This document shows, one piece after another, positions 1-49,527 of a DNA stretch of 49,527 bases. Both the position numbers and the translations under genes were made by a program. The notes below the pieces were generated by a model. It was not told the origin of the DNA. It did no database searches and was given only the letters and a program-made list of their open reading frames with translations. This DNA comes from a virus. Location of the stretch: positions 1-49,527 of IMG/VR virus record IMGVR_UViG_3300007344_008457; one strand, given 5' to 3'. Position 1 is the stretch's first letter, and every line of letters starts with the position of its first letter.

Positions 1-129
1 AGATGTGCTGAAGGAAGTCCAAAAGTATTCAATAAAGAAGTAATTATGCTTCACAAAATCAAAGCTATGATGCGTACTGATATGCTTAAAAGATATGATG
101 GTACAAATATGGAAGTGAGGATTGCATGA
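1..129 (+). CDS. C-terminal end of an unidentified protein (partial)
   Basis: The reading frame is open from the left edge and stops at TGA 127-129, leaving 42 residues that include the string VIMLHKIKAMMRTDML. The fragment is too short to recognise. Its stop overlaps the next start in an ATGA arrangement, which suggests translational coupling and supports it as the end of a real gene. Function is unknown. Confidence 0.6.
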   Translation, partial: RCAEGSPKVFNKEVIMLHKIKAMMRTDMLKRYDGTNMEVRIA

Positions 130-305
130 CAGATGTAGAGATTTTAAAAGAATTTAGAAAAAGATTTGAAAATTCAGTTTTATATGATATGAATGTTGGT
201 AATTTATTAGAAATTATTGGTTTAGAAAAAATTAAAGAACATTTAAAAGAACAAAGAGGATATAGATTGGTAAAAATTAAAGATCATTGGAGGCATAATG
301 ATTAA
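126..305 (+). CDS. Small hypothetical protein (59 aa)
   Basis: A 59-residue frame runs from the ATG overlapping the upstream stop to TAA 303-305. It is rich in Lys, Glu, Leu and Ile, predicted mostly helical, with no cysteine, signal peptide or membrane segment. It overlaps the next gene by 8 bases, so it is probably translated as part of the same operon. I do not recognise a family. The overlaps at both ends are the main support. Confidence 0.55.
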   Translation: MTDVEILKEFRKRFENSVLYDMNVGNLLEIIGLEKIKEHLKEQRGYRLVKIKDHWRHND

Positions 306-588
306 ATATCTATTTCTATTTTTAATGAGTTTTTCATTAGCAGCAAATGCTAATTCACTTTATAAAAGAAAATGTATGTCGTGTCACGGAAAAAAAGCCG
401 AAGGGAAAAAATCACAAAAAGCCCCCAGACTTGCCGGGCAACACGCATGGTACATTGAAGATCAGGTTAAATTGATTCGAGATAAAAAACGCACAAGCGG
501 TTACTCAAAAAGAATGTATCCATTTGTAAAAAAACTAACCGACAAAGAAATTAAAGAACTAGCTAAATATCTTGAGGAATTAAAATGA
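298..588 (+). CDS. Secreted class I c-type cytochrome
   Basis: This 96-residue protein has a Sec-type signal peptide (hydrophobic core LFLFLMSFSLAANA, cleavage expected near residue 19) followed by a covalent haem motif CMSCH (Cys26, Cys29, His30). Next come the APRLAGQ string and a methionine at 73 before LTDKEI, which fits the sixth haem ligand in small cytochromes of the c553/c4 type. Mature length of about 77 residues matches a single-haem cytochrome. It would carry electrons in the periplasm after maturation by the host haem-attachment system. It overlaps both neighbours by a few bases, so it belongs to the phage operon. A phage cytochrome c is unusual. The redox partner cannot be inferred. 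Confidence 0.85.
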   Translation: MIKYLFLFLMSFSLAANANSLYKRKCMSCHGKKAEGKKSQKAPRLAGQHAWYIEDQVKLIRDKKRTSGYSKRMYPFVKKLTDKEIKELAKYLEELK

Positions 589-911
589 GTTATGATGTGC
601 AAATTACTGTAAATACTGGTTTTGAAGATGTTTGCGTTGAAGAATGTGGTAATTACACTTATAATGTATCAGAAATGTATTATGATGCCTTTGATTTAAA
701 GGAAGGCCTAAGAGGTCTCCATGATATGGGTTGTGAAAGTGCTAGAAAACACTTGGCTGATGCAATTGAAAAAATAGAATCAGACCCATCTAAATATAGA
801 AAAATGAATCCTAAAAATGGGTGGGGTGATTATGAAGGTGCCTTAAACTTTCTAAGAAGAATTAGAAAAGATTGTGCAAAACACCCCAAAGCTAAAGTGG
901 GGATATATTAA
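585..911 (+). CDS. Conserved phage protein (108 aa), function unknown
   Basis: The protein contains GNYTYNVSEMYYDAF near the N-terminus, then LRGLHDMGC, and later NPKNGWGDYEGALNFL followed by a basic stretch with KHPKAKV. I recognise this pattern (NYT-NVS-M, NGWGDYEGAL-FL, C-HP-A-V) from small hypothetical proteins scattered among unrelated phages, but no function is known to me. It has no signal peptide or membrane segment. It starts with ATGA coupling to the cytochrome gene and ends in TAATG with the next gene. Confidence 0.75.
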   Translation: MSYDVQITVNTGFEDVCVEECGNYTYNVSEMYYDAFDLKEGLRGLHDMGCESARKHLADAIEKIESDPSKYRKMNPKNGWGDYEGALNFLRRIRKDCAKHPKAKVGIY

Positions 912-1057
912 TGAAAAAAAAACATATTGTTAAAGCAGTTCTAATAATTGGATTTTTACTTTTTTTAAATTATTTAGAGTCAACGGCTTGTAACAAAAAA
1001 GGCTCAATTGCTGATAAAATTAATTGGGCAGGCCATAACTGCCCCAAAAGTAAATAG
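911..1057 (+). CDS. Small single-span membrane or exported protein (48 aa)
   Basis: A 48-residue frame begins at the ATG overlapping the previous stop (TAATG). It has a basic N-terminus (MKKKH), one hydrophobic segment at about residues 8-22, and a short polar tail with two cysteines. It could be a membrane-anchored peptide or an uncleaved exported protein. It lies tail to tail with the endolysin gene, so a lysis-related role such as a holin or antiholin is possible, but nothing specific shows it. Positions 1058-1095 hold no gene. Confidence 0.5.
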   Translation: MKKKHIVKAVLIIGFLLFLNYLESTACNKKGSIADKINWAGHNCPKSK

Positions 1058-1095
1058 CATATTTGATTTTAATAAATTTTATGAAATATATATTA

Positions 1096-1500
1096 TTATT
1101 TTTTGCCCTTTAATTCAAAATGGGGAGCATCAAAAAAAGAATGGTCCTTGATGTTTCCATCGTCATTCCAATCAACCCCACTAACCAAGTCTACGCTCAT
1201 AGCTTTGGCAATACCAAGAACTTTTCCAGCAAACAAAATAAATCTTTCACGATTGGACCAATCTATGGGGTAAGGTACTACGTCAATGGCATGAGAATAG
1301 CCGTCTGCCTGTTTAAGATGCTTAGAATTCATTGTCTGTGATTTTCCAGTTCTTACCAGCTCCTCTTGCTCTTCAACTGTTCTAACTCCTTGTAATATGG
1401 AACAATCAACATGTTTTATTACTTCATTAAAGACTTTCTGAATATCAGGATGGCAAGTCTCCAGTTTGGCCTTAGATTTGGCACTATAGCTGTAACCCAT
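1096..1500 (-). CDS. Endolysin, M15-type L-alanyl-D-glutamate/D-Ala peptidase
   Basis: This 134-residue protein matches compact phage endolysins of the M15 (VanY/T5 lysin-like) metallopeptidase family. SILQGVRTVEEQEELV is followed by SKH (His61), HAIDVVP (Asp73) and the C-terminal DAPHFEL, which supply the expected His/Asp/His zinc ligands. Length is typical for a single catalytic domain without a cell-wall binding domain. There is no signal peptide, so release needs a holin or equivalent. It is transcribed alone on the minus strand, divergent from the helicase gene. A good ribosome site (AAAGGAG) lies 7 bases upstream of ATG. Confidence 0.88.
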   Translation of the reverse strand: MGYSYSAKSKAKLETCHPDIQKVFNEVIKHVDCSILQGVRTVEEQEELVRTGKSQTMNSKHLKQADGYSHAIDVVPYPIDWSNRERFILFAGKVLGIAKAMSVDLVSGVDWNDDGNIKDHSFFDAPHFELKGKK

Positions 1501-1567
1501 TGAAATCTCCTTTTTTAAGTGTTTTTTTTGGTGTTTTTTGAATATTAAAAATTTTTTTTATGTATTT

Positions 1568-1580
1568 ACAAATCATTTGT
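1568..1580. promoter_or_regulatory. Palindrome between divergent genes, possible operator
   Basis: ACAAAT-C-ATTTGT is a perfect 6+1+6 inverted repeat. It lies in the 96-base gap between the endolysin and helicase genes and its last base is the first base of the extended -10 box at 1580. A protein bound here would block that promoter. No second copy or known binder was identified, so the operator role is inference. Confidence 0.35.
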
Positions 1581-1588
1581 GATATTAT
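1580..1588 (+). promoter_or_regulatory. Extended -10 promoter for the helicase gene
   Basis: TGATATTAT followed by A is the same ten-base string found before six other genes here. With TATTAT at 1583-1588 the expected start of transcription is about 1594-1596. That rules out the upstream ATG at 1579 and makes ATG 1597 the likely start, with essentially no leader and no ribosome site. No convincing -35 box is seen at 17 bases. Confidence 0.65.
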
Positions 1589-1596
1589 ATAGTTAT

Positions 1597-4149
1597 ATGA
1601 TAAAGATTACAATAGAAAATCCAACCAAATGCTATCTCGAAACTTTTACCAAAGAAGTTGTTGATGATTTGAGAAAAAGCCTGACTTATAGTGATACGTC
1701 AGCTCAATTTGCTTTGCAAAAACTCAAAAAAAACAGGTGGTTACAGCAAAACAAGCCTCATACCTATGATTTGAGAAAAAAGGAACTGGAATCCAAACTA
1801 AAAACATGTATGCTTAGAATGGAATCGAACCAGAAATTATACTTTCACCCCGGCTCTTTACCATATTTGTCTGGGTATAGTTTTGATATACACAACCGTA
1901 TTAGCTATCCAGAGCCACGCAAAATGCCGTGGAGAAAGGCTTTGCCATTTGAGCTATATCCATACCAGAAAAAATCTGTAGAACGTCTTATTCAGGCAAA
2001 ACATGGCTGTGTAGAGCTTTGCACGGGATGTCACGTTAAGGGACAAGAAATATTAATGTATGATGGTTCTTTAAAAAAAGTGGAAGATATTGTTGTTGGT
2101 GATTTGTTAATGGGGCCAGATTCTAAACCTCGTAAAGTATTAAAACTACATAGAGGCAAAGAAAAAATGGCAAAAATTATTCCAGTTAAAGGGGAGTCTT
2201 TTATAGTTAATATGGGGCATATATTATCCTTGCAAAGAACTAATAATCAATCTCAATATCGTATAAAAAACAAAAAAAGAAGAAGTGATTTTAAAGGTAC
2301 AAATCCAATTGTAAATATATCAGTAAAAGATTATTTAAAACAAACAAAATCATTTAAACATAGATATAAACTATATAGAACAGGTATTGATTTTAAAAGC
2401 AAATTAACCGCTATCGACCCCTATATATTAGGTATTTGGCTTGGCAATGGGAATTCAGATGGTCCAGCTTTAACTACAATGGATTGCGAAATTAAAGAAA
2501 AATGGATGGAATACGCAAGGCAACTTGGTTTAATGATAAGAGAAGAAGTTATATCAAAAAACAATTTGTCTAAAACTTATTACATGTATAATCCACTTAG
2601 AGGAAAAGGGTTAAATGCACTAAAAAACAATCTAAAACATTACGACTTAATAAAAAACAAACATATTCCAAAAGATTTTAAAATAAATTCAGAAGAAACA
2701 AGACTTAAATTATTGGCTGGTGTAATAGATTCCGATGGATACTTAGGAAATAATTATTATGAAATTTCTCAGAAAAACAAAGAATTATCCGATGATATAC
2801 TTTTTATAGCAAGATCACTTGGTTTTGCAGCTTACCAAAAAAAAGAAAAAAAGAAAAGTCAAAATGGAATCGAAGGAACATATTATAGAATTACAATTTC
2901 TGGTAATATTAATAGAATACCAGTTATATTAGAAAGAAAAAAAGCAAAACCCAGAAAGCAAGTAAAAAATGTATTAAGAACAGGTTTTAAAGTAAAGCAA
3001 TTGCCAGAAAATGAATATTTTGGCTTTGAAGTTGACAACGATAATTTATATGTTATGGATGATTTTACCGTTACCCATAACTCAGGTAAGACAGCTATTA
3101 TTTTGACACTAGCCCGTGAGCTAGGTCTTAAGACCGTAATAGTTACACCTAGTAAGTCTATATTTCTAGAAATTTTGGAGAAATTTGAGCACCATTTTGG
3201 CAAATCTAATGTCGGAGCTTATGGTGGCGGTAAAAAAAGATTAGGTAAATTGTTTACAGTGTGCGTGTCAAAGTCACTAACAATGCTTAAACCGGGTACT
3301 GAAGCCTATGATTTCTTTGCTAATGCTGATGTAGTAATTGGCGATGAATCTCACACACTGGCGGCTGAAACTCTTGAAACAGTATTTCATGGTGTACTAA
3401 ACAATGTTCCATACCGATTCTTTTTATCAGGTACTCAGGTTAGGGGTGACGGAAAAGACAAGTTGCTAGAATCAATTATTGGAAAAAAAGTATATGAACT
3501 ACCAACAAAGGAAGCCGTAGATGGTGGGTACATTTGTCCAGTAAAATTTTTTGTTTTTGAAACTACAAGCAGAGACAGTAAAAACTATACAGACCCACTA
3601 AAAGCCAAAAGAAAACAATTTTTGTACAACCCAAACATTGCCGATATTGCGGCTAAAATTGCTAACTCAGCTTGGAATCAAGCTCAGGAATCAACATTAA
3701 TCTTGGTGGAGGAATTGGAACAGATTAGGATGTTGGTTGACAGGTTAAATGTTCCCTTTGAATATGTACATTCTGCATCAAAAGCTGATGCTGCTAGATT
3801 TGGTCTGGAAACTCGGAAAGTCGATGAAGCAGTTGAAGCTTTTAATCTTGGACAAGTAAGAGTTCTTATTGGTACAAGCTGTATTGCAACAGGAACAAAT
3901 ATGTACTGCACACACAATACTATAAATTGGGTTGGCGGCGGTTCTGAAACCAGAACTAAGCAGGGGGCTGTTGGTAGAAGTGTCCGTATTCTTGAAAACA
4001 GTAAATACAAGGGCTATCACAAGCCCAAGCCTTATTCAAAAATTTATGATTTTAGAGTAAGCAACATAAGTCTTTTAGAAAATCATTTGCAAAAAAGACT
4101 TTCTATGTATAAAGAAACAACAAATGAAATAAAATTTATAAAGGTGTAA
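1597..4149 (+). CDS. UvsW-like superfamily 2 helicase interrupted by an intein
   Basis: Extein parts on both sides of the intein form a superfamily 2 DNA helicase. ELCTG joins SGKTAIILTLARELG to make the Walker A loop, followed by a DE-H box (VIGDESHTL), the FLSGTQVRGDG motif III region, and a C-terminal helicase lobe with LIGTSCIATGTN and QGAVGRSVRI. This fits the UvsW/DEAD-like helicases that remodel replication forks and recombination intermediates. I start at ATG 1597 (850 residues before splicing, about 499 after) because the promoter at 1580 makes ATG 1579 unlikely to be transcribed. It ends one base before the sigma factor gene. The N-terminal 100 residues resemble the UvsW accessory domain only loosely. 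Confidence 0.88.
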   Translation: MIKITIENPTKCYLETFTKEVVDDLRKSLTYSDTSAQFALQKLKKNRWLQQNKPHTYDLRKKELESKLKTCMLRMESNQKLYFHPGSLPYLSGYSFDIHNRISYPEPRKMPWRKALPFELYPYQKKSVERLIQAKHGCVELCTGCHVKGQEILMYDGSLKKVEDIVVGDLLMGPDSKPRKVLKLHRGKEKMAKIIPVKGESFIVNMGHILSLQRTNNQSQYRIKNKKRRSDFKGTNPIVNISVKDYLKQTKSFKHRYKLYRTGIDFKSKLTAIDPYILGIWLGNGNSDGPALTTMDCEIKEKWMEYARQLGLMIREEVISKNNLSKTYYMYNPLRGKGLNALKNNLKHYDLIKNKHIPKDFKINSEETRLKLLAGVIDSDGYLGNNYYEISQKNKELSDDILFIARSLGFAAYQKKEKKKSQNGIEGTYYRITISGNINRIPVILERKKAKPRKQVKNVLRTGFKVKQLPENEYFGFEVDNDNLYVMDDFTVTHNSGKTAIILTLARELGLKTVIVTPSKSIFLEILEKFEHHFGKSNVGAYGGGKKRLGKLFTVCVSKSLTMLKPGTEAYDFFANADVVIGDESHTLAAETLETVFHGVLNNVPYRFFLSGTQVRGDGKDKLLESIIGKKVYELPTKEAVDGGYICPVKFFVFETTSRDSKNYTDPLKAKRKQFLYNPNIADIAAKIANSAWNQAQESTLILVEELEQIRMLVDRLNVPFEYVHSASKADAARFGLETRKVDEAVEAFNLGQVRVLIGTSCIATGTNMYCTHNTINWVGGGSETRTKQGAVGRSVRILENSKYKGYHKPKPYSKIYDFRVSNISLLENHLQKRLSMYKETTNEIKFIKV
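2029..3081 (+). mobile_element. Intein with LAGLIDADG homing endonuclease
   Basis: This 351-codon in-frame insertion begins with Cys (CHVKGQEILMYDG) and ends VTHN before an extein Ser, the expected self-splicing junctions. Block A-like and block B-like strings (VEDIVVGDLLMGPD; GHILSLQ) and the C-terminal FGFEVDNDNLYVMDDFTVTHN region are visible. Two dodecapeptide motifs, ILGIWLGNGNSDG and LLAGVIDSDGYLG, mark a DOD-type homing endonuclease. It splits the Walker A loop of the helicase exactly between CTG and SGKT, so the helicase is inactive until splicing. The endonuclease motifs look intact, suggesting it may still be mobile. Confidence 0.92.
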
Positions 4150-4150
4150 C

Positions 4151-5182
4151 ATGAACAGAAAGAAGGTCAACGACCCGGTTTTCTACAATTTAGCAAACAG
4201 TATTGCCAAAATACTAGAAAAAAATAATAAGGGCAAAAAATTAAATAAAAAAGAGTTTACTGCCCAACAAAAAGCTCAAGTTGAAAGAATAATGGAACTG
4301 GAAGAAATTTTCAAAGAAACCATTAATTTTTATAAACAAAGCGACAAAATATATCAAAAATTTTTAATATTTATTAAAATTGAAAAAGGAAATATTCTTA
4401 CAGCTAGGCCATATTTTAGAGAAGATTCAAAAACATTTGGCGAATTTATTTCGCCAGCATTTAAAGAAAATGATGTTCAGGAAATTAAAAGATTTCATAT
4501 TAATTATAAATTTATGATGTTTGTAATTGAAAATTGGCGAGGTAACTTGCCAAAAAAAGCCGCCAATGTTTGGAAAGAACATCAAAAAGTAAGGCAAAAA
4601 ATTATTGAAAATAGTATGCCATTAGCAATCAATATGGCTATGAAATTTTTTAAAGCTACACCTAAAAATCATTTAGGTCTTATGGATATGATTTCTTCAT
4701 CAGTAGCCGGGCTTTGTACAGGTGTAGATAAATGGGTAGGGCCATTTAGAACAGTTTTTAGAAGTGTATGTATTGCTAGAATGAAAAGTAATATCATGGA
4801 CTTATACAATCAAACTTCTCTTCACTATTTTCCATCTGACAAGAAAATTATTTATAAAGCTAACTTATTAAAAAGTCGTGAAAAGATTGAAGACCCTGAA
4901 TTACTATTAGAAGCCATTAATCATTATCTAAAAGAATCTGGTGATAAAAGAGTTCTTCAAGATTATGAACTTAACGATATACTTAATGGTTCAAATATTT
5001 GTAGTATTGAAACTGAAGTCGATAATGAAGGGTTTACGGTATATGATACTTATATAGACAAATCAAGTAATGTAGAAACAAAAGTAGCTAAAAAAGACGC
5101 ATTACAAACGGTTTTATATGCTTGTCAAAAATTAAAATTAATTGAACAAAAAGTAATAAAGCTTAAAGGAGTTGACTTATGA
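4151..5182 (+). CDS. Sigma-70 family factor lacking region 4.2
   Basis: The 343-residue protein carries a sigma region 2 signature at about residues 150-220: IIENSMPLAINMAMKF, then LGLMDMISSSVAGLCTGVDKW and the FRTVFRSVCIARMKSNIMD segment that corresponds to the -10 recognition helix. HYFPSD and YELNDILNG follow as a region 3-like part. The C-terminus ends in CQKLKLIEQKVIKLKGVDL, which resembles the start of region 4.1, and then stops before the helix-turn-helix that reads the -35 box. It would direct RNA polymerase to phage promoters, perhaps the extended -10 sites found here. It sits immediately after the helicase gene and overlaps the next start by 4 bases. Confidence 0.75.
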   Translation: MNRKKVNDPVFYNLANSIAKILEKNNKGKKLNKKEFTAQQKAQVERIMELEEIFKETINFYKQSDKIYQKFLIFIKIEKGNILTARPYFREDSKTFGEFISPAFKENDVQEIKRFHINYKFMMFVIENWRGNLPKKAANVWKEHQKVRQKIIENSMPLAINMAMKFFKATPKNHLGLMDMISSSVAGLCTGVDKWVGPFRTVFRSVCIARMKSNIMDLYNQTSLHYFPSDKKIIYKANLLKSREKIEDPELLLEAINHYLKESGDKRVLQDYELNDILNGSNICSIETEVDNEGFTVYDTYIDKSSNVETKVAKKDALQTVLYACQKLKLIEQKVIKLKGVDL

Positions 5183-5505
5183 ATGAAAAATCATCTTTTA
5201 ATGGTAATTTAATTTTGAAACCTCACAAAAAAATCAGGCAACTTGAAGAACATCAGGCGGTCACAGGTTTTGCCATAACAAAACAAAAAGTTGGAGTTGA
5301 AGGGCTTGAACTTTTAGTTGACGCAGCTATTGAAATAGGCAATAATATTAAGTGGATTAATAAAGGTACAAAAATTTATTTTAAAGAAGAAACTTTATAC
5401 ACTAAGGCTTGGGCCAAACAAATTTTAGAAAGCGAAGAATTTCCTGACGGCTTTATTGTTGGTGAAATGAAAGATGTAATTTTTATTAAGGATAAAAATG
5501 ACTAA
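5179..5505 (+). CDS. Hypothetical phage protein (108 aa), possibly a small beta-barrel
   Basis: ATG overlaps the sigma factor stop by 4 bases. The protein contains VEGLELLVDAAIEIG and then KGTKIYFKEETLYTKAWAKQ and FIVGEMKDVIFIKD. The beta-rich C-terminal part, with its KGTKIYFKEE and VGEMKDVIFI strings, is reminiscent of the GroES-like barrel of phage co-chaperonins such as gp31, but I am not sure. There are no cysteines and no signal peptide. Treat the co-chaperonin idea as a guess to be tested by structure prediction. Confidence 0.55.
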   Translation: MNEKSSFNGNLILKPHKKIRQLEEHQAVTGFAITKQKVGVEGLELLVDAAIEIGNNIKWINKGTKIYFKEETLYTKAWAKQILESEEFPDGFIVGEMKDVIFIKDKND

Positions 5506-5509
5506 GTAT

Positions 5510-6230
5510 AAAAAAAGGATTGAAATAAATGCCAAATAAACACACTTTAAAGTATGTCAAAAATACTATAGAAAAAGAAGGGTATAAATTACTTTCCAAT
5601 GAATACGAAGGTCAACTACAAAAATTAGATATAGAATGTAATAAGGGACATGTTTTTCCGATGTCTTTTAAGGTTTTTAAAGAAGGTCACAGGTGTTCTT
5701 ATTGTGCAGGAAAAAGACAATATAACATAGAAGAAGTCAGGGGTTTTTTTGAAGAAAAAGGTTACAAACTACTATCTACAAAATACAATGGCAATAAAGA
5801 AAAATTAAAAGTTTTAGGCCCAAACAACAAAGAATATGAAACTACACTGTTTTCTTTTAAAGTAAATGGGATAATACCTCATTTAAAAAATAAAATATAC
5901 AAAAACGAAGAATATTGTAGAGAAATATTTGAGGATATCACTGGTAAAAAATTTCCAAAAGAAAAACCTGATTGGCTTGTAAATGATAAGACAGGAAAAA
6001 AATTAGAATTGGATGGCTATTGTAAAGAATTAAAGTTAGCTTTTGAATACGATGGAAAACAACATTTTCAAAATACTGATTTTTTTAAAGAAGATTTTTT
6101 TACAATAAACAATAGAGATGAAATAAAAAACGACATTTGTAAAAAGAATGGCATAAAATTAATTAGGATACCATTTTATATAAAAGACAAAAAAAGTTAT
6201 ATAGAAAACAAAATAAAATTTAATAAATAT
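5510..6230 (+). mobile_element. Homing endonuclease insertion after codon 4 of the gp47-like gene
   Basis: Just upstream, ATG ACT AAG TAT (5498-5509) would join directly to TTA TAT GTA GGT GAT CCA (from 6231) to give MTKYLYVGDP, a normal start for a gp47/SbcD-type nuclease. Between them lies a 721-base insert with its own ribosome site (AAGGA) and ATG 5529. It encodes treble-clef-like repeats (C..GH..C..C) and a restriction-like core (LELDGYCKELKLAFEYDGKQHF; CKKNGIKLIRIPF) as in Vsr/EDxHD homing endonucleases. The insert has no stop and reads into the host gene. No intron structure fits, as only 19 bases precede the new start codon. Confidence 0.7.
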
Positions 6231-7202
6231 TTATATGTAGGTGATCCACATTTACAAATAAATAATTTAAAAGATTGTGAAAAATTAATAGATTTTATAG
6301 TAAAAATAGCAAAAGAAAATAACGTATCTACAATAGTTTTTTTAGGAGATTTGTTCCATACCCACGGCGTAATTAGAATAGAAGTATTTGATTTTTGGAA
6401 AAAAACTTTTAAAAGAATACAAAAACAATATGACGTAATAGCCTTAGTAGGAAATCACGACATGATTTTAGGGCAATCAAAAAATGCTGGTTTAAATTCT
6501 GTATCTCTTTTAGATGAGCAATACAAATATAACATAAACATTATTGACGTACCTACAGAAATAGATAATATAGGCTATATGCCATACTATGAAGATTACA
6601 AAAGTTTTTTAGAGGATTGTAAATATCTTTACGAACAAGGTGTTACAGGTTGCCTTATTGCTCACCAGACGTTTACTGGTGCTCAATATGAGAATGGGTT
6701 TTTTAGTGAGGAAGGAATTGACCCTGCGTTAGTTCCGCAACAAGAAATTATATCAGGTCATATTCACAAAAGCCAGCAAGTAGGAAAATGCTTTTATCCG
6801 GGTACTCCTAAATGGGATACAATGGCAGACGCTAATCAACCCAAAGGAATTTGGGTATTTGAACATGAAGACACTGGTGCTGTTAAATCAAAAAAATTTT
6901 TTTCAACTGAAAATATAGTTACACCAATTACCTCATATGAGGTCAAAGAAGGTGAAGAATTACCAGCACTTAATCCAGATGCTAGAAACTATGTGGTGCT
7001 TGAGGGTAAAACCGCTTGGATTAATAAAGTTAAAAAAGAATTAAAAGGTAAGGCTAATGTCAAGGTAAAACCAACTGATGTTAGGGTTGCTAAAGATATT
7101 AAAGATACTTCTATAACACTTGAAAAATATCTTGAGACAGAGTTTCAGCCAATTGAGGGTGTTAAAAAAGAAAGTATAAAAGAGTTTTTGAGGGAAGTAT
7201 GA
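5529..7202 (+). CDS. Homing-endonuclease domain fused to gp47/SbcD-like recombination nuclease
   Basis: Residues 1-234 are an endonuclease-like module (two zinc-binding-like repeats, then an FEYDGKQHF core). Residues 235-557 are a metallophosphoesterase-type nuclease: YVGDPHLQ, VFLGDLFHTH, LVGNHDM, LIAHQTF and SGHIHKSQ supply the Asp/His/Asn metal ligands of the Mre11/SbcD/gp47 family. With the gp46-like protein at 9819 it should form the exonuclease complex for recombination-dependent replication. No ATG, GTG or TTG lies near the YVGDP junction, so the nuclease can only be made as this fusion. The old start upstream now reads a 13-codon dead end. Ends with ATGA coupling to the next gene. Confidence 0.85.
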   Translation: MPNKHTLKYVKNTIEKEGYKLLSNEYEGQLQKLDIECNKGHVFPMSFKVFKEGHRCSYCAGKRQYNIEEVRGFFEEKGYKLLSTKYNGNKEKLKVLGPNNKEYETTLFSFKVNGIIPHLKNKIYKNEEYCREIFEDITGKKFPKEKPDWLVNDKTGKKLELDGYCKELKLAFEYDGKQHFQNTDFFKEDFFTINNRDEIKNDICKKNGIKLIRIPFYIKDKKSYIENKIKFNKYLYVGDPHLQINNLKDCEKLIDFIVKIAKENNVSTIVFLGDLFHTHGVIRIEVFDFWKKTFKRIQKQYDVIALVGNHDMILGQSKNAGLNSVSLLDEQYKYNINIIDVPTEIDNIGYMPYYEDYKSFLEDCKYLYEQGVTGCLIAHQTFTGAQYENGFFSEEGIDPALVPQQEIISGHIHKSQQVGKCFYPGTPKWDTMADANQPKGIWVFEHEDTGAVKSKKFFSTENIVTPITSYEVKEGEELPALNPDARNYVVLEGKTAWINKVKKELKGKANVKVKPTDVRVAKDIKDTSITLEKYLETEFQPIEGVKKESIKEFLREV

Positions 7203-7621
7203 AAACAGAAACCGTAAAAGCTATGCTAGAGGATATGAGAAAAATTACTATGCTAACTGGTGAAATCTCTAGTGTACATCAGGAAAGCCTGCAAAAATGG
7301 CCGTATATTGTTTTTGATGATGTTGAAGGTGTTGAGGTTAAATATGATTTAACAAAAGCCACAATGCAATCAACAAAACAAAATTTAGTTGAGTTTTTTG
7401 TTACGATGCCTAAAGGATATGAGAAAAAAGGTGTCATCGAAAATTTTGACGCTAGATGTAGAAATTTAGTTTCATGGGTGTGGCAAATGTTTTGGGTAGA
7501 TATTGAAGTCAAAGTATTTGTTAATGGTGTAAGGCGTTATTCTATGTTCAAACCAAGTCAAGATAAGCTAAAAGCACAACCCCCTCAAATTGGGCCAAAT
7601 GGACAGTTATCGGAGGAATAA
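7199..7621 (+). CDS. Hypothetical phage protein (140 aa)
   Basis: ATG overlaps the nuclease stop (ATGA) and the frame ends in TAATG with the next gene. The N-terminus is helical; the middle (WPYIVFDDVEGVEVKYDL; LVEFFVTMPKGYEKKG; DIEVKVFVNGVRRYSMF) is beta-rich, and the C-terminus is a Pro/Gly/Gln tail. No cysteine pairs, signal peptide or membrane segment. No family recognised. Its place between a recombination nuclease and a helix-turn-helix protein suggests DNA metabolism but nothing more specific. Confidence 0.6.
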   Translation: MKTETVKAMLEDMRKITMLTGEISSVHQESLQKWPYIVFDDVEGVEVKYDLTKATMQSTKQNLVEFFVTMPKGYEKKGVIENFDARCRNLVSWVWQMFWVDIEVKVFVNGVRRYSMFKPSQDKLKAQPPQIGPNGQLSEE

Positions 7622-8259
7622 TGGATTTAAGTAAAATTGACAATGACTTTACAGATGAAGAAGTTAAAAAAATTAATACATTTGTTGACAACGGTTGTGT
7701 TGGACTTGAAAGTCTGGTTAAAGACGAGCATAAAGTAAATGGGCTATTTGGCCTTTATATGGCTGGAAAGACTTATGTAGAAATAAGTAAAATCTCCAGA
7801 GTAAAAAAAGACCTAGTTCTATATATGTCGGCCAAGCAAAAATGGTATGAGAAACGCATGGAGTATCTTAGTGATATTCAAAAAAATATGGTAAAAAAAC
7901 TGACCGACACTAGAGTAGAAAGCCTCAATTTTATTGCCAATCTTATTAGTGTTCACCACAAATACTACGGCGAAGAAATGAATGAATATCTCAGAACTGG
8001 AGACAGAACGATTATTGAGAATTTAGACCTCAAACAACTTAGTCAGTATTTTAAAAGTATTGAATTATTAGAAAAAATTCTCAATCCTACTAATGTAAAA
8101 ACTGGTAGTGGTTCAAATATGAATGTTAATGTAAATGCTTCAGATGGTGCTACGCTAACGCAAATAAATAAAAATACGTTAGAAATTAAACCGGGAAATA
8201 CAGGAACTATTTTGGAGGCATTAGTTAAACATAAAGAAGAAAAAGAAAAAGAAAATTAA
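7621..8259 (+). CDS. Putative helix-turn-helix DNA-binding protein, terminase-small-subunit-like
   Basis: The 212-residue protein has a likely helix-turn-helix at LYMAGKTYVEISKISRVKKDLVLYMSAKQKW, close to the arrangement in small terminase subunits and related phage DNA-packaging or recognition proteins. A long helical segment follows. Then comes a Gly/Asn/Ser linker (TGSGSNMNVNVNASDG) and a charged Lys/Glu tail. No large terminase is visible in this window, so the terminase assignment stays open. It ends just before a promoter, closing this operon segment. Confidence 0.5.
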   Translation: MDLSKIDNDFTDEEVKKINTFVDNGCVGLESLVKDEHKVNGLFGLYMAGKTYVEISKISRVKKDLVLYMSAKQKWYEKRMEYLSDIQKNMVKKLTDTRVESLNFIANLISVHHKYYGEEMNEYLRTGDRTIIENLDLKQLSQYFKSIELLEKILNPTNVKTGSGSNMNVNVNASDGATLTQINKNTLEIKPGNTGTILEALVKHKEEKEKEN

Positions 8260-8267
8260 CTTTTTGT

Positions 8268-8296
8268 TTGTAAAAAAAGTTTTTTTGTGATATTAT
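8268..8296 (+). promoter_or_regulatory. Promoter for the secreted ClpP-like gene
   Basis: TTGTAA at 8268-8273 is separated by 17 bases from TATTAT 8291-8296, preceded by TG (TGATATTAT 8288-8296). This is the only copy of the recurring -10 motif here with a fair -35 box. Transcription should start near 8303, giving a short leader with an AAAGGAG ribosome site before ATG 8331. Confidence 0.65.
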
Positions 8297-8330
8297 ACAT
8301 TATACACGTACCTCACACAAAGGAGATTTT

Positions 8331-9323
8331 ATGAGGCTATTTATTGCAATGCTAATGCTTGCTATTTCGTTAACAGTTAACTCAGCAGAAATTTCAAAAA
8401 AAGAAATTACCTTAACCAAAGATAACACTCTTGTATTGAACAATGCTTTTACCGGAAGTTCTGTTTCTAAACTGATTGGTCAGGCTAAAAAAATGAATGC
8501 AGACCTTAAAAGTGGATATCCTATCTATTTGTTTTTGGACACTCCGGGTGGAAGCATTCAGGCTGGGCTTGAGCTTATTGAATTTTTACAAGGCCTTAAT
8601 AGACCTATTCATACTGTAACTCTTTTTTCAGCTTCTATGGGATTTCAGCTTGTACAACACCTTGGAAAAAGATATATTTTAAAATATGGCGTTCTCATGA
8701 GTCACAAAGCATCTGGTGGGTTTAGAGGGGAATTTGGTGGTGGAAACAGCCAGATTGATTCTAGATACGGTCTATGGTTAAGAAGACTTGGGATGATGGA
8801 TCAACAAACAGTCGATAGAACTAACGGCAAAAAAACCCTTAAGCAATATCAGTCAGAATATGATAATGAACTATGGCTAAATGGAGATGAAGCTGTAAGA
8901 AATGGGTATGCAGACGAAGTGGTTTCTGTTAAATGCGGTCAAAGTTTGGTAGGGGTTAACAGTAAAAACATTAGATACTTTGGCTTTAATCTAAAATTAA
9001 GCTTTGACAATTGCCCAATTAGAACATACCCTGTAAGTGTCACGGCTTCTGTGAGAACTAATAAAGGATATGTATTGCTTGATGACTTTATGGCAAAAAG
9101 TGGTAAATTTGGTAAAAAATGCAGGGAAAATGATTCTGAAGCCAAAATAGGTTGGAATAACGAAATTGTTCAGGGGCCTAAAAAAGCAGAGCTTTGTTTG
9201 ATGGACAAAAAGCTTACTCTTGAAAAAATTGAGCAAACAATTAAAGAGCAAAAAACCAAAATTGCAAATAGCAAAAGAAATATTGTCAAAATGAGTTTTA
9301 GCAACTTTATTTCGGAAATGTAA
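8331..9323 (+). CDS. Secreted ClpP-like serine protease
   Basis: A clear signal peptide (MRLFIAMLMLAISLTVNSA) precedes a ClpP/SppA-type fold. LFLDTPGGSIQAGLELI forms the oxyanion region, FSASMGF carries the catalytic Ser, VLMSHKASGG the His, and DNELWLNGDEAVRNGYADEV matches the region of the catalytic Asp. A C-terminal 120-residue extension with several cysteines is not part of the usual fold. The protein should act in the periplasm or be exported. It has its own promoter and good ribosome site. Possible roles include degrading envelope proteins or processing exported phage proteins; neither is shown. A second, cytosolic ClpP-like protein is at 35814. Confidence 0.8.
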   Translation: MRLFIAMLMLAISLTVNSAEISKKEITLTKDNTLVLNNAFTGSSVSKLIGQAKKMNADLKSGYPIYLFLDTPGGSIQAGLELIEFLQGLNRPIHTVTLFSASMGFQLVQHLGKRYILKYGVLMSHKASGGFRGEFGGGNSQIDSRYGLWLRRLGMMDQQTVDRTNGKKTLKQYQSEYDNELWLNGDEAVRNGYADEVVSVKCGQSLVGVNSKNIRYFGFNLKLSFDNCPIRTYPVSVTASVRTNKGYVLLDDFMAKSGKFGKKCRENDSEAKIGWNNEIVQGPKKAELCLMDKKLTLEKIEQTIKEQKTKIANSKRNIVKMSFSNFISEM

Positions 9324-9598
9324 TGCCAAGAATAGTCTATGCTTGTGGACATTGTGCTGCAATAACAAAAAAGTTTTATAAATCTTCTAGTAATATAAAA
9401 GATAACATAGAATGTGTATGTGGAGAGAGGATGGTTCGCCATCTCTCTTCCCCATCTCAAAAAAGCAAAATAGTTGTTGACAATGGAGTGCAAGCAAAAG
9501 CAACAGAGTTAGACAGAAACATTGTAGAAATTATTAAAGATAGAGAAGAATCTCAATTAAAAAGAAGAGGTGATTCTGTACTGGAAAATTTAAAGTGA
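9323..9598 (+). CDS. Small zinc-ribbon protein (FmdB-like)
   Basis: The ATG overlaps the previous stop (TAATG). The 91-residue protein has two cysteine pairs, CGHC near residue 8 and CVCGERMVRHLSSPSQKS at about 39-55. This is the pattern of small FmdB-type zinc ribbons, in which CG is followed by a hydrophobic-Arg-LSSP string. The C-terminal half is a charged helix. It probably binds one zinc ion; its target is unknown. Similar proteins are common in large phages. Confidence 0.65.
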   Translation: MPRIVYACGHCAAITKKFYKSSSNIKDNIECVCGERMVRHLSSPSQKSKIVVDNGVQAKATELDRNIVEIIKDREESQLKRRGDSVLENLK

Positions 9599-9831
9599 GT
9601 GAAAAAACATATAAAATAAAATTTAAACATAATAATGAAACAGTATTTGTTGGCGAAAGTGTTGGAAAAAAAATACTTAAAAATAAAGAGGTTGTTACAT
9701 TTAATGGTTTATACAAATATGTAAATGAAACCGATGCTATGTATAAAAGATGTCATTACACTCCAAATTTAACAGAAATTGAAATTGAAGAAGTTTCAAC
9801 AGAGGAAATGATTAAACAATGCTTAAACTAA
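9595..9831 (+). CDS. Small hypothetical protein with GTG start (78 aa)
   Basis: GTG at 9595 overlaps the previous stop (GTGA), which decides the start. The protein MSEKTYKIKFKHNNETVFVG... is a beta-rich N-terminal part followed by an acidic C-terminus (EIEIEEVSTEEMIKQ). No cysteine pair, no membrane segment. No family recognised. It ends 13 bases into the gp46-like gene, so the two are translationally linked. Confidence 0.55.
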   Translation: MSEKTYKIKFKHNNETVFVGESVGKKILKNKEVVTFNGLYKYVNETDAMYKRCHYTPNLTEIEIEEVSTEEMIKQCLN

Positions 9832-11852
9832 AAAATTACTCATTTTCAGGAATTGGTAGGTTTGTTGAAAAACAAACAGTTGACCTCGAAAGTCGAAGTC
9901 ACCTAATTCAAATTGACGGTGAGAATACAAACACAGGAGGCTCTAGTGGAGCAGGGAAATCAACAACAGTGGAAGCACTCGCTTTCCTTCTTGGAATATC
10001 GGATATCCCTTCGACACAATTGCAGAGTAGGATTACTAAATCGCCTATCTGGGTTCAAGGTGAATTTGAGGGAGGGATTACAATTACCCGTTCCAAAAAA
10101 GATGGACTTACCATTGAAACACCAGAAGGAACCGTATCTGGAAACAGCAAGCTTGCTGAAGAAAAATTAGATGAAATTATCGGTGTAGACCGAAATCTAT
10201 TAAAAACAATGTGTTATAAACGCCAAAAACAAGGTGGCTTTTTTCTCAATTTAACACCAAAACAATCCCATGAATTTCTTGTTCAGTGTTTGGACTTAGG
10301 TAAATATCAAGAAAAAATTGAGAAAATGAATGAGCTACTTAAAGAACAATATAAACCAAGAAAGATTAAGCTTGAAAGCAGTATTACTGAAATTAAACAT
10401 ACAATTAATCAACTTAATGATTACTTAGCACAAAAAGAAAAACCTCAAGAGCCTACATTTTTTACAACTGAAGATGAGATTAACCTAAGTATTGATGTAC
10501 TAGAGCAGGCTATTCGCAATGAACATAGGCAATATGAAAATAATGTTGCTAGTTTAGGTAAAAAACCAGAGCCAGTAGAATCTGAAGGTAAAGCTCTGTT
10601 ACTTGGTCAGGCTCAAAATATTGAAACAGAAATTTCACAATTAAAACAAAAAATGCACAATAATCTTGCTCAAAAAGAGCAAGACATTCAACAAATGACA
10701 TCGGCCCTTTATAAAATTCAAAAAAAAATTGACGATGCTCAAAATGCAAAGTGTAAAGCAATTGAAAAAGAAAATGAAATGAAAAAACTTCAAGAACAAT
10801 ACCAACATATTGAAGCTGGCACTTGCCCTACTTGTATGCAAAATTGGACTTCGGAAAAAAAGCTTGTGGAAATTAGATATGCTATTGCCGAAATTGGTAT
10901 GAAAGTAAATAAACACAAAGAAGAAATAGTTCAAATTCCGCATTATATAGAAATGAAGACAAAAGCTGAACAACTTTTGGAAGCTAAAAGAAACATTAAA
11001 GTAAATCAAGAAGAAACTAAACAACTAGAAACTCTTGAAAATAAAAAATCTGAACTTATTCAGCAAACTAATGACCTTGATAAAGAATATTTAAAAGCTA
11101 TAAACGATTACAACCAGAGATATGCTACAACAACATCTCTATATAAAGAGAAAGAATCTGATATGATGGCTGAAATTGTTAAGCGTAAAAATGATATTCA
11201 ACAAATGAAGACTATCAAAGACGCTTACCAAGATGCTCTTAAAAACTACGAAAGAGACCTTGAAAATATCAATATTAAGATTCAAAATTTTAAAACTGAT
11301 CTAGAATCTAGGCAAAATGAGCTTAATGATATTGATCAAAAAGTAATTTTATCAGAAGAATCAATTCGACTAATTAAAAATTATACTTTACAAAAATTTC
11401 AAGATACGCTTGGTTATATTGGCAACAGAGCTACTGAAATCATCAACATGATTCCTAATATGGTCAATGCTGTAATTTCTTTTGAAAACGCTAAACAAAC
11501 CAAAACGGGGTCTATTAAGAACGAAGTAAATGCTGTTATTAATCTTGAGGGCGATTCTAAAGTGCCTATAAAAACTTTGTCTGGTGGAGAGCGTACATCG
11601 GCTGATTTTGCTGTGGACTTAGCTATAGGTGAAATGATTGAAAGCATGACTCAAAAAGGTGTTAATTTATTAATTATTGACGAAGGTTTTGACGGCCTTG
11701 ATTCTATATCTAAAATTGAATGCTTAGAGATTTTAAAAAATTTAAATACTGATAAAAAAATATTAATGGTTGATCATTCTTCAGAAGTTAAAGAAATGGT
11801 TTGTGATATTATAAAAGTAAAAAGAATTAACGAAGAGAGTTGTGTGGCATGA
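9819..11852 (+). CDS. gp46/SbcC-like ATPase of the recombination nuclease
   Basis: This 677-residue SMC/Rad50-type ATPase has the Walker A loop GGSSGAGKST near residue 40 and two long coiled-coil arms. A zinc hook TCPTC sits at about residue 334, and the ABC signature TLSGGERTSADFAVDL with Walker B LLIIDEGFDGLDS lies near the C-terminus. It pairs with the gp47-like nuclease encoded at 5529 to resect DNA ends for recombination-driven replication. Length and hook position agree with the phage branch of the family. The first 13 bases overlap the previous gene and the stop overlaps the next start (ATGA). Confidence 0.92.
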   Translation: MLKLKNYSFSGIGRFVEKQTVDLESRSHLIQIDGENTNTGGSSGAGKSTTVEALAFLLGISDIPSTQLQSRITKSPIWVQGEFEGGITITRSKKDGLTIETPEGTVSGNSKLAEEKLDEIIGVDRNLLKTMCYKRQKQGGFFLNLTPKQSHEFLVQCLDLGKYQEKIEKMNELLKEQYKPRKIKLESSITEIKHTINQLNDYLAQKEKPQEPTFFTTEDEINLSIDVLEQAIRNEHRQYENNVASLGKKPEPVESEGKALLLGQAQNIETEISQLKQKMHNNLAQKEQDIQQMTSALYKIQKKIDDAQNAKCKAIEKENEMKKLQEQYQHIEAGTCPTCMQNWTSEKKLVEIRYAIAEIGMKVNKHKEEIVQIPHYIEMKTKAEQLLEAKRNIKVNQEETKQLETLENKKSELIQQTNDLDKEYLKAINDYNQRYATTTSLYKEKESDMMAEIVKRKNDIQQMKTIKDAYQDALKNYERDLENINIKIQNFKTDLESRQNELNDIDQKVILSEESIRLIKNYTLQKFQDTLGYIGNRATEIINMIPNMVNAVISFENAKQTKTGSIKNEVNAVINLEGDSKVPIKTLSGGERTSADFAVDLAIGEMIESMTQKGVNLLIIDEGFDGLDSISKIECLEILKNLNTDKKILMVDHSSEVKEMVCDIIKVKRINEESCVA

Positions 11853-12208
11853 GTAAGGACGAATTAAAATATAGAATGGAAAAAGATATGAGGCAATTTC
11901 TTGAAGATATTGACAGCCAATGTTTTAAAGACCAGCTTGAAAGCCTTAGTAACCTTATGAATAAATATGTACATTTAAATACTTGCGATTACATAATGGA
12001 TCATTTTGATTTACGATCTATCATTGGTTCTGCCAAAACAAAATTTTCAATTGATTCAATGCCAATTTTTCTTGGGCAAAAAAGAAAAAAGGTAACTCAA
12101 GAAGAGTTGCCGCATATGATGATGGTAGAGGCTACTATTAGATGGTTAAATAAAAATAATTGTTTAAAAAAAATACCTAAATTTGATAAACGTGAGGATA
12201 AATTGTAA
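11849..12208 (+). CDS. Hypothetical protein (119 aa)
   Basis: I start at ATG 11849, which overlaps the gp46-like stop in an ATGA junction, rather than the TTG nine bases upstream. The protein is predicted mainly helical, with a few isolated cysteines and a basic patch (GQKRKKVTQEELPHMMM). No recognisable domain. It ends in TAATG with the next gene. Position directly behind gp46 suggests a DNA metabolism role by association only. Confidence 0.6.
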   Translation: MSKDELKYRMEKDMRQFLEDIDSQCFKDQLESLSNLMNKYVHLNTCDYIMDHFDLRSIIGSAKTKFSIDSMPIFLGQKRKKVTQEELPHMMMVEATIRWLNKNNCLKKIPKFDKREDKL

Positions 12209-12708
12209 TGGCTAAAAAAACTATTGACGAAATTGTAGAAGAAAAACACCCTACTTTTGCAAATGCAATAAAAGAAATTAAAAACAAAGAAGAGCTTGAT
12301 AAGGCTCTTGTTATTTATCTTAGGCAAAAACAAGATTTAATTGTTCAAAAAGCTAGGGATAAAGAGCTTATTGCACTGATGGCTAAAAAAGCTGAGTTAG
12401 CAAAGCCTTATAATCAGACAATTAATGCTTTAAAAAAGATGATGGATTGCATATATAAGTTTGGTCATAAATTTGAGGCTGAATTAAAATCTGAATTTGA
12501 AAAAAATCTTGTAGCTTATGCCAAACAGCTTGCCCAAATCAAAGCTGAAAAAGAGACCGATAAATCACTTAAAGCTGTTTCAGAAGCTATTGCAGACATT
12601 AATGAAGATTACAATCCAACAATTAAAACATTAGAACAAAAATGTGAGTATGTATCTTGGTATCTAAAAGAAAGGTTTGACGATAATGCCCCGAAAGTAG
12701 AAATATGA
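12208..12708 (+). CDS. Hypothetical coiled-coil protein (166 aa)
   Basis: ATG overlaps the preceding stop by one base. The sequence is Lys/Glu/Ala-rich and almost wholly helical, with a likely coiled coil through the middle (about residues 25-130) and the string YNPTIKTLEQKCEYVSWYLKERF near the end. No catalytic motif. Such proteins in phages range from scaffolds to recombination accessory factors; no choice can be made here. Confidence 0.6.
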   Translation: MAKKTIDEIVEEKHPTFANAIKEIKNKEELDKALVIYLRQKQDLIVQKARDKELIALMAKKAELAKPYNQTINALKKMMDCIYKFGHKFEAELKSEFEKNLVAYAKQLAQIKAEKETDKSLKAVSEAIADINEDYNPTIKTLEQKCEYVSWYLKERFDDNAPKVEI

Positions 12709-12709
12709 T

Positions 12710-13333
12710 ATGCCAAAAAGAAAAAATAAACCCAAAAGGTCATTGGATAATGTCCATGAAGAGTACGATGAAAATGGTCGCTGGAAACAAGAGCGTAATC
12801 GTGTAAAAGGTGCTCTTAGGCAATCGTTTAGAATGTCTCCGCAAATGTGGGAGACATTACAACGTGCTAAACATGAGCTGCCGCCTGCATTAAAGAAAGA
12901 TGGGACACCCGGCAAAAGACCTCAAGTAAGATATAAATGTGCCATCTGCGGTAATATGTTTATGCAAAAGTATATTCAAGTAGATCATTTAATTCCGGTA
13001 GTACCTTTGCATAAAGTTGAAGCCGATATGACATATGATGAGATGGCAGATCGTATTTTTTGTGATAAAGATAACTTACAAGTTGTGTGTAGTACGCCTT
13101 TAAAAAAAAATAATGGTAAACCCAGTTGTCATAAGATAAAATCTGATGAAGAGAATTTTATCAGAAGAGAACTTGTAGAAAAATTAAAAGAAAAAGAAGA
13201 AAATGTCGATATTAAAGATGAAATTGAGTTACTAAAAGTAGAGTACCAAGTTTATGTAACTGAAAAAGAAAAAAAGCGATTAGCTAAAGAAAAAAGAAAA
13301 GCTGAACGAGAAGCTAAAAGAAAAAAGAAATAA
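12710..13333 (+). CDS. HNH endonuclease
   Basis: The protein shows a zinc-bound HNH core: CAICG (about residue 77), then VDHLIPVVPLHK, then IFCDKDNLQVVC and CHKIKSDE. The DH pair supplies the general base, and the Asn and final His complete the motif. N- and C-termini are strongly basic (KRKNKPKR; KAEREAKRKKK), consistent with DNA binding. It is a free-standing gene on the operon strand, so it could be a homing enzyme or a resident phage nuclease for packaging or repair. It overlaps nothing and lies 1-2 bases from both neighbours. Confidence 0.8.
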   Translation: MPKRKNKPKRSLDNVHEEYDENGRWKQERNRVKGALRQSFRMSPQMWETLQRAKHELPPALKKDGTPGKRPQVRYKCAICGNMFMQKYIQVDHLIPVVPLHKVEADMTYDEMADRIFCDKDNLQVVCSTPLKKNNGKPSCHKIKSDEENFIRRELVEKLKEKEENVDIKDEIELLKVEYQVYVTEKEKKRLAKEKRKAEREAKRKKK

Positions 13334-13334
13334 T

Positions 13335-14135
13335 ATGCAACAAGACAACGAAATCGTAAAAAAAGTTAAGAAACTTAGGGACAGATATCAAGTTGAATTA
13401 GCCGACACTGAAGAAGAAACCATGTCTTTTCTTGATGAAATCAATGATTTAATACGGTCAATCTTTAATGATTCGTCCATGTCGGTCTATGATGTCTTCA
13501 GTCAAGATAATCTTAATAAGTGGAAGGAAAAAAAATTTGTTCGATGGTTTAAGAAAGTTGTATTGAACAACTATATGAATGTCTTTTATTTCGCACTGTT
13601 AGCTACCATAACCGGATTTCTTGTAAGTGAAGCCCTTGAATTTTATGCAATTGATGGGGCAATTGATACCAAAACATATGTAAAAGCAATACTCACAGAA
13701 GTTTGTTTTGTATTTCTATCTGGTTATCGTTCTGATAACAAATGGCAAGCAGCAGCAGTTGGTGTACTTAGAACATCCATATTCTGCCTGATGCTTTTTG
13801 TAATTACTTCAAAAACATTTATAGACAGTTCTAAAAATGTTGGGAATACAAATGCTATTACTCAACAAATTGTTATAGTAGAAAAACAAATTGCTCAAAA
13901 AGAAAAAGATATGGAATATTATCTTAAAAAAGATTGGCCAAAAAATTATTCTGCTACTCGATTAGAAAAAGAAAAACTTGTAAGCAAACTGATAAATCTT
14001 AAAGAACAACAAGCCAAAGGTGCCAATGAAAAAGTTTCTGAGTTAATCCGTTATAAAGCTTATGGAAAAGCCGCATTCCGTGTTTTGCTTTTGTTTATCT
14101 CAGTATTAATTACTCGTAGAATTTTTCACTTTTAA
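13335..14135 (+). CDS. Multi-span membrane protein with coiled coil (266 aa)
   Basis: Hydrophobic segments occur at about residues 83-105 (VFYFALLATITGFLVSEAL), 115-130 (LTEVCFVFLSGY), 140-160 (TSIFCLMLFVITS) and 245-262 (VLLLFISVLITR). A charged coiled coil (IVIVEKQIAQKEKDMEYYLKK onward) lies between the third and fourth. The topology implies an inner-membrane protein with a large soluble loop. No enzyme motif seen. It is the last gene before the NrdB promoter. A holin is unlikely given the size, but membrane remodelling or replication anchoring is possible. Confidence 0.6.
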   Translation: MQQDNEIVKKVKKLRDRYQVELADTEEETMSFLDEINDLIRSIFNDSSMSVYDVFSQDNLNKWKEKKFVRWFKKVVLNNYMNVFYFALLATITGFLVSEALEFYAIDGAIDTKTYVKAILTEVCFVFLSGYRSDNKWQAAAVGVLRTSIFCLMLFVITSKTFIDSSKNVGNTNAITQQIVIVEKQIAQKEKDMEYYLKKDWPKNYSATRLEKEKLVSKLINLKEQQAKGANEKVSELIRYKAYGKAAFRVLLLFISVLITRRIFHF

Positions 14136-14149
14136 TTTTATCTAAATTA

Positions 14150-14158
14150 TGATATTAT
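14150..14158 (+). promoter_or_regulatory. Extended -10 promoter for ribonucleotide reductase genes
   Basis: TGATATTAT followed by A, the recurring motif. Transcription should start near 14165, leaving a short leader with the ribosome site AAAGGAG before ATG 14181. No good -35 box (TTTAAT at the 17-base position). Confidence 0.65.
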
Positions 14159-14180
14159 AGATAAAGAAAAGGAGAAACTC

Positions 14181-15146
14181 ATGTCAATAACAACCTTGCG
14201 TGAAATTTATAAACCCTTTGAATATCCCAAGGCATTTGAATATTTTGAAAAACAACAAAACGCACATTGGCTACCATCAGAAGTTGCAATGTCAAAAGAC
14301 ATTAACGATTGGACACACAAGTTAACAGAATCAGAAAGACTTGTTGTTGGTCAAATTCTTAAATCATTTACACAAACAGAAATTAGTGTTAACGACTATT
14401 GGAGTACAAAAGTTAGTCGTTGGTTTCCAAAACCTGAGATTTGCATGATGGCATCGGCTTTTGCAGCAATGGAAAGTGTTCATACAGTTGGTTACTCATA
14501 CCTTAACGACAGTCTCGGATTAGACGATTATTCAGCTTTTTTACAAGACCCTACGGCCTTAGCCAAGCTAGAGAATTTAAAGTCTGTAAAAGGCAAGAGC
14601 AAGCGTAACATTGCACGTTCTTTGGCTATTTTTAGTGGTTTTACAGAAGGTGTAAACTTATTTAGCTCATTTGCTATTCTTATGAACTTTTCTCGCTTTA
14701 ACCTACTGGAAGGTGTTGAGACTATTGTAAGCTGGTCTGTACGTGACGAGTCATTACACTCTGAAGCTGGATGCTGGTTGTTTAAAACTTTTATTGAAGA
14801 AAACCCGGATATCTGGGATGATGAACTTAAAAAAGATATTTATGAAGCTGCAAGGGTTTCTGTTAAACTTGAAGATGAATTTATTGACCATGCTTTTAGT
14901 TTAGGTAAAATTAGAGGTTTAGACCCTGTTGACCTTAAAAACTTTATTAGAATGAGAGCTAATGCCAAGCTTTATGATTTGGGTTTAAAAAGTAATTGGA
15001 AAAACATTGATCAAAAAAGTTTAGATAAAATGGCGTGGTTTGACGAGTTAAGTGGTGGGCAAAAGTTTACGGACTTTTTTAGTAGTCGTGTGACCGATTA
15101 TGCTAAGTGTGGTTTTACAGTAGATAATTTATTTGAGGAAATGTAA
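14181..15146 (+). CDS. nrdB: Class I ribonucleotide reductase small subunit
   Basis: All six metal ligands of the R2 family can be seen: Glu67 (FTQTEISVND), Glu98 and His101 (AMESVHTVGY), Glu156 (FTEGVNL), Glu190 and His193 (RDESLH). The radical tyrosine is at 105, four residues after the first His. The protein houses the di-metal/tyrosyl radical cofactor and hands the radical to NrdA to reduce ribonucleotides for phage DNA synthesis. At 321 residues it is a compact, complete R2. It is driven by its own promoter and is followed directly, with no gap, by nrdA. Confidence 0.93.
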   Translation: MSITTLREIYKPFEYPKAFEYFEKQQNAHWLPSEVAMSKDINDWTHKLTESERLVVGQILKSFTQTEISVNDYWSTKVSRWFPKPEICMMASAFAAMESVHTVGYSYLNDSLGLDDYSAFLQDPTALAKLENLKSVKGKSKRNIARSLAIFSGFTEGVNLFSSFAILMNFSRFNLLEGVETIVSWSVRDESLHSEAGCWLFKTFIEENPDIWDDELKKDIYEAARVSVKLEDEFIDHAFSLGKIRGLDPVDLKNFIRMRANAKLYDLGLKSNWKNIDQKSLDKMAWFDELSGGQKFTDFFSSRVTDYAKCGFTVDNLFEEM

Positions 15147-16898
15147 ATGAGTTTAGAAAAGGAATTAAAAGAACTAAAAGAAAACAGGTTTGCTCCAGAG
15201 TGGATGACTATTGCCGGTTACACAACAATTTCAAAGGGTTACAGGCTTAAAGGAGAAACTCCTAAAGATATGTATTGGCGTGTAGCTAATAGTGCGGCTA
15301 ATTATTTGTTTAGAAATATAAAAAAAATTTTTAATTTAAATAAAGAAGAAATGGCTAAAGTATTTTTTAAAGCCATGTGGCTTAACTGGATGTGCCCTGC
15401 AAGCCCTGTATTGGCCAATCTAGGCTTGGACAGAGGGCTTCCTATCTCATGCTATGGAAATGACACTGGAGATTCTATACAAAGAATTATGGAATGCGCT
15501 AGTGAACTTGCATTGCTTACTAAAGGCGGTGGCGGTGTTGGTATGAATCTTCAAAGGGTTCGACCTAGAGGCTCGTTAATTAAAAACGGAGAAAATGGTA
15601 CTTCAGAAGGTATTGTTCCTTTTATGAAAATTTATGATTCTACTGTCATAGGTATTTCACAGGGGTCCACTAGGCGTGGGGCAGCTTCTATAAATTTAAA
15701 TATTGACCATGGAGATTGGCATGAATTTGCTAGAATGAGGAGGCCAGAAGGTGATATTAATCGCCAGTGTGGAAATTTACATCACTGCACAGTAATTAAC
15801 GACATTTTTATGGAAAAAGTGTTGGATGGTGATTATGACGCTAGGGCAAAATGGGCAGAGCTTATGAAAGCTCGTATGGAAACTGGCGAACCTTATATTA
15901 TGTACAAAGACAATGTAAACAAAACAAACCCAGAAGCTTATAAAAAACGTGGGCTTGAAGTTGACATGACAAATATATGCTCAGAAATTACGTTGTTTAC
16001 TGATGATGACCATAGTTTTATTTGCTGTCTAGCATCAGCTAATTTAGCCAGATATGATGAGTGGAAAAATAATTCTATTAAAGGACTAACGCTTCCACAA
16101 ATTATGACTGTATTTTTGAATGGTGTTCTTGATGAGTTTATTGATAAAGGGTCGAAAATTCAAGGGCTTGAAAAAGTTGTAAAACATGCCAGAAGAGGTC
16201 GTGCTATTGGTATTGGTGTACTTGGGTGGCACACCCTTCTTCAGTCAAAAAATATGGCGTTTGAAGGGTTTCAAACAATGATGTTAAATAGTGAAATATT
16301 TAAATTTATACATGAACAAGCTGTAGGTGCTTCAAGATATTTGTCAAAAATATTTGGTGAGCCATTGTGGTGTTTTAATACCGGAATGTACAATAGCCAT
16401 TTGATTGCTGTTGCGCCAACACGATCTAACTCAATTATATCAGGTGACGTATCACCGGGTATTGAGCCAATAATTGCAAATGCTTACGTTGATAAAACGG
16501 CAAAAGGAACTTTTACTAGAAAAAACCCATTTTTTATGGTAATATTAGAAAAGTATGGCAGAAATACCGACAAGGTATGGAAAGATATTGCTAGGCAACA
16601 CGGCTCTGTTCAACATTTAGATTTTCTAACAGACGAGGAAAAAAAAGTATTTTTAACAGCTTATGAAATTAATCAAATGGCAATAATTCAGCAGGCAGCT
16701 CAACGACAAAAATTTATATGCCAATCTCAAAGTCTTAACTTGTTTTTTCCAGTTGATGTAAAACCTAGCTACTTTAATAAAGTACACATAGAAGCTTGGA
16801 AACTTGGTGTTAAAACACTTTATTACTGTCGCTCTAAAGCCGGTATTCAGGCAGATGTAGCTAGTAGAAATGACGAATGTTTGTCTTGCGAGGGATAA
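15147..16898 (+). CDS. nrdA: Class I ribonucleotide reductase large subunit
   Basis: The 583-residue protein has the R1 landmarks. PASPVLANLG and GLPISCYG carry the first active-site Cys, TKGGGGVGMNLQRVRP is a glycine-rich loop, NICSEITL carries the Asn-Cys-Glu catalytic triad, and CCLASANL the second redox Cys. PTRSNSIISGDVSPGIEP and the C-terminal CLSC thiol pair complete the set. There is no N-terminal ATP-cone, so activity may escape dATP inhibition. This shorter form is common in phages. It follows nrdB head to tail and ends just before another promoter. Confidence 0.93.
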   Translation: MSLEKELKELKENRFAPEWMTIAGYTTISKGYRLKGETPKDMYWRVANSAANYLFRNIKKIFNLNKEEMAKVFFKAMWLNWMCPASPVLANLGLDRGLPISCYGNDTGDSIQRIMECASELALLTKGGGGVGMNLQRVRPRGSLIKNGENGTSEGIVPFMKIYDSTVIGISQGSTRRGAASINLNIDHGDWHEFARMRRPEGDINRQCGNLHHCTVINDIFMEKVLDGDYDARAKWAELMKARMETGEPYIMYKDNVNKTNPEAYKKRGLEVDMTNICSEITLFTDDDHSFICCLASANLARYDEWKNNSIKGLTLPQIMTVFLNGVLDEFIDKGSKIQGLEKVVKHARRGRAIGIGVLGWHTLLQSKNMAFEGFQTMMLNSEIFKFIHEQAVGASRYLSKIFGEPLWCFNTGMYNSHLIAVAPTRSNSIISGDVSPGIEPIIANAYVDKTAKGTFTRKNPFFMVILEKYGRNTDKVWKDIARQHGSVQHLDFLTDEEKKVFLTAYEINQMAIIQQAAQRQKFICQSQSLNLFFPVDVKPSYFNKVHIEAWKLGVKTLYYCRSKAGIQADVASRNDECLSCEG

Positions 16899-16902
16899 CT
16901 TG

Positions 16903-16911
16903 TGATATTAT
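16903..16911 (+). promoter_or_regulatory. Extended -10 promoter after nrdA
   Basis: TGATATTAT followed by A, beginning five bases after the nrdA stop. The predicted start is near 16918, with GAGG as ribosome site before ATG 16933. A TTGTCT string lies upstream at 19-base spacing, too long for a standard promoter. Confidence 0.6.
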
Positions 16912-16932
16912 ATTTGTAAGACGAGGTATATT

Positions 16933-17829
16933 ATGAACAATGACAAATTATGGGATAGAGAATATCCAACAGAACAAGAAATTTTAGAGCAAGAGAAATC
17001 TTTGTATGAAGAAGACGACGATTATGTTGAAATGGAATATGAAGAAATAGATGAAGATAGTTTTTCTCTGGATGCTTTTGATGATTTTGAGGAAGAAAAA
17101 AATATAATAGATAACGCTCGTATTCGACTTGAACAAGGTCGTCTGTATGAAATGCTTATTAAACATGATTTGTTTGATGGTGTTGACGCAGACCCTAAAG
17201 CTGTTTCAAATGTTCAGCAAGAAATTAAAAGTTTTATTATGGAAAGACTTGAAATTCTTCTTGGTATGAGAGCAGAAAAAGAAGTGGAAGTTTATAAGGT
17301 AGAATCTCAATTTAACGACATGGAAGTTCAAGCTCTTAAAATGGTAGCTTCTAAAGTTACCCAAGGTCAAAGCGCAAAAGTTCCAGAGCCTAAAAAAGAG
17401 CCTAGCCCTTTGTCTCCTGTGCAAAAACAGGAAAAAACAAAAGGGTTGAATACACTTGGTAAAAAAATAGGAAAACAACCGGTTCGCCATAGTTTAAAAC
17501 CAAAAATTAATAAAAAAGTTGTTAAACAACAGCCAAAAAAAAGATTAAAAAAAGAAATTGTTGATACAAGCACTAAAGATATGAGTGTTGATGAAATTGC
17601 AATGAAAGATATTAAATATCTTGAAACACTAAAAAACATGCCTTTAGAAAAAAAAGCTGAAATTGTGGCTGAAAGACATAAAAAGCCCAAAACAAAATCA
17701 GCTATTGCCGGTGCAGGCTCAGAACAGCAGGCTCAGGATATTATCAATTCACATTATCAAACAAAAACATCTGTAAATCAAGAGGCTAGTCATTGGATGG
17801 CCTTGCTTAAAAAAGCTGGTAAAATTTAA
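16933..17829 (+). CDS. Hypothetical protein with acidic N-terminus and basic centre (298 aa)
   Basis: The first 60 residues are very acidic (YEEDDDYVEMEYEEIDEDS). The central region is Pro/Lys/Gln-rich and basic (KKEPSPLSPVQKQEKTKG; KPKINKKVVKQQPKKRLKKE), and the C-terminus is helical. No known domain. The charge pattern suggests a protein that binds nucleic acid or a nucleic-acid enzyme through its basic linker. It is the first gene of a run with two paralogous Gre-like genes, so a transcription-related role is possible but unproven. Confidence 0.55.
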   Translation: MNNDKLWDREYPTEQEILEQEKSLYEEDDDYVEMEYEEIDEDSFSLDAFDDFEEEKNIIDNARIRLEQGRLYEMLIKHDLFDGVDADPKAVSNVQQEIKSFIMERLEILLGMRAEKEVEVYKVESQFNDMEVQALKMVASKVTQGQSAKVPEPKKEPSPLSPVQKQEKTKGLNTLGKKIGKQPVRHSLKPKINKKVVKQQPKKRLKKEIVDTSTKDMSVDEIAMKDIKYLETLKNMPLEKKAEIVAERHKKPKTKSAIAGAGSEQQAQDIINSHYQTKTSVNQEASHWMALLKKAGKI

Positions 17830-17840
17830 AGGAGAATACT

Positions 17841-18497
17841 ATGACTCAAGAAACTAAAAAACCTAAAGCAAGTGAAAAACTAAAAGCTCTAGAAAACCAA
17901 CTAATGGCCACCGCCAGAAGAACTGGAGAAATGGAGCTTATTATCTACAACCTTTCAAGAGAAAATGAAATTCTTAAAGATGCACTACAGCTATTGCACG
18001 ACAAACAAGAGTCTGTAATTGCATTGCTTAGAGAAGGGCAGGGGTTAAGTGATGATAATATTAACAATAAAGTAACTGACCTTAAAGTATTGGCTCTTAA
18101 ACAAAAAGTAGATGAGCTTGTAGAAAATGGACAAGCTGTTGCAGTTGAAGAAGTTGGCGATAATTCACTAGTTGTTTCCCGTGAACTTAACCAAAAAGGT
18201 GAGGTCGAAAATCCAAGGCTTCAATTTTTAACCTCTAGACTTGTTGAAGAGCTTAAATCCAAGTTTGTCGGAAAAAAAGTTGGTGATTTAATTGAAAACG
18301 ATGGAGAAACTCTCAATATTGAAATTATAGAAATTTATAATTTTGCAGAGCAAAAACTTGCAGGCGACCCAACACCTGAAGAGGTTCAAGAAGCAACGTC
18401 AGCAGTGCAAGATTTGGATATGCCTGAAACTTCTAGTGAAAAAGAAGTTGCCGCAATACAAAATAAAGAAACAGAACAAGAAGTAACTGCGAGGTAA
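17841..18497 (+). CDS. Gre-factor-like protein, paralogue 1 (218 aa)
   Basis: Residues about 10-75 form a two-helix coiled coil with the string LSRENEILKDALQLLHDKQESVIALLREG. Further on comes SKFVGKKVGDLIENDGETLNIEIIEIYNF. That C-terminal string closely resembles the FKBP-like domain of GreA (LIGKKVGD followed by a YEILEI-type ending). A coiled coil followed by this domain is the GreA/Gfh1 architecture, suggesting a factor that enters the RNA polymerase secondary channel. An acidic 45-residue tail is extra. It is followed two bases later by a clear paralogue. The assignment is by pattern, not alignment. Confidence 0.5.
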   Translation: MTQETKKPKASEKLKALENQLMATARRTGEMELIIYNLSRENEILKDALQLLHDKQESVIALLREGQGLSDDNINNKVTDLKVLALKQKVDELVENGQAVAVEEVGDNSLVVSRELNQKGEVENPRLQFLTSRLVEELKSKFVGKKVGDLIENDGETLNIEIIEIYNFAEQKLAGDPTPEEVQEATSAVQDLDMPETSSEKEVAAIQNKETEQEVTAR

Positions 18498-18499
18498 TT

Positions 18500-19000
18500 A
18501 TGACTAAAAAATCAAAAAAACCCACTACAGCCGAAAGATTAAAACTAATAGAATCACAATTTTTTATTATTAATCAAAAATTAAATGATGTTTTACAAGA
18601 AAACAAAAGCTTAAAAACAGCATTAAAAATGGTTGGTGATAAACAGGAATGTGTGGTAGAATTGTTAAAAGAAAAAAAAGCTATCAACCAAAAAAATATA
18701 GACAAAAAAAATAATGAATTAAAAGAAAAAGAGTTGGAGCAAAAAATTAAAGGATATTTAAAGGAAGGAATTTTGGCAAAAGCAGAAAAGGTTAGTGAAA
18801 ATTCTTTTTTAATTTGCGATAATTTAAAAGATAAAGTAAAACAAAGATTTGTAATGCTAAATTATACCGAAGAATTTAGGAAAAAATTTGTTGGCAAAAA
18901 AGTAAATGGAACAGTCACTTTAGATTACAAAGACAAAGAAGGCTCTGTAAAATTTAAAATTTTAGAAATTTATGATTTTACCACAAAAACTGCGGAGTAA
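18500..19000 (+). CDS. Gre-factor-like protein, paralogue 2 (166 aa)
   Basis: It shares the order and spacing of its upstream neighbour. It has an N-terminal coiled coil with LQENKSLKTALKMVGDKQECVVELLKE, then KKFVGKKVNGTVTLDYKDKEGSVKFKILEIYDF. Its 166 residues are close to GreA's usual 158. Like the neighbour it has no signal peptide or membrane segment. The two genes appear to have arisen by tandem duplication followed by divergence, and only the first has an acidic tail. Confidence 0.5.
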   Translation: MTKKSKKPTTAERLKLIESQFFIINQKLNDVLQENKSLKTALKMVGDKQECVVELLKEKKAINQKNIDKKNNELKEKELEQKIKGYLKEGILAKAEKVSENSFLICDNLKDKVKQRFVMLNYTEEFRKKFVGKKVNGTVTLDYKDKEGSVKFKILEIYDFTTKTAE

Positions 19001-19002
19001 TT

Positions 19003-20211
19003 ATGGCTAAAAAAAGTTATAACGAAGAACAAATTGGCTTTATTGTACATCAAAAAGTAGTTTCAAGAAGAAGTTTTGACGAAATTGCAATGAAATACAA
19101 TAAAAAATTTGATGATGATTTAAACGAAGTTGATGTCAAAACAATTTACGAAAGATATAAAAATCAAAATGTTAAAGGTGGCGAAGAGCATAGTTTAAAA
19201 CAACTTAAAGATGTTGCCAGAGTAAAAAAAAGCAACTCTATTACAGCTAAAGAAAACAAAACAATTTTACAACTTTGGAATGATAGAGATGACATACTTG
19301 ATGCGGTAAGGGCAGCAGCTAAAGAAGTTGGTAAATTAAAAGTTCCAACGCTAAAACGTATTAAAAGCAAAAAGAAAAAAGGAATGACTAAAGAGCTTCT
19401 TTTATCCGACATTCATTTTGGAAAACTTATTGAAGCTGGTGATGTCGATTCTTTTAAAAAACCTTTTAATCTTGAGATATGTAAGCAAAGATTGCAAGAG
19501 ATTGTAGCAAAAACTATTGGTGAAATTGAGCGTGATAGCAAAGAGTACAATATAGACGAAATTGTAATAGCCCTTATGGGTGATATTATTGAAAATTATT
19601 CAATGCACGTATTGGAATCTGCAAAAGGTTGTGAGTTTGGTAATGCCAAACAAATTTATGAAGCTTTAGTTAATATTTTTAAAATTGTTATTGTACCACT
19701 TAATCAACTTGGTATTCCTATTAGAGTTGTTGCTGTAACTGGCAATCATGATAGAGATGGTGTAAATAGAACTTATCACAATCCCGGTGAAGAAAATTTT
19801 ACACATATTATATATAATACAATTAAAGATTTTTGCGAGATTGGTGGTCTAAAAAATATTGAATTTGTAATTCCTAAAGAGCCTTGGGCTGTAATTAAAA
19901 TATATGGAAATACTGTTTTGTATGAACATTACGACAACTGTAAAAATGCTGATAGAAAGGGTTTAGAGGCCCTTATGGTTAAAAGAAGTAATCAACTTAG
20001 TATGCCTTTAGACTATATGCGTGGAGGTCACTTTCATGAACCCACAAGTTTTAGAAATGGAAGAATACAAATTAACGGTTCTTTAACAGGAACAGATAGT
20101 TTTGCCTCAGTTTTGGGGTTTAACGCTGAGGCTTCGCAAACCTTAAATAGTTTTGTAAATTCAAATAGGCGATATAAAATGTATAAAAGCTTTAATATTT
20201 TGCTTGAATAA
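19003..20211 (+). CDS. Calcineurin-like metallophosphoesterase with N-terminal DNA-binding-like region
   Basis: The phosphoesterase signature runs LLLSDIHFGK (about residue 131), MGDIIE, VTGNHDRDG, then EHYD and the final GGHFHEP, giving the Asp/His/Asn two-metal site. The first 120 residues are a basic helical region with a possible helix-turn-helix (RRSFDEIAMKYNKKF). Substrate could be DNA, RNA or a nucleotide; similar phage enzymes sit near replication genes. This is the second phosphoesterase here, but it lacks a gp46-like partner next door. The stop is followed by a promoter-like region. Confidence 0.8.
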   Translation: MAKKSYNEEQIGFIVHQKVVSRRSFDEIAMKYNKKFDDDLNEVDVKTIYERYKNQNVKGGEEHSLKQLKDVARVKKSNSITAKENKTILQLWNDRDDILDAVRAAAKEVGKLKVPTLKRIKSKKKKGMTKELLLSDIHFGKLIEAGDVDSFKKPFNLEICKQRLQEIVAKTIGEIERDSKEYNIDEIVIALMGDIIENYSMHVLESAKGCEFGNAKQIYEALVNIFKIVIVPLNQLGIPIRVVAVTGNHDRDGVNRTYHNPGEENFTHIIYNTIKDFCEIGGLKNIEFVIPKEPWAVIKIYGNTVLYEHYDNCKNADRKGLEALMVKRSNQLSMPLDYMRGGHFHEPTSFRNGRIQINGSLTGTDSFASVLGFNAEASQTLNSFVNSNRRYKMYKSFNILLE

Positions 20212-20239
20212 ATAAAAGATTTTAAATACTTACACTTTT

Positions 20240-20267
20240 TTGCTGAAAAAGACTTAATCTTTATATT
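20240..20267 (+). promoter_or_regulatory. Candidate sigma-70 promoter
   Basis: TTGCTG 20240-20245, a 16-base spacer, and TATATT 20262-20267 resemble a housekeeping promoter and differ from the recurring TGATATTATA motif. Start near 20274 would precede the AGAAGGAG ribosome site. It lies in the 78-base gap after the phosphoesterase gene. Confidence 0.4.
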
Positions 20268-20289
20268 GATGCTGATAGAAGGAGTAGAT

Positions 20290-20658
20290 GTGGGTAAAAA
20301 AAATCGAAACTATACTAGTCAAGTATATCCAGAAGAAAAACAGGGTAATATTAAAGATGCAAATAAAAAATTAAAAAGTATAATAAAACAGTTAAATAAA
20401 AAAATTAAACAGCTTGAAGAAAGTAACAAAACTTTAAGAAGATCGTTCAACGAAAGTTGCGAATATATCAGCAGAAAAACAAAAGATGAAAGTTTAGAAG
20501 ATATAATTCAAGATGTGAAAAAAAATAAAGAAGAAATATGCCCTAAATGTGGTAAAAATAACAAGGAAGGATTTAGCGTTTTAATTTTTCCTAAAGTGAA
20601 AATTCTAGAATGTACTTGTGGTTTTAAAGCAAGGAAAAATAGAGATGAAAGAGACTGA
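20290..20658 (+). CDS. Coiled-coil protein with C-terminal zinc ribbon (122 aa)
   Basis: I choose GTG 20290 as start because AGAAGGAG ends five bases upstream; the longer frame from 20266 starts before that site. An N-terminal basic helical part (LKSIIKQLNKKIKQLEESNK) is probably a coiled coil. The C-terminus has CPKCGKNN and later CTCGFKARK, a four-Cys zinc ribbon. It may be a small nucleic-acid or RNA-polymerase binding factor. It overlaps the next gene by 14 bases. Confidence 0.6.
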   Translation: MGKKNRNYTSQVYPEEKQGNIKDANKKLKSIIKQLNKKIKQLEESNKTLRRSFNESCEYISRKTKDESLEDIIQDVKKNKEEICPKCGKNNKEGFSVLIFPKVKILECTCGFKARKNRDERD

Positions 20659-21031
20659 AGAAGTTAGAGAGTTAAGAGGGAAAATTTTAGGGATGGAAAT
20701 GGAGTTAAATATTATTTCCAAAGACCTTGAAAAATTTGAAATTCAACTTTTTAATAATTTAAAAATAAAAAAAGAAATAGATGAAAACATTGCTTTCTTA
20801 AAAAAAGACAGGGTTACAGTTTCTCTTTTGGAATATAAAAAAATTAAACACCAAAAAGAATTAGTTGAAATGAGAATTAAATATTACAACAAAAAAATAC
20901 AGCCTTTAAAAAATATTTTAAGTTATAAGGAAGATTTTCACAAAAAAGAAATAGAGCGTTTTTACGAAATTTACCGGATGCAGTTTAAAAACAATATATT
21001 GGAGTTTTCTAGTGACAGAAAAAAAGCATAA
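20645..21031 (+). CDS. Hypothetical coiled-coil protein (128 aa)
   Basis: ATG 20645 is preferred over an upstream GTG because AAGGA lies about eight bases before it. The protein is wholly helical and charged (LRGKILGMEMELNIISKDLEKF; KKEIDENIAFLKKDR), a likely two-stranded coiled coil. No cysteines or catalytic motifs are seen. It overlaps the next gene, which begins at GTG 21012. Confidence 0.55.
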   Translation: MKETEEVRELRGKILGMEMELNIISKDLEKFEIQLFNNLKIKKEIDENIAFLKKDRVTVSLLEYKKIKHQKELVEMRIKYYNKKIQPLKNILSYKEDFHKKEIERFYEIYRMQFKNNILEFSSDRKKA

Positions 21032-21218
21032 AATTTATAATGTAAAAGATTATATTGATTATCCTAAAGCTCAAAATAGTATAAGCAAACTTCTTGAAAA
21101 ATACCCCGATGGTGTAAGCGATGAAATAATTGCTAAAGCATTAAATATTAGCGAAGAAGAAGTTGAAGAAATATACCAATCAGCAATCGAAAAAATCAAA
21201 GCCAAACTAGGCGTTTAA
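21012..21218 (+). CDS. Small helix-turn-helix protein resembling sigma region 4 (68 aa)
   Basis: GTG 21012 is preceded at seven bases by GGAG. The C-terminal half, DEIIAKALNISEEEVEEIYQSAIEKIKAKL, follows the pattern of the sigma-70 region 4.2 helix-turn-helix (IA..L..S...V..I...A..K.K). A stand-alone region 4 could supply -35 recognition to a sigma lacking it, such as the protein encoded at 4151, or could act as an ordinary repressor. Followed by a terminator, so it ends the operon. Confidence 0.6.
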   Translation: MTEKKHKIYNVKDYIDYPKAQNSISKLLEKYPDGVSDEIIAKALNISEEEVEEIYQSAIEKIKAKLGV

Positions 21219-21246
21219 ATAACCTTAAAATTTCTTTGTTTTTAAT

Positions 21247-21273
21247 GGCCTTTCTCTTGAAAGGTCTTTTTTT
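21247..21273 (+). terminator. Rho-independent terminator
   Basis: GGCCTTTC-TCTT-GAAAGGTC forms an 8-bp stem (one G-U pair) with a four-base loop, followed by seven T. It closes the operon ending at 21218. Confidence 0.85.
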
Positions 21274-21276
21274 CTA

Positions 21277-21285
21277 TGATACTAT
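21277..21285 (+). promoter_or_regulatory. Extended -10 promoter of the 21.3 kb RNA candidate
   Basis: TGATACTAT differs by one base from the recurring motif and has the same upstream TTTCTA as the copy at 21420. It starts four bases after the terminator T-run. The predicted start is about 21291-21293, and no protein gene follows before the next promoter. Confidence 0.55.
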
Positions 21286-21291
21286 GTGTTC

Positions 21292-21416
21292 ATGCTACCT
21301 CCCTGTTGTGGGTTTGTAGTCGTATAGGGGCCGAAGTAGAGCACAGGTCGCAACTGTAACCCATAAGGACTACTAAAAAGGAGCATAGGGGTGGTCATAC
21401 AGTGAGCCACCTCTTT
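21292..21416 (+). ncRNA. Candidate structured non-coding RNA with a pseudoknot
   Basis: This stretch of about 125 bases lies between a promoter and a hairpin, has no credible reading frame, and is visibly richer in G and C than its surroundings. GTGGGTT 21308-21314 pairs with AACCCAT 21358-21364, and GTAGTC 21316-21321 pairs with GACTAC 21368-21373. Because the two helices interleave, they form a pseudoknot. An ACAG/CTGT hairpin (21343-21357) sits inside. A TACCTCCC string near the 5' end resembles the 16S anti-Shine-Dalgarno sequence. I do not recognise a known RNA family. It could be a trans-acting RNA or a cis element. Confidence 0.6.
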
Positions 21417-21418
21417 CT
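21387..21418 (+). terminator. Hairpin ending the 21.3 kb RNA
   Basis: AGGGGTGG and CCACCTCT form an 8-bp stem (one G-U pair) with a 12-base loop, followed by a weak TTCT run. It likely ends the small RNA just before the next promoter. The short T run makes termination efficiency uncertain. Confidence 0.5.
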
Positions 21419-21419
21419 A

Positions 21420-21428
21420 TGATATTAT
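21420..21428 (+). promoter_or_regulatory. Extended -10 promoter for the exonuclease operon
   Basis: TGATATTAT followed by A. The predicted start is at 21434-21435, giving a leader of about five bases before ATG 21440. No ribosome site fits in so short a leader. Confidence 0.65.
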
Positions 21429-21439
21429 AAGGTATAAGT

Positions 21440-21634
21440 ATGGATTTAAAAATCGGAAATTATGCAAGCTATTTGCAAGTCAGAGAATTTAAAGAAGAAT
21501 TCAAACCACTAAGAACTCAGGATATGGGCAATGGTATCTATATTGATTTTGATAAAGATGGTAGAATTGTAGGTATCGAAATTCTGACAGAAGTTAAGCC
21601 AAGTTACTATGATGACTATAAGGAAAGAAAATAA
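21440..21634 (+). CDS. Small DUF2283-like protein (64 aa)
   Basis: The string YIDFDKDGRIVGIEIL is the hallmark of small DUF2283-type proteins, whose function is not known. It is preceded by a short basic N-terminus and followed by an acidic/basic tail. It is the first gene after the promoter at 21420, with a leader of about five bases, and its stop overlaps the exonuclease start. Confidence 0.65.
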   Translation: MDLKIGNYASYLQVREFKEEFKPLRTQDMGNGIYIDFDKDGRIVGIEILTEVKPSYYDDYKERK

Positions 21635-22278
21635 TGCACTATTTAGGATTTGATTTAGAGACAGGCGGCTTTGATAAATATAACCATACAATTACCGAAG
21701 CTTATTTTGCTATCTGGGATAAGAAATGGAATCTATTAGATGAGCTTCATCTATATCTTAAAAATGACAATGGTAAAATACACGGCGAAGAGCAAGCTTT
21801 TAGGGTTACTGGTATTGATCCAGAATCTCAACTCCTAGACCCAAACACACTCACTTATACAGAAGGTAGAGCCAAGTTATTAGAAATGCTGGCTAAACAT
21901 AAAATTCCTAAAAAACGCACTCATTTTCGTTATCTTGGTCAAAACATCACATACTTTGATATTCCATTCATGGAAGCTCAAGGCTTTCTAACCGAAGACC
22001 AAGCCAAGAAAGCTGGCATTAATCACAACCCATTAGATACAACAAATATTGTTACATGGCTTAAAGATATGGAAATGCTGCCTAGTAATGTTGGTAGTAT
22101 TAGTAGTTTGATTGAATATTTTGAATTACCTAAAGGTAAGGCTCACCAAGCCAGAGATGACGTTCATATGCAAAAAGAAATTTATATTAGACTTTGCAAT
22201 CTAATAAAAGATGCCAGTAAAGCCAATTTATTGAGTCAAGGTCAAGATAATGATTTACTTAAAATTGTGGAGTTTTAA
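21634..22278 (+). CDS. DnaQ-like 3'-5' exonuclease (DEDDh)
   Basis: FDLETGG (residues 5-11) is Exo I with its DxE pair, GQNITYFDIPFM is Exo II, and HQARDDVHMQKEIY is Exo III with the His-x4-Asp arrangement of the DEDDh group (DnaQ/RNase T). At 214 residues it is a single-domain enzyme. With a DnaE-type polymerase encoded 3 kb downstream and no exonuclease visible in that polymerase, it is the natural proofreading subunit. It overlaps both neighbours by one base. Confidence 0.88.
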   Translation: MHYLGFDLETGGFDKYNHTITEAYFAIWDKKWNLLDELHLYLKNDNGKIHGEEQAFRVTGIDPESQLLDPNTLTYTEGRAKLLEMLAKHKIPKKRTHFRYLGQNITYFDIPFMEAQGFLTEDQAKKAGINHNPLDTTNIVTWLKDMEMLPSNVGSISSLIEYFELPKGKAHQARDDVHMQKEIYIRLCNLIKDASKANLLSQGQDNDLLKIVEF

Positions 22279-22577
22279 TGGTAAATAAAAAACCATATTC
22301 TGAATTAAATTTAGCAGAAAAAGTAGATTTTTGGAATAGTCATTACCAATGTAATTGTGATTATTACGACCTAAACTACGGTTGTTCTGATTGTCAAAAC
22401 ACTGGTTATGTTTATGACAGTATGGAATGTGATGTTATATTAAGCCTAGATTCTGAATTAAGAAAAGCAATAGACCTTTTAGTTGACTCAGCTAAAGGAT
22501 TGGGTTACTATGGTGAAAAAGAGGCTGTCGATAAAATATTGGGCTTTTTAAAACAAACAGGTTATAAATATGAGTAA
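22278..22577 (+). CDS. Small Cys-rich protein (99 aa)
   Basis: Residues 25-42 carry CNC, then CSDC followed by NTGY, resembling a DnaJ-type or rubredoxin-like zinc knot. The C-terminal half is helical. It is coupled to the exonuclease gene (TAATG) and overlaps the next gene by 8 bases. No family recognised beyond likely metal binding. Confidence 0.6.
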   Translation: MVNKKPYSELNLAEKVDFWNSHYQCNCDYYDLNYGCSDCQNTGYVYDSMECDVILSLDSELRKAIDLLVDSAKGLGYYGEKEAVDKILGFLKQTGYKYE

Positions 22578-22809
22578 AATAGAAGATGGAATGGGGTTTA
22601 GTGGTTTGGTTCCGACTAAAGAAGAAAAACTTATTGAAGATCAAGCTATTGAGCTTCAAAAAAGACAAACAAGAATTTACAAACTAGAAGAAGCTATTAA
22701 ATATGCTTTGTCTCAAAAAGAACTTGATTATGGCATGACAGGTAAAGATGTTTTTGAATTTAAAATGAGAAAAGTTTTTTCTATATTAGAAGAAGGCTTA
22801 AAAAAATGA
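22570..22809 (+). CDS. Hypothetical small protein (79 aa)
   Basis: The frame starts inside the preceding gene's last codons. The protein has a short N-terminal GMGFSGLVPT segment followed by a charged helix that may form a coiled coil. No motifs. It overlaps the next start by 4 bases. It is supported by position in the operon only. Confidence 0.5.
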   Translation: MSKIEDGMGFSGLVPTKEEKLIEDQAIELQKRQTRIYKLEEAIKYALSQKELDYGMTGKDVFEFKMRKVFSILEEGLKK

Positions 22810-23015
22810 AAAAAAATGAAGTGATTTCCAAACTAATAGATTTTCACGAAGAAACATTCCCCTCAGTAGGCAGGGGCATGTCTCAAAAAGAATATTTTTC
22901 TGAACTTTTAGATTTGCTAGTAGGAGAAGGTATGTTGCCTCCCCATGATGGTAAGGGAAAAATTCTTTTTGAAGATGTTCAATATATAATAGATCATTAT
23001 AAATGGGAATCATAA
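22806..23015 (+). CDS. Hypothetical small protein (69 aa)
   Basis: ATG overlaps the previous stop (ATGA). The sequence ends in LFEDVQYIIDHYKW and includes a GEGMLPPHDGKG turn. Predicted helical, no cysteines, no membrane segment. Not recognised. The 13-base gap to the next gene contains the AAGGTAAG ribosome site. Confidence 0.5.
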   Translation: MKKNEVISKLIDFHEETFPSVGRGMSQKEYFSELLDLLVGEGMLPPHDGKGKILFEDVQYIIDHYKWES

Positions 23016-23028
23016 AAAAGGTAAGTAA

Positions 23029-23250
23029 ATGAATAACAGGCTTAAAGCGTGGATAGGTTTCAACGACGGTAAATGTGATGATGATACTCAATTACTGATT
23101 GATGATATTAAAGGGCTTGAGTCCGATTTTAAAGAAGCCAGACAATTGCTTAGTTCGTGGCAAACACAAGACCCAAAACACCACTATGATGAATTTGACC
23201 CAGATTCTTTAGGGTGTATAACCAGAGCATTTTTAGAAAAATTAAAATGA
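23029..23250 (+). CDS. Hypothetical small protein (73 aa)
   Basis: The protein contains LLIDDIKGLESDFKEARQLLSSWQ, a helix, and an acidic DEFDPDS string near the C-terminus. Such short Asp/Glu-rich proteins are typical of phage operon filler genes, and no function can be assigned. It ends in ATGA with the tiny membrane gene that follows. Confidence 0.5.
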   Translation: MNNRLKAWIGFNDGKCDDDTQLLIDDIKGLESDFKEARQLLSSWQTQDPKHHYDEFDPDSLGCITRAFLEKLK

Positions 23251-23330
23251 AATATTCTAAAATGACTATATTTTTAACTATTTTGTTTTATATCATAGGA
23301 TATTTACTATATAGGGTTTTTCAATCATAA
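23247..23330 (+). CDS. Tiny single-span membrane protein (27 aa)
   Basis: ATG overlaps the previous stop (ATGA). MKYSKMTIFLTILFYIIGYL continues to a short basic tail with YRVFQS. One transmembrane helix with a positive N-terminus fits nearly the whole length. Such mini-proteins occur throughout phage operons as membrane toxins or regulators. Coupled start and hydrophobic composition are the support. Confidence 0.5.
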   Translation: MKYSKMTIFLTILFYIIGYLLYRVFQS

Positions 23331-23354
23331 AATGGTTAAAAGGATAAGATAGGT

Positions 23355-23756
23355 ATGATACTCAGAATAACGACTGACAAAGATTATAAAGTAATGAATG
23401 GAAAAGAGTGGGTAAGAACAATATCTGAATATGACTCTTATATAACAGAAGTAGCACCTGAAGCTAAAGATAGTGCAATTAAATATTTTAAAAGATATAT
23501 AAATGTAAAACGTATGCCTAAGTGTTTCAAGGTTGAAGAAGTTGTATTTCCAAACGATAATAAGTTACATATCTTAAGAGGCAATGGAAATATGGTATAT
23601 ATTGTGTTAAATGAAAAGATAGTGTTTGAATGGCCTGATGACGCAAACACTAGTTGGCCCGAAGATTTAACGTGGGATAGAGAAATATCTTATGTATTCG
23701 ATTCAGGCGTTCAGTTAGGCATAAAACTGGCTAAGTTAGCGATAGAAAAGGTATAA
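23355..23756 (+). CDS. Hypothetical protein (133 aa)
   Basis: A mixed alpha/beta sequence includes VEEVVFPNDNKLHILRGN, VYIVLNEKIVFEWPDD and a C-terminal helix GVQLGIKLAKLAIEKV. No cysteine pairs, no signal peptide. Not recognised. The upstream 24 bases carry AAAAGGAT as ribosome site. Confidence 0.55.
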   Translation: MILRITTDKDYKVMNGKEWVRTISEYDSYITEVAPEAKDSAIKYFKRYINVKRMPKCFKVEEVVFPNDNKLHILRGNGNMVYIVLNEKIVFEWPDDANTSWPEDLTWDREISYVFDSGVQLGIKLAKLAIEKV

Positions 23757-23759
23757 AAT

Positions 23760-24053
23760 ATGAGTAAAGAACTAACATATTCAAGCATATTAAAATCAAT
23801 AGCTACTCTTAAAAACAGTGGAACTCTGTATGAGTTTAAAAAAGGCAGTACAAGAGAGTTTGTAGAAAGTTCAAGCTCTGGAAATAAGTTTAGTTTTGAA
23901 ATGAATCTTTTGGGATATGAAAGAGGAATTTACCATGATATACACAGCATCAAACTTCCCAGAAAGAAAAGAAAAAAGCTATTAGTTATGCTAAAACGTA
24001 GAGTTAAAAATCTAAAAAAAGAAATAGCAAGGATGGAGTTTACAGATGAATGA
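23760..24053 (+). CDS. Hypothetical protein with basic C-terminus (97 aa)
   Basis: The first half is Ser-rich and the second half strongly basic (KLPRKKRKKLLVMLKRRVKNLKKE), suggesting nucleic-acid or membrane-phosphate binding. No defined domain. It overlaps the next gene by 8 bases. Confidence 0.5.
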   Translation: MSKELTYSSILKSIATLKNSGTLYEFKKGSTREFVESSSSGNKFSFEMNLLGYERGIYHDIHSIKLPRKKRKKLLVMLKRRVKNLKKEIARMEFTDE

Positions 24054-24306
24054 GTTCCAAAAAGCACATATTAAAAGAATTGAAACGGATAATAAACGCA
24101 AAAAAACTATTATTGAAAAACTTAAAGTAGAAAACAAAAAATTAAGAAAAGATATTCTAATGTTTCAGACTAGATATATGGAGCTATTGCCAATTAATAA
24201 AAAACTGCGTGAATGTGTAGATAAATTGTGGGAAATAGAACCAGATAAAACAGAAATGCTAGATATATTGCAAAAATGCTTAAAGGATATTGATGAAGAT
24301 GAGTAA
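24046..24306 (+). CDS. Hypothetical coiled-coil protein (86 aa)
   Basis: It is a single charged coiled coil (IETDNKRKKTIIEKLKVENK and onward) with a Pro-containing break before an acidic end (DIDEDE). Overlaps at both ends fit an operon gene. No function can be suggested. Confidence 0.5.
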   Translation: MNEFQKAHIKRIETDNKRKKTIIEKLKVENKKLRKDILMFQTRYMELLPINKKLRECVDKLWEIEPDKTEMLDILQKCLKDIDEDE

Positions 24307-24514
24307 ATTTATAGGGTTTTTTTTGCTATTTATTGTCGCCTGTAATCCAGTAATTACTGAAAGATATCATTGGTGGTGTGACAACCATAGAGAAAACATA
24401 GGCGAACATAACTTTGGCAAAGGCCATTTATGTCTTGACGAAGACTGTAGAAGAGCAGCTACAAGAGAGCATGACTGTAAAGGCTGGAGAGCTGTAAAGG
24501 TAGAGGTGAAATAA
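24293..24514 (+). CDS. Small lipoprotein (73 aa)
   Basis: I start at ATG 24293 because AAAGG lies six bases upstream; an in-frame TTG precedes it and another ATG follows at 24299. KFIGFFLLFIVAC is a lipoprotein signal with the lipobox Cys at residue 17. The mature part has five further cysteines and several His residues (HRENIGEHNFGKGHLC), likely disulphide-bonded in the periplasm. A role in the outer membrane, such as superinfection exclusion or as an outer spanin, is possible. Confidence 0.55.
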   Translation: MKMSKFIGFFLLFIVACNPVITERYHWWCDNHRENIGEHNFGKGHLCLDEDCRRAATREHDCKGWRAVKVEVK

Positions 24515-24588
24515 TGGAAGCATGGTATCCAGTATTAATTCCTATTATCTTAATAACAATGATTTATATAGCAGATTTAATTTTTTAA
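24514..24588 (+). CDS. Tiny membrane protein (24 aa)
   Basis: ATG overlaps the lipoprotein stop (TAATG). MEAWYPVLIPIILITMIYIA followed by DLIF is a single membrane helix. Coupling to the lipoprotein gene is the main support that it is translated. Confidence 0.4.
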   Translation: MEAWYPVLIPIILITMIYIADLIF

Positions 24589-24601
24589 GAAATAAACGAA
24601 A

Positions 24602-24904
24602 ATGAAAATAAAAAATATGTGGAAATCAATCAGAGTATTTATTGAGTATAATTTATACTTATACACAAGCCATTTTGACTTCCCTTCAAAATTTTTAGTT
24701 CGATACTATTTTGAAAAAGATCAAAGATGGGCAATAAAAGGTAAATGTATGAAAATTGCTCATATGTATGCATACGATTCTACTGTTACTATAGACAAAT
24801 TAGAACTAATACATTCTGTATATGGAACTTGTACAAGAGAAAGGGTTAGGCAATTTTTGTGGAAATATATAAGATCAGTTAGAGCTAAATTAAGGAATAA
24901 ATGA
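24602..24904 (+). CDS. Small protein with sigma region 4-like helix-turn-helix (100 aa)
   Basis: The C-terminal part, VTIDKLELIHSVYGTCTRERVRQ followed by a basic helix ending in RAKLRNK, strongly resembles sigma-70 region 4.2, where TRERVRQI is the recognition-helix signature. The N-terminal half is aromatic and basic and not recognisable as another sigma region. It may act as a partial sigma or as a co-activator bridging polymerase and DNA. It lies immediately upstream of the DnaE gene, overlapping it by 4 bases. Confidence 0.6.
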   Translation: MKIKNMWKSIRVFIEYNLYLYTSHFDFPSKFLVRYYFEKDQRWAIKGKCMKIAHMYAYDSTVTIDKLELIHSVYGTCTRERVRQFLWKYIRSVRAKLRNK

Positions 24905-27900
24905 AAAACTTTGTAACACCAAATTCACACCCTTCTAGTTTTTTAACTGGCTCTACCGTAGAGGCTATGGTAGATAAGTTTAAAGAACTTGGCACTGGCT
25001 ATTATGTTTGCACAGACAACGGCTATTTAACCAATGCACTTAAAGCATATAACCTAGCTAAAAAGAAAGGGCTTAAACCTATTCTTGGTTGTGAGATTTA
25101 CGTTAAAGATGATTCGCTTAGTAGTAAAATTAAATACTATACAATTACTCTTCATGCTAGAAATCAAGAGCAATATCAGTATCTTGTAAAACAATTGTCA
25201 GATAAAACTCGTACTACTATTGAAATTCTTGAGCAAGAATATCCACTATTTAACATGAAAGACCTTGAGGCATTTGCAAAAAAAGGTTTTGTTGCCGTTG
25301 TAGGTGGGCCTCAGTGCATCGTGTCTAAAAATTTATTGATTGGTGAGCATGAGCTTGCATTAAATACATTTAAAAGATTGGCTGGAGCTTTTGCTGATAA
25401 TTTTTATGGCTCAATTATTCCAATGAAATTTGACAAGAAGTGGGTTACTTCTAGTATTTTTACATTTGTTGATGGTAAAACAGTTACGCTTGATTCTACA
25501 ATTATGGCTGAAACTGATTATGCCAAAACATTTAGAGTACCACTTAAAGAAGTAGCTGAAAAACATGGTAAACATAAATCAGTTAAAAAAATCTATGTTA
25601 ATGGAATTGGATATAAAGTAAATAAAGATATTGCCTCGGCTTGTAATCACAAAGATTTTAAATTAATGGGTACTGATGTTTATGAAACCTACAATAAGTT
25701 TATGAAAGCTTTTTGCGAAAGATATAAAGTACCAATGCTTATTAATGACTACTCATATCTAGCCAAGAAAGATGATAAGCTAGTTCAAGATTTAAAACTT
25801 GGTGAAGAAATTAAACTTTATACAAACCACCATATATGTAATATTAATGATGTTCTACCGGTTTTAAGTAACGTATATGACACATTAGAAATTGAAAAAA
25901 TGGTGCAAAATAGTTATGATTTTGCGTCAAAGTTTGACAATTTTGAACTTAAATATGACTATCAACTTGTAAAAGAACATGACAACCATCTAAAAGCTAC
26001 GCTTGATTTAATTAAAAAAGTTGGTAGATTTGACGAATCTAATCCTATTCATCGTGAACGTCTACAACATGAGATCAAGGTAATTCATGGGAATGGCAAG
26101 ATTGATCTACTCCCATATTTCTTTCCTATTAGTGGGATTATTAATTATTACAAAGAAAAGGGTAGGGTTGTAGGGCCTGCCCGTGGTTCGGCTGGCGGCT
26201 CTTTTCTTATGTACTGTATGGGAATTACCCAAATTGACCCGATTAAATATGGTCTTTATTTTTCTAGATTCTTAACTCTTGGGCGTATTTTATCAGGAAG
26301 CCTTCCAGATGTTGATGTTGACCTTAACTCAAGAGATTTGTTAATTGAAAAAAATGGTTTTTTTAACACTCATTATAATGAAAGATGGGCGCAAGTTTCT
26401 ACCAGAACTATTATGAAACTTAAATCATCTATCAGAGATGTAAACCGTTTTAAATTTGGCAAGGTAGAAGAAGAAATAGAAAGATTTGCCAAAAACCTTG
26501 AAGCTACACCGCAAGGTATTTCTGATGCCGATTTTGTTTTTGGATATGAAGATAATGAAGGAAATCACGTAGCTGGATTGCTTGATAAAGACGAAAAATT
26601 AAAAGCTTATACTCAAGAAAGACCTGAAGAATGGGAAATTGTAAAAAGAACACTAGGTATTTCTAGGCAAAATGGAAGACATGCATCTGCTTTTGTTATT
26701 TCAAACAAATTGCTAACTGACATTATTCCAATTATGAAAGTTAGTGGGCATGAAAATATTACTCAATATGAAGCAAAGGAAGTGGAAGAAGCAGGTCTTA
26801 TAAAATATGATTTTCTTATTATTAAAGTTTTAAATGACATTCAGCTTGCAATTGAAAATATTAACAAAAAAAATTATTATGAAAATGGAAATGTTGGAAA
26901 ATTAGAATCGGGACATTTTTTTCATAAAGGCGACAGTGTTTACATTTGGGATTTGCCAGAAGAGCCAGAAGTATTTGACATGCTTGGCGAGGGTAAAACT
27001 GAAACCGTATTCCAGCTTAACACCACATCAGTTACACCTTATGTTATTGACATGAAACCACGGTCTGTTGAAGACTGTGCTGTTGTTACATCGCTTGTCA
27101 GGCCGGGACCTCTTGAATTTGTTGACGAAAGAACTGGTAGAAACATGGCTCAAGAATATGTTGAGCGTAGGCATGGTAGAAGTAAAGGTGAGATTCCTAT
27201 TCTTAATGAACTTCTTCCTGAGACTTACGGTGTTATGGTTTATCAGGAACAAATTACTAAAATTACAAAAGAACTTACTGGCTGGGATGACGAAAAAGCT
27301 GAAGATGTGCGTATTGCCGTTGGTAAGAAAAAGCTGAGAATGATTGAGGAATTAAAACCTCAGTTTATCAAGGCATCAGCAGCAACCGGTAGGGTTGACA
27401 CTTATACTGCCGAAACTATTTGGGCTATGATTGAAAAGTTTGGTCGATACGGCTTTAACAAATCTCATGCTGTTGCTTATTCTATGGTTGCATATGCATG
27501 TGCTTATTTAAAATACCATTACCCCCTTGAATGGTGGGCGGCTGTTCTTTCTAATGCAGAGGAAAAAGAAATTACTGAAATTTTATGGCCTTATGTCAGA
27601 AATATTTTATCGCCACCAGACATCAATTTATCAAAAGAAGAAATGGTTATTGATTATAATTCAGGTACGATTAGAAATAAACTATCTGTATTAAGAGGTT
27701 TAGGTGAAAAAGCGGCAAATAAAATTACAGAAAATCGCCCATATGCTAATATAAATGAGTTAGTTGAAAAAGAAGTTCTTGGCACAGCTCTTGCTGAAAA
27801 ACTTACCCACATCGGGGTTTTGGATAGTTTATTTGATTCAAAAATGAATTTAATGGAAAAAATGCAGGCATATAAAGATGCTGTAGAGGTTTGGAAATAC

Positions 27901-28539
27901 AAAAAAAAGATTTTTGAAAAATCTGAGGGTGAGATTGTGCTAAATCAACCACTTGAGAAATTTATTGAAGCTGCTAAAAAACATCCCAAAACAAGACGTT
28001 GCAAACATGAAATTAGAAAAGGTGTTATTGATATGAAATATGCTTTCATGAATCCAATGAAAGATTACATATTGAAAAAATCAATTTTCCCAACAATGCC
28101 TATGGTATTACATGATATTATTAAAGAAAATTCAAACAATGTAAAAATTATTGATACTGGAACTTCAGTTTATGCAATGAGTGAGTGTGGTAAAGAAACA
28201 CGTATGATTAATGGCAAGACCTATCAAAAGATAAAGGAATTGCCAGTTGAGCAAGATAGTAGACAGGTAATTGCCTTTTGTGTTGCTGGGTATGTTGTTG
28301 AAAGCAAGGAGTTTTCTTACGGGCCAAATAGAGAGAAGAAAGCTTTAAAAATGAATGTTGATGTAGACGGTCATTTAGAAGAATTTGTAATTTGGCCAGA
28401 TTATGACACTGGAATACTTAAATATCCAGAAAATTTAAAAAAGAATTCTGTAATTTTTCTGTTTATGCATCGAAAGATGGGAAGAGAAAGGTATCATACT
28501 AACATTGACAGTGTAATTGTGGAAGAAGTTTTAGCTTAA
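24901..28539 (+). CDS. dnaE: DNA polymerase III alpha subunit-like (family C, DnaE)
   Basis: The 1212-residue protein begins with a PHP domain (TDNGYLTNALKAYNLAKKKG; LKPILGCEIYV). Then come the family C polymerase motifs VGPARGSAGGSFLMYCMGI, the catalytic LPDVDVDL near residue 470, and KYDFLIIKVLNDI near 633 with the third Asp. AVAYSMVAYACAYLKYHYP and the helix-hairpin-helix GLGEKAANKI complete the core. In the PHP domain the usual HxH and TDHG metal-binding His residues are replaced (TPNSHPSS; TDNG), so it is probably inactive. The separate DnaQ-like gene at 21634 can supply proofreading. No beta clamp is visible in this window. Confidence 0.9.
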   Translation: MKNFVTPNSHPSSFLTGSTVEAMVDKFKELGTGYYVCTDNGYLTNALKAYNLAKKKGLKPILGCEIYVKDDSLSSKIKYYTITLHARNQEQYQYLVKQLSDKTRTTIEILEQEYPLFNMKDLEAFAKKGFVAVVGGPQCIVSKNLLIGEHELALNTFKRLAGAFADNFYGSIIPMKFDKKWVTSSIFTFVDGKTVTLDSTIMAETDYAKTFRVPLKEVAEKHGKHKSVKKIYVNGIGYKVNKDIASACNHKDFKLMGTDVYETYNKFMKAFCERYKVPMLINDYSYLAKKDDKLVQDLKLGEEIKLYTNHHICNINDVLPVLSNVYDTLEIEKMVQNSYDFASKFDNFELKYDYQLVKEHDNHLKATLDLIKKVGRFDESNPIHRERLQHEIKVIHGNGKIDLLPYFFPISGIINYYKEKGRVVGPARGSAGGSFLMYCMGITQIDPIKYGLYFSRFLTLGRILSGSLPDVDVDLNSRDLLIEKNGFFNTHYNERWAQVSTRTIMKLKSSIRDVNRFKFGKVEEEIERFAKNLEATPQGISDADFVFGYEDNEGNHVAGLLDKDEKLKAYTQERPEEWEIVKRTLGISRQNGRHASAFVISNKLLTDIIPIMKVSGHENITQYEAKEVEEAGLIKYDFLIIKVLNDIQLAIENINKKNYYENGNVGKLESGHFFHKGDSVYIWDLPEEPEVFDMLGEGKTETVFQLNTTSVTPYVIDMKPRSVEDCAVVTSLVRPGPLEFVDERTGRNMAQEYVERRHGRSKGEIPILNELLPETYGVMVYQEQITKITKELTGWDDEKAEDVRIAVGKKKLRMIEELKPQFIKASAATGRVDTYTAETIWAMIEKFGRYGFNKSHAVAYSMVAYACAYLKYHYPLEWWAAVLSNAEEKEITEILWPYVRNILSPPDINLSKEEMVIDYNSGTIRNKLSVLRGLGEKAANKITENRPYANINELVEKEVLGTALAEKLTHIGVLDSLFDSKMNLMEKMQAYKDAVEVWKYKKKIFEKSEGEIVLNQPLEKFIEAAKKHPKTRRCKHEIRKGVIDMKYAFMNPMKDYILKKSIFPTMPMVLHDIIKENSNNVKIIDTGTSVYAMSECGKETRMINGKTYQKIKELPVEQDSRQVIAFCVAGYVVESKEFSYGPNREKKALKMNVDVDGHLEEFVIWPDYDTGILKYPENLKKNSVIFLFMHRKMGRERYHTNIDSVIVEEVLA

Positions 28540-28548
28540 TAAAAACTA

Positions 28549-28557
28549 TGATATTAT
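28549..28557 (+). promoter_or_regulatory. Extended -10 promoter after dnaE
   Basis: TGATATTAT followed by A, ten bases after the polymerase stop. The start is expected near 28564, followed by AGGAG and a TTG start codon at 28580. Confidence 0.6.
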
Positions 28558-28579
28558 AGTTTTAAATAGGAGATTTAAA

Positions 28580-28813
28580 TTGATTTTTAAAAATAAATTA
28601 GAAGAAATTGAAGTTGTTCCAAATAAATGTTATTTAAATATTTACATAAAAATGGATGAGAGTTCTTATGTGTTTGAAATTAACTACATGAAAGACAGGT
28701 TTATAGCTGAAAAAAATTTTCCAGTCAGTGAAAAAGGCGTAGCTGAAATGGAAGAAATGAAAAGCAAATATACAGATGAAGAAGATTTTCAAAAATATTT
28801 TAAGCTTATTTAA
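28580..28813 (+). CDS. Small hypothetical protein with TTG start (77 aa)
   Basis: TTG 28580 follows AGGAG by seven bases and no ATG fits, so TTG is the likely start. The protein is beta-rich then acidic-helical (VEVV-like strands, KSKYTDEEDFQKYF). Unknown function. It is the first gene after the promoter at 28549 and is overlapped at its end by a small membrane-protein frame. Confidence 0.5.
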   Translation: MIFKNKLEEIEVVPNKCYLNIYIKMDESSYVFEINYMKDRFIAEKNFPVSEKGVAEMEEMKSKYTDEEDFQKYFKLI

Positions 28814-28907
28814 AGAAATTGCTCTTTTTTTTAGTGCTTTTCTTTTATGTAGCGTGATTTTTTTGTTTTATATGTTGGCTGTTTATGTTAGTATAATATA
28901 TCTTTAA
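28776..28907 (+). CDS. Small membrane protein (43 aa) overlapping its neighbour
   Basis: ATG 28776 lies inside the preceding gene in another frame. The translation starts MKKIFKNILSLFKEIALFF and continues as an almost wholly hydrophobic stretch to SIIYL, then TAA 28905-28907. A basic amphipathic start followed by one or two membrane helices looks like a genuine mini-protein. It fills an otherwise empty 104-base gap and ends at the ribosome site of the next gene. No strong ribosome site of its own. Confidence 0.4.
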   Translation: MKKIFKNILSLFKEIALFFSAFLLCSVIFLFYMLAVYVSIIYL

Positions 28908-28917
28908 AGGAGATGTG

Positions 28918-29679
28918 ATGAGTTTTAAAGAAATTTTGACAAAAATTAATGAAGAAAAAAAGATTGCAGAAACCGATTTAAACACTATAAGCCCTAGAGC
29001 TTATCCTTATAAAAAAGGGCAGGTTGATCGGGCTAAGGAAAATCTTGAATCGTTATATGTTGATTACAAAAATCAAGTGCTTAAAAATGCAGTGTTTATT
29101 TTGGTAACTGGTAGTCATTCTGATGAATTTGCCAATATTGCTCAAGATAAATTTGAGTGTTTTAATATTGATGCCAAGTCTTTTTATCAAGAAATTGTTG
29201 ACCAATTAAGCCCTGAGCTTTATAAAGATAAAAATTTAAATTCATCAGTGTTTGACATTGCCGGCAATGTTTTAGAAGATAAAATGAAAAATCTAGATGT
29301 TGTATCGTATAATTCTTTGACGTTTTCATCTAAATATTCTAAGTTTGTAAAAACAAAAGCTGAAATGGTTGATATTTTAAAAGATGCTATTAATGATTCG
29401 GTTGGCGGTGAAGTGGTAGGTCTTGATGCCTTGGAGAAAGTTTCTAAAGAAGCTGTTAACAAAGAATATAAATCAAGAGTTGTACCAATTTTGCTAAGAA
29501 GTAAAGATGAGAATTTTCTACTAAATATTGCTACAAGCATAAGAACAATCAACCCTAGAGTTGTCATGGTTGTAGCAGGAGAAACAAATAATAATAATAT
29601 TAACCCTTTATCTTCTATATCAGAAGTTAATGAAACAAGTGTTGGGGATGCCCTAAAAGAAATTGCCGCTAATGCATAA
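28918..29679 (+). CDS. Hypothetical protein upstream of the SSB gene (253 aa)
   Basis: ATG 28918 is five bases after AAAGGAG, better than GTG 28915. The protein is mixed alpha/beta with an N-terminal helical part, then NAVFILVTGSHSDEF and, near the end, VVPILLRSKDENFLLNIATS and VVMVVAGETNNNN. The two hydrophobic-strand-plus-turn motifs suggest an alpha/beta fold that could bind a nucleotide, but there is no Walker A. Its position next to SSB, UvsY-like and UvsX genes points to DNA recombination or replication. Confidence 0.55.
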   Translation: MSFKEILTKINEEKKIAETDLNTISPRAYPYKKGQVDRAKENLESLYVDYKNQVLKNAVFILVTGSHSDEFANIAQDKFECFNIDAKSFYQEIVDQLSPELYKDKNLNSSVFDIAGNVLEDKMKNLDVVSYNSLTFSSKYSKFVKTKAEMVDILKDAINDSVGGEVVGLDALEKVSKEAVNKEYKSRVVPILLRSKDENFLLNIATSIRTINPRVVMVVAGETNNNNINPLSSISEVNETSVGDALKEIAANA

Positions 29680-29692
29680 AAGGAGAATGGCT

Positions 29693-30694
29693 ATGAAACT
29701 TGGAAAACCAAAACATGAGCAAAATACCAAAAATTATTTTGCTTTTAGAAAAGATCAAAACACTTTTACCCTAAGAATTTTGCCGCCCATGGGGGAATTG
29801 GCTGAGTCTGGTAAGTGGTCTGTTTATCACAGAGTTGAATTTGGACACACTGGAACTGATGGTAGAATGAAACCATTTTTGTCACCTAGAGTTGTAAACT
29901 ATGACGGGATGGTAGAGGTTGAGTCTCAATCACATATTCGTCGTGAGCAACTAAAAACAAAAATGGAAGCAGCTAAAGCTTCTGGGGATTTGGCAACGCA
30001 AGAAGAATGCAATACACTGCTTAGAAAATATAATCAAGATGCAAAACATTACATGAATGCAGTTGATTTGCAAGGCAATGTTGGGCTGTTTAAAATTGGT
30101 CACAGAGGATATCAAGCTTTAAAAGCTGAAATTGATAGAATTAGAAAAACTGACGGTGTTGAGCCTGTAGGTATTGAAAATGGCAGGTTTTTTGTTTTTT
30201 CACGCTCAGGTAAAGGTAGAGATACTGTTTATACTGTTCAAGAGTATAAGCAAAAACAAGAAATGATAGGGCCAAATGGCGATAAAATTGTTGCCGATGT
30301 TACGTTCAACCATAGTGTTGACGAAAAACTTCTTAACAAGCTTGAAACTGACGCATTTGAACTAAACAAAGTGTACCCTACGGTAACTGCGGAGCAAGAA
30401 GCAAGGATTGTAAACGAAGGTGCTGTTGCTGTAGACGAAATTCTTGGCAGAAAAACACAAAATAAAACAGAAACAAATTCTGTCTCTACCTTTACTCAAA
30501 CAGAAACAGCTCCAACTCCAAGTGTAACAAATGCAAATCAAATGCAGGTAAACAATGAGGTTGTAAACGTCACTACTGGAGAAGTTACACCTCAAACAAC
30601 AGCTCAGGTAGAAACAGTTATTGCGCCAACCAATAGTGTTTCCGGCATGAGTGATGAAGACTTTTTCAAAAAGATTGAGCAAGGCGACTATTAA
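29693..30694 (+). CDS. Single-stranded DNA-binding protein, gp32-like
   Basis: ATG 29693 has AAAGGAG at seven bases, whereas the earlier ATG 29687 is only one base from it. The core shows FTLRILPPMGELAESGKWSV and YHRVEFGHTG, the conserved start of gp32-type OB-fold proteins of large phages. The typical zinc-binding cysteines are not evident. The C-terminus is a Thr/Gln/Pro-rich linker ending in an acidic peptide (MSDEDFFKKIEQGDY), the expected interaction tail. It coats replication-fork single strands and lies with recombination genes. Confidence 0.75.
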   Translation: MKLGKPKHEQNTKNYFAFRKDQNTFTLRILPPMGELAESGKWSVYHRVEFGHTGTDGRMKPFLSPRVVNYDGMVEVESQSHIRREQLKTKMEAAKASGDLATQEECNTLLRKYNQDAKHYMNAVDLQGNVGLFKIGHRGYQALKAEIDRIRKTDGVEPVGIENGRFFVFSRSGKGRDTVYTVQEYKQKQEMIGPNGDKIVADVTFNHSVDEKLLNKLETDAFELNKVYPTVTAEQEARIVNEGAVAVDEILGRKTQNKTETNSVSTFTQTETAPTPSVTNANQMQVNNEVVNVTTGEVTPQTTAQVETVIAPTNSVSGMSDEDFFKKIEQGDY

Positions 30695-31185
30695 TGACGC
30701 AAGAAAATAGTGGGGCGGCACTTGTCGTCCCTGCTTTTAGACATTGCCCAGAGCTTAAATTAAGCACATCTGGATGGGAAACAGCTATGTCTAGATTTCA
30801 TGAAGCTAAAAATATTGTGCCAGCACAATATTCAAATCTTGAACTTTGTTTTCAGGAAGCATGGCGTGAATCTAAAAGAAATGCCATTGCTGTTGGTGAT
30901 GCTATAAAAAAAGCAAAACAAAACATTGAAGAAGTTAAGGCCGATATTATTCTAGAAGAAATTCCTAAATTACTTGAGGAATTACCAAAAAGTGCTAATA
31001 ATGCTGATTTTAGAAAAGCTGTAATGACAAAAAATTCCGATTATGTAGCGGCAAATGAGCATCTTAACAAACTTGAAGCAATGTTAGAGCATTTTGAAAG
31101 TCACATGAAAATAATGGAAAATACTTCAAGATTTTTAAAAAAACAAATGGACTATATTATTAGAAATGGTAACTATGGTCAGTAG
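30694..31185 (+). CDS. Putative UvsY-like recombination mediator (163 aa)
   Basis: ATG overlaps the SSB stop (TAATG). The protein is predicted nearly all helical. Its C-terminal segment, NEHLNKLEAMLEHFESHMKI followed by FLKKQMDY, resembles the arrangement in UvsY, which loads UvsX on SSB-covered DNA. The gene order SSB, this protein, then RecA-like recombinase supports the call. No sequence signature is strong enough to be sure. Confidence 0.5.
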   Translation: MTQENSGAALVVPAFRHCPELKLSTSGWETAMSRFHEAKNIVPAQYSNLELCFQEAWRESKRNAIAVGDAIKKAKQNIEEVKADIILEEIPKLLEELPKSANNADFRKAVMTKNSDYVAANEHLNKLEAMLEHFESHMKIMENTSRFLKKQMDYIIRNGNYGQ

Positions 31186-31194
31186 AGGTAAATT

Positions 31195-31425
31195 ATGAAC
31201 GCAAGAAAAGCTAGAGAGCTTAGAAAAAGTCTTTTAATGACAAAAGAAAACCTAAGACAAAAAGAATATTCAAGAATTAATCCCGTTAGAAAAATTGTTT
31301 ACTTTACAAACAGTAGAGGTGTTTTGATTCCACAAGAATCTGTACGATCTCAAATTGTTAATAAAAATCTACATTATTACAGAATGCAAAAAAAATTAAT
31401 TAGCAGGGGGTTCCATAATGGCTGA
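31195..31425 (+). CDS. Small basic protein (76 aa)
   Basis: NARKARELRKSL at the N-terminus followed by a basic, tyrosine-containing stretch (KIVYFTNSRGVLIPQESVRS) is a common type of small phage protein. Overall charge is strongly positive, so nucleic-acid binding is plausible. It overlaps the start of the recombinase gene by 8 bases. Confidence 0.6.
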   Translation: MNARKARELRKSLLMTKENLRQKEYSRINPVRKIVYFTNSRGVLIPQESVRSQIVNKNLHYYRMQKKLISRGFHNG

Positions 31426-32458
31426 AAATAAATGGCTTAAACAGCTAAGAAAACACGATGCTGCCGTAGAAAATGATTACGATGCATTTGCTATTGAAAA
31501 TTGTGTATATACACCAAGCCCTTATATTAACTGGATTTTTGCAAATAAATCCCATGGTATTCCCAAAGGCTCTGGCGTTCTACTTTACTCAGAACCAAAA
31601 GCTGGTAAGTCTTTGTTATCACAGGCTATTGCAGGTCAATTGCATGAGGATGATGGTGAAGGTATTGTAATGTATTTTTCCACAGAATACAAAGGTAAAT
31701 TCCAAAAAGGTTTTTTTGGAAACATTGACCCTGAAAGAATTGTCATGTACGACACCAGTGACCCAAGGGATATTTTTGATTATCTAGCCGAAGATGTTCA
31801 GGCAATGGTTCAAGATGGTATGCCGCTAAAAATGGTTGTTATTGACTCACTTACTGCTATTGGTGGTATTAAAGCCGAAGGTAAGTCGGTAGGCGATCAC
31901 CTAATTGGCGACAAAGCTTTGACTATTACCAGAGGTTTAGACAGGGTAATTCCATTTTTTAAAAAACATAACATTACATATATTACTGTAGCACAAATTA
32001 GAATGAATATTGGAGCTATGTATGGGCCAGACACTAAGGCCGCAGTTCCAAAAGCTTGTGAACACAATCATGAGTTTTTTCTATCTGTAAAACGTGCTGG
32101 TTCTGCTGATGACAAAAAAGACCTAGCTGGCAATTCTTTTGAAGGAAATATTAAGGATGCTAGAGGGAACAAAGCCGTGACAGGACATAAAATTTATGTT
32201 AAAATGGAACAGAATTCAGTTGGTCAAGCTGGTCGAACTGCCAAGGTTACTTTAGATTACAAAAGAGGTTTTATAAATCAGCATGAGGAAATTTTTGAGC
32301 TGGGTGTAAATACCGGCGTAATTGATAGGCCTAATAATAGAACTTATACATACGAAGGCGAGACATATAATGGTAAAAATGCAATGGCTCAAGCCATTAA
32401 AGAAGACCCCTACTTGGGTGAGCGCATTTTAGATCAAGTTAAAATGATGGATCAATAA
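31418..32458 (+). CDS. RecA/UvsX-like recombinase
   Basis: A Walker A loop SEPKAGKSL is found at residues 58-66, Walker B KMVVIDSLTAIGG follows, and ITYITVAQIRMNIGAMYG matches the region of DNA-binding loop L1 with Gln. The 346-residue length agrees with phage UvsX and bacterial RecA cores. It forms a filament on single-stranded DNA and drives strand invasion for recombination-dependent replication. SSB, UvsY-like and UvsX genes lie in a row. The C-terminus matches no accessory domain I know. Confidence 0.85.
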   Translation: MAENKWLKQLRKHDAAVENDYDAFAIENCVYTPSPYINWIFANKSHGIPKGSGVLLYSEPKAGKSLLSQAIAGQLHEDDGEGIVMYFSTEYKGKFQKGFFGNIDPERIVMYDTSDPRDIFDYLAEDVQAMVQDGMPLKMVVIDSLTAIGGIKAEGKSVGDHLIGDKALTITRGLDRVIPFFKKHNITYITVAQIRMNIGAMYGPDTKAAVPKACEHNHEFFLSVKRAGSADDKKDLAGNSFEGNIKDARGNKAVTGHKIYVKMEQNSVGQAGRTAKVTLDYKRGFINQHEEIFELGVNTGVIDRPNNRTYTYEGETYNGKNAMAQAIKEDPYLGERILDQVKMMDQ

Positions 32459-32468
32459 GGAGAAAAAT

Positions 32469-32717
32469 ATGTCAAAACTTGTAGATGATTTTGTTAGATT
32501 AACCAAAGCTCAAATAGAAATTGATGGAAAGCTTAAAAAAAATGAGCCTTTGACCAATGAAGAAAATGTGGATTTTCACGATCACATGGATTTAAATTTG
32601 CATGTAAGAGCACTTTTTAATCTTATTGAAGAAGGTTATACAAAAGATGATATTGTAGGTATGCTTGATAAATTTGAAGAATTTGATTTGGAATATTCAA
32701 AAATAAAATATTCTTAA
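32469..32717 (+). CDS. Hypothetical small acidic protein (82 aa)
   Basis: It follows the recombinase gene by 10 bases with AGGAG as ribosome site. It is acidic and helical (NEENVDFHDHMDLNLHVRAL; DKFEEFDLEYSK), with no motif. It may be an accessory to the recombinase or helicase. It is the last protein gene before the structured intergenic region. Confidence 0.55.
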   Translation: MSKLVDDFVRLTKAQIEIDGKLKKNEPLTNEENVDFHDHMDLNLHVRALFNLIEEGYTKDDIVGMLDKFEEFDLEYSKIKYS

Positions 32718-32724
32718 ACAATAA

Positions 32725-32960
32725 AGCGTTATGTACGGGACGCTATAGAAACACCAACTTGGCTTTTAGAGCGTGTGCCAACTTGAACACTAGGAAAGTC
32801 TCTAAGCTGTTGAGGGAGAGACCAAAAGAGGATGTGGGTTTAGACTCTTTAATTTCGCCTAGCTTGGAGGGTGGTGAGAAACCCGAAGCCGCACCATGGT
32901 CATGTAGTCAGAATAGGCCGGTGACTTATAGACAGGGTTTGAATCCCTGATAGGCGACCA
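32725..32960 (+). ncRNA. Candidate structured RNA with tRNA-like 3' end
   Basis: The 260-base gap 32718-32977 is rich in G and C compared with its surroundings and holds many paired segments. They are AGCGT/ACGCT (32725-32744), TTGGC/GCCAA (32759-32781), GTCTCT/AGAGAC, and AAAGAG/CTCTTT interleaved with GGGTTT/AAACCC as a pseudoknot, then AGTCA/TGACT. The 3' end has a T-arm, CAGGG-TTTGAAT-CCCTG, followed by ATAGGCG-A-CCA. The acceptor strand pairs with CGCCTAG 32856-32862 at six of seven positions. The enclosed 105 bases do not fit a normal tRNA. A tmRNA-like, tRNA-derived or P-RNA-like molecule is possible; I cannot decide. Confidence 0.55.
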
Positions 32961-32977
32961 TTAAAAAGGAAAAACTA

Positions 32978-33763
32978 ATGACTAAACTAATAAGACAGCT
33001 AAACAATCCAGAACTAGATGAAATCAAACTAAATTCAAGTGACCATTTTGAGCTTATCTATATGAGACATAGATATTTTAGAAAGTCAACCAATCCAGAA
33101 CCTAAAAGATTGGCTAAATTTGAAAAAATGATCTGTAATATTTCAGACAAAATTTACTTAAGAAATATTGAGGTATTTAAAACAGTAGGTTTTGAAATGG
33201 AAGACCTTAGAAATGTAGGGCGTGTAAACACCGTATCTTTTATTTCCATGGACGGTCTTTATGAAAACCCTGACAAAATGGAAAAGTTCAGAAAACAACA
33301 CAAGAAAAAATATAGTGAAAATTCTGAGCCAAAAGAAAAAGATGTGTTTTTAAAAGAATGTTACAATCTATCCAGATTTTTAAACCAAAGGCTTCAAGAA
33401 GTAGCTAAATTTTGCAAAAATAAAAACACAAACATTAGAGGTACAAAATCAATTAAAAAATTTTACGTTGGTGATCCCCGAAGAAACCCTACTGATAGAG
33501 AGCTATATAGTTATCCTGAAGTTTATGGTTACAAAAAAATTACAGAATCTAATTTTAAAAAGTTAGTAAAAGAAAACAATGCAAAAGGTAAACTAAGTTT
33601 TTTAAATAAACAAAATCAAATAGTTAGGGTTGTGTACATTAAAGGTTCTTTTTTAACAAAAAAAGATATTGAAGAAACAGATGTTGACCCAAGAAAATGC
33701 CTTTACAATGCAAATCCTGAAGACATTCTTATTGGAATAGAAGATTACAATAAAAAAGCGTGA
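32978..33763 (+). CDS. Putative diverged sigma-factor-like phage protein (261 aa)
   Basis: The string FEKMICNISDKIYLRN followed by VFKTVGFEMEDLRNVGRVNTV resembles sigma region 2.1-2.2, in which a helix ends in DL...G. The rest is basic and unfamiliar (NPTDRELYSYPEVYGYKK; PEDILIGIEDYNKKA). No helix-turn-helix is obvious. It lies between the structured RNA and the helicase, with AAAAAGGA upstream. A transcription role is inferred from the short region 2-like match only; an alternative is a replication accessory. Confidence 0.4.
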   Translation: MTKLIRQLNNPELDEIKLNSSDHFELIYMRHRYFRKSTNPEPKRLAKFEKMICNISDKIYLRNIEVFKTVGFEMEDLRNVGRVNTVSFISMDGLYENPDKMEKFRKQHKKKYSENSEPKEKDVFLKECYNLSRFLNQRLQEVAKFCKNKNTNIRGTKSIKKFYVGDPRRNPTDRELYSYPEVYGYKKITESNFKKLVKENNAKGKLSFLNKQNQIVRVVYIKGSFLTKKDIEETDVDPRKCLYNANPEDILIGIEDYNKKA

Positions 33764-33769
33764 TATTAT
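33761..33769 (+). promoter_or_regulatory. Extended -10 promoter giving a leaderless helicase mRNA
   Basis: TGATATTAT followed by A overlaps the end of the upstream gene. The last T of the -10 box (33769) is six bases from ATG 33775, so the first transcribed base should be at or next to the A of the start codon. There is no room for a ribosome site. Confidence 0.65.
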
Positions 33770-33774
33770 AAAGT

Positions 33775-34950
33775 ATGTCTGACAATAATATAAACAAAAA
33801 AGAGCATGAAGAGTACGACAAAATTATACGTCAAGAGTATGAGCAAAATGTCGAAACAGAAAAACTTATTCAAGAAAATAAGCGTATAAATGCTTTTATA
33901 TATAATAAAAAATTAAAAGTTCAACAAAAACAATACGAAAAAATGTCTAACATTCAAGATAGTCTTGAAAAAGAAGACTTAACTAAACGTGGATTTAATC
34001 GTGAATCTATGTTAAAAGAGCTTGAAGATCGTAAAAATGCCGTCACATTTTTTAACGAAGTAGTGTCTAAAGATTTTGTTGCAGCACCCGGCTCTTTGAT
34101 GGTCATCCCTTCAATGACAAACAATGGTAAATCCACCATGACAGCTCACCTTGCTGAAGCATTGGTAAATGAAAATAAGCGTGTTCTTATTTTGTCAAAT
34201 GAAGAAAAAGAGGAAGACGTTAGAGCAAGAATTTCATGTCTTAGAACCAATGTATCTTTTGGTGATTATAAAACAAGCAAATGTACTCATGAAGAAATTG
34301 AAAAGGTTTTGTTGGACGGAGAACTTTTGGCAAATAACGGCAATCTTGTTGTTATTTCTCCAAAAAATGAAGTGGATGCCTATAAAGTAACAACAGTTGA
34401 TGGTGTTATGGCAACACTTGAAAAAGCCAAGGGTAATTTTGACGCAGTAATTCTTGATTATTATACCAATGTAAACATGAGTGAGTTTGGAAATATTGAC
34501 CCTTGGCATGTTAACAACAGGTTAGCTTCTGAGCTTAATATTTTTAAAGACACTGCGCCATTTCCTATCATTGCAATGGCTCAATGTGAAGGTATTAGAA
34601 GTGAGAAAAAAGTTGAAGATAAAGGTGCGTTAGATTTTGAAAACAATCATGTAATGTACAGGTGGAAAGGTGGTAAAGGTATAATTATTTATGCTACCGA
34701 TATTATTGAGCTTGTAAAAGATTTTGATAATAGTTGCTCTTATTTTTGGGCGCACAAAGTTCGGTTTAGCCACGGAGATTTGCAAAGAAAACATCATTTA
34801 CCATTTGATAAAAAAATGCAAAAATTTGTTGAGTGGAGTCCTGAATTTGATGCCAAAGTTACCGCCTCAAAAGTAACTAGAGAAAGCAACGAACAAAGCA
34901 AAGAAGAACTTAAAAATATTTTTAATGGAAAAAATGAAGGAAACAACTAA
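33775..34950 (+). CDS. DnaB-like replicative helicase
   Basis: After a charged N-terminal helical region the RecA-like core begins, with Walker A PSMTNNGKST (about residues 112-121), then VLILSNEEKEEDVRAR, Walker B FDAVILDYYTNV and the FPIIAMAQC strand. These are the H1, H1a, H2 and H3 motifs of the DnaB/gp41 family. At 391 residues it is compact, and the N-terminal domain is not the standard DnaB one. It is followed by the AEP primase, which overlaps by 26 bases. The gene appears to be read from a leaderless mRNA. Confidence 0.82.
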   Translation: MSDNNINKKEHEEYDKIIRQEYEQNVETEKLIQENKRINAFIYNKKLKVQQKQYEKMSNIQDSLEKEDLTKRGFNRESMLKELEDRKNAVTFFNEVVSKDFVAAPGSLMVIPSMTNNGKSTMTAHLAEALVNENKRVLILSNEEKEEDVRARISCLRTNVSFGDYKTSKCTHEEIEKVLLDGELLANNGNLVVISPKNEVDAYKVTTVDGVMATLEKAKGNFDAVILDYYTNVNMSEFGNIDPWHVNNRLASELNIFKDTAPFPIIAMAQCEGIRSEKKVEDKGALDFENNHVMYRWKGGKGIIIYATDIIELVKDFDNSCSYFWAHKVRFSHGDLQRKHHLPFDKKMQKFVEWSPEFDAKVTASKVTRESNEQSKEELKNIFNGKNEGNN

Positions 34951-35821
34951 AAATTTTTTAAATTTATTTTTTAATGAAGGTGAGACAATTTGCGTATCAG
35001 ACTGTCAGGGTGGTTATCACAGCATATCCCAAGAAGAATTTGAAGGTGATATCAAGCTTGTTTCACCAAAAAAAGATAAAAAAAATAGATTTATAAAAGA
35101 AGAAGCTGTTAGATTAGTGGCAATTAACCCAATTAATGGGTGGAGAAGAGATGAAAACGCCACGGCTTATCGTACATTTTTAGTAGAGTGTGATGATATG
35201 TCATTGGAAGAACAATATAAATATATAAAAGATATGGGCTTTCCATATTCATACTGTTGTTTTTCTGGAAGTAAATCTTTACACTTTGCATTAGTGCTTG
35301 AATCTGACATTCCTAGCGAAACAATTTATAGACATACAGCGCAGTGGATTTTAAATATTCTTGACAAAGCCGATCCATACACAAAAAACCCATCACGTTC
35401 GGTAAGATTTCCAAGTGTCATTAGGCCAGAAACAGGAAAAGAGCAAAGAATAGTTGAAATGGGTTCCAGAATTAATATTGATAAACTTGGAAAATGGCTT
35501 AATAAATACCCTGATAAAGCACCAAAAGTAATGCAAATGAAACCTAGAAATACAGGCAATTTTAATATTAAAGGCGTAGGAGAATGGGCTAAAAAAGCTT
35601 TGGTAGAAGGTGTTCACAATTCAGAAGGTTCAAGAAATCAAAAATGGATGTCAATTGGATGTGAGTTTGCAATTAACGGTATGGGTCTTGATGAATCAAT
35701 TTCATTTCTTGGTAGATATTATGAAGAACAACCAGATTTTAATCAAAAAGAGTGGTTAGAGGCAATAACAAACGGATGGAATTTTGCCGATAAGGTTAGT
35801 GTAAGGAGTGATAATGAGTAA
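34925..35821 (+). CDS. Archaeo-eukaryotic-type (AEP) primase
   Basis: FLVECDD (about residues 85-91) fits the hydrophobic-D/E-x-D metal motif, SGSKSLHFAL carries the sxH nucleotide-binding motif (His120), and RSVRFPSVIR follows as motif III. The C-terminal 90 residues (EGSRNQKWMSIGCEFAINGM; FLGRYYEEQ; NGWNFAD) match the PriCT-type helical domain. It should lay primers for the DnaE polymerase next to the DnaB-like helicase. It starts inside the helicase gene. A second ATG at 34934 is a possible start, since neither has a good ribosome site. Confidence 0.78.
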   Translation: MEKMKETTKNFLNLFFNEGETICVSDCQGGYHSISQEEFEGDIKLVSPKKDKKNRFIKEEAVRLVAINPINGWRRDENATAYRTFLVECDDMSLEEQYKYIKDMGFPYSYCCFSGSKSLHFALVLESDIPSETIYRHTAQWILNILDKADPYTKNPSRSVRFPSVIRPETGKEQRIVEMGSRINIDKLGKWLNKYPDKAPKVMQMKPRNTGNFNIKGVGEWAKKALVEGVHNSEGSRNQKWMSIGCEFAINGMGLDESISFLGRYYEEQPDFNQKEWLEAITNGWNFADKVSVRSDNE

Positions 35822-36533
35822 TGACACATATCACAAATTTAAAAAAGATGATGTTGACCAATTTATGGAAAATGACATTTACCTTCCTACCAGAACTATT
35901 TATATGGGAAGTGCCAGTACTGATGATGAAGGTTGTGAAAGTGGTGTAGATCACATGATGGCTGAACAAATGATTAAAACTCTTCATATTTTAGATAATC
36001 AAGATGCTGAATCACGAAAAGGAAACAAGCCAATTACAATTATTATGAATAATCCGGGTGGAGAGGTGTACCATGGGCTTGCTATATATGATGCTATTAG
36101 AAATTGCAAAAATCATATAACCATAAAAGTTTATGGTCACGCTATGAGCATGGGTTCTTGGATTTTGCAGGCGGCTGACTATCGTGTAATGACTCCAAAT
36201 TCACGAATTATGATTCATTATGGGTATGATGGTGGAGATGCTCATTCAAAGACATTTCAAAAATATGCGCTTGAAGGCGATAAAATAAATAAATTGATGG
36301 AAGATGTATTTCTAGAAAAAATTGAAGATAATAAAATTACTCAAGAAGAGTATTTGCACTTAATTGGTAAAGACAAAGAGATATCCAAATTGCATTCAAG
36401 TTCAAAAAGAAAAATGATTGATATTAATAGAGAAAAACTTGAGTTAATGCTTAATTTTGACACATTTATTGATGCTGAAATGGCTTTAAAATTAAACTTG
36501 ATAGATGAAATAGAAAGGCCTAAAGATGAGTAA
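35814..36533 (+). CDS. Cytosolic ClpP-like serine protease
   Basis: ATG 35814 is preferred because AAGGAG ends five bases upstream. IIMNNPGGEVYHGLAIYDAI, GHAMSMGSWIL (Ser112) and SRIMIHYGYDGG (His135) are the ClpP nucleophile and base regions. NFDTFIDAEMALKLNLIDEI near the end holds the Asp. No signal peptide, so it would work in the cytosol. An insertion of about 40 residues before the Asp region is not typical. It could work with the phage ClpX-like protein at 41164 or with a host unfoldase, or be a prohead-type protease. Confidence 0.82.
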   Translation: MSNDTYHKFKKDDVDQFMENDIYLPTRTIYMGSASTDDEGCESGVDHMMAEQMIKTLHILDNQDAESRKGNKPITIIMNNPGGEVYHGLAIYDAIRNCKNHITIKVYGHAMSMGSWILQAADYRVMTPNSRIMIHYGYDGGDAHSKTFQKYALEGDKINKLMEDVFLEKIEDNKITQEEYLHLIGKDKEISKLHSSSKRKMIDINREKLELMLNFDTFIDAEMALKLNLIDEIERPKDE

Positions 36534-36630
36534 ATGCAATTTTTGCGATGTAGCTTGCGGCAGTTCTTGGTGCCCGGCTAAAAAAGAAGATAAGGAAAAT
36601 AAAAATAAAGATGAAAATAGCACTGATTGA
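36526..36630 (+). CDS. Small Cys-rich protein (34 aa)
   Basis: MSKCNFCDVACGSSWCPAKK holds four cysteines in CxxC...CxxxxC spacing, enough for one zinc site, followed by a Lys/Asp/Asn tail. It overlaps the ClpP gene by 8 bases and the next gene by 20. The cysteine arrangement and tight overlap make it credible despite its size. Confidence 0.5.
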   Translation: MSKCNFCDVACGSSWCPAKKEDKENKNKDENSTD

Positions 36631-37114
36631 CTATATATCCAAAATGGCTTGGTTTGACATTGTTTTTGTTTTAGCAGTGCCATTTTTCTTTGTATTTGTT
36701 GTTAGAGGTTTATGGCAGCAAATAAAATATGTAAAAAAAATAAAACAAAACAGGGATAATTTGGAAGCGCAAAAATGCATAGGCCCTCACACATGGATAA
36801 AAATGCCAATAATGGGGCAGGAAGTGCATGTATGCAAAGAGTGCTGTTGGTCGTCAAGTTTTCAAACTTATGTAAAAAAAGAATTTGTAAATGCTCATTT
36901 AAAAGAACAAGAGTTTAAAAATGCTTTGGAAGAATACTCAAAAAAAAGAAAAGTAGAAATTGCTGAAAAATTTAGACTATTTGATTTTGAATTAGAACAG
37001 CTAGAAAATGAAATTTACAGTATTAAAAAAGATTTTGTTGTTGAATGGTTAGAAAAAAGCCTAGAGGAAGTTTTAAAAGAAGAAAAAGAAAAAGAGGAAG
37101 AAAGTAATGAGTAA
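36611..37114 (+). CDS. Membrane-anchored protein with zinc-ribbon-like motif (167 aa)
   Basis: One membrane helix lies at about residues 14-34 (FDIVFVLAVPFFFVFVVRGL). It is followed by CIGPHTWIKMPIMG and VCKECCWSSSFQTYVK, which may bind zinc through Cys/His. A long charged C-terminal coiled coil ends in Glu/Lys repeats. Probably an inner-membrane protein with its bulk in the cytosol. No family recognised with certainty. Confidence 0.55.
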   Translation: MKIALIDYISKMAWFDIVFVLAVPFFFVFVVRGLWQQIKYVKKIKQNRDNLEAQKCIGPHTWIKMPIMGQEVHVCKECCWSSSFQTYVKKEFVNAHLKEQEFKNALEEYSKKRKVEIAEKFRLFDFELEQLENEIYSIKKDFVVEWLEKSLEEVLKEEKEKEEESNE

Positions 37115-38084
37115 TTTTGATTTTGGCTGGGGCGAACCATTTTGTGTTAGAGAAGCTTTAAAGCATTACTATAAAAGATCAATGACAAAACCAGTAGATA
37201 TAGATGAATTACAATATTGTCTTGACGATGGAAATGAAGACTTGATTAATTTAACACGTTGGTTTATTAAAGAAACTACCGGAATTGAGTATAAATATAT
37301 TGTGATTACTAACGGCACAACTGGAGCTATCAACGTAGCCTTGCGAGTAATGGCTAAAGAAGGTAAAAAAAATTGTTATACACATAAATATCATTTTCCT
37401 TATTACCCTGCAATTATTGAGAAAAATAATTATAAACATAAAATTGGCTTATATCGTAACCATGAAAAACAGCTTAATTCTTCTAGCTCAGTAGGTCTTG
37501 TGGACAGCCCATCCAATCCGGCAGGCGATTTGTTACTGTACTCTGACCATAAAAACAATATTATTTGGGATAGTGTTTATCACAACCCTGTATATGTCAA
37601 TACTATACCTGTAATTCCCGATCACAGAGTCAATTGCGGCTCCTACAGCAAGGTTTTTGGCTTGACAGGGGTAAGGGTAGGCTGGATTGCTACCAACTTT
37701 CAGAAGGACTATGAAGCTTTTAGAGATGAAAATTTATACGAATTATGTACGGTCTCTGTTCCTTCCCAAGAACTTTTGCTTGACATTTTTGACAATATGG
37801 ATTTAAATAACTTCATGAGGTCTGCAAAATATCGAGTAAATAACAACCGAGAAATGTGGGATAGAATTAAGGGATTGTTTGATAATCAAGAAGTGCCTGA
37901 AAACGGAATGTTTTACCCTGCTTGGGCTGACCCTATTGCATGTAAATTATTGAATAAACTAGGTTTTACTTATGTTGAAATGGACAGCAAAGGAAAAGAT
38001 AAATATCTTAGATTTAATTTGGCTCAAACTAATGATATTACAAATCAAGCAATAAGATATTTAATAAAGGAAACAAGAGTATAA
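37107..38084 (+). CDS. PLP-dependent aminotransferase (class I/II fold)
   Basis: The fold-type I signatures are in order: VITNGTTGAINVAL (cofactor phosphate loop), DSPSNPAG (Asn137), IIWDSVYHNPVY (Asp155, Tyr158) and SYSKVFGLTGVRVGW (Lys182 as Schiff-base lysine, Arg190). The C-terminal YLRFNLA holds the likely carboxylate-binding Arg. At 325 residues it is shorter than most aminotransferases (about 360-400). It probably moves an amino group from an amino acid to an unknown acceptor. It is co-transcribed with small genes; a role in DNA or sugar modification is speculative. Confidence 0.82.
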   Translation: MSNFDFGWGEPFCVREALKHYYKRSMTKPVDIDELQYCLDDGNEDLINLTRWFIKETTGIEYKYIVITNGTTGAINVALRVMAKEGKKNCYTHKYHFPYYPAIIEKNNYKHKIGLYRNHEKQLNSSSSVGLVDSPSNPAGDLLLYSDHKNNIIWDSVYHNPVYVNTIPVIPDHRVNCGSYSKVFGLTGVRVGWIATNFQKDYEAFRDENLYELCTVSVPSQELLLDIFDNMDLNNFMRSAKYRVNNNREMWDRIKGLFDNQEVPENGMFYPAWADPIACKLLNKLGFTYVEMDSKGKDKYLRFNLAQTNDITNQAIRYLIKETRV

Positions 38085-38095
38085 AGGGCGTTAAA

Positions 38096-38392
38096 ATGGG
38101 AAAAGCAATACTTGAATTTGATCTAGATGATTTTAGTGATAAAAAAGCACACTTAAGAGCAATTGCAGCGACCGATGTTTTTTTAGCCCTTCATGATATT
38201 GATAATATGTTAAAAGAATATACCAAATATTCAAAAGGTATTGATATAGGTGATATTATAAATGTTAAAGATGGGCCACACAGGTTAAATGATTTTGAAT
38301 CCAAATTATTACATAGGGTTTGCGAGATTATTAGAGGTAATGTTGCAGATATTCTAGATGTTCATGGTGTTAACATGGGATATTTAGAATGA
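38096..38392 (+). CDS. Conserved small phage protein (98 aa)
   Basis: KAILEFDLDDFSDKKAHLRAI at the start and a C-terminal helical region ending VHGVNMGYLE match a pattern I know from many phage genomes (KAILEFNLP..., then a helix and ...L..HGIN...). No function is known for it. A tenth copy of TGATATTATA lies inside this gene but is probably chance. Confidence 0.6.
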   Translation: MGKAILEFDLDDFSDKKAHLRAIAATDVFLALHDIDNMLKEYTKYSKGIDIGDIINVKDGPHRLNDFESKLLHRVCEIIRGNVADILDVHGVNMGYLE

Positions 38393-38595
38393 AGGAATTT
38401 AAAGAAGGATTTCATAAATTTTTAGTAGGAATCACGCTTATATCAGGGGCAATGTACAGCTCAACTTGGGCGCATTATTTATTTGATAAAATAAACGCTC
38501 CTGCTCCAGCATCTTTTGTTTTTCAAATGATTGTATTTTTTTATATTTCTAAAAAAACAGTTTATCATACAGAGTTTAAATATGATAAAAAATAG
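38389..38595 (+). CDS. Small membrane protein (68 aa)
   Basis: Two hydrophobic segments (FLVGITLISGAMYSSTWAHYL; ASFVFQMIVFFYIS) separated by a short DKINAPAPA loop suggest two membrane spans. Overlaps with both neighbours. It could be a holin-type protein, but charge and position do not prove it. Confidence 0.5.
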   Translation: MKEFKEGFHKFLVGITLISGAMYSSTWAHYLFDKINAPAPASFVFQMIVFFYISKKTVYHTEFKYDKK

Positions 38596-38905
38596 AACAT
38601 TAAAAAATATGTGTATTTTTTTTAAAAGAAAATTTAGAAAAAAAATAACAAATAAAAAAAAAATAACAAATAAAAAAAGATTAAAATCAGGCTATTGTTC
38701 TATTCATGAACTGGAATATTTGGCTAATAAATATAACGGAATTAACGGTGAGCAACTTGTTCTTTTTATCTTAAAAGAAAAAGGGGCACCTGTTAATGGT
38801 GTTTTGTTGTTGTCAATAGATACAATCAACTATGAGTGGTCAAGGTATAAAAAAAATGAATTTGATGTTTTTATTTGGAAAATCAAGGAGAATTTACCGC
38901 AATGA
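38582..38905 (+). CDS. Basic hypothetical protein (107 aa)
   Basis: ATG 38582 overlaps the previous gene by 14 bases. The N-terminal 40 residues are extremely basic and include the repeated KKITNK encoded by an 18-base duplication. The rest (YCSIHELEYLANKYNGINGEQLV onward) is an ordinary helical domain. No family recognised. It is followed immediately by the lipoprotein gene. Confidence 0.5.
   Translation: MIKNRTLKNMCIFFKRKFRKKITNKKKITNKKRLKSGYCSIHELEYLANKYNGINGEQLVLFILKEKGAPVNGVLLLSIDTINYEWSRYKKNEFDVFIWKIKENLPQ
38641..38676 (+). repeat. 18-bp direct repeat inside a coding region
   Basis: AAAAATAACAAATAAAAA is present twice in tandem, encoding two copies of the KKITNK-type hexapeptide. In-frame slippage is the likely origin. 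Confidence 0.7.
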
Positions 38906-39087
38906 AAAAGCTTATTATTTTACTTCTTTTATCTGGATGCGCTCTTGATCCTGTAGTCACAAGAAACTACAAAAAACCCTATAAACAAAGAGTAGTTGAA
39001 TGCATTGAAAGGTTTATGGATGGATTTGGCACTGATATAAAAAGCACTTATCAAATATGTAAAGACCTAGAGCGAGGTCAAAAATAA
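38902..39087 (+). CDS. Small lipoprotein (61 aa), outer-spanin candidate
   Basis: ATG 38902 is preferred because KKLIILLLLSGC forms a clean lipoprotein signal with the lipobox Cys at residue 12. AAGGAG lies upstream. The mature part is short and has CIERF...QICKDLERG, a pattern found in small phage lipoproteins. The next gene begins in TAATG and encodes a membrane-anchored protein, so the pair could be a two-component spanin. The order is reversed compared with lambda Rz/Rz1, so this is tentative. Confidence 0.55.
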   Translation: MKKLIILLLLSGCALDPVVTRNYKKPYKQRVVECIERFMDGFGTDIKSTYQICKDLERGQK

Positions 39088-39401
39088 TGTGGGATAAAAT
39101 GGACATGCTAGACAAAGCATTTTATTTTCTTTTGGCCCTTATTTTAGGGCTTTCTGTGTCTGTAGGTGTGTTGTTATATCAGAAGTCTAAGCTTAAAAAT
39201 GAGGTTGTAAATTGGAAAATAAAATACACCGAAACTATGTCAGACCTGTCTTTTTGTCACGCCGACCATGCAGAAACCGGTTATAAATATGGTAGATGTA
39301 CAGATTCTTTATATGACCTTAGAGAGTGGTTAAGATGGTGCAAGCCAAAATGTGAAGCAAAAAAAAGCTTTAATAAAATATTAAAAAGTAGGAAAATATG
39401 A
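39087..39401 (+). CDS. Membrane-anchored protein (104 aa), inner-spanin candidate
   Basis: One membrane helix (AFYFLLALILGLSVSVGVLLY) is followed by a helical, probably periplasmic domain with five cysteines (FCHADHAETGYKYGRC; CKPKC). Topology N-in/C-out is expected from the charges. Together with the preceding lipoprotein gene it may span the envelope. No alignment supports this; it is based on topology and adjacency. Confidence 0.5.
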   Translation: MWDKMDMLDKAFYFLLALILGLSVSVGVLLYQKSKLKNEVVNWKIKYTETMSDLSFCHADHAETGYKYGRCTDSLYDLREWLRWCKPKCEAKKSFNKILKSRKI

Positions 39402-39580
39402 AGGTAAAAGCTTTTATTGAGCACTTGCAAGATTTTGACCCAGAACAAGAGATTGTTTTCTTGGAATTAGGCGGTCTTTATGATATAATACTTTTAGCAA
39501 TTTCAGAAAGAAATGATAAGGTTGAAATTGTTGTAAAAAATATTTTCAAAGAAGAAGAAAAAGAAAGGAAAATACAATGA
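39398..39580 (+). CDS. Small conserved phage protein (60 aa)
   Basis: VKAFIEHLQDFDPEQEIVFLE matches a pattern common in small phage proteins where LQ-FDPE is followed by strands. A Glu/Lys tail ends the protein. Overlaps both neighbours by 4 bases. Function unknown. Confidence 0.55.
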   Translation: MKVKAFIEHLQDFDPEQEIVFLELGGLYDIILLAISERNDKVEIVVKNIFKEEEKERKIQ

Positions 39581-40083
39581 ATTATCCAGTGCCAACACCA
39601 ACACCCAAAGGCAACGCTAAATTTATGGACAATGTGCGTTTAAATAAGTTTATTAGTGAATTTCAGCAAATGATTGCTGTTGCTATGGGCTTTCACGGTG
39701 CAACGCCTGAGCAGCTTCCTAAGCGTATAAACGGCAATTCTTTTGGAATTAAGGGACATTTTAATCATCCATGTACTGTATGGGTAAGAAAAAACAGGTC
39801 AAATTTCTTACATATGTGCCGTAGTACACTGGAATTTCTTAACGAACATTATAGGCGTGGGGGCAAAGGTCATGTTAACGCTCGAAACAATATTAAACTT
39901 GCAATGGCTTTTGCTAAAAACATTCCTGCTGGAGCTAGGACAGAGTTTCCTAATTGTGCAGCACACGATAGTTTAGGTGTTAATTATAAACATATTAAAG
40001 ATGTACATGTCGCATATTCGCTGTACATTAATGATCGTTGGGACTTAGATAAAAAAGAACCTAGATGGAGTTATAATGAATAG
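39577..40083 (+). CDS. Pyrimidine-dimer-glycosylase-like or related phage protein (168 aa)
   Basis: NVRLNKFISEFQQMIAVAM, HPCTVWVRKNRSNFLHMC and later FPNC plus YSLYINDRW follow the order of a phage family related to pyrimidine dimer DNA glycosylases (LDN-RL-K...Q, HP...WVR.S..N, FPNC, Y...W). The family may repair DNA or only share the fold; I cannot show the catalytic residue. The call rests on a remembered pattern. Confidence 0.5.
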   Translation: MNYPVPTPTPKGNAKFMDNVRLNKFISEFQQMIAVAMGFHGATPEQLPKRINGNSFGIKGHFNHPCTVWVRKNRSNFLHMCRSTLEFLNEHYRRGGKGHVNARNNIKLAMAFAKNIPAGARTEFPNCAAHDSLGVNYKHIKDVHVAYSLYINDRWDLDKKEPRWSYNE

Positions 40084-40381
40084 CAAAACTTTTTTAACAA
40101 CATGTGAAGGTGAAAAAGTTGACGTAACTAAAGTAAAAACTTTGTTTGTAGAGATTCCTTTAAAAGAGATTCTGGGCTACAATTTCTCTGAAATCTTACA
40201 AAAATATATTCCTATTCATAATAGAGAAAAATTTGAAATTGCTTTTGATTACTATAAATATCCAAATGGAAAAATTGAAAAAAAAATTAGGTGGGAAACT
40301 ATGGGTACGTTAGAAAAAGATATTAAATTTGATTTAACTACCGAAGAATATTACGAACAAGTTTGCCCATTAATTATGTGA
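40076..40381 (+). CDS. Hypothetical protein (101 aa)
   Basis: A beta/alpha mix, TLFVEIPLKEILGYNFSEI and FDYYKYPNGKIEKKIRW, without known motifs. It overlaps the glycosylase-like gene by 8 bases. Not recognised. Confidence 0.5.
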   Translation: MNSKTFLTTCEGEKVDVTKVKTLFVEIPLKEILGYNFSEILQKYIPIHNREKFEIAFDYYKYPNGKIEKKIRWETMGTLEKDIKFDLTTEEYYEQVCPLIM

Positions 40382-40393
40382 AAAGGTTTGTAT

Positions 40394-40798
40394 ATGTTAG
40401 ATTTAGTAAATAAAAAAATAATTGATGCTAAAAAAAGTGGAGACAAATTTACTTCTAATGTTTTTGTTTTATTAAAATCAGAACTTTTAAACAATGAAAA
40501 ATCTAAAAAACCAATTGGTGAACTAGAGGTTGTTGAAAAATACGCAAAAAAATTATTTAAAACTTTAAAAATGTTTGAGAATACCGACAGATACGAAGAT
40601 TTAGAAAAAGAATATGGTTTAATTAAAGAGCTTTTGCCGAAACAGATGTCTGAAGAAGAGACTAAAAAATATGTGGAAGAATATCTAAAACAAAATCCTA
40701 GCAAAGAAGTGGGCAAAACAATTGGTGCTATAAAAAAAGAATTAAAAAATGTTGACGGGGCTATTTTAGCTAAAGTAGTCAAAAATGTAATTGGATGA
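40394..40798 (+). CDS. GatB/YqeY-domain protein
   Basis: ATG 40394 has AAAAGG at seven bases, whereas the track-length frame begins with TTG. The helical protein matches YqeY in order: N-terminal VNKKIIDAKKSGDKFTSNVF, a middle VVEKYAKKLFKTL, ELLPKQMSEEETKKYV, then the GKTIGAIKKEL...DGAILAKVVK ending. YqeY is the stand-alone form of the tRNA-interacting tail of the GatB amidotransferase subunit. Its role in a phage is unknown; a phage tRNA gene lies 300 bases away. Confidence 0.72.
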   Translation: MLDLVNKKIIDAKKSGDKFTSNVFVLLKSELLNNEKSKKPIGELEVVEKYAKKLFKTLKMFENTDRYEDLEKEYGLIKELLPKQMSEEETKKYVEEYLKQNPSKEVGKTIGAIKKELKNVDGAILAKVVKNVIG

Positions 40799-40814
40799 TT
40801 TTAAGGTGTGTAAA

Positions 40815-41081
40815 ATGGATAGTTTAATTAACGCAATATTAGAAAAAGGAATTCTAAAAGAAAAACAAAAATTTGTAGTTTTTTCTGATGATCGACAGGC
40901 TTCAAAAAATTTGCTGCAAAATGTATCGGCAAAGATACCATGTATAACTATGTACAGGCTTATAGATGGAAACTGCATTGAACTTAGCAATAAAACAGTT
41001 GTGCTATTTAGAGAAGAAGAATGGAAAAAAAATCCGTCTTACAAGTACCAGACTTGGGATCAGATTTTTGAAAATAAATGA
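40815..41081 (+). CDS. Hypothetical protein (88 aa), last gene of the plus-strand block
   Basis: ATG 40815 is seven bases after AAGGTG and is preferred to TTG 40791, which would overlap the YqeY gene. The sequence has KQKFVVFSDDRQASKNLL, KIPCITMYRLIDGN and ELSNKTVVLFREEEW, a beta/alpha mix. Unknown function. Its stop touches the 3' end of the oppositely oriented tRNA, so transcription converges here. Confidence 0.55.
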   Translation: MDSLINAILEKGILKEKQKFVVFSDDRQASKNLLQNVSAKIPCITMYRLIDGNCIELSNKTVVLFREEEWKKNPSYKYQTWDQIFENK

Positions 41082-41163
41082 TGCTTGTAGCAGGACTCGA
41101 ACCCGCACGGCCTTAGCCCAAGGGGTTGAAGCCCTCTGTGTCTACCAATTCCACCATACAAGC
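41082..41163 (-). tRNA. tRNA-Leu-like with UCA anticodon
   Basis: The minus strand gives acceptor GCTTGTA/TACAAGC (7 bp), D-arm GTG-GAATTGGTAGA-CAC as in leucine tRNAs, anticodon stem GAGGG/CCCTT and loop CTTCAAC. The variable arm is long (GGC-TAAG-GCC), and the T-arm is GCGGG-TTCGAGT-CCTGC with discriminator A. Positions counted from the D-arm put TCA (41127-41129 on the plus strand) at 34-36. This anticodon reads UGA, making it a putative opal suppressor charged with leucine. CCA is not encoded. It starts directly after the ClpX-like stop codon and is probably co-transcribed with it. Confidence 0.9.
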
Positions 41164-42135
41164 CTATTGTTTTTTATTTAAAACATTTTTATAAACCCAT
41201 TTTGGCTTGTTTTTTTCTATAACTTCAGCATCTAAAACAAAACAAATAGGTTTTATTTTCATGCTGGGTAGTTGAAATTGAGCGTCTAAAAAGATTTCAT
41301 CCAATATATTTTGCAATCCTCTAGCACCCAAACCTCTATCCACAGCTCTTTTAGCAATTAAATCTAAAGCATTTTCTTTTATAACCAAACTAACATTCTC
41401 ACTTTTAAACCATTCTTTAAATGAATTTAAAACAGAATCTTTTGAATCAGTTAATATTTTTTTGTAATCATCAAATTCTAGCTGATGTATCTCAGCAACG
41501 GAAGAAAATCTTCCTAAAAACTCTGGTATCATACCAAATTTTACCAGACCTTCCGTAGTTGCCTCTTTTAAATCGACAAAAGCTCCTGAGCATATAAACA
41601 TAATGTTTTTAGTATCTAGTTTTTTGTCACGCATTCCATTTCTTGAATTTGGAGATGTATAAGGAATTTCACTACCCTCTATTAATTTTAAAAGAGATTG
41701 CTGCACACCCTCACCATTTACATCTGCATTTCCACCAGATTGTTTTTTTTTTATCTTATCCACCTCATCTATATAAACAATAGATTTTGATGCTCTTTTT
41801 TCACTATCTTCACATATGCTCATTAATTCAATTACAATTTCCTGAACATCTCTTCCTTCATAACCAGAAGCCGTAAATTGTGTAGCGTCAACAGTTAAAA
41901 AATCTACATTTAGAATCTTGGAAAGATTTGACACCAAATATGTCTTTCCACATCCTGTCGGACCTATAATTAAAAGATTATTTTTCCTTATATCACAACC
42001 ATTTATTCTTTTTAAGTGATTATAGGCGGCAACCGCTAGGTTTTTTTTAGCACTTTCTTGGCCTATAACATATTCATCCAGCTCATTTTTTATTTGTTCT
42101 GGAGTTTTTATTATATATTTTTTTTCTTTACTCAT
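41164..42135 (-). CDS. clpX: ClpX-like AAA+ unfoldase without zinc domain and ClpP-docking loop
   Basis: The 323-residue protein lacks ClpX's N-terminal zinc domain and starts near the AAA+ core. It has TPEQIKNELDEYVIGQE, Walker A GPTGCGKT (58-65), pore loop GYEGRD (91-96, where ClpX has GYVGED), Walker B IVYIDEVDKI, and VNGEGVQQSLLKLIEG. FICSGAF runs within about 15 residues into KFGMIPEFLGR. In bacterial ClpX that interval is about 40 residues and contains the IGF loop that docks ClpP. Here it is missing, so it may unfold proteins without ClpP or bind a different protease. It is followed by the tRNA and preceded by an unknown gene in TAATG. Confidence 0.85.
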   Translation of the reverse strand: MSKEKKYIIKTPEQIKNELDEYVIGQESAKKNLAVAAYNHLKRINGCDIRKNNLLIIGPTGCGKTYLVSNLSKILNVDFLTVDATQFTASGYEGRDVQEIVIELMSICEDSEKRASKSIVYIDEVDKIKKKQSGGNADVNGEGVQQSLLKLIEGSEIPYTSPNSRNGMRDKKLDTKNIMFICSGAFVDLKEATTEGLVKFGMIPEFLGRFSSVAEIHQLEFDDYKKILTDSKDSVLNSFKEWFKSENVSLVIKENALDLIAKRAVDRGLGARGLQNILDEIFLDAQFQLPSMKIKPICFVLDAEVIEKNKPKWVYKNVLNKKQ

Positions 42136-42779
42136 TATTTTTTATCCAATATTTTTCTTATTGGATGCTCTTTTTCTTGAAAATATTCAAAAAATATTCC
42201 CTTCCAATCTTTAAATGGTGTCTTTTTTATAAAATAAGTACATAAAAATTCTGTAATTTTCATGTTAAGGGTTTTAAACATAACCCAAGCCTTGAGTTTT
42301 CCTGATGTTTCATTTTTTTTGGTAGCACAAGAATATACGCAAGATATGGAAAGGGCTATTTTGGCCCATTTACTTCCGGCACATGCCCCAACAAAAGCCA
42401 AAGCTGCTGGTTGCATAATTCTTGACCAGTTAGTTTTGGCAGTTAAATTATCGTAAGTTCCAATGTGATTGATTAGATATTTCCAAATATCTTTGATTTC
42501 ACTGTTTAAATTAGACATTTTAAAAAATGCTACAAATGCAATTAGCTGATCAGGGCTTGTGTAGTCATCTTTATTGTGATATCTTATGGGAAATTGATTG
42601 TAAAGGCCTTTTGTGTCAGTTTTACATAATCTTATGTAATTTTCAAGAGAATGAAAAAGCGCAGGATTATTTTCTAAAAGCAAATACTCAACAGACCATA
42701 GCGGAGCATTTTCTGCATTAATATCTGCAATTTTAGCATTAATTAATCCATATTCGCTTTTATAATTTTTATTAATCAT
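42135..42779 (-). CDS. Hypothetical protein between ClpX-like and tail-fibre genes (214 aa)
   Basis: It contains EYGLINAKI near the start, then APLWSVEYLLLLENN-type text (SVEYLLLENNPALFHS), later RYHNKDDYTSPDQLIAFVAF and a helical cysteine-containing part. The GL...N..LW..EY...L ... DDY.S pattern recalls proteins encoded beside phage tail-fibre genes, but I know no function. Its stop overlaps the ClpX-like start. No signal peptide. Confidence 0.55.
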   Translation of the reverse strand: MINKNYKSEYGLINAKIADINAENAPLWSVEYLLLENNPALFHSLENYIRLCKTDTKGLYNQFPIRYHNKDDYTSPDQLIAFVAFFKMSNLNSEIKDIWKYLINHIGTYDNLTAKTNWSRIMQPAALAFVGACAGSKWAKIALSISCVYSCATKKNETSGKLKAWVMFKTLNMKITEFLCTYFIKKTPFKDWKGIFFEYFQEKEHPIRKILDKK

Positions 42780-42781
42780 TT

Positions 42782-43306
42782 TTAACTGCTAGGCTCTCTG
42801 TTTATTTTTATAAACATATTTACTACTACGTTTTTAGGTCTTGTTTCTTCGGAAACTCTTGGTGTGCCAAATGTTGTGTGTGCAAGAACATCTCTCATAC
42901 CTGCTTGGTTAGAATATCCACCAACTACATTATCCCCGTTTTTCGCTCCAAAAACAGCAGTTCCAGTGTATAGTGCAATTTCGTGCTTGTGGTTTTGAAA
43001 CGCATCAACCTGACTGTCACCAAGAACCCTACCTGCACCATCGGGATCAACAGTACCGCTTGTATCTAAACCTCTTAAAAACTGCCCTCTAGCGTCAGGT
43101 ATATTGTGAGAAGTAACTGCATCACCTTCTTTTAAGATAGCATAATCACTACCAATAACATCTCTACCATCACATAAAACCCATGTGTCGTCATGTTCAG
43201 CCTGAAACTCTGCCTCTGTAAGAAACGACTGTTTTACATCGCCAATCTTCCAAGTTCCACCTGTCTCAATATTATTTACTCTAGGCGTTAAAGGATTTGT
43301 TGCCAT
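42782..43306 (-). CDS. Tail fibre protein with tail collar domain (174 aa)
   Basis: The collar-domain core reads WVLCDGRDVIGSDY, then IPDARGQFLRGLD, and ETRPKNVVVNMFIKI at the C-terminus, with HKHE in between. This is the trimeric collar/needle domain found at the tips of phage tail fibres. A short N-terminal stretch (TPRVNNIETGGTWKIGDV) may attach it. It is one of five related frames within 6 kb. Confidence 0.8.
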   Translation of the reverse strand: MATNPLTPRVNNIETGGTWKIGDVKQSFLTEAEFQAEHDDTWVLCDGRDVIGSDYAILKEGDAVTSHNIPDARGQFLRGLDTSGTVDPDGAGRVLGDSQVDAFQNHKHEIALYTGTAVFGAKNGDNVVGGYSNQAGMRDVLAHTTFGTPRVSEETRPKNVVVNMFIKINREPSS

Positions 43307-43309
43307 ATA

Positions 43310-43585
43310 TTATTCCTCTTCAAATACAATTTCAAATTTTCCATTATATTCATTTACTATTTTCATTGTTTCAAAATCAGCAACAGGGCCGGGACCACCG
43401 TTATTTTTTTGGTATTCTTGAGCATCTTTATATTTATCAACTTTTGCTTTGATTTCATTAAATTTTTCGTCTATAAGAATTTGCTCTTCTTGACCTATGA
43501 CTAGGCTATCTCTTTCAACCATAGCCTCTGTAGTTTCATCATATTCTTGTTTTTGTACTGTATTTTTAATTTTAACCTCGTACAT
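43310..43585 (-). CDS. Small acidic protein between collar genes (91 aa), possible fibre chaperone
   Basis: MYEVKIKNTVQKQEYDETTE starts a beta-rich, then helical acidic protein ending in VFEEE. Small acidic proteins alternating with fibre genes are often assembly chaperones, but nothing in the sequence proves it here. It has AGAGGA before its ATG. Confidence 0.5.
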   Translation of the reverse strand: MYEVKIKNTVQKQEYDETTEAMVERDSLVIGQEEQILIDEKFNEIKAKVDKYKDAQEYQKNNGGPGPVADFETMKIVNEYNGKFEIVFEEE

Positions 43586-43594
43586 AATATCCTC

Positions 43595-44113
43595 TTATAA
43601 TTTAATTATATAATTTACCGCTACATTTTTGGGACGGGTTTCAGGGCCGGTTCTAGGAGTGCCGTTTACGCCATCACTCTTTGGTACACCTACTACATTA
43701 CCGGGACCAGCAGAACCAGAAAGCTGATTGTAAAGCATATTTCCACCAGTACCAGTGTACATATTCCACGATCTCCAATTTGAGTCTTCTTCGTGCTTGT
43801 GACCTTGCATTTTATCTTCCTGACTACTACCCACTGCTCTTGTGGCAAAATCAGGGTCAACACCTTCTGTTGTATCTAAGCCTCTTAAGAACTGCCCTCT
43901 CATATCTGGAAGATTAAACGTGGTAGAACCGTCACCAACTCCCCATAATTCGCCAATTGCAGTAAATAATTCTGCATAATCAGTTCTACTGACAGGATCA
44001 CCGTTGCATATTGCCCAGCCAGAAGGAGCTGTATCGCCAGCAAATGGCAAGACTGTTCCTGCTGGTACATAGCTAAATTGATCTGCTTTTGTTCCTCTTG
44101 ATAAACTTCCCAT
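43595..44113 (-). CDS. Tail fibre protein with tail collar domain (172 aa)
   Basis: The core GWAICNGDPVSRTDYAEL, FNLPDMRGQFLRGLDT, HKHEEDSN and the ETRPKNVAVNYIIKL ending mark a complete collar domain. It shares SDGVNGTPRTGPETRPKN with the short frame at 44653, showing recent duplication. Preceded by a ribosome site GGAATAAT before ATG. Confidence 0.82.
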   Translation of the reverse strand: MGSLSRGTKADQFSYVPAGTVLPFAGDTAPSGWAICNGDPVSRTDYAELFTAIGELWGVGDGSTTFNLPDMRGQFLRGLDTTEGVDPDFATRAVGSSQEDKMQGHKHEEDSNWRSWNMYTGTGGNMLYNQLSGSAGPGNVVGVPKSDGVNGTPRTGPETRPKNVAVNYIIKL

Positions 44114-44122
44114 TATTATTCC

Positions 44123-44644
44123 TTACACTACTTTTATTACATATGTTACGTTTGCGTTTACTGGTCTGGTTTCGTTTCCACCTGTATTTGAGACATTATG
44201 TGCTTGTCCTGCAAATTGATTTGAAATATATGGGTCTTCTGGGTATAGAGTACCACCACCAATACCACCGAAATAGGTTGCGTGGGTATGCCCTTCAAAC
44301 ACATCATCTTGCACACTTCCAACAGCATCACCAGAATTACCGCCCGTATTTGAAGGAGTTCTTGAGGCATAGTCAGGGTCTCTTAAAGCAGCTTCAGCAG
44401 GAGTCATTCCTTTGGTACTTCCACGCAAAAACCTTCCTCTAAGGTCTGGTAAATGGAAAGTTAAACCATCATTATTACCATATCCCCAAGATGTACCGAT
44501 TACGGCAAAAAGTTTTGGGTAATCTGCAATGTCCACAATAGTACCATCACACACTAAAAAACCGTCAGGGGCAGTTCCACCAGCATGAGGCTGTATTGTT
44601 CCTGTAGGTGTTACTTGTTTTCTAAGTAAAGTTGTTTTTGGCAT
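44123..44644 (-). CDS. Tail fibre protein with tail collar domain (173 aa)
   Basis: GFLVCDGTIVDIADYPKLF, FHLPDLRGRFLRGS and ETRPVNANVTYVIKVV define the collar domain. It is the most diverged of the group, with a longer Ser/Thr-rich loop before HTHATYFGG. It probably forms a receptor-contacting tip. Confidence 0.82.
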   Translation of the reverse strand: MPKTTLLRKQVTPTGTIQPHAGGTAPDGFLVCDGTIVDIADYPKLFAVIGTSWGYGNNDGLTFHLPDLRGRFLRGSTKGMTPAEAALRDPDYASRTPSNTGGNSGDAVGSVQDDVFEGHTHATYFGGIGGGTLYPEDPYISNQFAGQAHNVSNTGGNETRPVNANVTYVIKVV

Positions 44645-44652
44645 ATATTATC

Positions 44653-44883
44653 CTATGAGTTTATTTTTATAAAATAATTAATTGCTATGTTTTTAGGTCT
44701 GGTTTCAAGACCGGTTTTAGGAGTTCCGTTTACACCATCACTAATTGGGTCTGCAATTAGGTTGGCTGTGCTACCGATACCATTTTGTTTATAAAGCATA
44801 TTACCGATACTAGGCCCGTTACCTGACTTAGCGACTTGTTCTGCATAATTTTTACTTCCTGCACTTCCAAATTTCATTGTCAT
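44653..44883 (-). CDS. C-terminal part of a tail collar protein (76 aa)
   Basis: Only the last half of a collar domain is present (SDGVNGTPKTGLETRPKN; IAINYFIKINS), fused to a new N-terminus MTMKFGSAGSKNYAEQ. It has a start codon and ribosome site (AGGA), so it may be translated. It looks like a truncated duplicate or a cassette remnant rather than a working fibre tip. Confidence 0.55.
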   Translation of the reverse strand: MTMKFGSAGSKNYAEQVAKSGNGPSIGNMLYKQNGIGSTANLIADPISDGVNGTPKTGLETRPKNIAINYFIKINS

Positions 44884-44924
44884 AAGTTAATCCTAATTCT
44901 GGCGGCATATTTATTTTTTGTCAT
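44880..44924 (-). CDS. Fourteen-codon mini-frame before the truncated collar gene
   Basis: MTKNKYAARIRINL starts at 44924 after an AGG and ends in TGA overlapping the next ATG (ATGA). The coupling is typical of expressed genes, but the length makes it uncertain. It may be a leader peptide or the remains of a larger gene. Confidence 0.25.
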   Translation of the reverse strand: MTKNKYAARIRINL

Positions 44925-44926
44925 AC

Positions 44927-45742
44927 CTAAGTCCTTGTTTTTTCTTGATCATATCCTAGTGTTGCAACCTTGGATATACCTACTCTCTTCCCATGAAATT
45001 CTGCTGCTTTATCTGAACAGCCTTTAAATTTCTGATACATATCTTGTAGAAACTGCTGATACAGGGTAAAGGTAGGTTCCTCACCATTATCCATCAATGA
45101 TAGCTCATGATTCAAGTATTGTGTGATTAGTCGTTGGGCCAGACCACAGTTAATTCCAAGTTGATTTAGATATCCGAAGTTGCCTTCGTCTACAAGGCCC
45201 CCCCGAGATCGGGCAGAAGTTGTAGCTTGGTCGAAGGCTTTTTTGATGTGGTACTCTTCTTCTTGGGCCTCGAATTCGGCTTCAGTTAATGTGTCGCCGT
45301 TTGTTAGTTCTTGGTATTGCTCGGTGAAATTGGCTAGTCGTCTGATTGCTGCGAGTACGTAATTTTTTCCTCGAACTAATTCTTTCTCTTTTTTTATAAT
45401 TGTTAGACGTAATTTTTTTATTAGAAATACATCTTTTTCTTGAGAAATGTCGTATTTTAAGGAGTCAATATCTACTAAAGTTTCTTCATATTTAAAATAG
45501 GCTTCTTCTAGGGCAGATTCTATACGTTCAATTTCTGAAAGTACCTGTTGTATATTTCTATGCGTAGTTTGATGGGTTAGTACTAGTGAGGAGTCCATAA
45601 ACTGAGAGTGTGATTTAAAGAAGGCTTTTTTAGTTTCTTCTATAGATTCCCACGAATTAGAAACTTCAGTAAGCATACCTTCATACTCGGCAGGGACTCC
45701 TAAATTAGAAAGTTCTTTTAGAACTAAAAGTTCATTACTCAT
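44927..45742 (-). CDS. Coiled-coil virion-region protein (271 aa)
   Basis: Most of the sequence is helical and charged, with a coiled coil in the first 150 residues (VLSEIERIESALEEAYFKYEE and following). The C-terminal domain has NFGYLNQLGINCGLAQRLI. It lies between collar and kelch-like fibre genes and probably belongs to the tail tip or its assembly. It overlaps the kelch-like gene's TGA stop (ATGA). Confidence 0.55.
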   Translation of the reverse strand: MSNELLVLKELSNLGVPAEYEGMLTEVSNSWESIEETKKAFFKSHSQFMDSSLVLTHQTTHRNIQQVLSEIERIESALEEAYFKYEETLVDIDSLKYDISQEKDVFLIKKLRLTIIKKEKELVRGKNYVLAAIRRLANFTEQYQELTNGDTLTEAEFEAQEEEYHIKKAFDQATTSARSRGGLVDEGNFGYLNQLGINCGLAQRLITQYLNHELSLMDNGEEPTFTLYQQFLQDMYQKFKGCSDKAAEFHGKRVGISKVATLGYDQEKTRT

Positions 45743-46656
45743 AATAATCCTCCATTGGCATTTGAAGTGGCCCCATCACTATTTTGATAAGAACCTGCAG
45801 GTAAATCTCCAAAATACGACGCATTTCCTAGTGAAGAAAATGAAATGTAGTCTATGAGAGTATAAAATGCTGCTCCTACTCCTGCCGTAAATGTACATAT
45901 TTTATCTGATGCTGCCCCTGCGCAAGATGCTCTAGCTACTGTGAGGTTTCCAAAAGATGAAGAATTAACTAAAGTATTCAAAGTAAATGATTCTAGTGTA
46001 GAGTAGTTAGTTAAGGGGCCGCTAAATCCTCCCCCTAATACAGCCGTGGTTTTGTTTGAATCTCCACCAATATAACCCCGAGATGCAACTAGGTTTCCAA
46101 AAGATGTGGCATTTGAGGTGGTAGCATAATCCACGTATTCCATTGTTGAAAATCCATTCAAACCCTGAATACCGCCCATCCAAAAAGCTCTAGTTTTACT
46201 TGTAACAGAGCATGGAGTCTCTCTAGCAATAGTTAGATTTCCAAAAAATGTGGCATTTCCTAAACTGGCTACGTCGATTTGGTCTATAATTGCAGAGTAG
46301 TTTGCTGCAGAGGTAACACCCCCTCCGACAATACCTTTACTGCCATTACACGACCCCCCATGCTCAAATCTCGTAGTAGTTAGGTTTCCAAATACTGAGG
46401 ATGACACTGAGTTTTTTCGTGCAAAAGACTCCATACTGGATAAATGTGTTCCCGAGTATCCACCTGTATAGAAAGCCTTATTAACTGTTGAAAATGAACC
46501 CGGTTGATTTCTACTTACTGTTAAACTTCCGGGGGAAGTGATAGATGCGCCAATTGATAGATCAAATTTATACAGTGTAGCAGGTGAACCACCGTAAAAT
46601 ACATCTGGTGCTGCCTGAGATGCTATAAAACCGAATGGAAGTATATTAAAAGCCAT
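45739..46656 (-). CDS. Kelch-like repeat tail protein (305 aa)
   Basis: About five repeats of roughly 50 residues contain the strings FGNLTVAR or FGNLTIAR, GGG or GG turns, and aromatic strands, a kelch-type beta-propeller pattern known in phage tail proteins. It likely forms a receptor-binding or spacer propeller. Its N-terminus (MAFNILPFGFIASQ) may be the tail attachment. This is the only late gene here that ends in TGA. Confidence 0.7.
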   Translation of the reverse strand: MAFNILPFGFIASQAAPDVFYGGSPATLYKFDLSIGASITSPGSLTVSRNQPGSFSTVNKAFYTGGYSGTHLSSMESFARKNSVSSSVFGNLTTTRFEHGGSCNGSKGIVGGGVTSAANYSAIIDQIDVASLGNATFFGNLTIARETPCSVTSKTRAFWMGGIQGLNGFSTMEYVDYATTSNATSFGNLVASRGYIGGDSNKTTAVLGGGFSGPLTNYSTLESFTLNTLVNSSSFGNLTVARASCAGAASDKICTFTAGVGAAFYTLIDYISFSSLGNASYFGDLPAGSYQNSDGATSNANGGLL

Positions 46657-46661
46657 AAATC

Positions 46662-47792
46662 CTACACCATACTATTGCTGCTACTTACAAAAACGTCTCC
46701 GTTAGAAGCAACAAGGGTAAAAATACTGTTTGTTGAAGCGTCAACATCACCACTAAAGGATGCTCCTTTTTTAACTGAAACCGGAAAGTTTACAGTTACC
46801 GTAGCACCGGAAGAATTATAAATATTAAGTATTACAACCCGTCCGTCAGTTACATTACTGAAGGTATAGGTTTCGTTTGTCGAAATTGTTTTGTAATAGG
46901 TATCAGAGCCGAGCCAATCAATATTTAGACCAGAAAGTTGCTGATCTCTTCCCTTCTTTAACATGGCTTCTAAAGCTAGAACTCTTTGACCAAAGGTTTT
47001 TAAGTCAACATTATTAGGATTTGCTCTAAAATTACTTTCTGGCACACCAGCAAGTGCGGCAACGGTTGGAACAATTGCGTCAAGCTGTCCAGCTAAATGC
47101 TCAATTTGTTGAAACGTACTAACATTAGCATTGTCAACAACTCCACCAGTTGTAGCTACCAAAATACCTTCAACACCGACAGAAGGCTCAAAAAATCTAA
47201 GCAAACTTGACCTGCCATCGCCATCAGTATCTACATAATAGTAGTTACCAGTAGTTCCTGACGAATCATTATTATCAGACCTAAACATCTGAATACCATC
47301 ACGGAATACTATGATTTCTTCGTTCAATACATCAAACTCATATCCCATGTTAAAATCAGTTTCAGTATCTTGAAGTTCGCCTTCAACTCTGATTGTTTGC
47401 ATATCAACAATAAGATTTCCAGTAATAAGTATATCAGCTACTTCAACCTCAAAATGTTCGTTTACAAGTGAGGTAATATTTTTAAATTCAATTCTATTGC
47501 CGTGTACTATGTATTCTGATTTTTGAATCAAACCTCTTGCTGAAGATGTTACAGTTACATTATTTTTAAATACTTGCAATTGAGCAGAAAGTAACGATTG
47601 AGAAGTAGGATTTACAAGTCCTGATGTTGACCATTCAGGAGGCGTTACAAGTGCATCAAAAGGTATTGTTGTCTCACCAGCATTAGAGAATAAATGCGCA
47701 AACGTAATGTTTTTTACACCTGTATGCGGTGCGTTTTGTTTTTGCACATTTTGTTTTTTGTAGGATAAATTACCTTTACCTTGTACACTCAT
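46662..47792 (-). CDS. Putative tail fibre or baseplate protein (376 aa)
   Basis: The N-terminus is Gln/Lys-rich (QGKGNLSYKKQNVQ), and the rest is beta-rich with a linker helix (FGQRVLALEAMLKKGRDQQ) and a beta-sandwich-like end (VTVNFPVSVKKGASFSGDV). A DTDGDGRSS string could bind calcium. It lies between collar and kelch-like fibre genes, so a fibre-shaft or attachment role fits. Not recognised further. Confidence 0.6.
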   Translation of the reverse strand: MSVQGKGNLSYKKQNVQKQNAPHTGVKNITFAHLFSNAGETTIPFDALVTPPEWSTSGLVNPTSQSLLSAQLQVFKNNVTVTSSARGLIQKSEYIVHGNRIEFKNITSLVNEHFEVEVADILITGNLIVDMQTIRVEGELQDTETDFNMGYEFDVLNEEIIVFRDGIQMFRSDNNDSSGTTGNYYYVDTDGDGRSSLLRFFEPSVGVEGILVATTGGVVDNANVSTFQQIEHLAGQLDAIVPTVAALAGVPESNFRANPNNVDLKTFGQRVLALEAMLKKGRDQQLSGLNIDWLGSDTYYKTISTNETYTFSNVTDGRVVILNIYNSSGATVTVNFPVSVKKGASFSGDVDASTNSIFTLVASNGDVFVSSSNSMV

Positions 47793-47803
47793 ATTTTACA
47801 TCC

Positions 47804-48616
47804 TTATACTTGTATATCTTCAATCTTTATAAATATGTTTACTGCTACATTTTTAGGTCTGTTTTCGCCACTAACAGGCAACCAAGTGTTGTCACCACCC
47901 GGCCCTAATGGGCTTGAAGTCTTGTCGGTTGTCGAAGTTGTACCTGCACCATAAATACCGACACCCCCAAAAGTACTTGGCCCCCGTGGGTAAGCATTAA
48001 TTAAGTTTGACGCTTGGTGGGAGTGATCTCTCATAGCGTCACCTTGGGCATTACCCAAATCTCTTTCTCCATCAGGGTCTTCATTACCATCTAATCTTGT
48101 GTTGTTTTTACCTCTTAAAAACTGCCCTCTCATATCTGGAATATTTCCACCAAGTCCATTAAGTATAAGCGTATCATACTTGCTACCTGTTACATCTCTA
48201 CCGTCAGCTAAAACCCAACCAGCACCGTTTTCAGCAATAAATTGTTCTTCAGTTAACATCGAATGAATAACGTCACCAACCTTGCCTTGATCTTTATTGG
48301 ATGTTCCAGAAATCTCAGATATATCATCTGTTCCAAAACTTCCAATCAATCTATATGCACTATATCCTGTTGGAGCAGAACTTGATAGTGAGTATTTAAG
48401 ACTAACTGTTCCAGCTACAACAACAGCATATATATAGTATATAGTATCACTTGCTATTGCACCTGTGTCAATATCTGTGGCAGTATCTAATGTGAGCACA
48501 GAAGTCACACTATAAGCCTGACCTCCAATTCTAAGGTTAGAGCCAGAAGCCCACTCAATAGTTGTTTGGGAAGCTTTTGTCAAATCTTTAATGTCTTCTA
48601 TTCCAAAAAATTGCAT
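47804..48616 (-). CDS. Tail fibre protein with tail collar domain (270 aa)
   Basis: An N-terminal beta region of about 110 residues (SNLRIGGQAYSVTSVLTLD and following) precedes a complete collar domain: GWVLADGRDVTGSKYDTL, IPDMRGQFLRGKNN, HSHQASN and ENRPKNVAVNIFIKI. It is the longest of the collar proteins. Ribosome site AGGA before ATG. Confidence 0.82.
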   Translation of the reverse strand: MQFFGIEDIKDLTKASQTTIEWASGSNLRIGGQAYSVTSVLTLDTATDIDTGAIASDTIYYIYAVVVAGTVSLKYSLSSSAPTGYSAYRLIGSFGTDDISEISGTSNKDQGKVGDVIHSMLTEEQFIAENGAGWVLADGRDVTGSKYDTLILNGLGGNIPDMRGQFLRGKNNTRLDGNEDPDGERDLGNAQGDAMRDHSHQASNLINAYPRGPSTFGGVGIYGAGTTSTTDKTSSPLGPGGDNTWLPVSGENRPKNVAVNIFIKIEDIQV

Positions 48617-48691
48617 ATTATATTCCTAATTTATAATTCGCCCCAAATTGATTGTTCTATATGTAGAGTTGTAACCTTTACGTTTTTTTTG

Positions 48692-49527
48692 TTACTTGTT
48701 TACCTTAATGTATTTGCCTAAATTATTTGGTAGATATTCACTAACATTACCTTGATCTTTTTTAAATATGTATGCTTCTCCAACATTACTTATTGTATCT
48801 GTTGAACCATCGTCATATGAAGCACCAACAACAATATAATCACCATCAATTGCTACAGAATAACCAAATTGATTGCCATCATTCTCATTCGGAGAATTTA
48901 ATATTTTAATTAAACCCCAATTATCAACACCGCCTTGATCTTTTTTAAATATGTATGCTTCTCCAACATTACTTATTGTATCTGTTGAACCATCGTCATA
49001 TCGAGCACCAACAACAATATAATCGCCATTAATTGCTACAGAATAACCAAATTGATCGCTAACATTCTCATTCGGAGAATTTAATATTTTAATTAAACCC
49101 CAATTATCAACACCGCCTTGATCTTTTTTAAAAACATAAGCTTCTCCAGCACCATATATTGTATCTGTTGAACCATAGTCAATAAGAGCACCAACAACAA
49201 TATAATCACCATTAATTGCTACAGAATAACCAAATCCATCGCTAACACTCTCATTCGGAGAATTTAATATTTTAATTAAACCCCAATTATCAACACCGCC
49301 TTGATCTTTTTTAAAAACATAAGCTTCTCCAACATTACTTATTGTATCTGTTGAACCATTGTCAGATCGAGCACTAACAACAATATAATCACCATTAATT
49401 GCTACAAAATGACCAAATGCATCGCCATCATTCTCATTCGGAGAATTTAATATTTTAATTAAACCCCAATTATCAACACCGCCTTGATCTTTTTTAAATA
49501 TGTATGCTTCTCCAGCATTATTTATTG
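48692..49527 (-). CDS. FG-GAP repeat protein, putative tail adhesin (partial)
   Basis: The minus-strand frame is open from the right edge and stops at TAA 48692-48694. Four full and one partial 61-residue repeats carry FGYSVAIDGDYIVVGA and GEAYIFKKDQG, the FG-GAP beta-propeller blade pattern of integrin-like proteins. The final strand YLPNNLGKYIKVNK closes the protein. As the last gene seen among tail-fibre genes it is likely a receptor-binding adhesin. Its start lies outside the window. Repeats are near-identical, which implies recent expansion. Confidence 0.85.
   Translation of the reverse strand, partial: INNAGEAYIFKKDQGGVDNWGLIKILNSPNENDGDAFGHFVAINGDYIVVSARSDNGSTDTISNVGEAYVFKKDQGGVDNWGLIKILNSPNESVSDGFGYSVAINGDYIVVGALIDYGSTDTIYGAGEAYVFKKDQGGVDNWGLIKILNSPNENVSDQFGYSVAINGDYIVVGARYDDGSTDTISNVGEAYIFKKDQGGVDNWGLIKILNSPNENDGNQFGYSVAIDGDYIVVGASYDDGSTDTISNVGEAYIFKKDQGNVSEYLPNNLGKYIKVNK
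48751..49527 (-). repeat. 183-bp tandem repeats encoding FG-GAP blades
   Basis: The string CTTGATCTTTTTT recurs at 48751, 48934, 49117, 49300 and 49483, exactly 183 bases apart. Adjacent units differ at few positions. A period of 183 is 61 codons, so copy-number changes keep the frame. Confidence 0.9.

Follow-up and report, generated by a model that had tools for sequence, protein, structure and literature searches.

In type III toxin-antitoxin systems, the antitoxin is an RNA composed of tandem nucleotide repeats and the gene downstream of it encodes a ToxN/AbiQ-like endoribonuclease, with a Rho-independent terminator located between the RNA and the protein gene (PMC5086642). A sequence-only reading of a viral genome (IMG/VR record IMGVR_UViG_3300007344_008457; the whole analysed stretch of 49,527 nt is called the window here) had described positions 21277-21428 as a self-contained transcription unit for a pseudoknotted small RNA, flanked by a strong terminator and an extended -10 box at one end and by a hairpin and another promoter at the other. 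The computational analysis presented here favours a different view, to which a probability of roughly 50% is assigned: the segment may be a fast-changing, lineage-specific 5' leader of an operon encoding a DUF2283 protein and an exonuclease, located behind an old and conserved terminator-promoter element.

Upstream terminator-promoter element

Two signals precede the segment:

21247..21273, + strand: intrinsic terminator of the upstream operon (hairpin 21247-21266 plus seven T), from a terminator scan
21257..21285, + strand: sigma70-like extended -10 promoter (TTGAAA, 17 nt, TG-A-TACTAT), from a consensus scan and conservation in five phages

Both had been noticed in the sequence-only reading and were borne out, the terminator as a hairpin of -11.3 kcal/mol followed by a T-run, and the extended -10 box (21277-21285) as part of a TTGAAA-17-TACTAT promoter with TG that is kept in five phages. 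They form a composite element, in which the -35 box (21257-21262) sits within the loop and stem of the terminator hairpin and the U-tract provides the 17-nt spacer ahead of TGATANTAT; the predicted transcription start lies at about 21291-21293. Only five loci of the same genome neighbourhood were found in IMG/VR (L003, L004, L005, L014, and L015). L003 is identical to the window and L004 shares about 98-99% DNA identity across most of the compared region, whereas L005 shows 67-78% protein identity in the adjoining genes (starting at 21012, 21440, and 21634), and L014 and L015 show 53-72% in the adjoining genes and the phosphoesterase. TTGA and TGATANTAT are invariant in the five distinct sequences (the window, L004, L005, L014, and L015) and, judged by this comparison, the predicted first promoter is real. 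On the grounds of sequence and conservation, the segment thus has a predicted promoter of its own, as a stand-alone small RNA gene would. In addition, the stem of the upstream terminator differs in L004 at 21248 and 21266, and both of these changes preserve pairing, in contrast to the changes in the RNA body described below. Allowing up to one mismatch, the window contains 19 motifs related to TATGATANTAT, versus 8.8 expected, and clear copies of the extended -10 motif elsewhere end 21-34 nt ahead of a start codon; the motif at 21275 lies 154 nt from the next start codon, which makes it an outlier among the promoters of this phage.

The non-coding segment and the claimed pseudoknot

The segment and its two claimed helices are as follows:

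21290..21417, + strand: non-coding, G+C-rich segment (leader or small RNA), without a + strand frame or an Rfam match, G+C 50%
21308-21314 with 21358-21364, + strand: claimed helix 1, GTGGGTT/AACCCAT, its pairs present in the window
21316-21321 with 21368-21373, + strand: claimed helix 2, GTAGTC/GACTAC, also found in the nested fold

As the sequence-only reading had noticed, about 130 nt (21286-21417) contain no credible frame on the + strand, and the sole long frame, a 42-codon ORF beginning with GTG, runs on the - strand. The G+C content of 50% compares with 33% for the whole window and 28% for the remaining non-coding DNA, and is reached by only 0.25% of 126-base windows; other G+C peaks lie mostly within coding DNA or at a tRNA. 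Because it has no + strand frame and its G+C content is outlying for non-coding DNA, a distinct non-coding segment is genuinely present. Rfam covariance models, which had been proposed as a check, gave no relevant match to the segment at gathering or permissive thresholds, in agreement with the earlier reading, which could not assign it to a known family, and the L005 version had no match above the gathering cut-off. ARAGORN at default settings detected no tRNA fold in the segment, and a tRNA or tmRNA reading was dropped, the relaxed search having returned only an antisense, intron-bearing, mismatched fold.

The two interleaving helices exist as letters where they had been reported. Helix 1 has seven pairs including one G-T and can be extended to nine pairs, and the linkers between helices 1 and 2 comprise just 1 and 3 nt, which would strain an H-type knot of 7 bp plus 6 bp. 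An interleaved pair of helices scoring equally well occurred in 203 of 1000 dinucleotide shuffles; when short linkers were required, a condition imposed only after seeing the case, the score was reached in 29 of 3000 shuffles (about 1%) and in nine of 1544 phage windows. The nested fold retains helix 2 and replaces helix 1, and its energy is ordinary (z = -1.24). Regarding covariation, only the window and L004 could be compared, with one pair broken and one becoming G-U: the T-to-C change at 21313 breaks the helix 1 pair 21313-21359, and the C-to-T change at 21373 converts a G-C pair of helix 2 into G-U, which is kept. A third change falls in the outer closing stem (21292-21299/21380-21386), where it breaks the pair at 21380, so that two of the three changes in the L004 RNA body disrupt claimed or closing pairs. 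For the sequence in the same slot of L005, MAFFT yielded no credible alignment with the segment. Substitutions that ignore pairing, which the sequence-only reading had named as evidence against its RNA, were therefore found in part, among very few sequences. The pseudoknot itself was not supported, since the only close variant breaks one helix at one pair and the L005 sequence is unrelated; it is unproven and probably not real. An HDV-like ribozyme was also considered and dropped. The anatomy of these ribozymes includes P4 and J4/2, and the segment has neither, nor a covariance-model match.

The 3' hairpin and the downstream genes

Downstream of the helices, the following features were identified:

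21387..21414, + strand: 3' hairpin, weakly terminator-like, -15.0 kcal/mol in the window and in L004
21418..21428 (-10 at 21420-21428), + strand: second extended -10 motif, TATGATATTAT, without a good -35
21440..21634, + strand: 64-aa DUF2283 protein (PF10049, E 4.7e-9)
21634..22278, + strand: DnaQ-like (RNase_T/DEDD) exonuclease (phrog_192, E 1.2e-17)

The tail after the hairpin (21415-21423) is UUCUAUGAU, a poor U-tract, and in L004 it is UCCUAUGAU, the change at 21416 weakening the U-tail further. The hairpin was absent from the list produced by the terminator scan. As a terminator between RNA and protein gene, or as an efficient terminator of an RNA gene, the segment offers a hairpin of -15 kcal/mol but a poor U-tail; the closing hairpin of the sequence-only reading thus stands as a hairpin, whereas its role as a stop signal appears weak. 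Similarly, its other promoter was found as a -10 motif, which matches perfectly, is conserved in L004, and ends 11 nt ahead of the next ATG, but whose placement would lose the Shine-Dalgarno sequence of DUF2283. Transcripts from this promoter would begin about 4-6 nt ahead of the start codon of DUF2283, past the Shine-Dalgarno-like AAGG at 21429-21432, so the ribosome site would need an upstream transcript. The message from the second promoter could therefore be no more than near-leaderless, and for DUF2283 to be translated normally, the transcript of the first promoter would be required.

The DUF2283 protein is 78% identical in L005, its structural model was too poor to use (pLDDT 52.5), and it had no match in PADLOC. 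Just upstream of the terminator, a 68-aa ORF (21012-21218) shows weak similarity to sigma-70 region 4 (TIGR02937, E 4.7e-4, below the cut-off).

Related loci and insertion history

Searches of phage and plasmid records and genome contigs revealed no relative of the locus at the sensitivities used, and the RNA sequence, searched in phages, plasmids, viral contigs, and genomes, matched only near-identical phages. A prophage or host search of genomes via the phosphoesterase found nothing, and searches for DUF2283 relatives by alignment and degenerate DNA gave no additional loci; L026 was a chance match. In L005, an unrelated non-coding sequence of about 97 nt occupies the slot, followed by DUF2283 and then the exonuclease, and no common sequence or structure could be recognized between this leader and that of the window and L004. 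In L014 and L015, the exonuclease lies within about 25-30 nt of the promoter with neither the RNA nor DUF2283 between them, which implies that the RNA region and DUF2283 were inserted or lost between promoter and exonuclease. The first promoter is the sole promoter seen for the downstream genes in L005, L014, and L015; as no second promoter motif was seen in the L005 leader region, that leader would need to be read through to express DUF2283.

Interpretation of the locus

The unsupported knot, the differences in L004 and L005, the poor U-tail, and the placement of the second start make a variable 5' leader, which might act as an attenuator, the more likely reading than a stand-alone small RNA. 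The promoter shared by five phages and its position directly before the exonuclease in L014 and L015 also speak for a leader, whereas the perfect, L004-conserved second -10 motif would fit a separate promoter. Transcription would start near 21292 and proceed through the leader, a part of it would stop at the hairpin 21387-21414, and the remainder would continue into DUF2283, so that the leader may lower or tune expression of the operon. Prematurely ended transcripts of about 125 nt may accumulate, and read-through might be controlled by a ligand, by a protein (perhaps DUF2283 itself), or by nothing at all. Prefix folding indicated that the 5' end, GCUACCUC, pairs with the rising arm of the hairpin before the hairpin completes, in both the window and L004. 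This competing, antiterminator-like pairing was equalled in 86 of 500 shuffles (17%); since it is no better than shuffled sequence, an attenuator mechanism is only possible, and a conserved regulatory mechanism is unsupported because the leaders of the window and L004 and of L005 share nothing recognizable. Of the self-contained unit, what stands is a promoter-led non-coding segment, with the promoter kept in five phages; that the unit is self-contained is doubtful, given its weak end signal, the placement of the next promoter, and the single promoter seen in L005, L014, and L015.

It is somewhat unlikely, although worth considering, that a stand-alone small RNA gene starts at the first promoter, ends at the hairpin, and acts in trans, for example by pairing of its C-rich 5' end (ACCUCCCUG) with Shine-Dalgarno sequences, which is given as an example only. 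Its own promoter and 3' hairpin, the outlying distance of 154 nt from the -10 box to the next start, the high G+C content for non-coding DNA, and the location of the second -10 motif behind the hairpin would all agree with such a gene; however, the U-tail is weak, the L004 changes disturb the predicted helices, and the RNA sequence is conserved only within the near-identical group of the window, L003, and L004, being replaced in L005 and missing from L014 and L015. The same lack of conservation between lineages whose flanking proteins are 67-78% identical could point to a neutral or decaying insert, DNA that arrived with DUF2283 and is transcribed without any RNA function, and the folding energy (z -1.24), substitutions not steered by pairing, and a G+C content unlike that of the phage, as in foreign DNA, are consistent with it. 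This is doubtful, as the segment is intact in the window, L003, and L004 with hairpin and promoter motifs retained, and the evidence on selection comes from one informative sequence pair only.

Readings that join the RNA to the protein fare less well. A pair resembling type III toxin-antitoxin systems, with an RNA, a hairpin terminator, and a small protein, would account for the order of promoter, structured RNA, hairpin, and small ORF in the window and, loosely, in L005, but it is highly improbable: no tandem repeats were seen in 21290-21417 when the sequence was read directly by eye, the 64-aa DUF2283 protein is no ToxN-like nuclease and is unmatched in PADLOC, and an extra promoter motif lies between RNA and ORF. 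That a new lineage-specific phage RNA and a co-acquired DUF2283 form an RNA-protein module, in which the sister phage swapped the RNA and kept promoter and protein, would be quite a long shot; if true, the locus would matter more. As a variable leader, the locus illustrates a simple route by which phages may change: a gene with its non-coding leader is gained or lost between a fixed terminator-promoter and a replication gene.

Other features of the window and its relatives

A second non-coding, G+C-rich stretch was observed at 32718-32977, with a 69-nt core at 32790-32858 (AGGAAAGUCUCU...AGAGACC AAAGAG...CUCUUU) that forms two hairpins. In the L005 phage (G002:55147-55216, L030), the core retains 94% identity, although most of the proteins compared elsewhere show 65-78%, and one stem change there preserves pairing as G-U. 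The stretch matched no Rfam family and no RNase P model; judged by its sequence, the core is a better conserved phage-RNA candidate than the segment at 21290-21417. The 3' part of the stretch (32890-32961) ends in a tRNA-like manner, with a canonical T-arm (CAGGGTTTGAATCCCTG) plus ATAGGCGACCA, and is missing in the L005 phage; ARAGORN calls nothing there with default settings, and a relaxed run yields nothing but intron-bearing misfits. The 3' half of 32718-32977 also gave the segment's best match within the window (score 40, shuffle mean 24, equalled in one of 500 shuffles; the next matches score 35), a lead that is not significant window-wide.

An 82-nt tRNA at 41082-41163 (- strand), with anticodon UCA, was called Sec, and it may read UGA, since its body resembles a type II leucine tRNA; TGA remains the stop in 21 of 73 frames of the window. 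The helicase gene (1579-4149) contains an intein or homing endonuclease (Hom_end, Hom_end_hint). In L005 (8867-9846), the DNA polymerase III alpha gene is split by an intein-like insert of about 1 kb that the gene in the window lacks. Besides, the ORFs at 17841-18497 and 18500-19000 are neighbouring paralogues with about 32% identity.

Comparison with known systems

The type III loci ToxIN, CptIN, and TenpIN likewise place an RNA and a hairpin ahead of a protein gene, and a pseudoknot was proposed here too; the segment differs in having neither a repeat array nor a ToxN-family toxin, and a type III reading fails on these two points. With H-type pseudoknot ribozymes and riboswitches (HDV-like, pistol, twister, SAM-II, and preQ1), it shares the interleaved order of helices, but not a covariance-model match. 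Phage-encoded small RNAs resemble it as short, promoter-driven non-coding stretches with a 3' hairpin in an intergenic gap, although the segment is known from sequence alone and is conserved only in near-identical phages. Compared with attenuators and structured 5' leaders of phage operons, the segment belongs to no Rfam family, carries a poor U-tail and no conserved sensor domain, and has a competing helix at chance level; like them, it combines a promoter, a structured non-coding leader in which competing pairings are possible, and a hairpin near the first gene.
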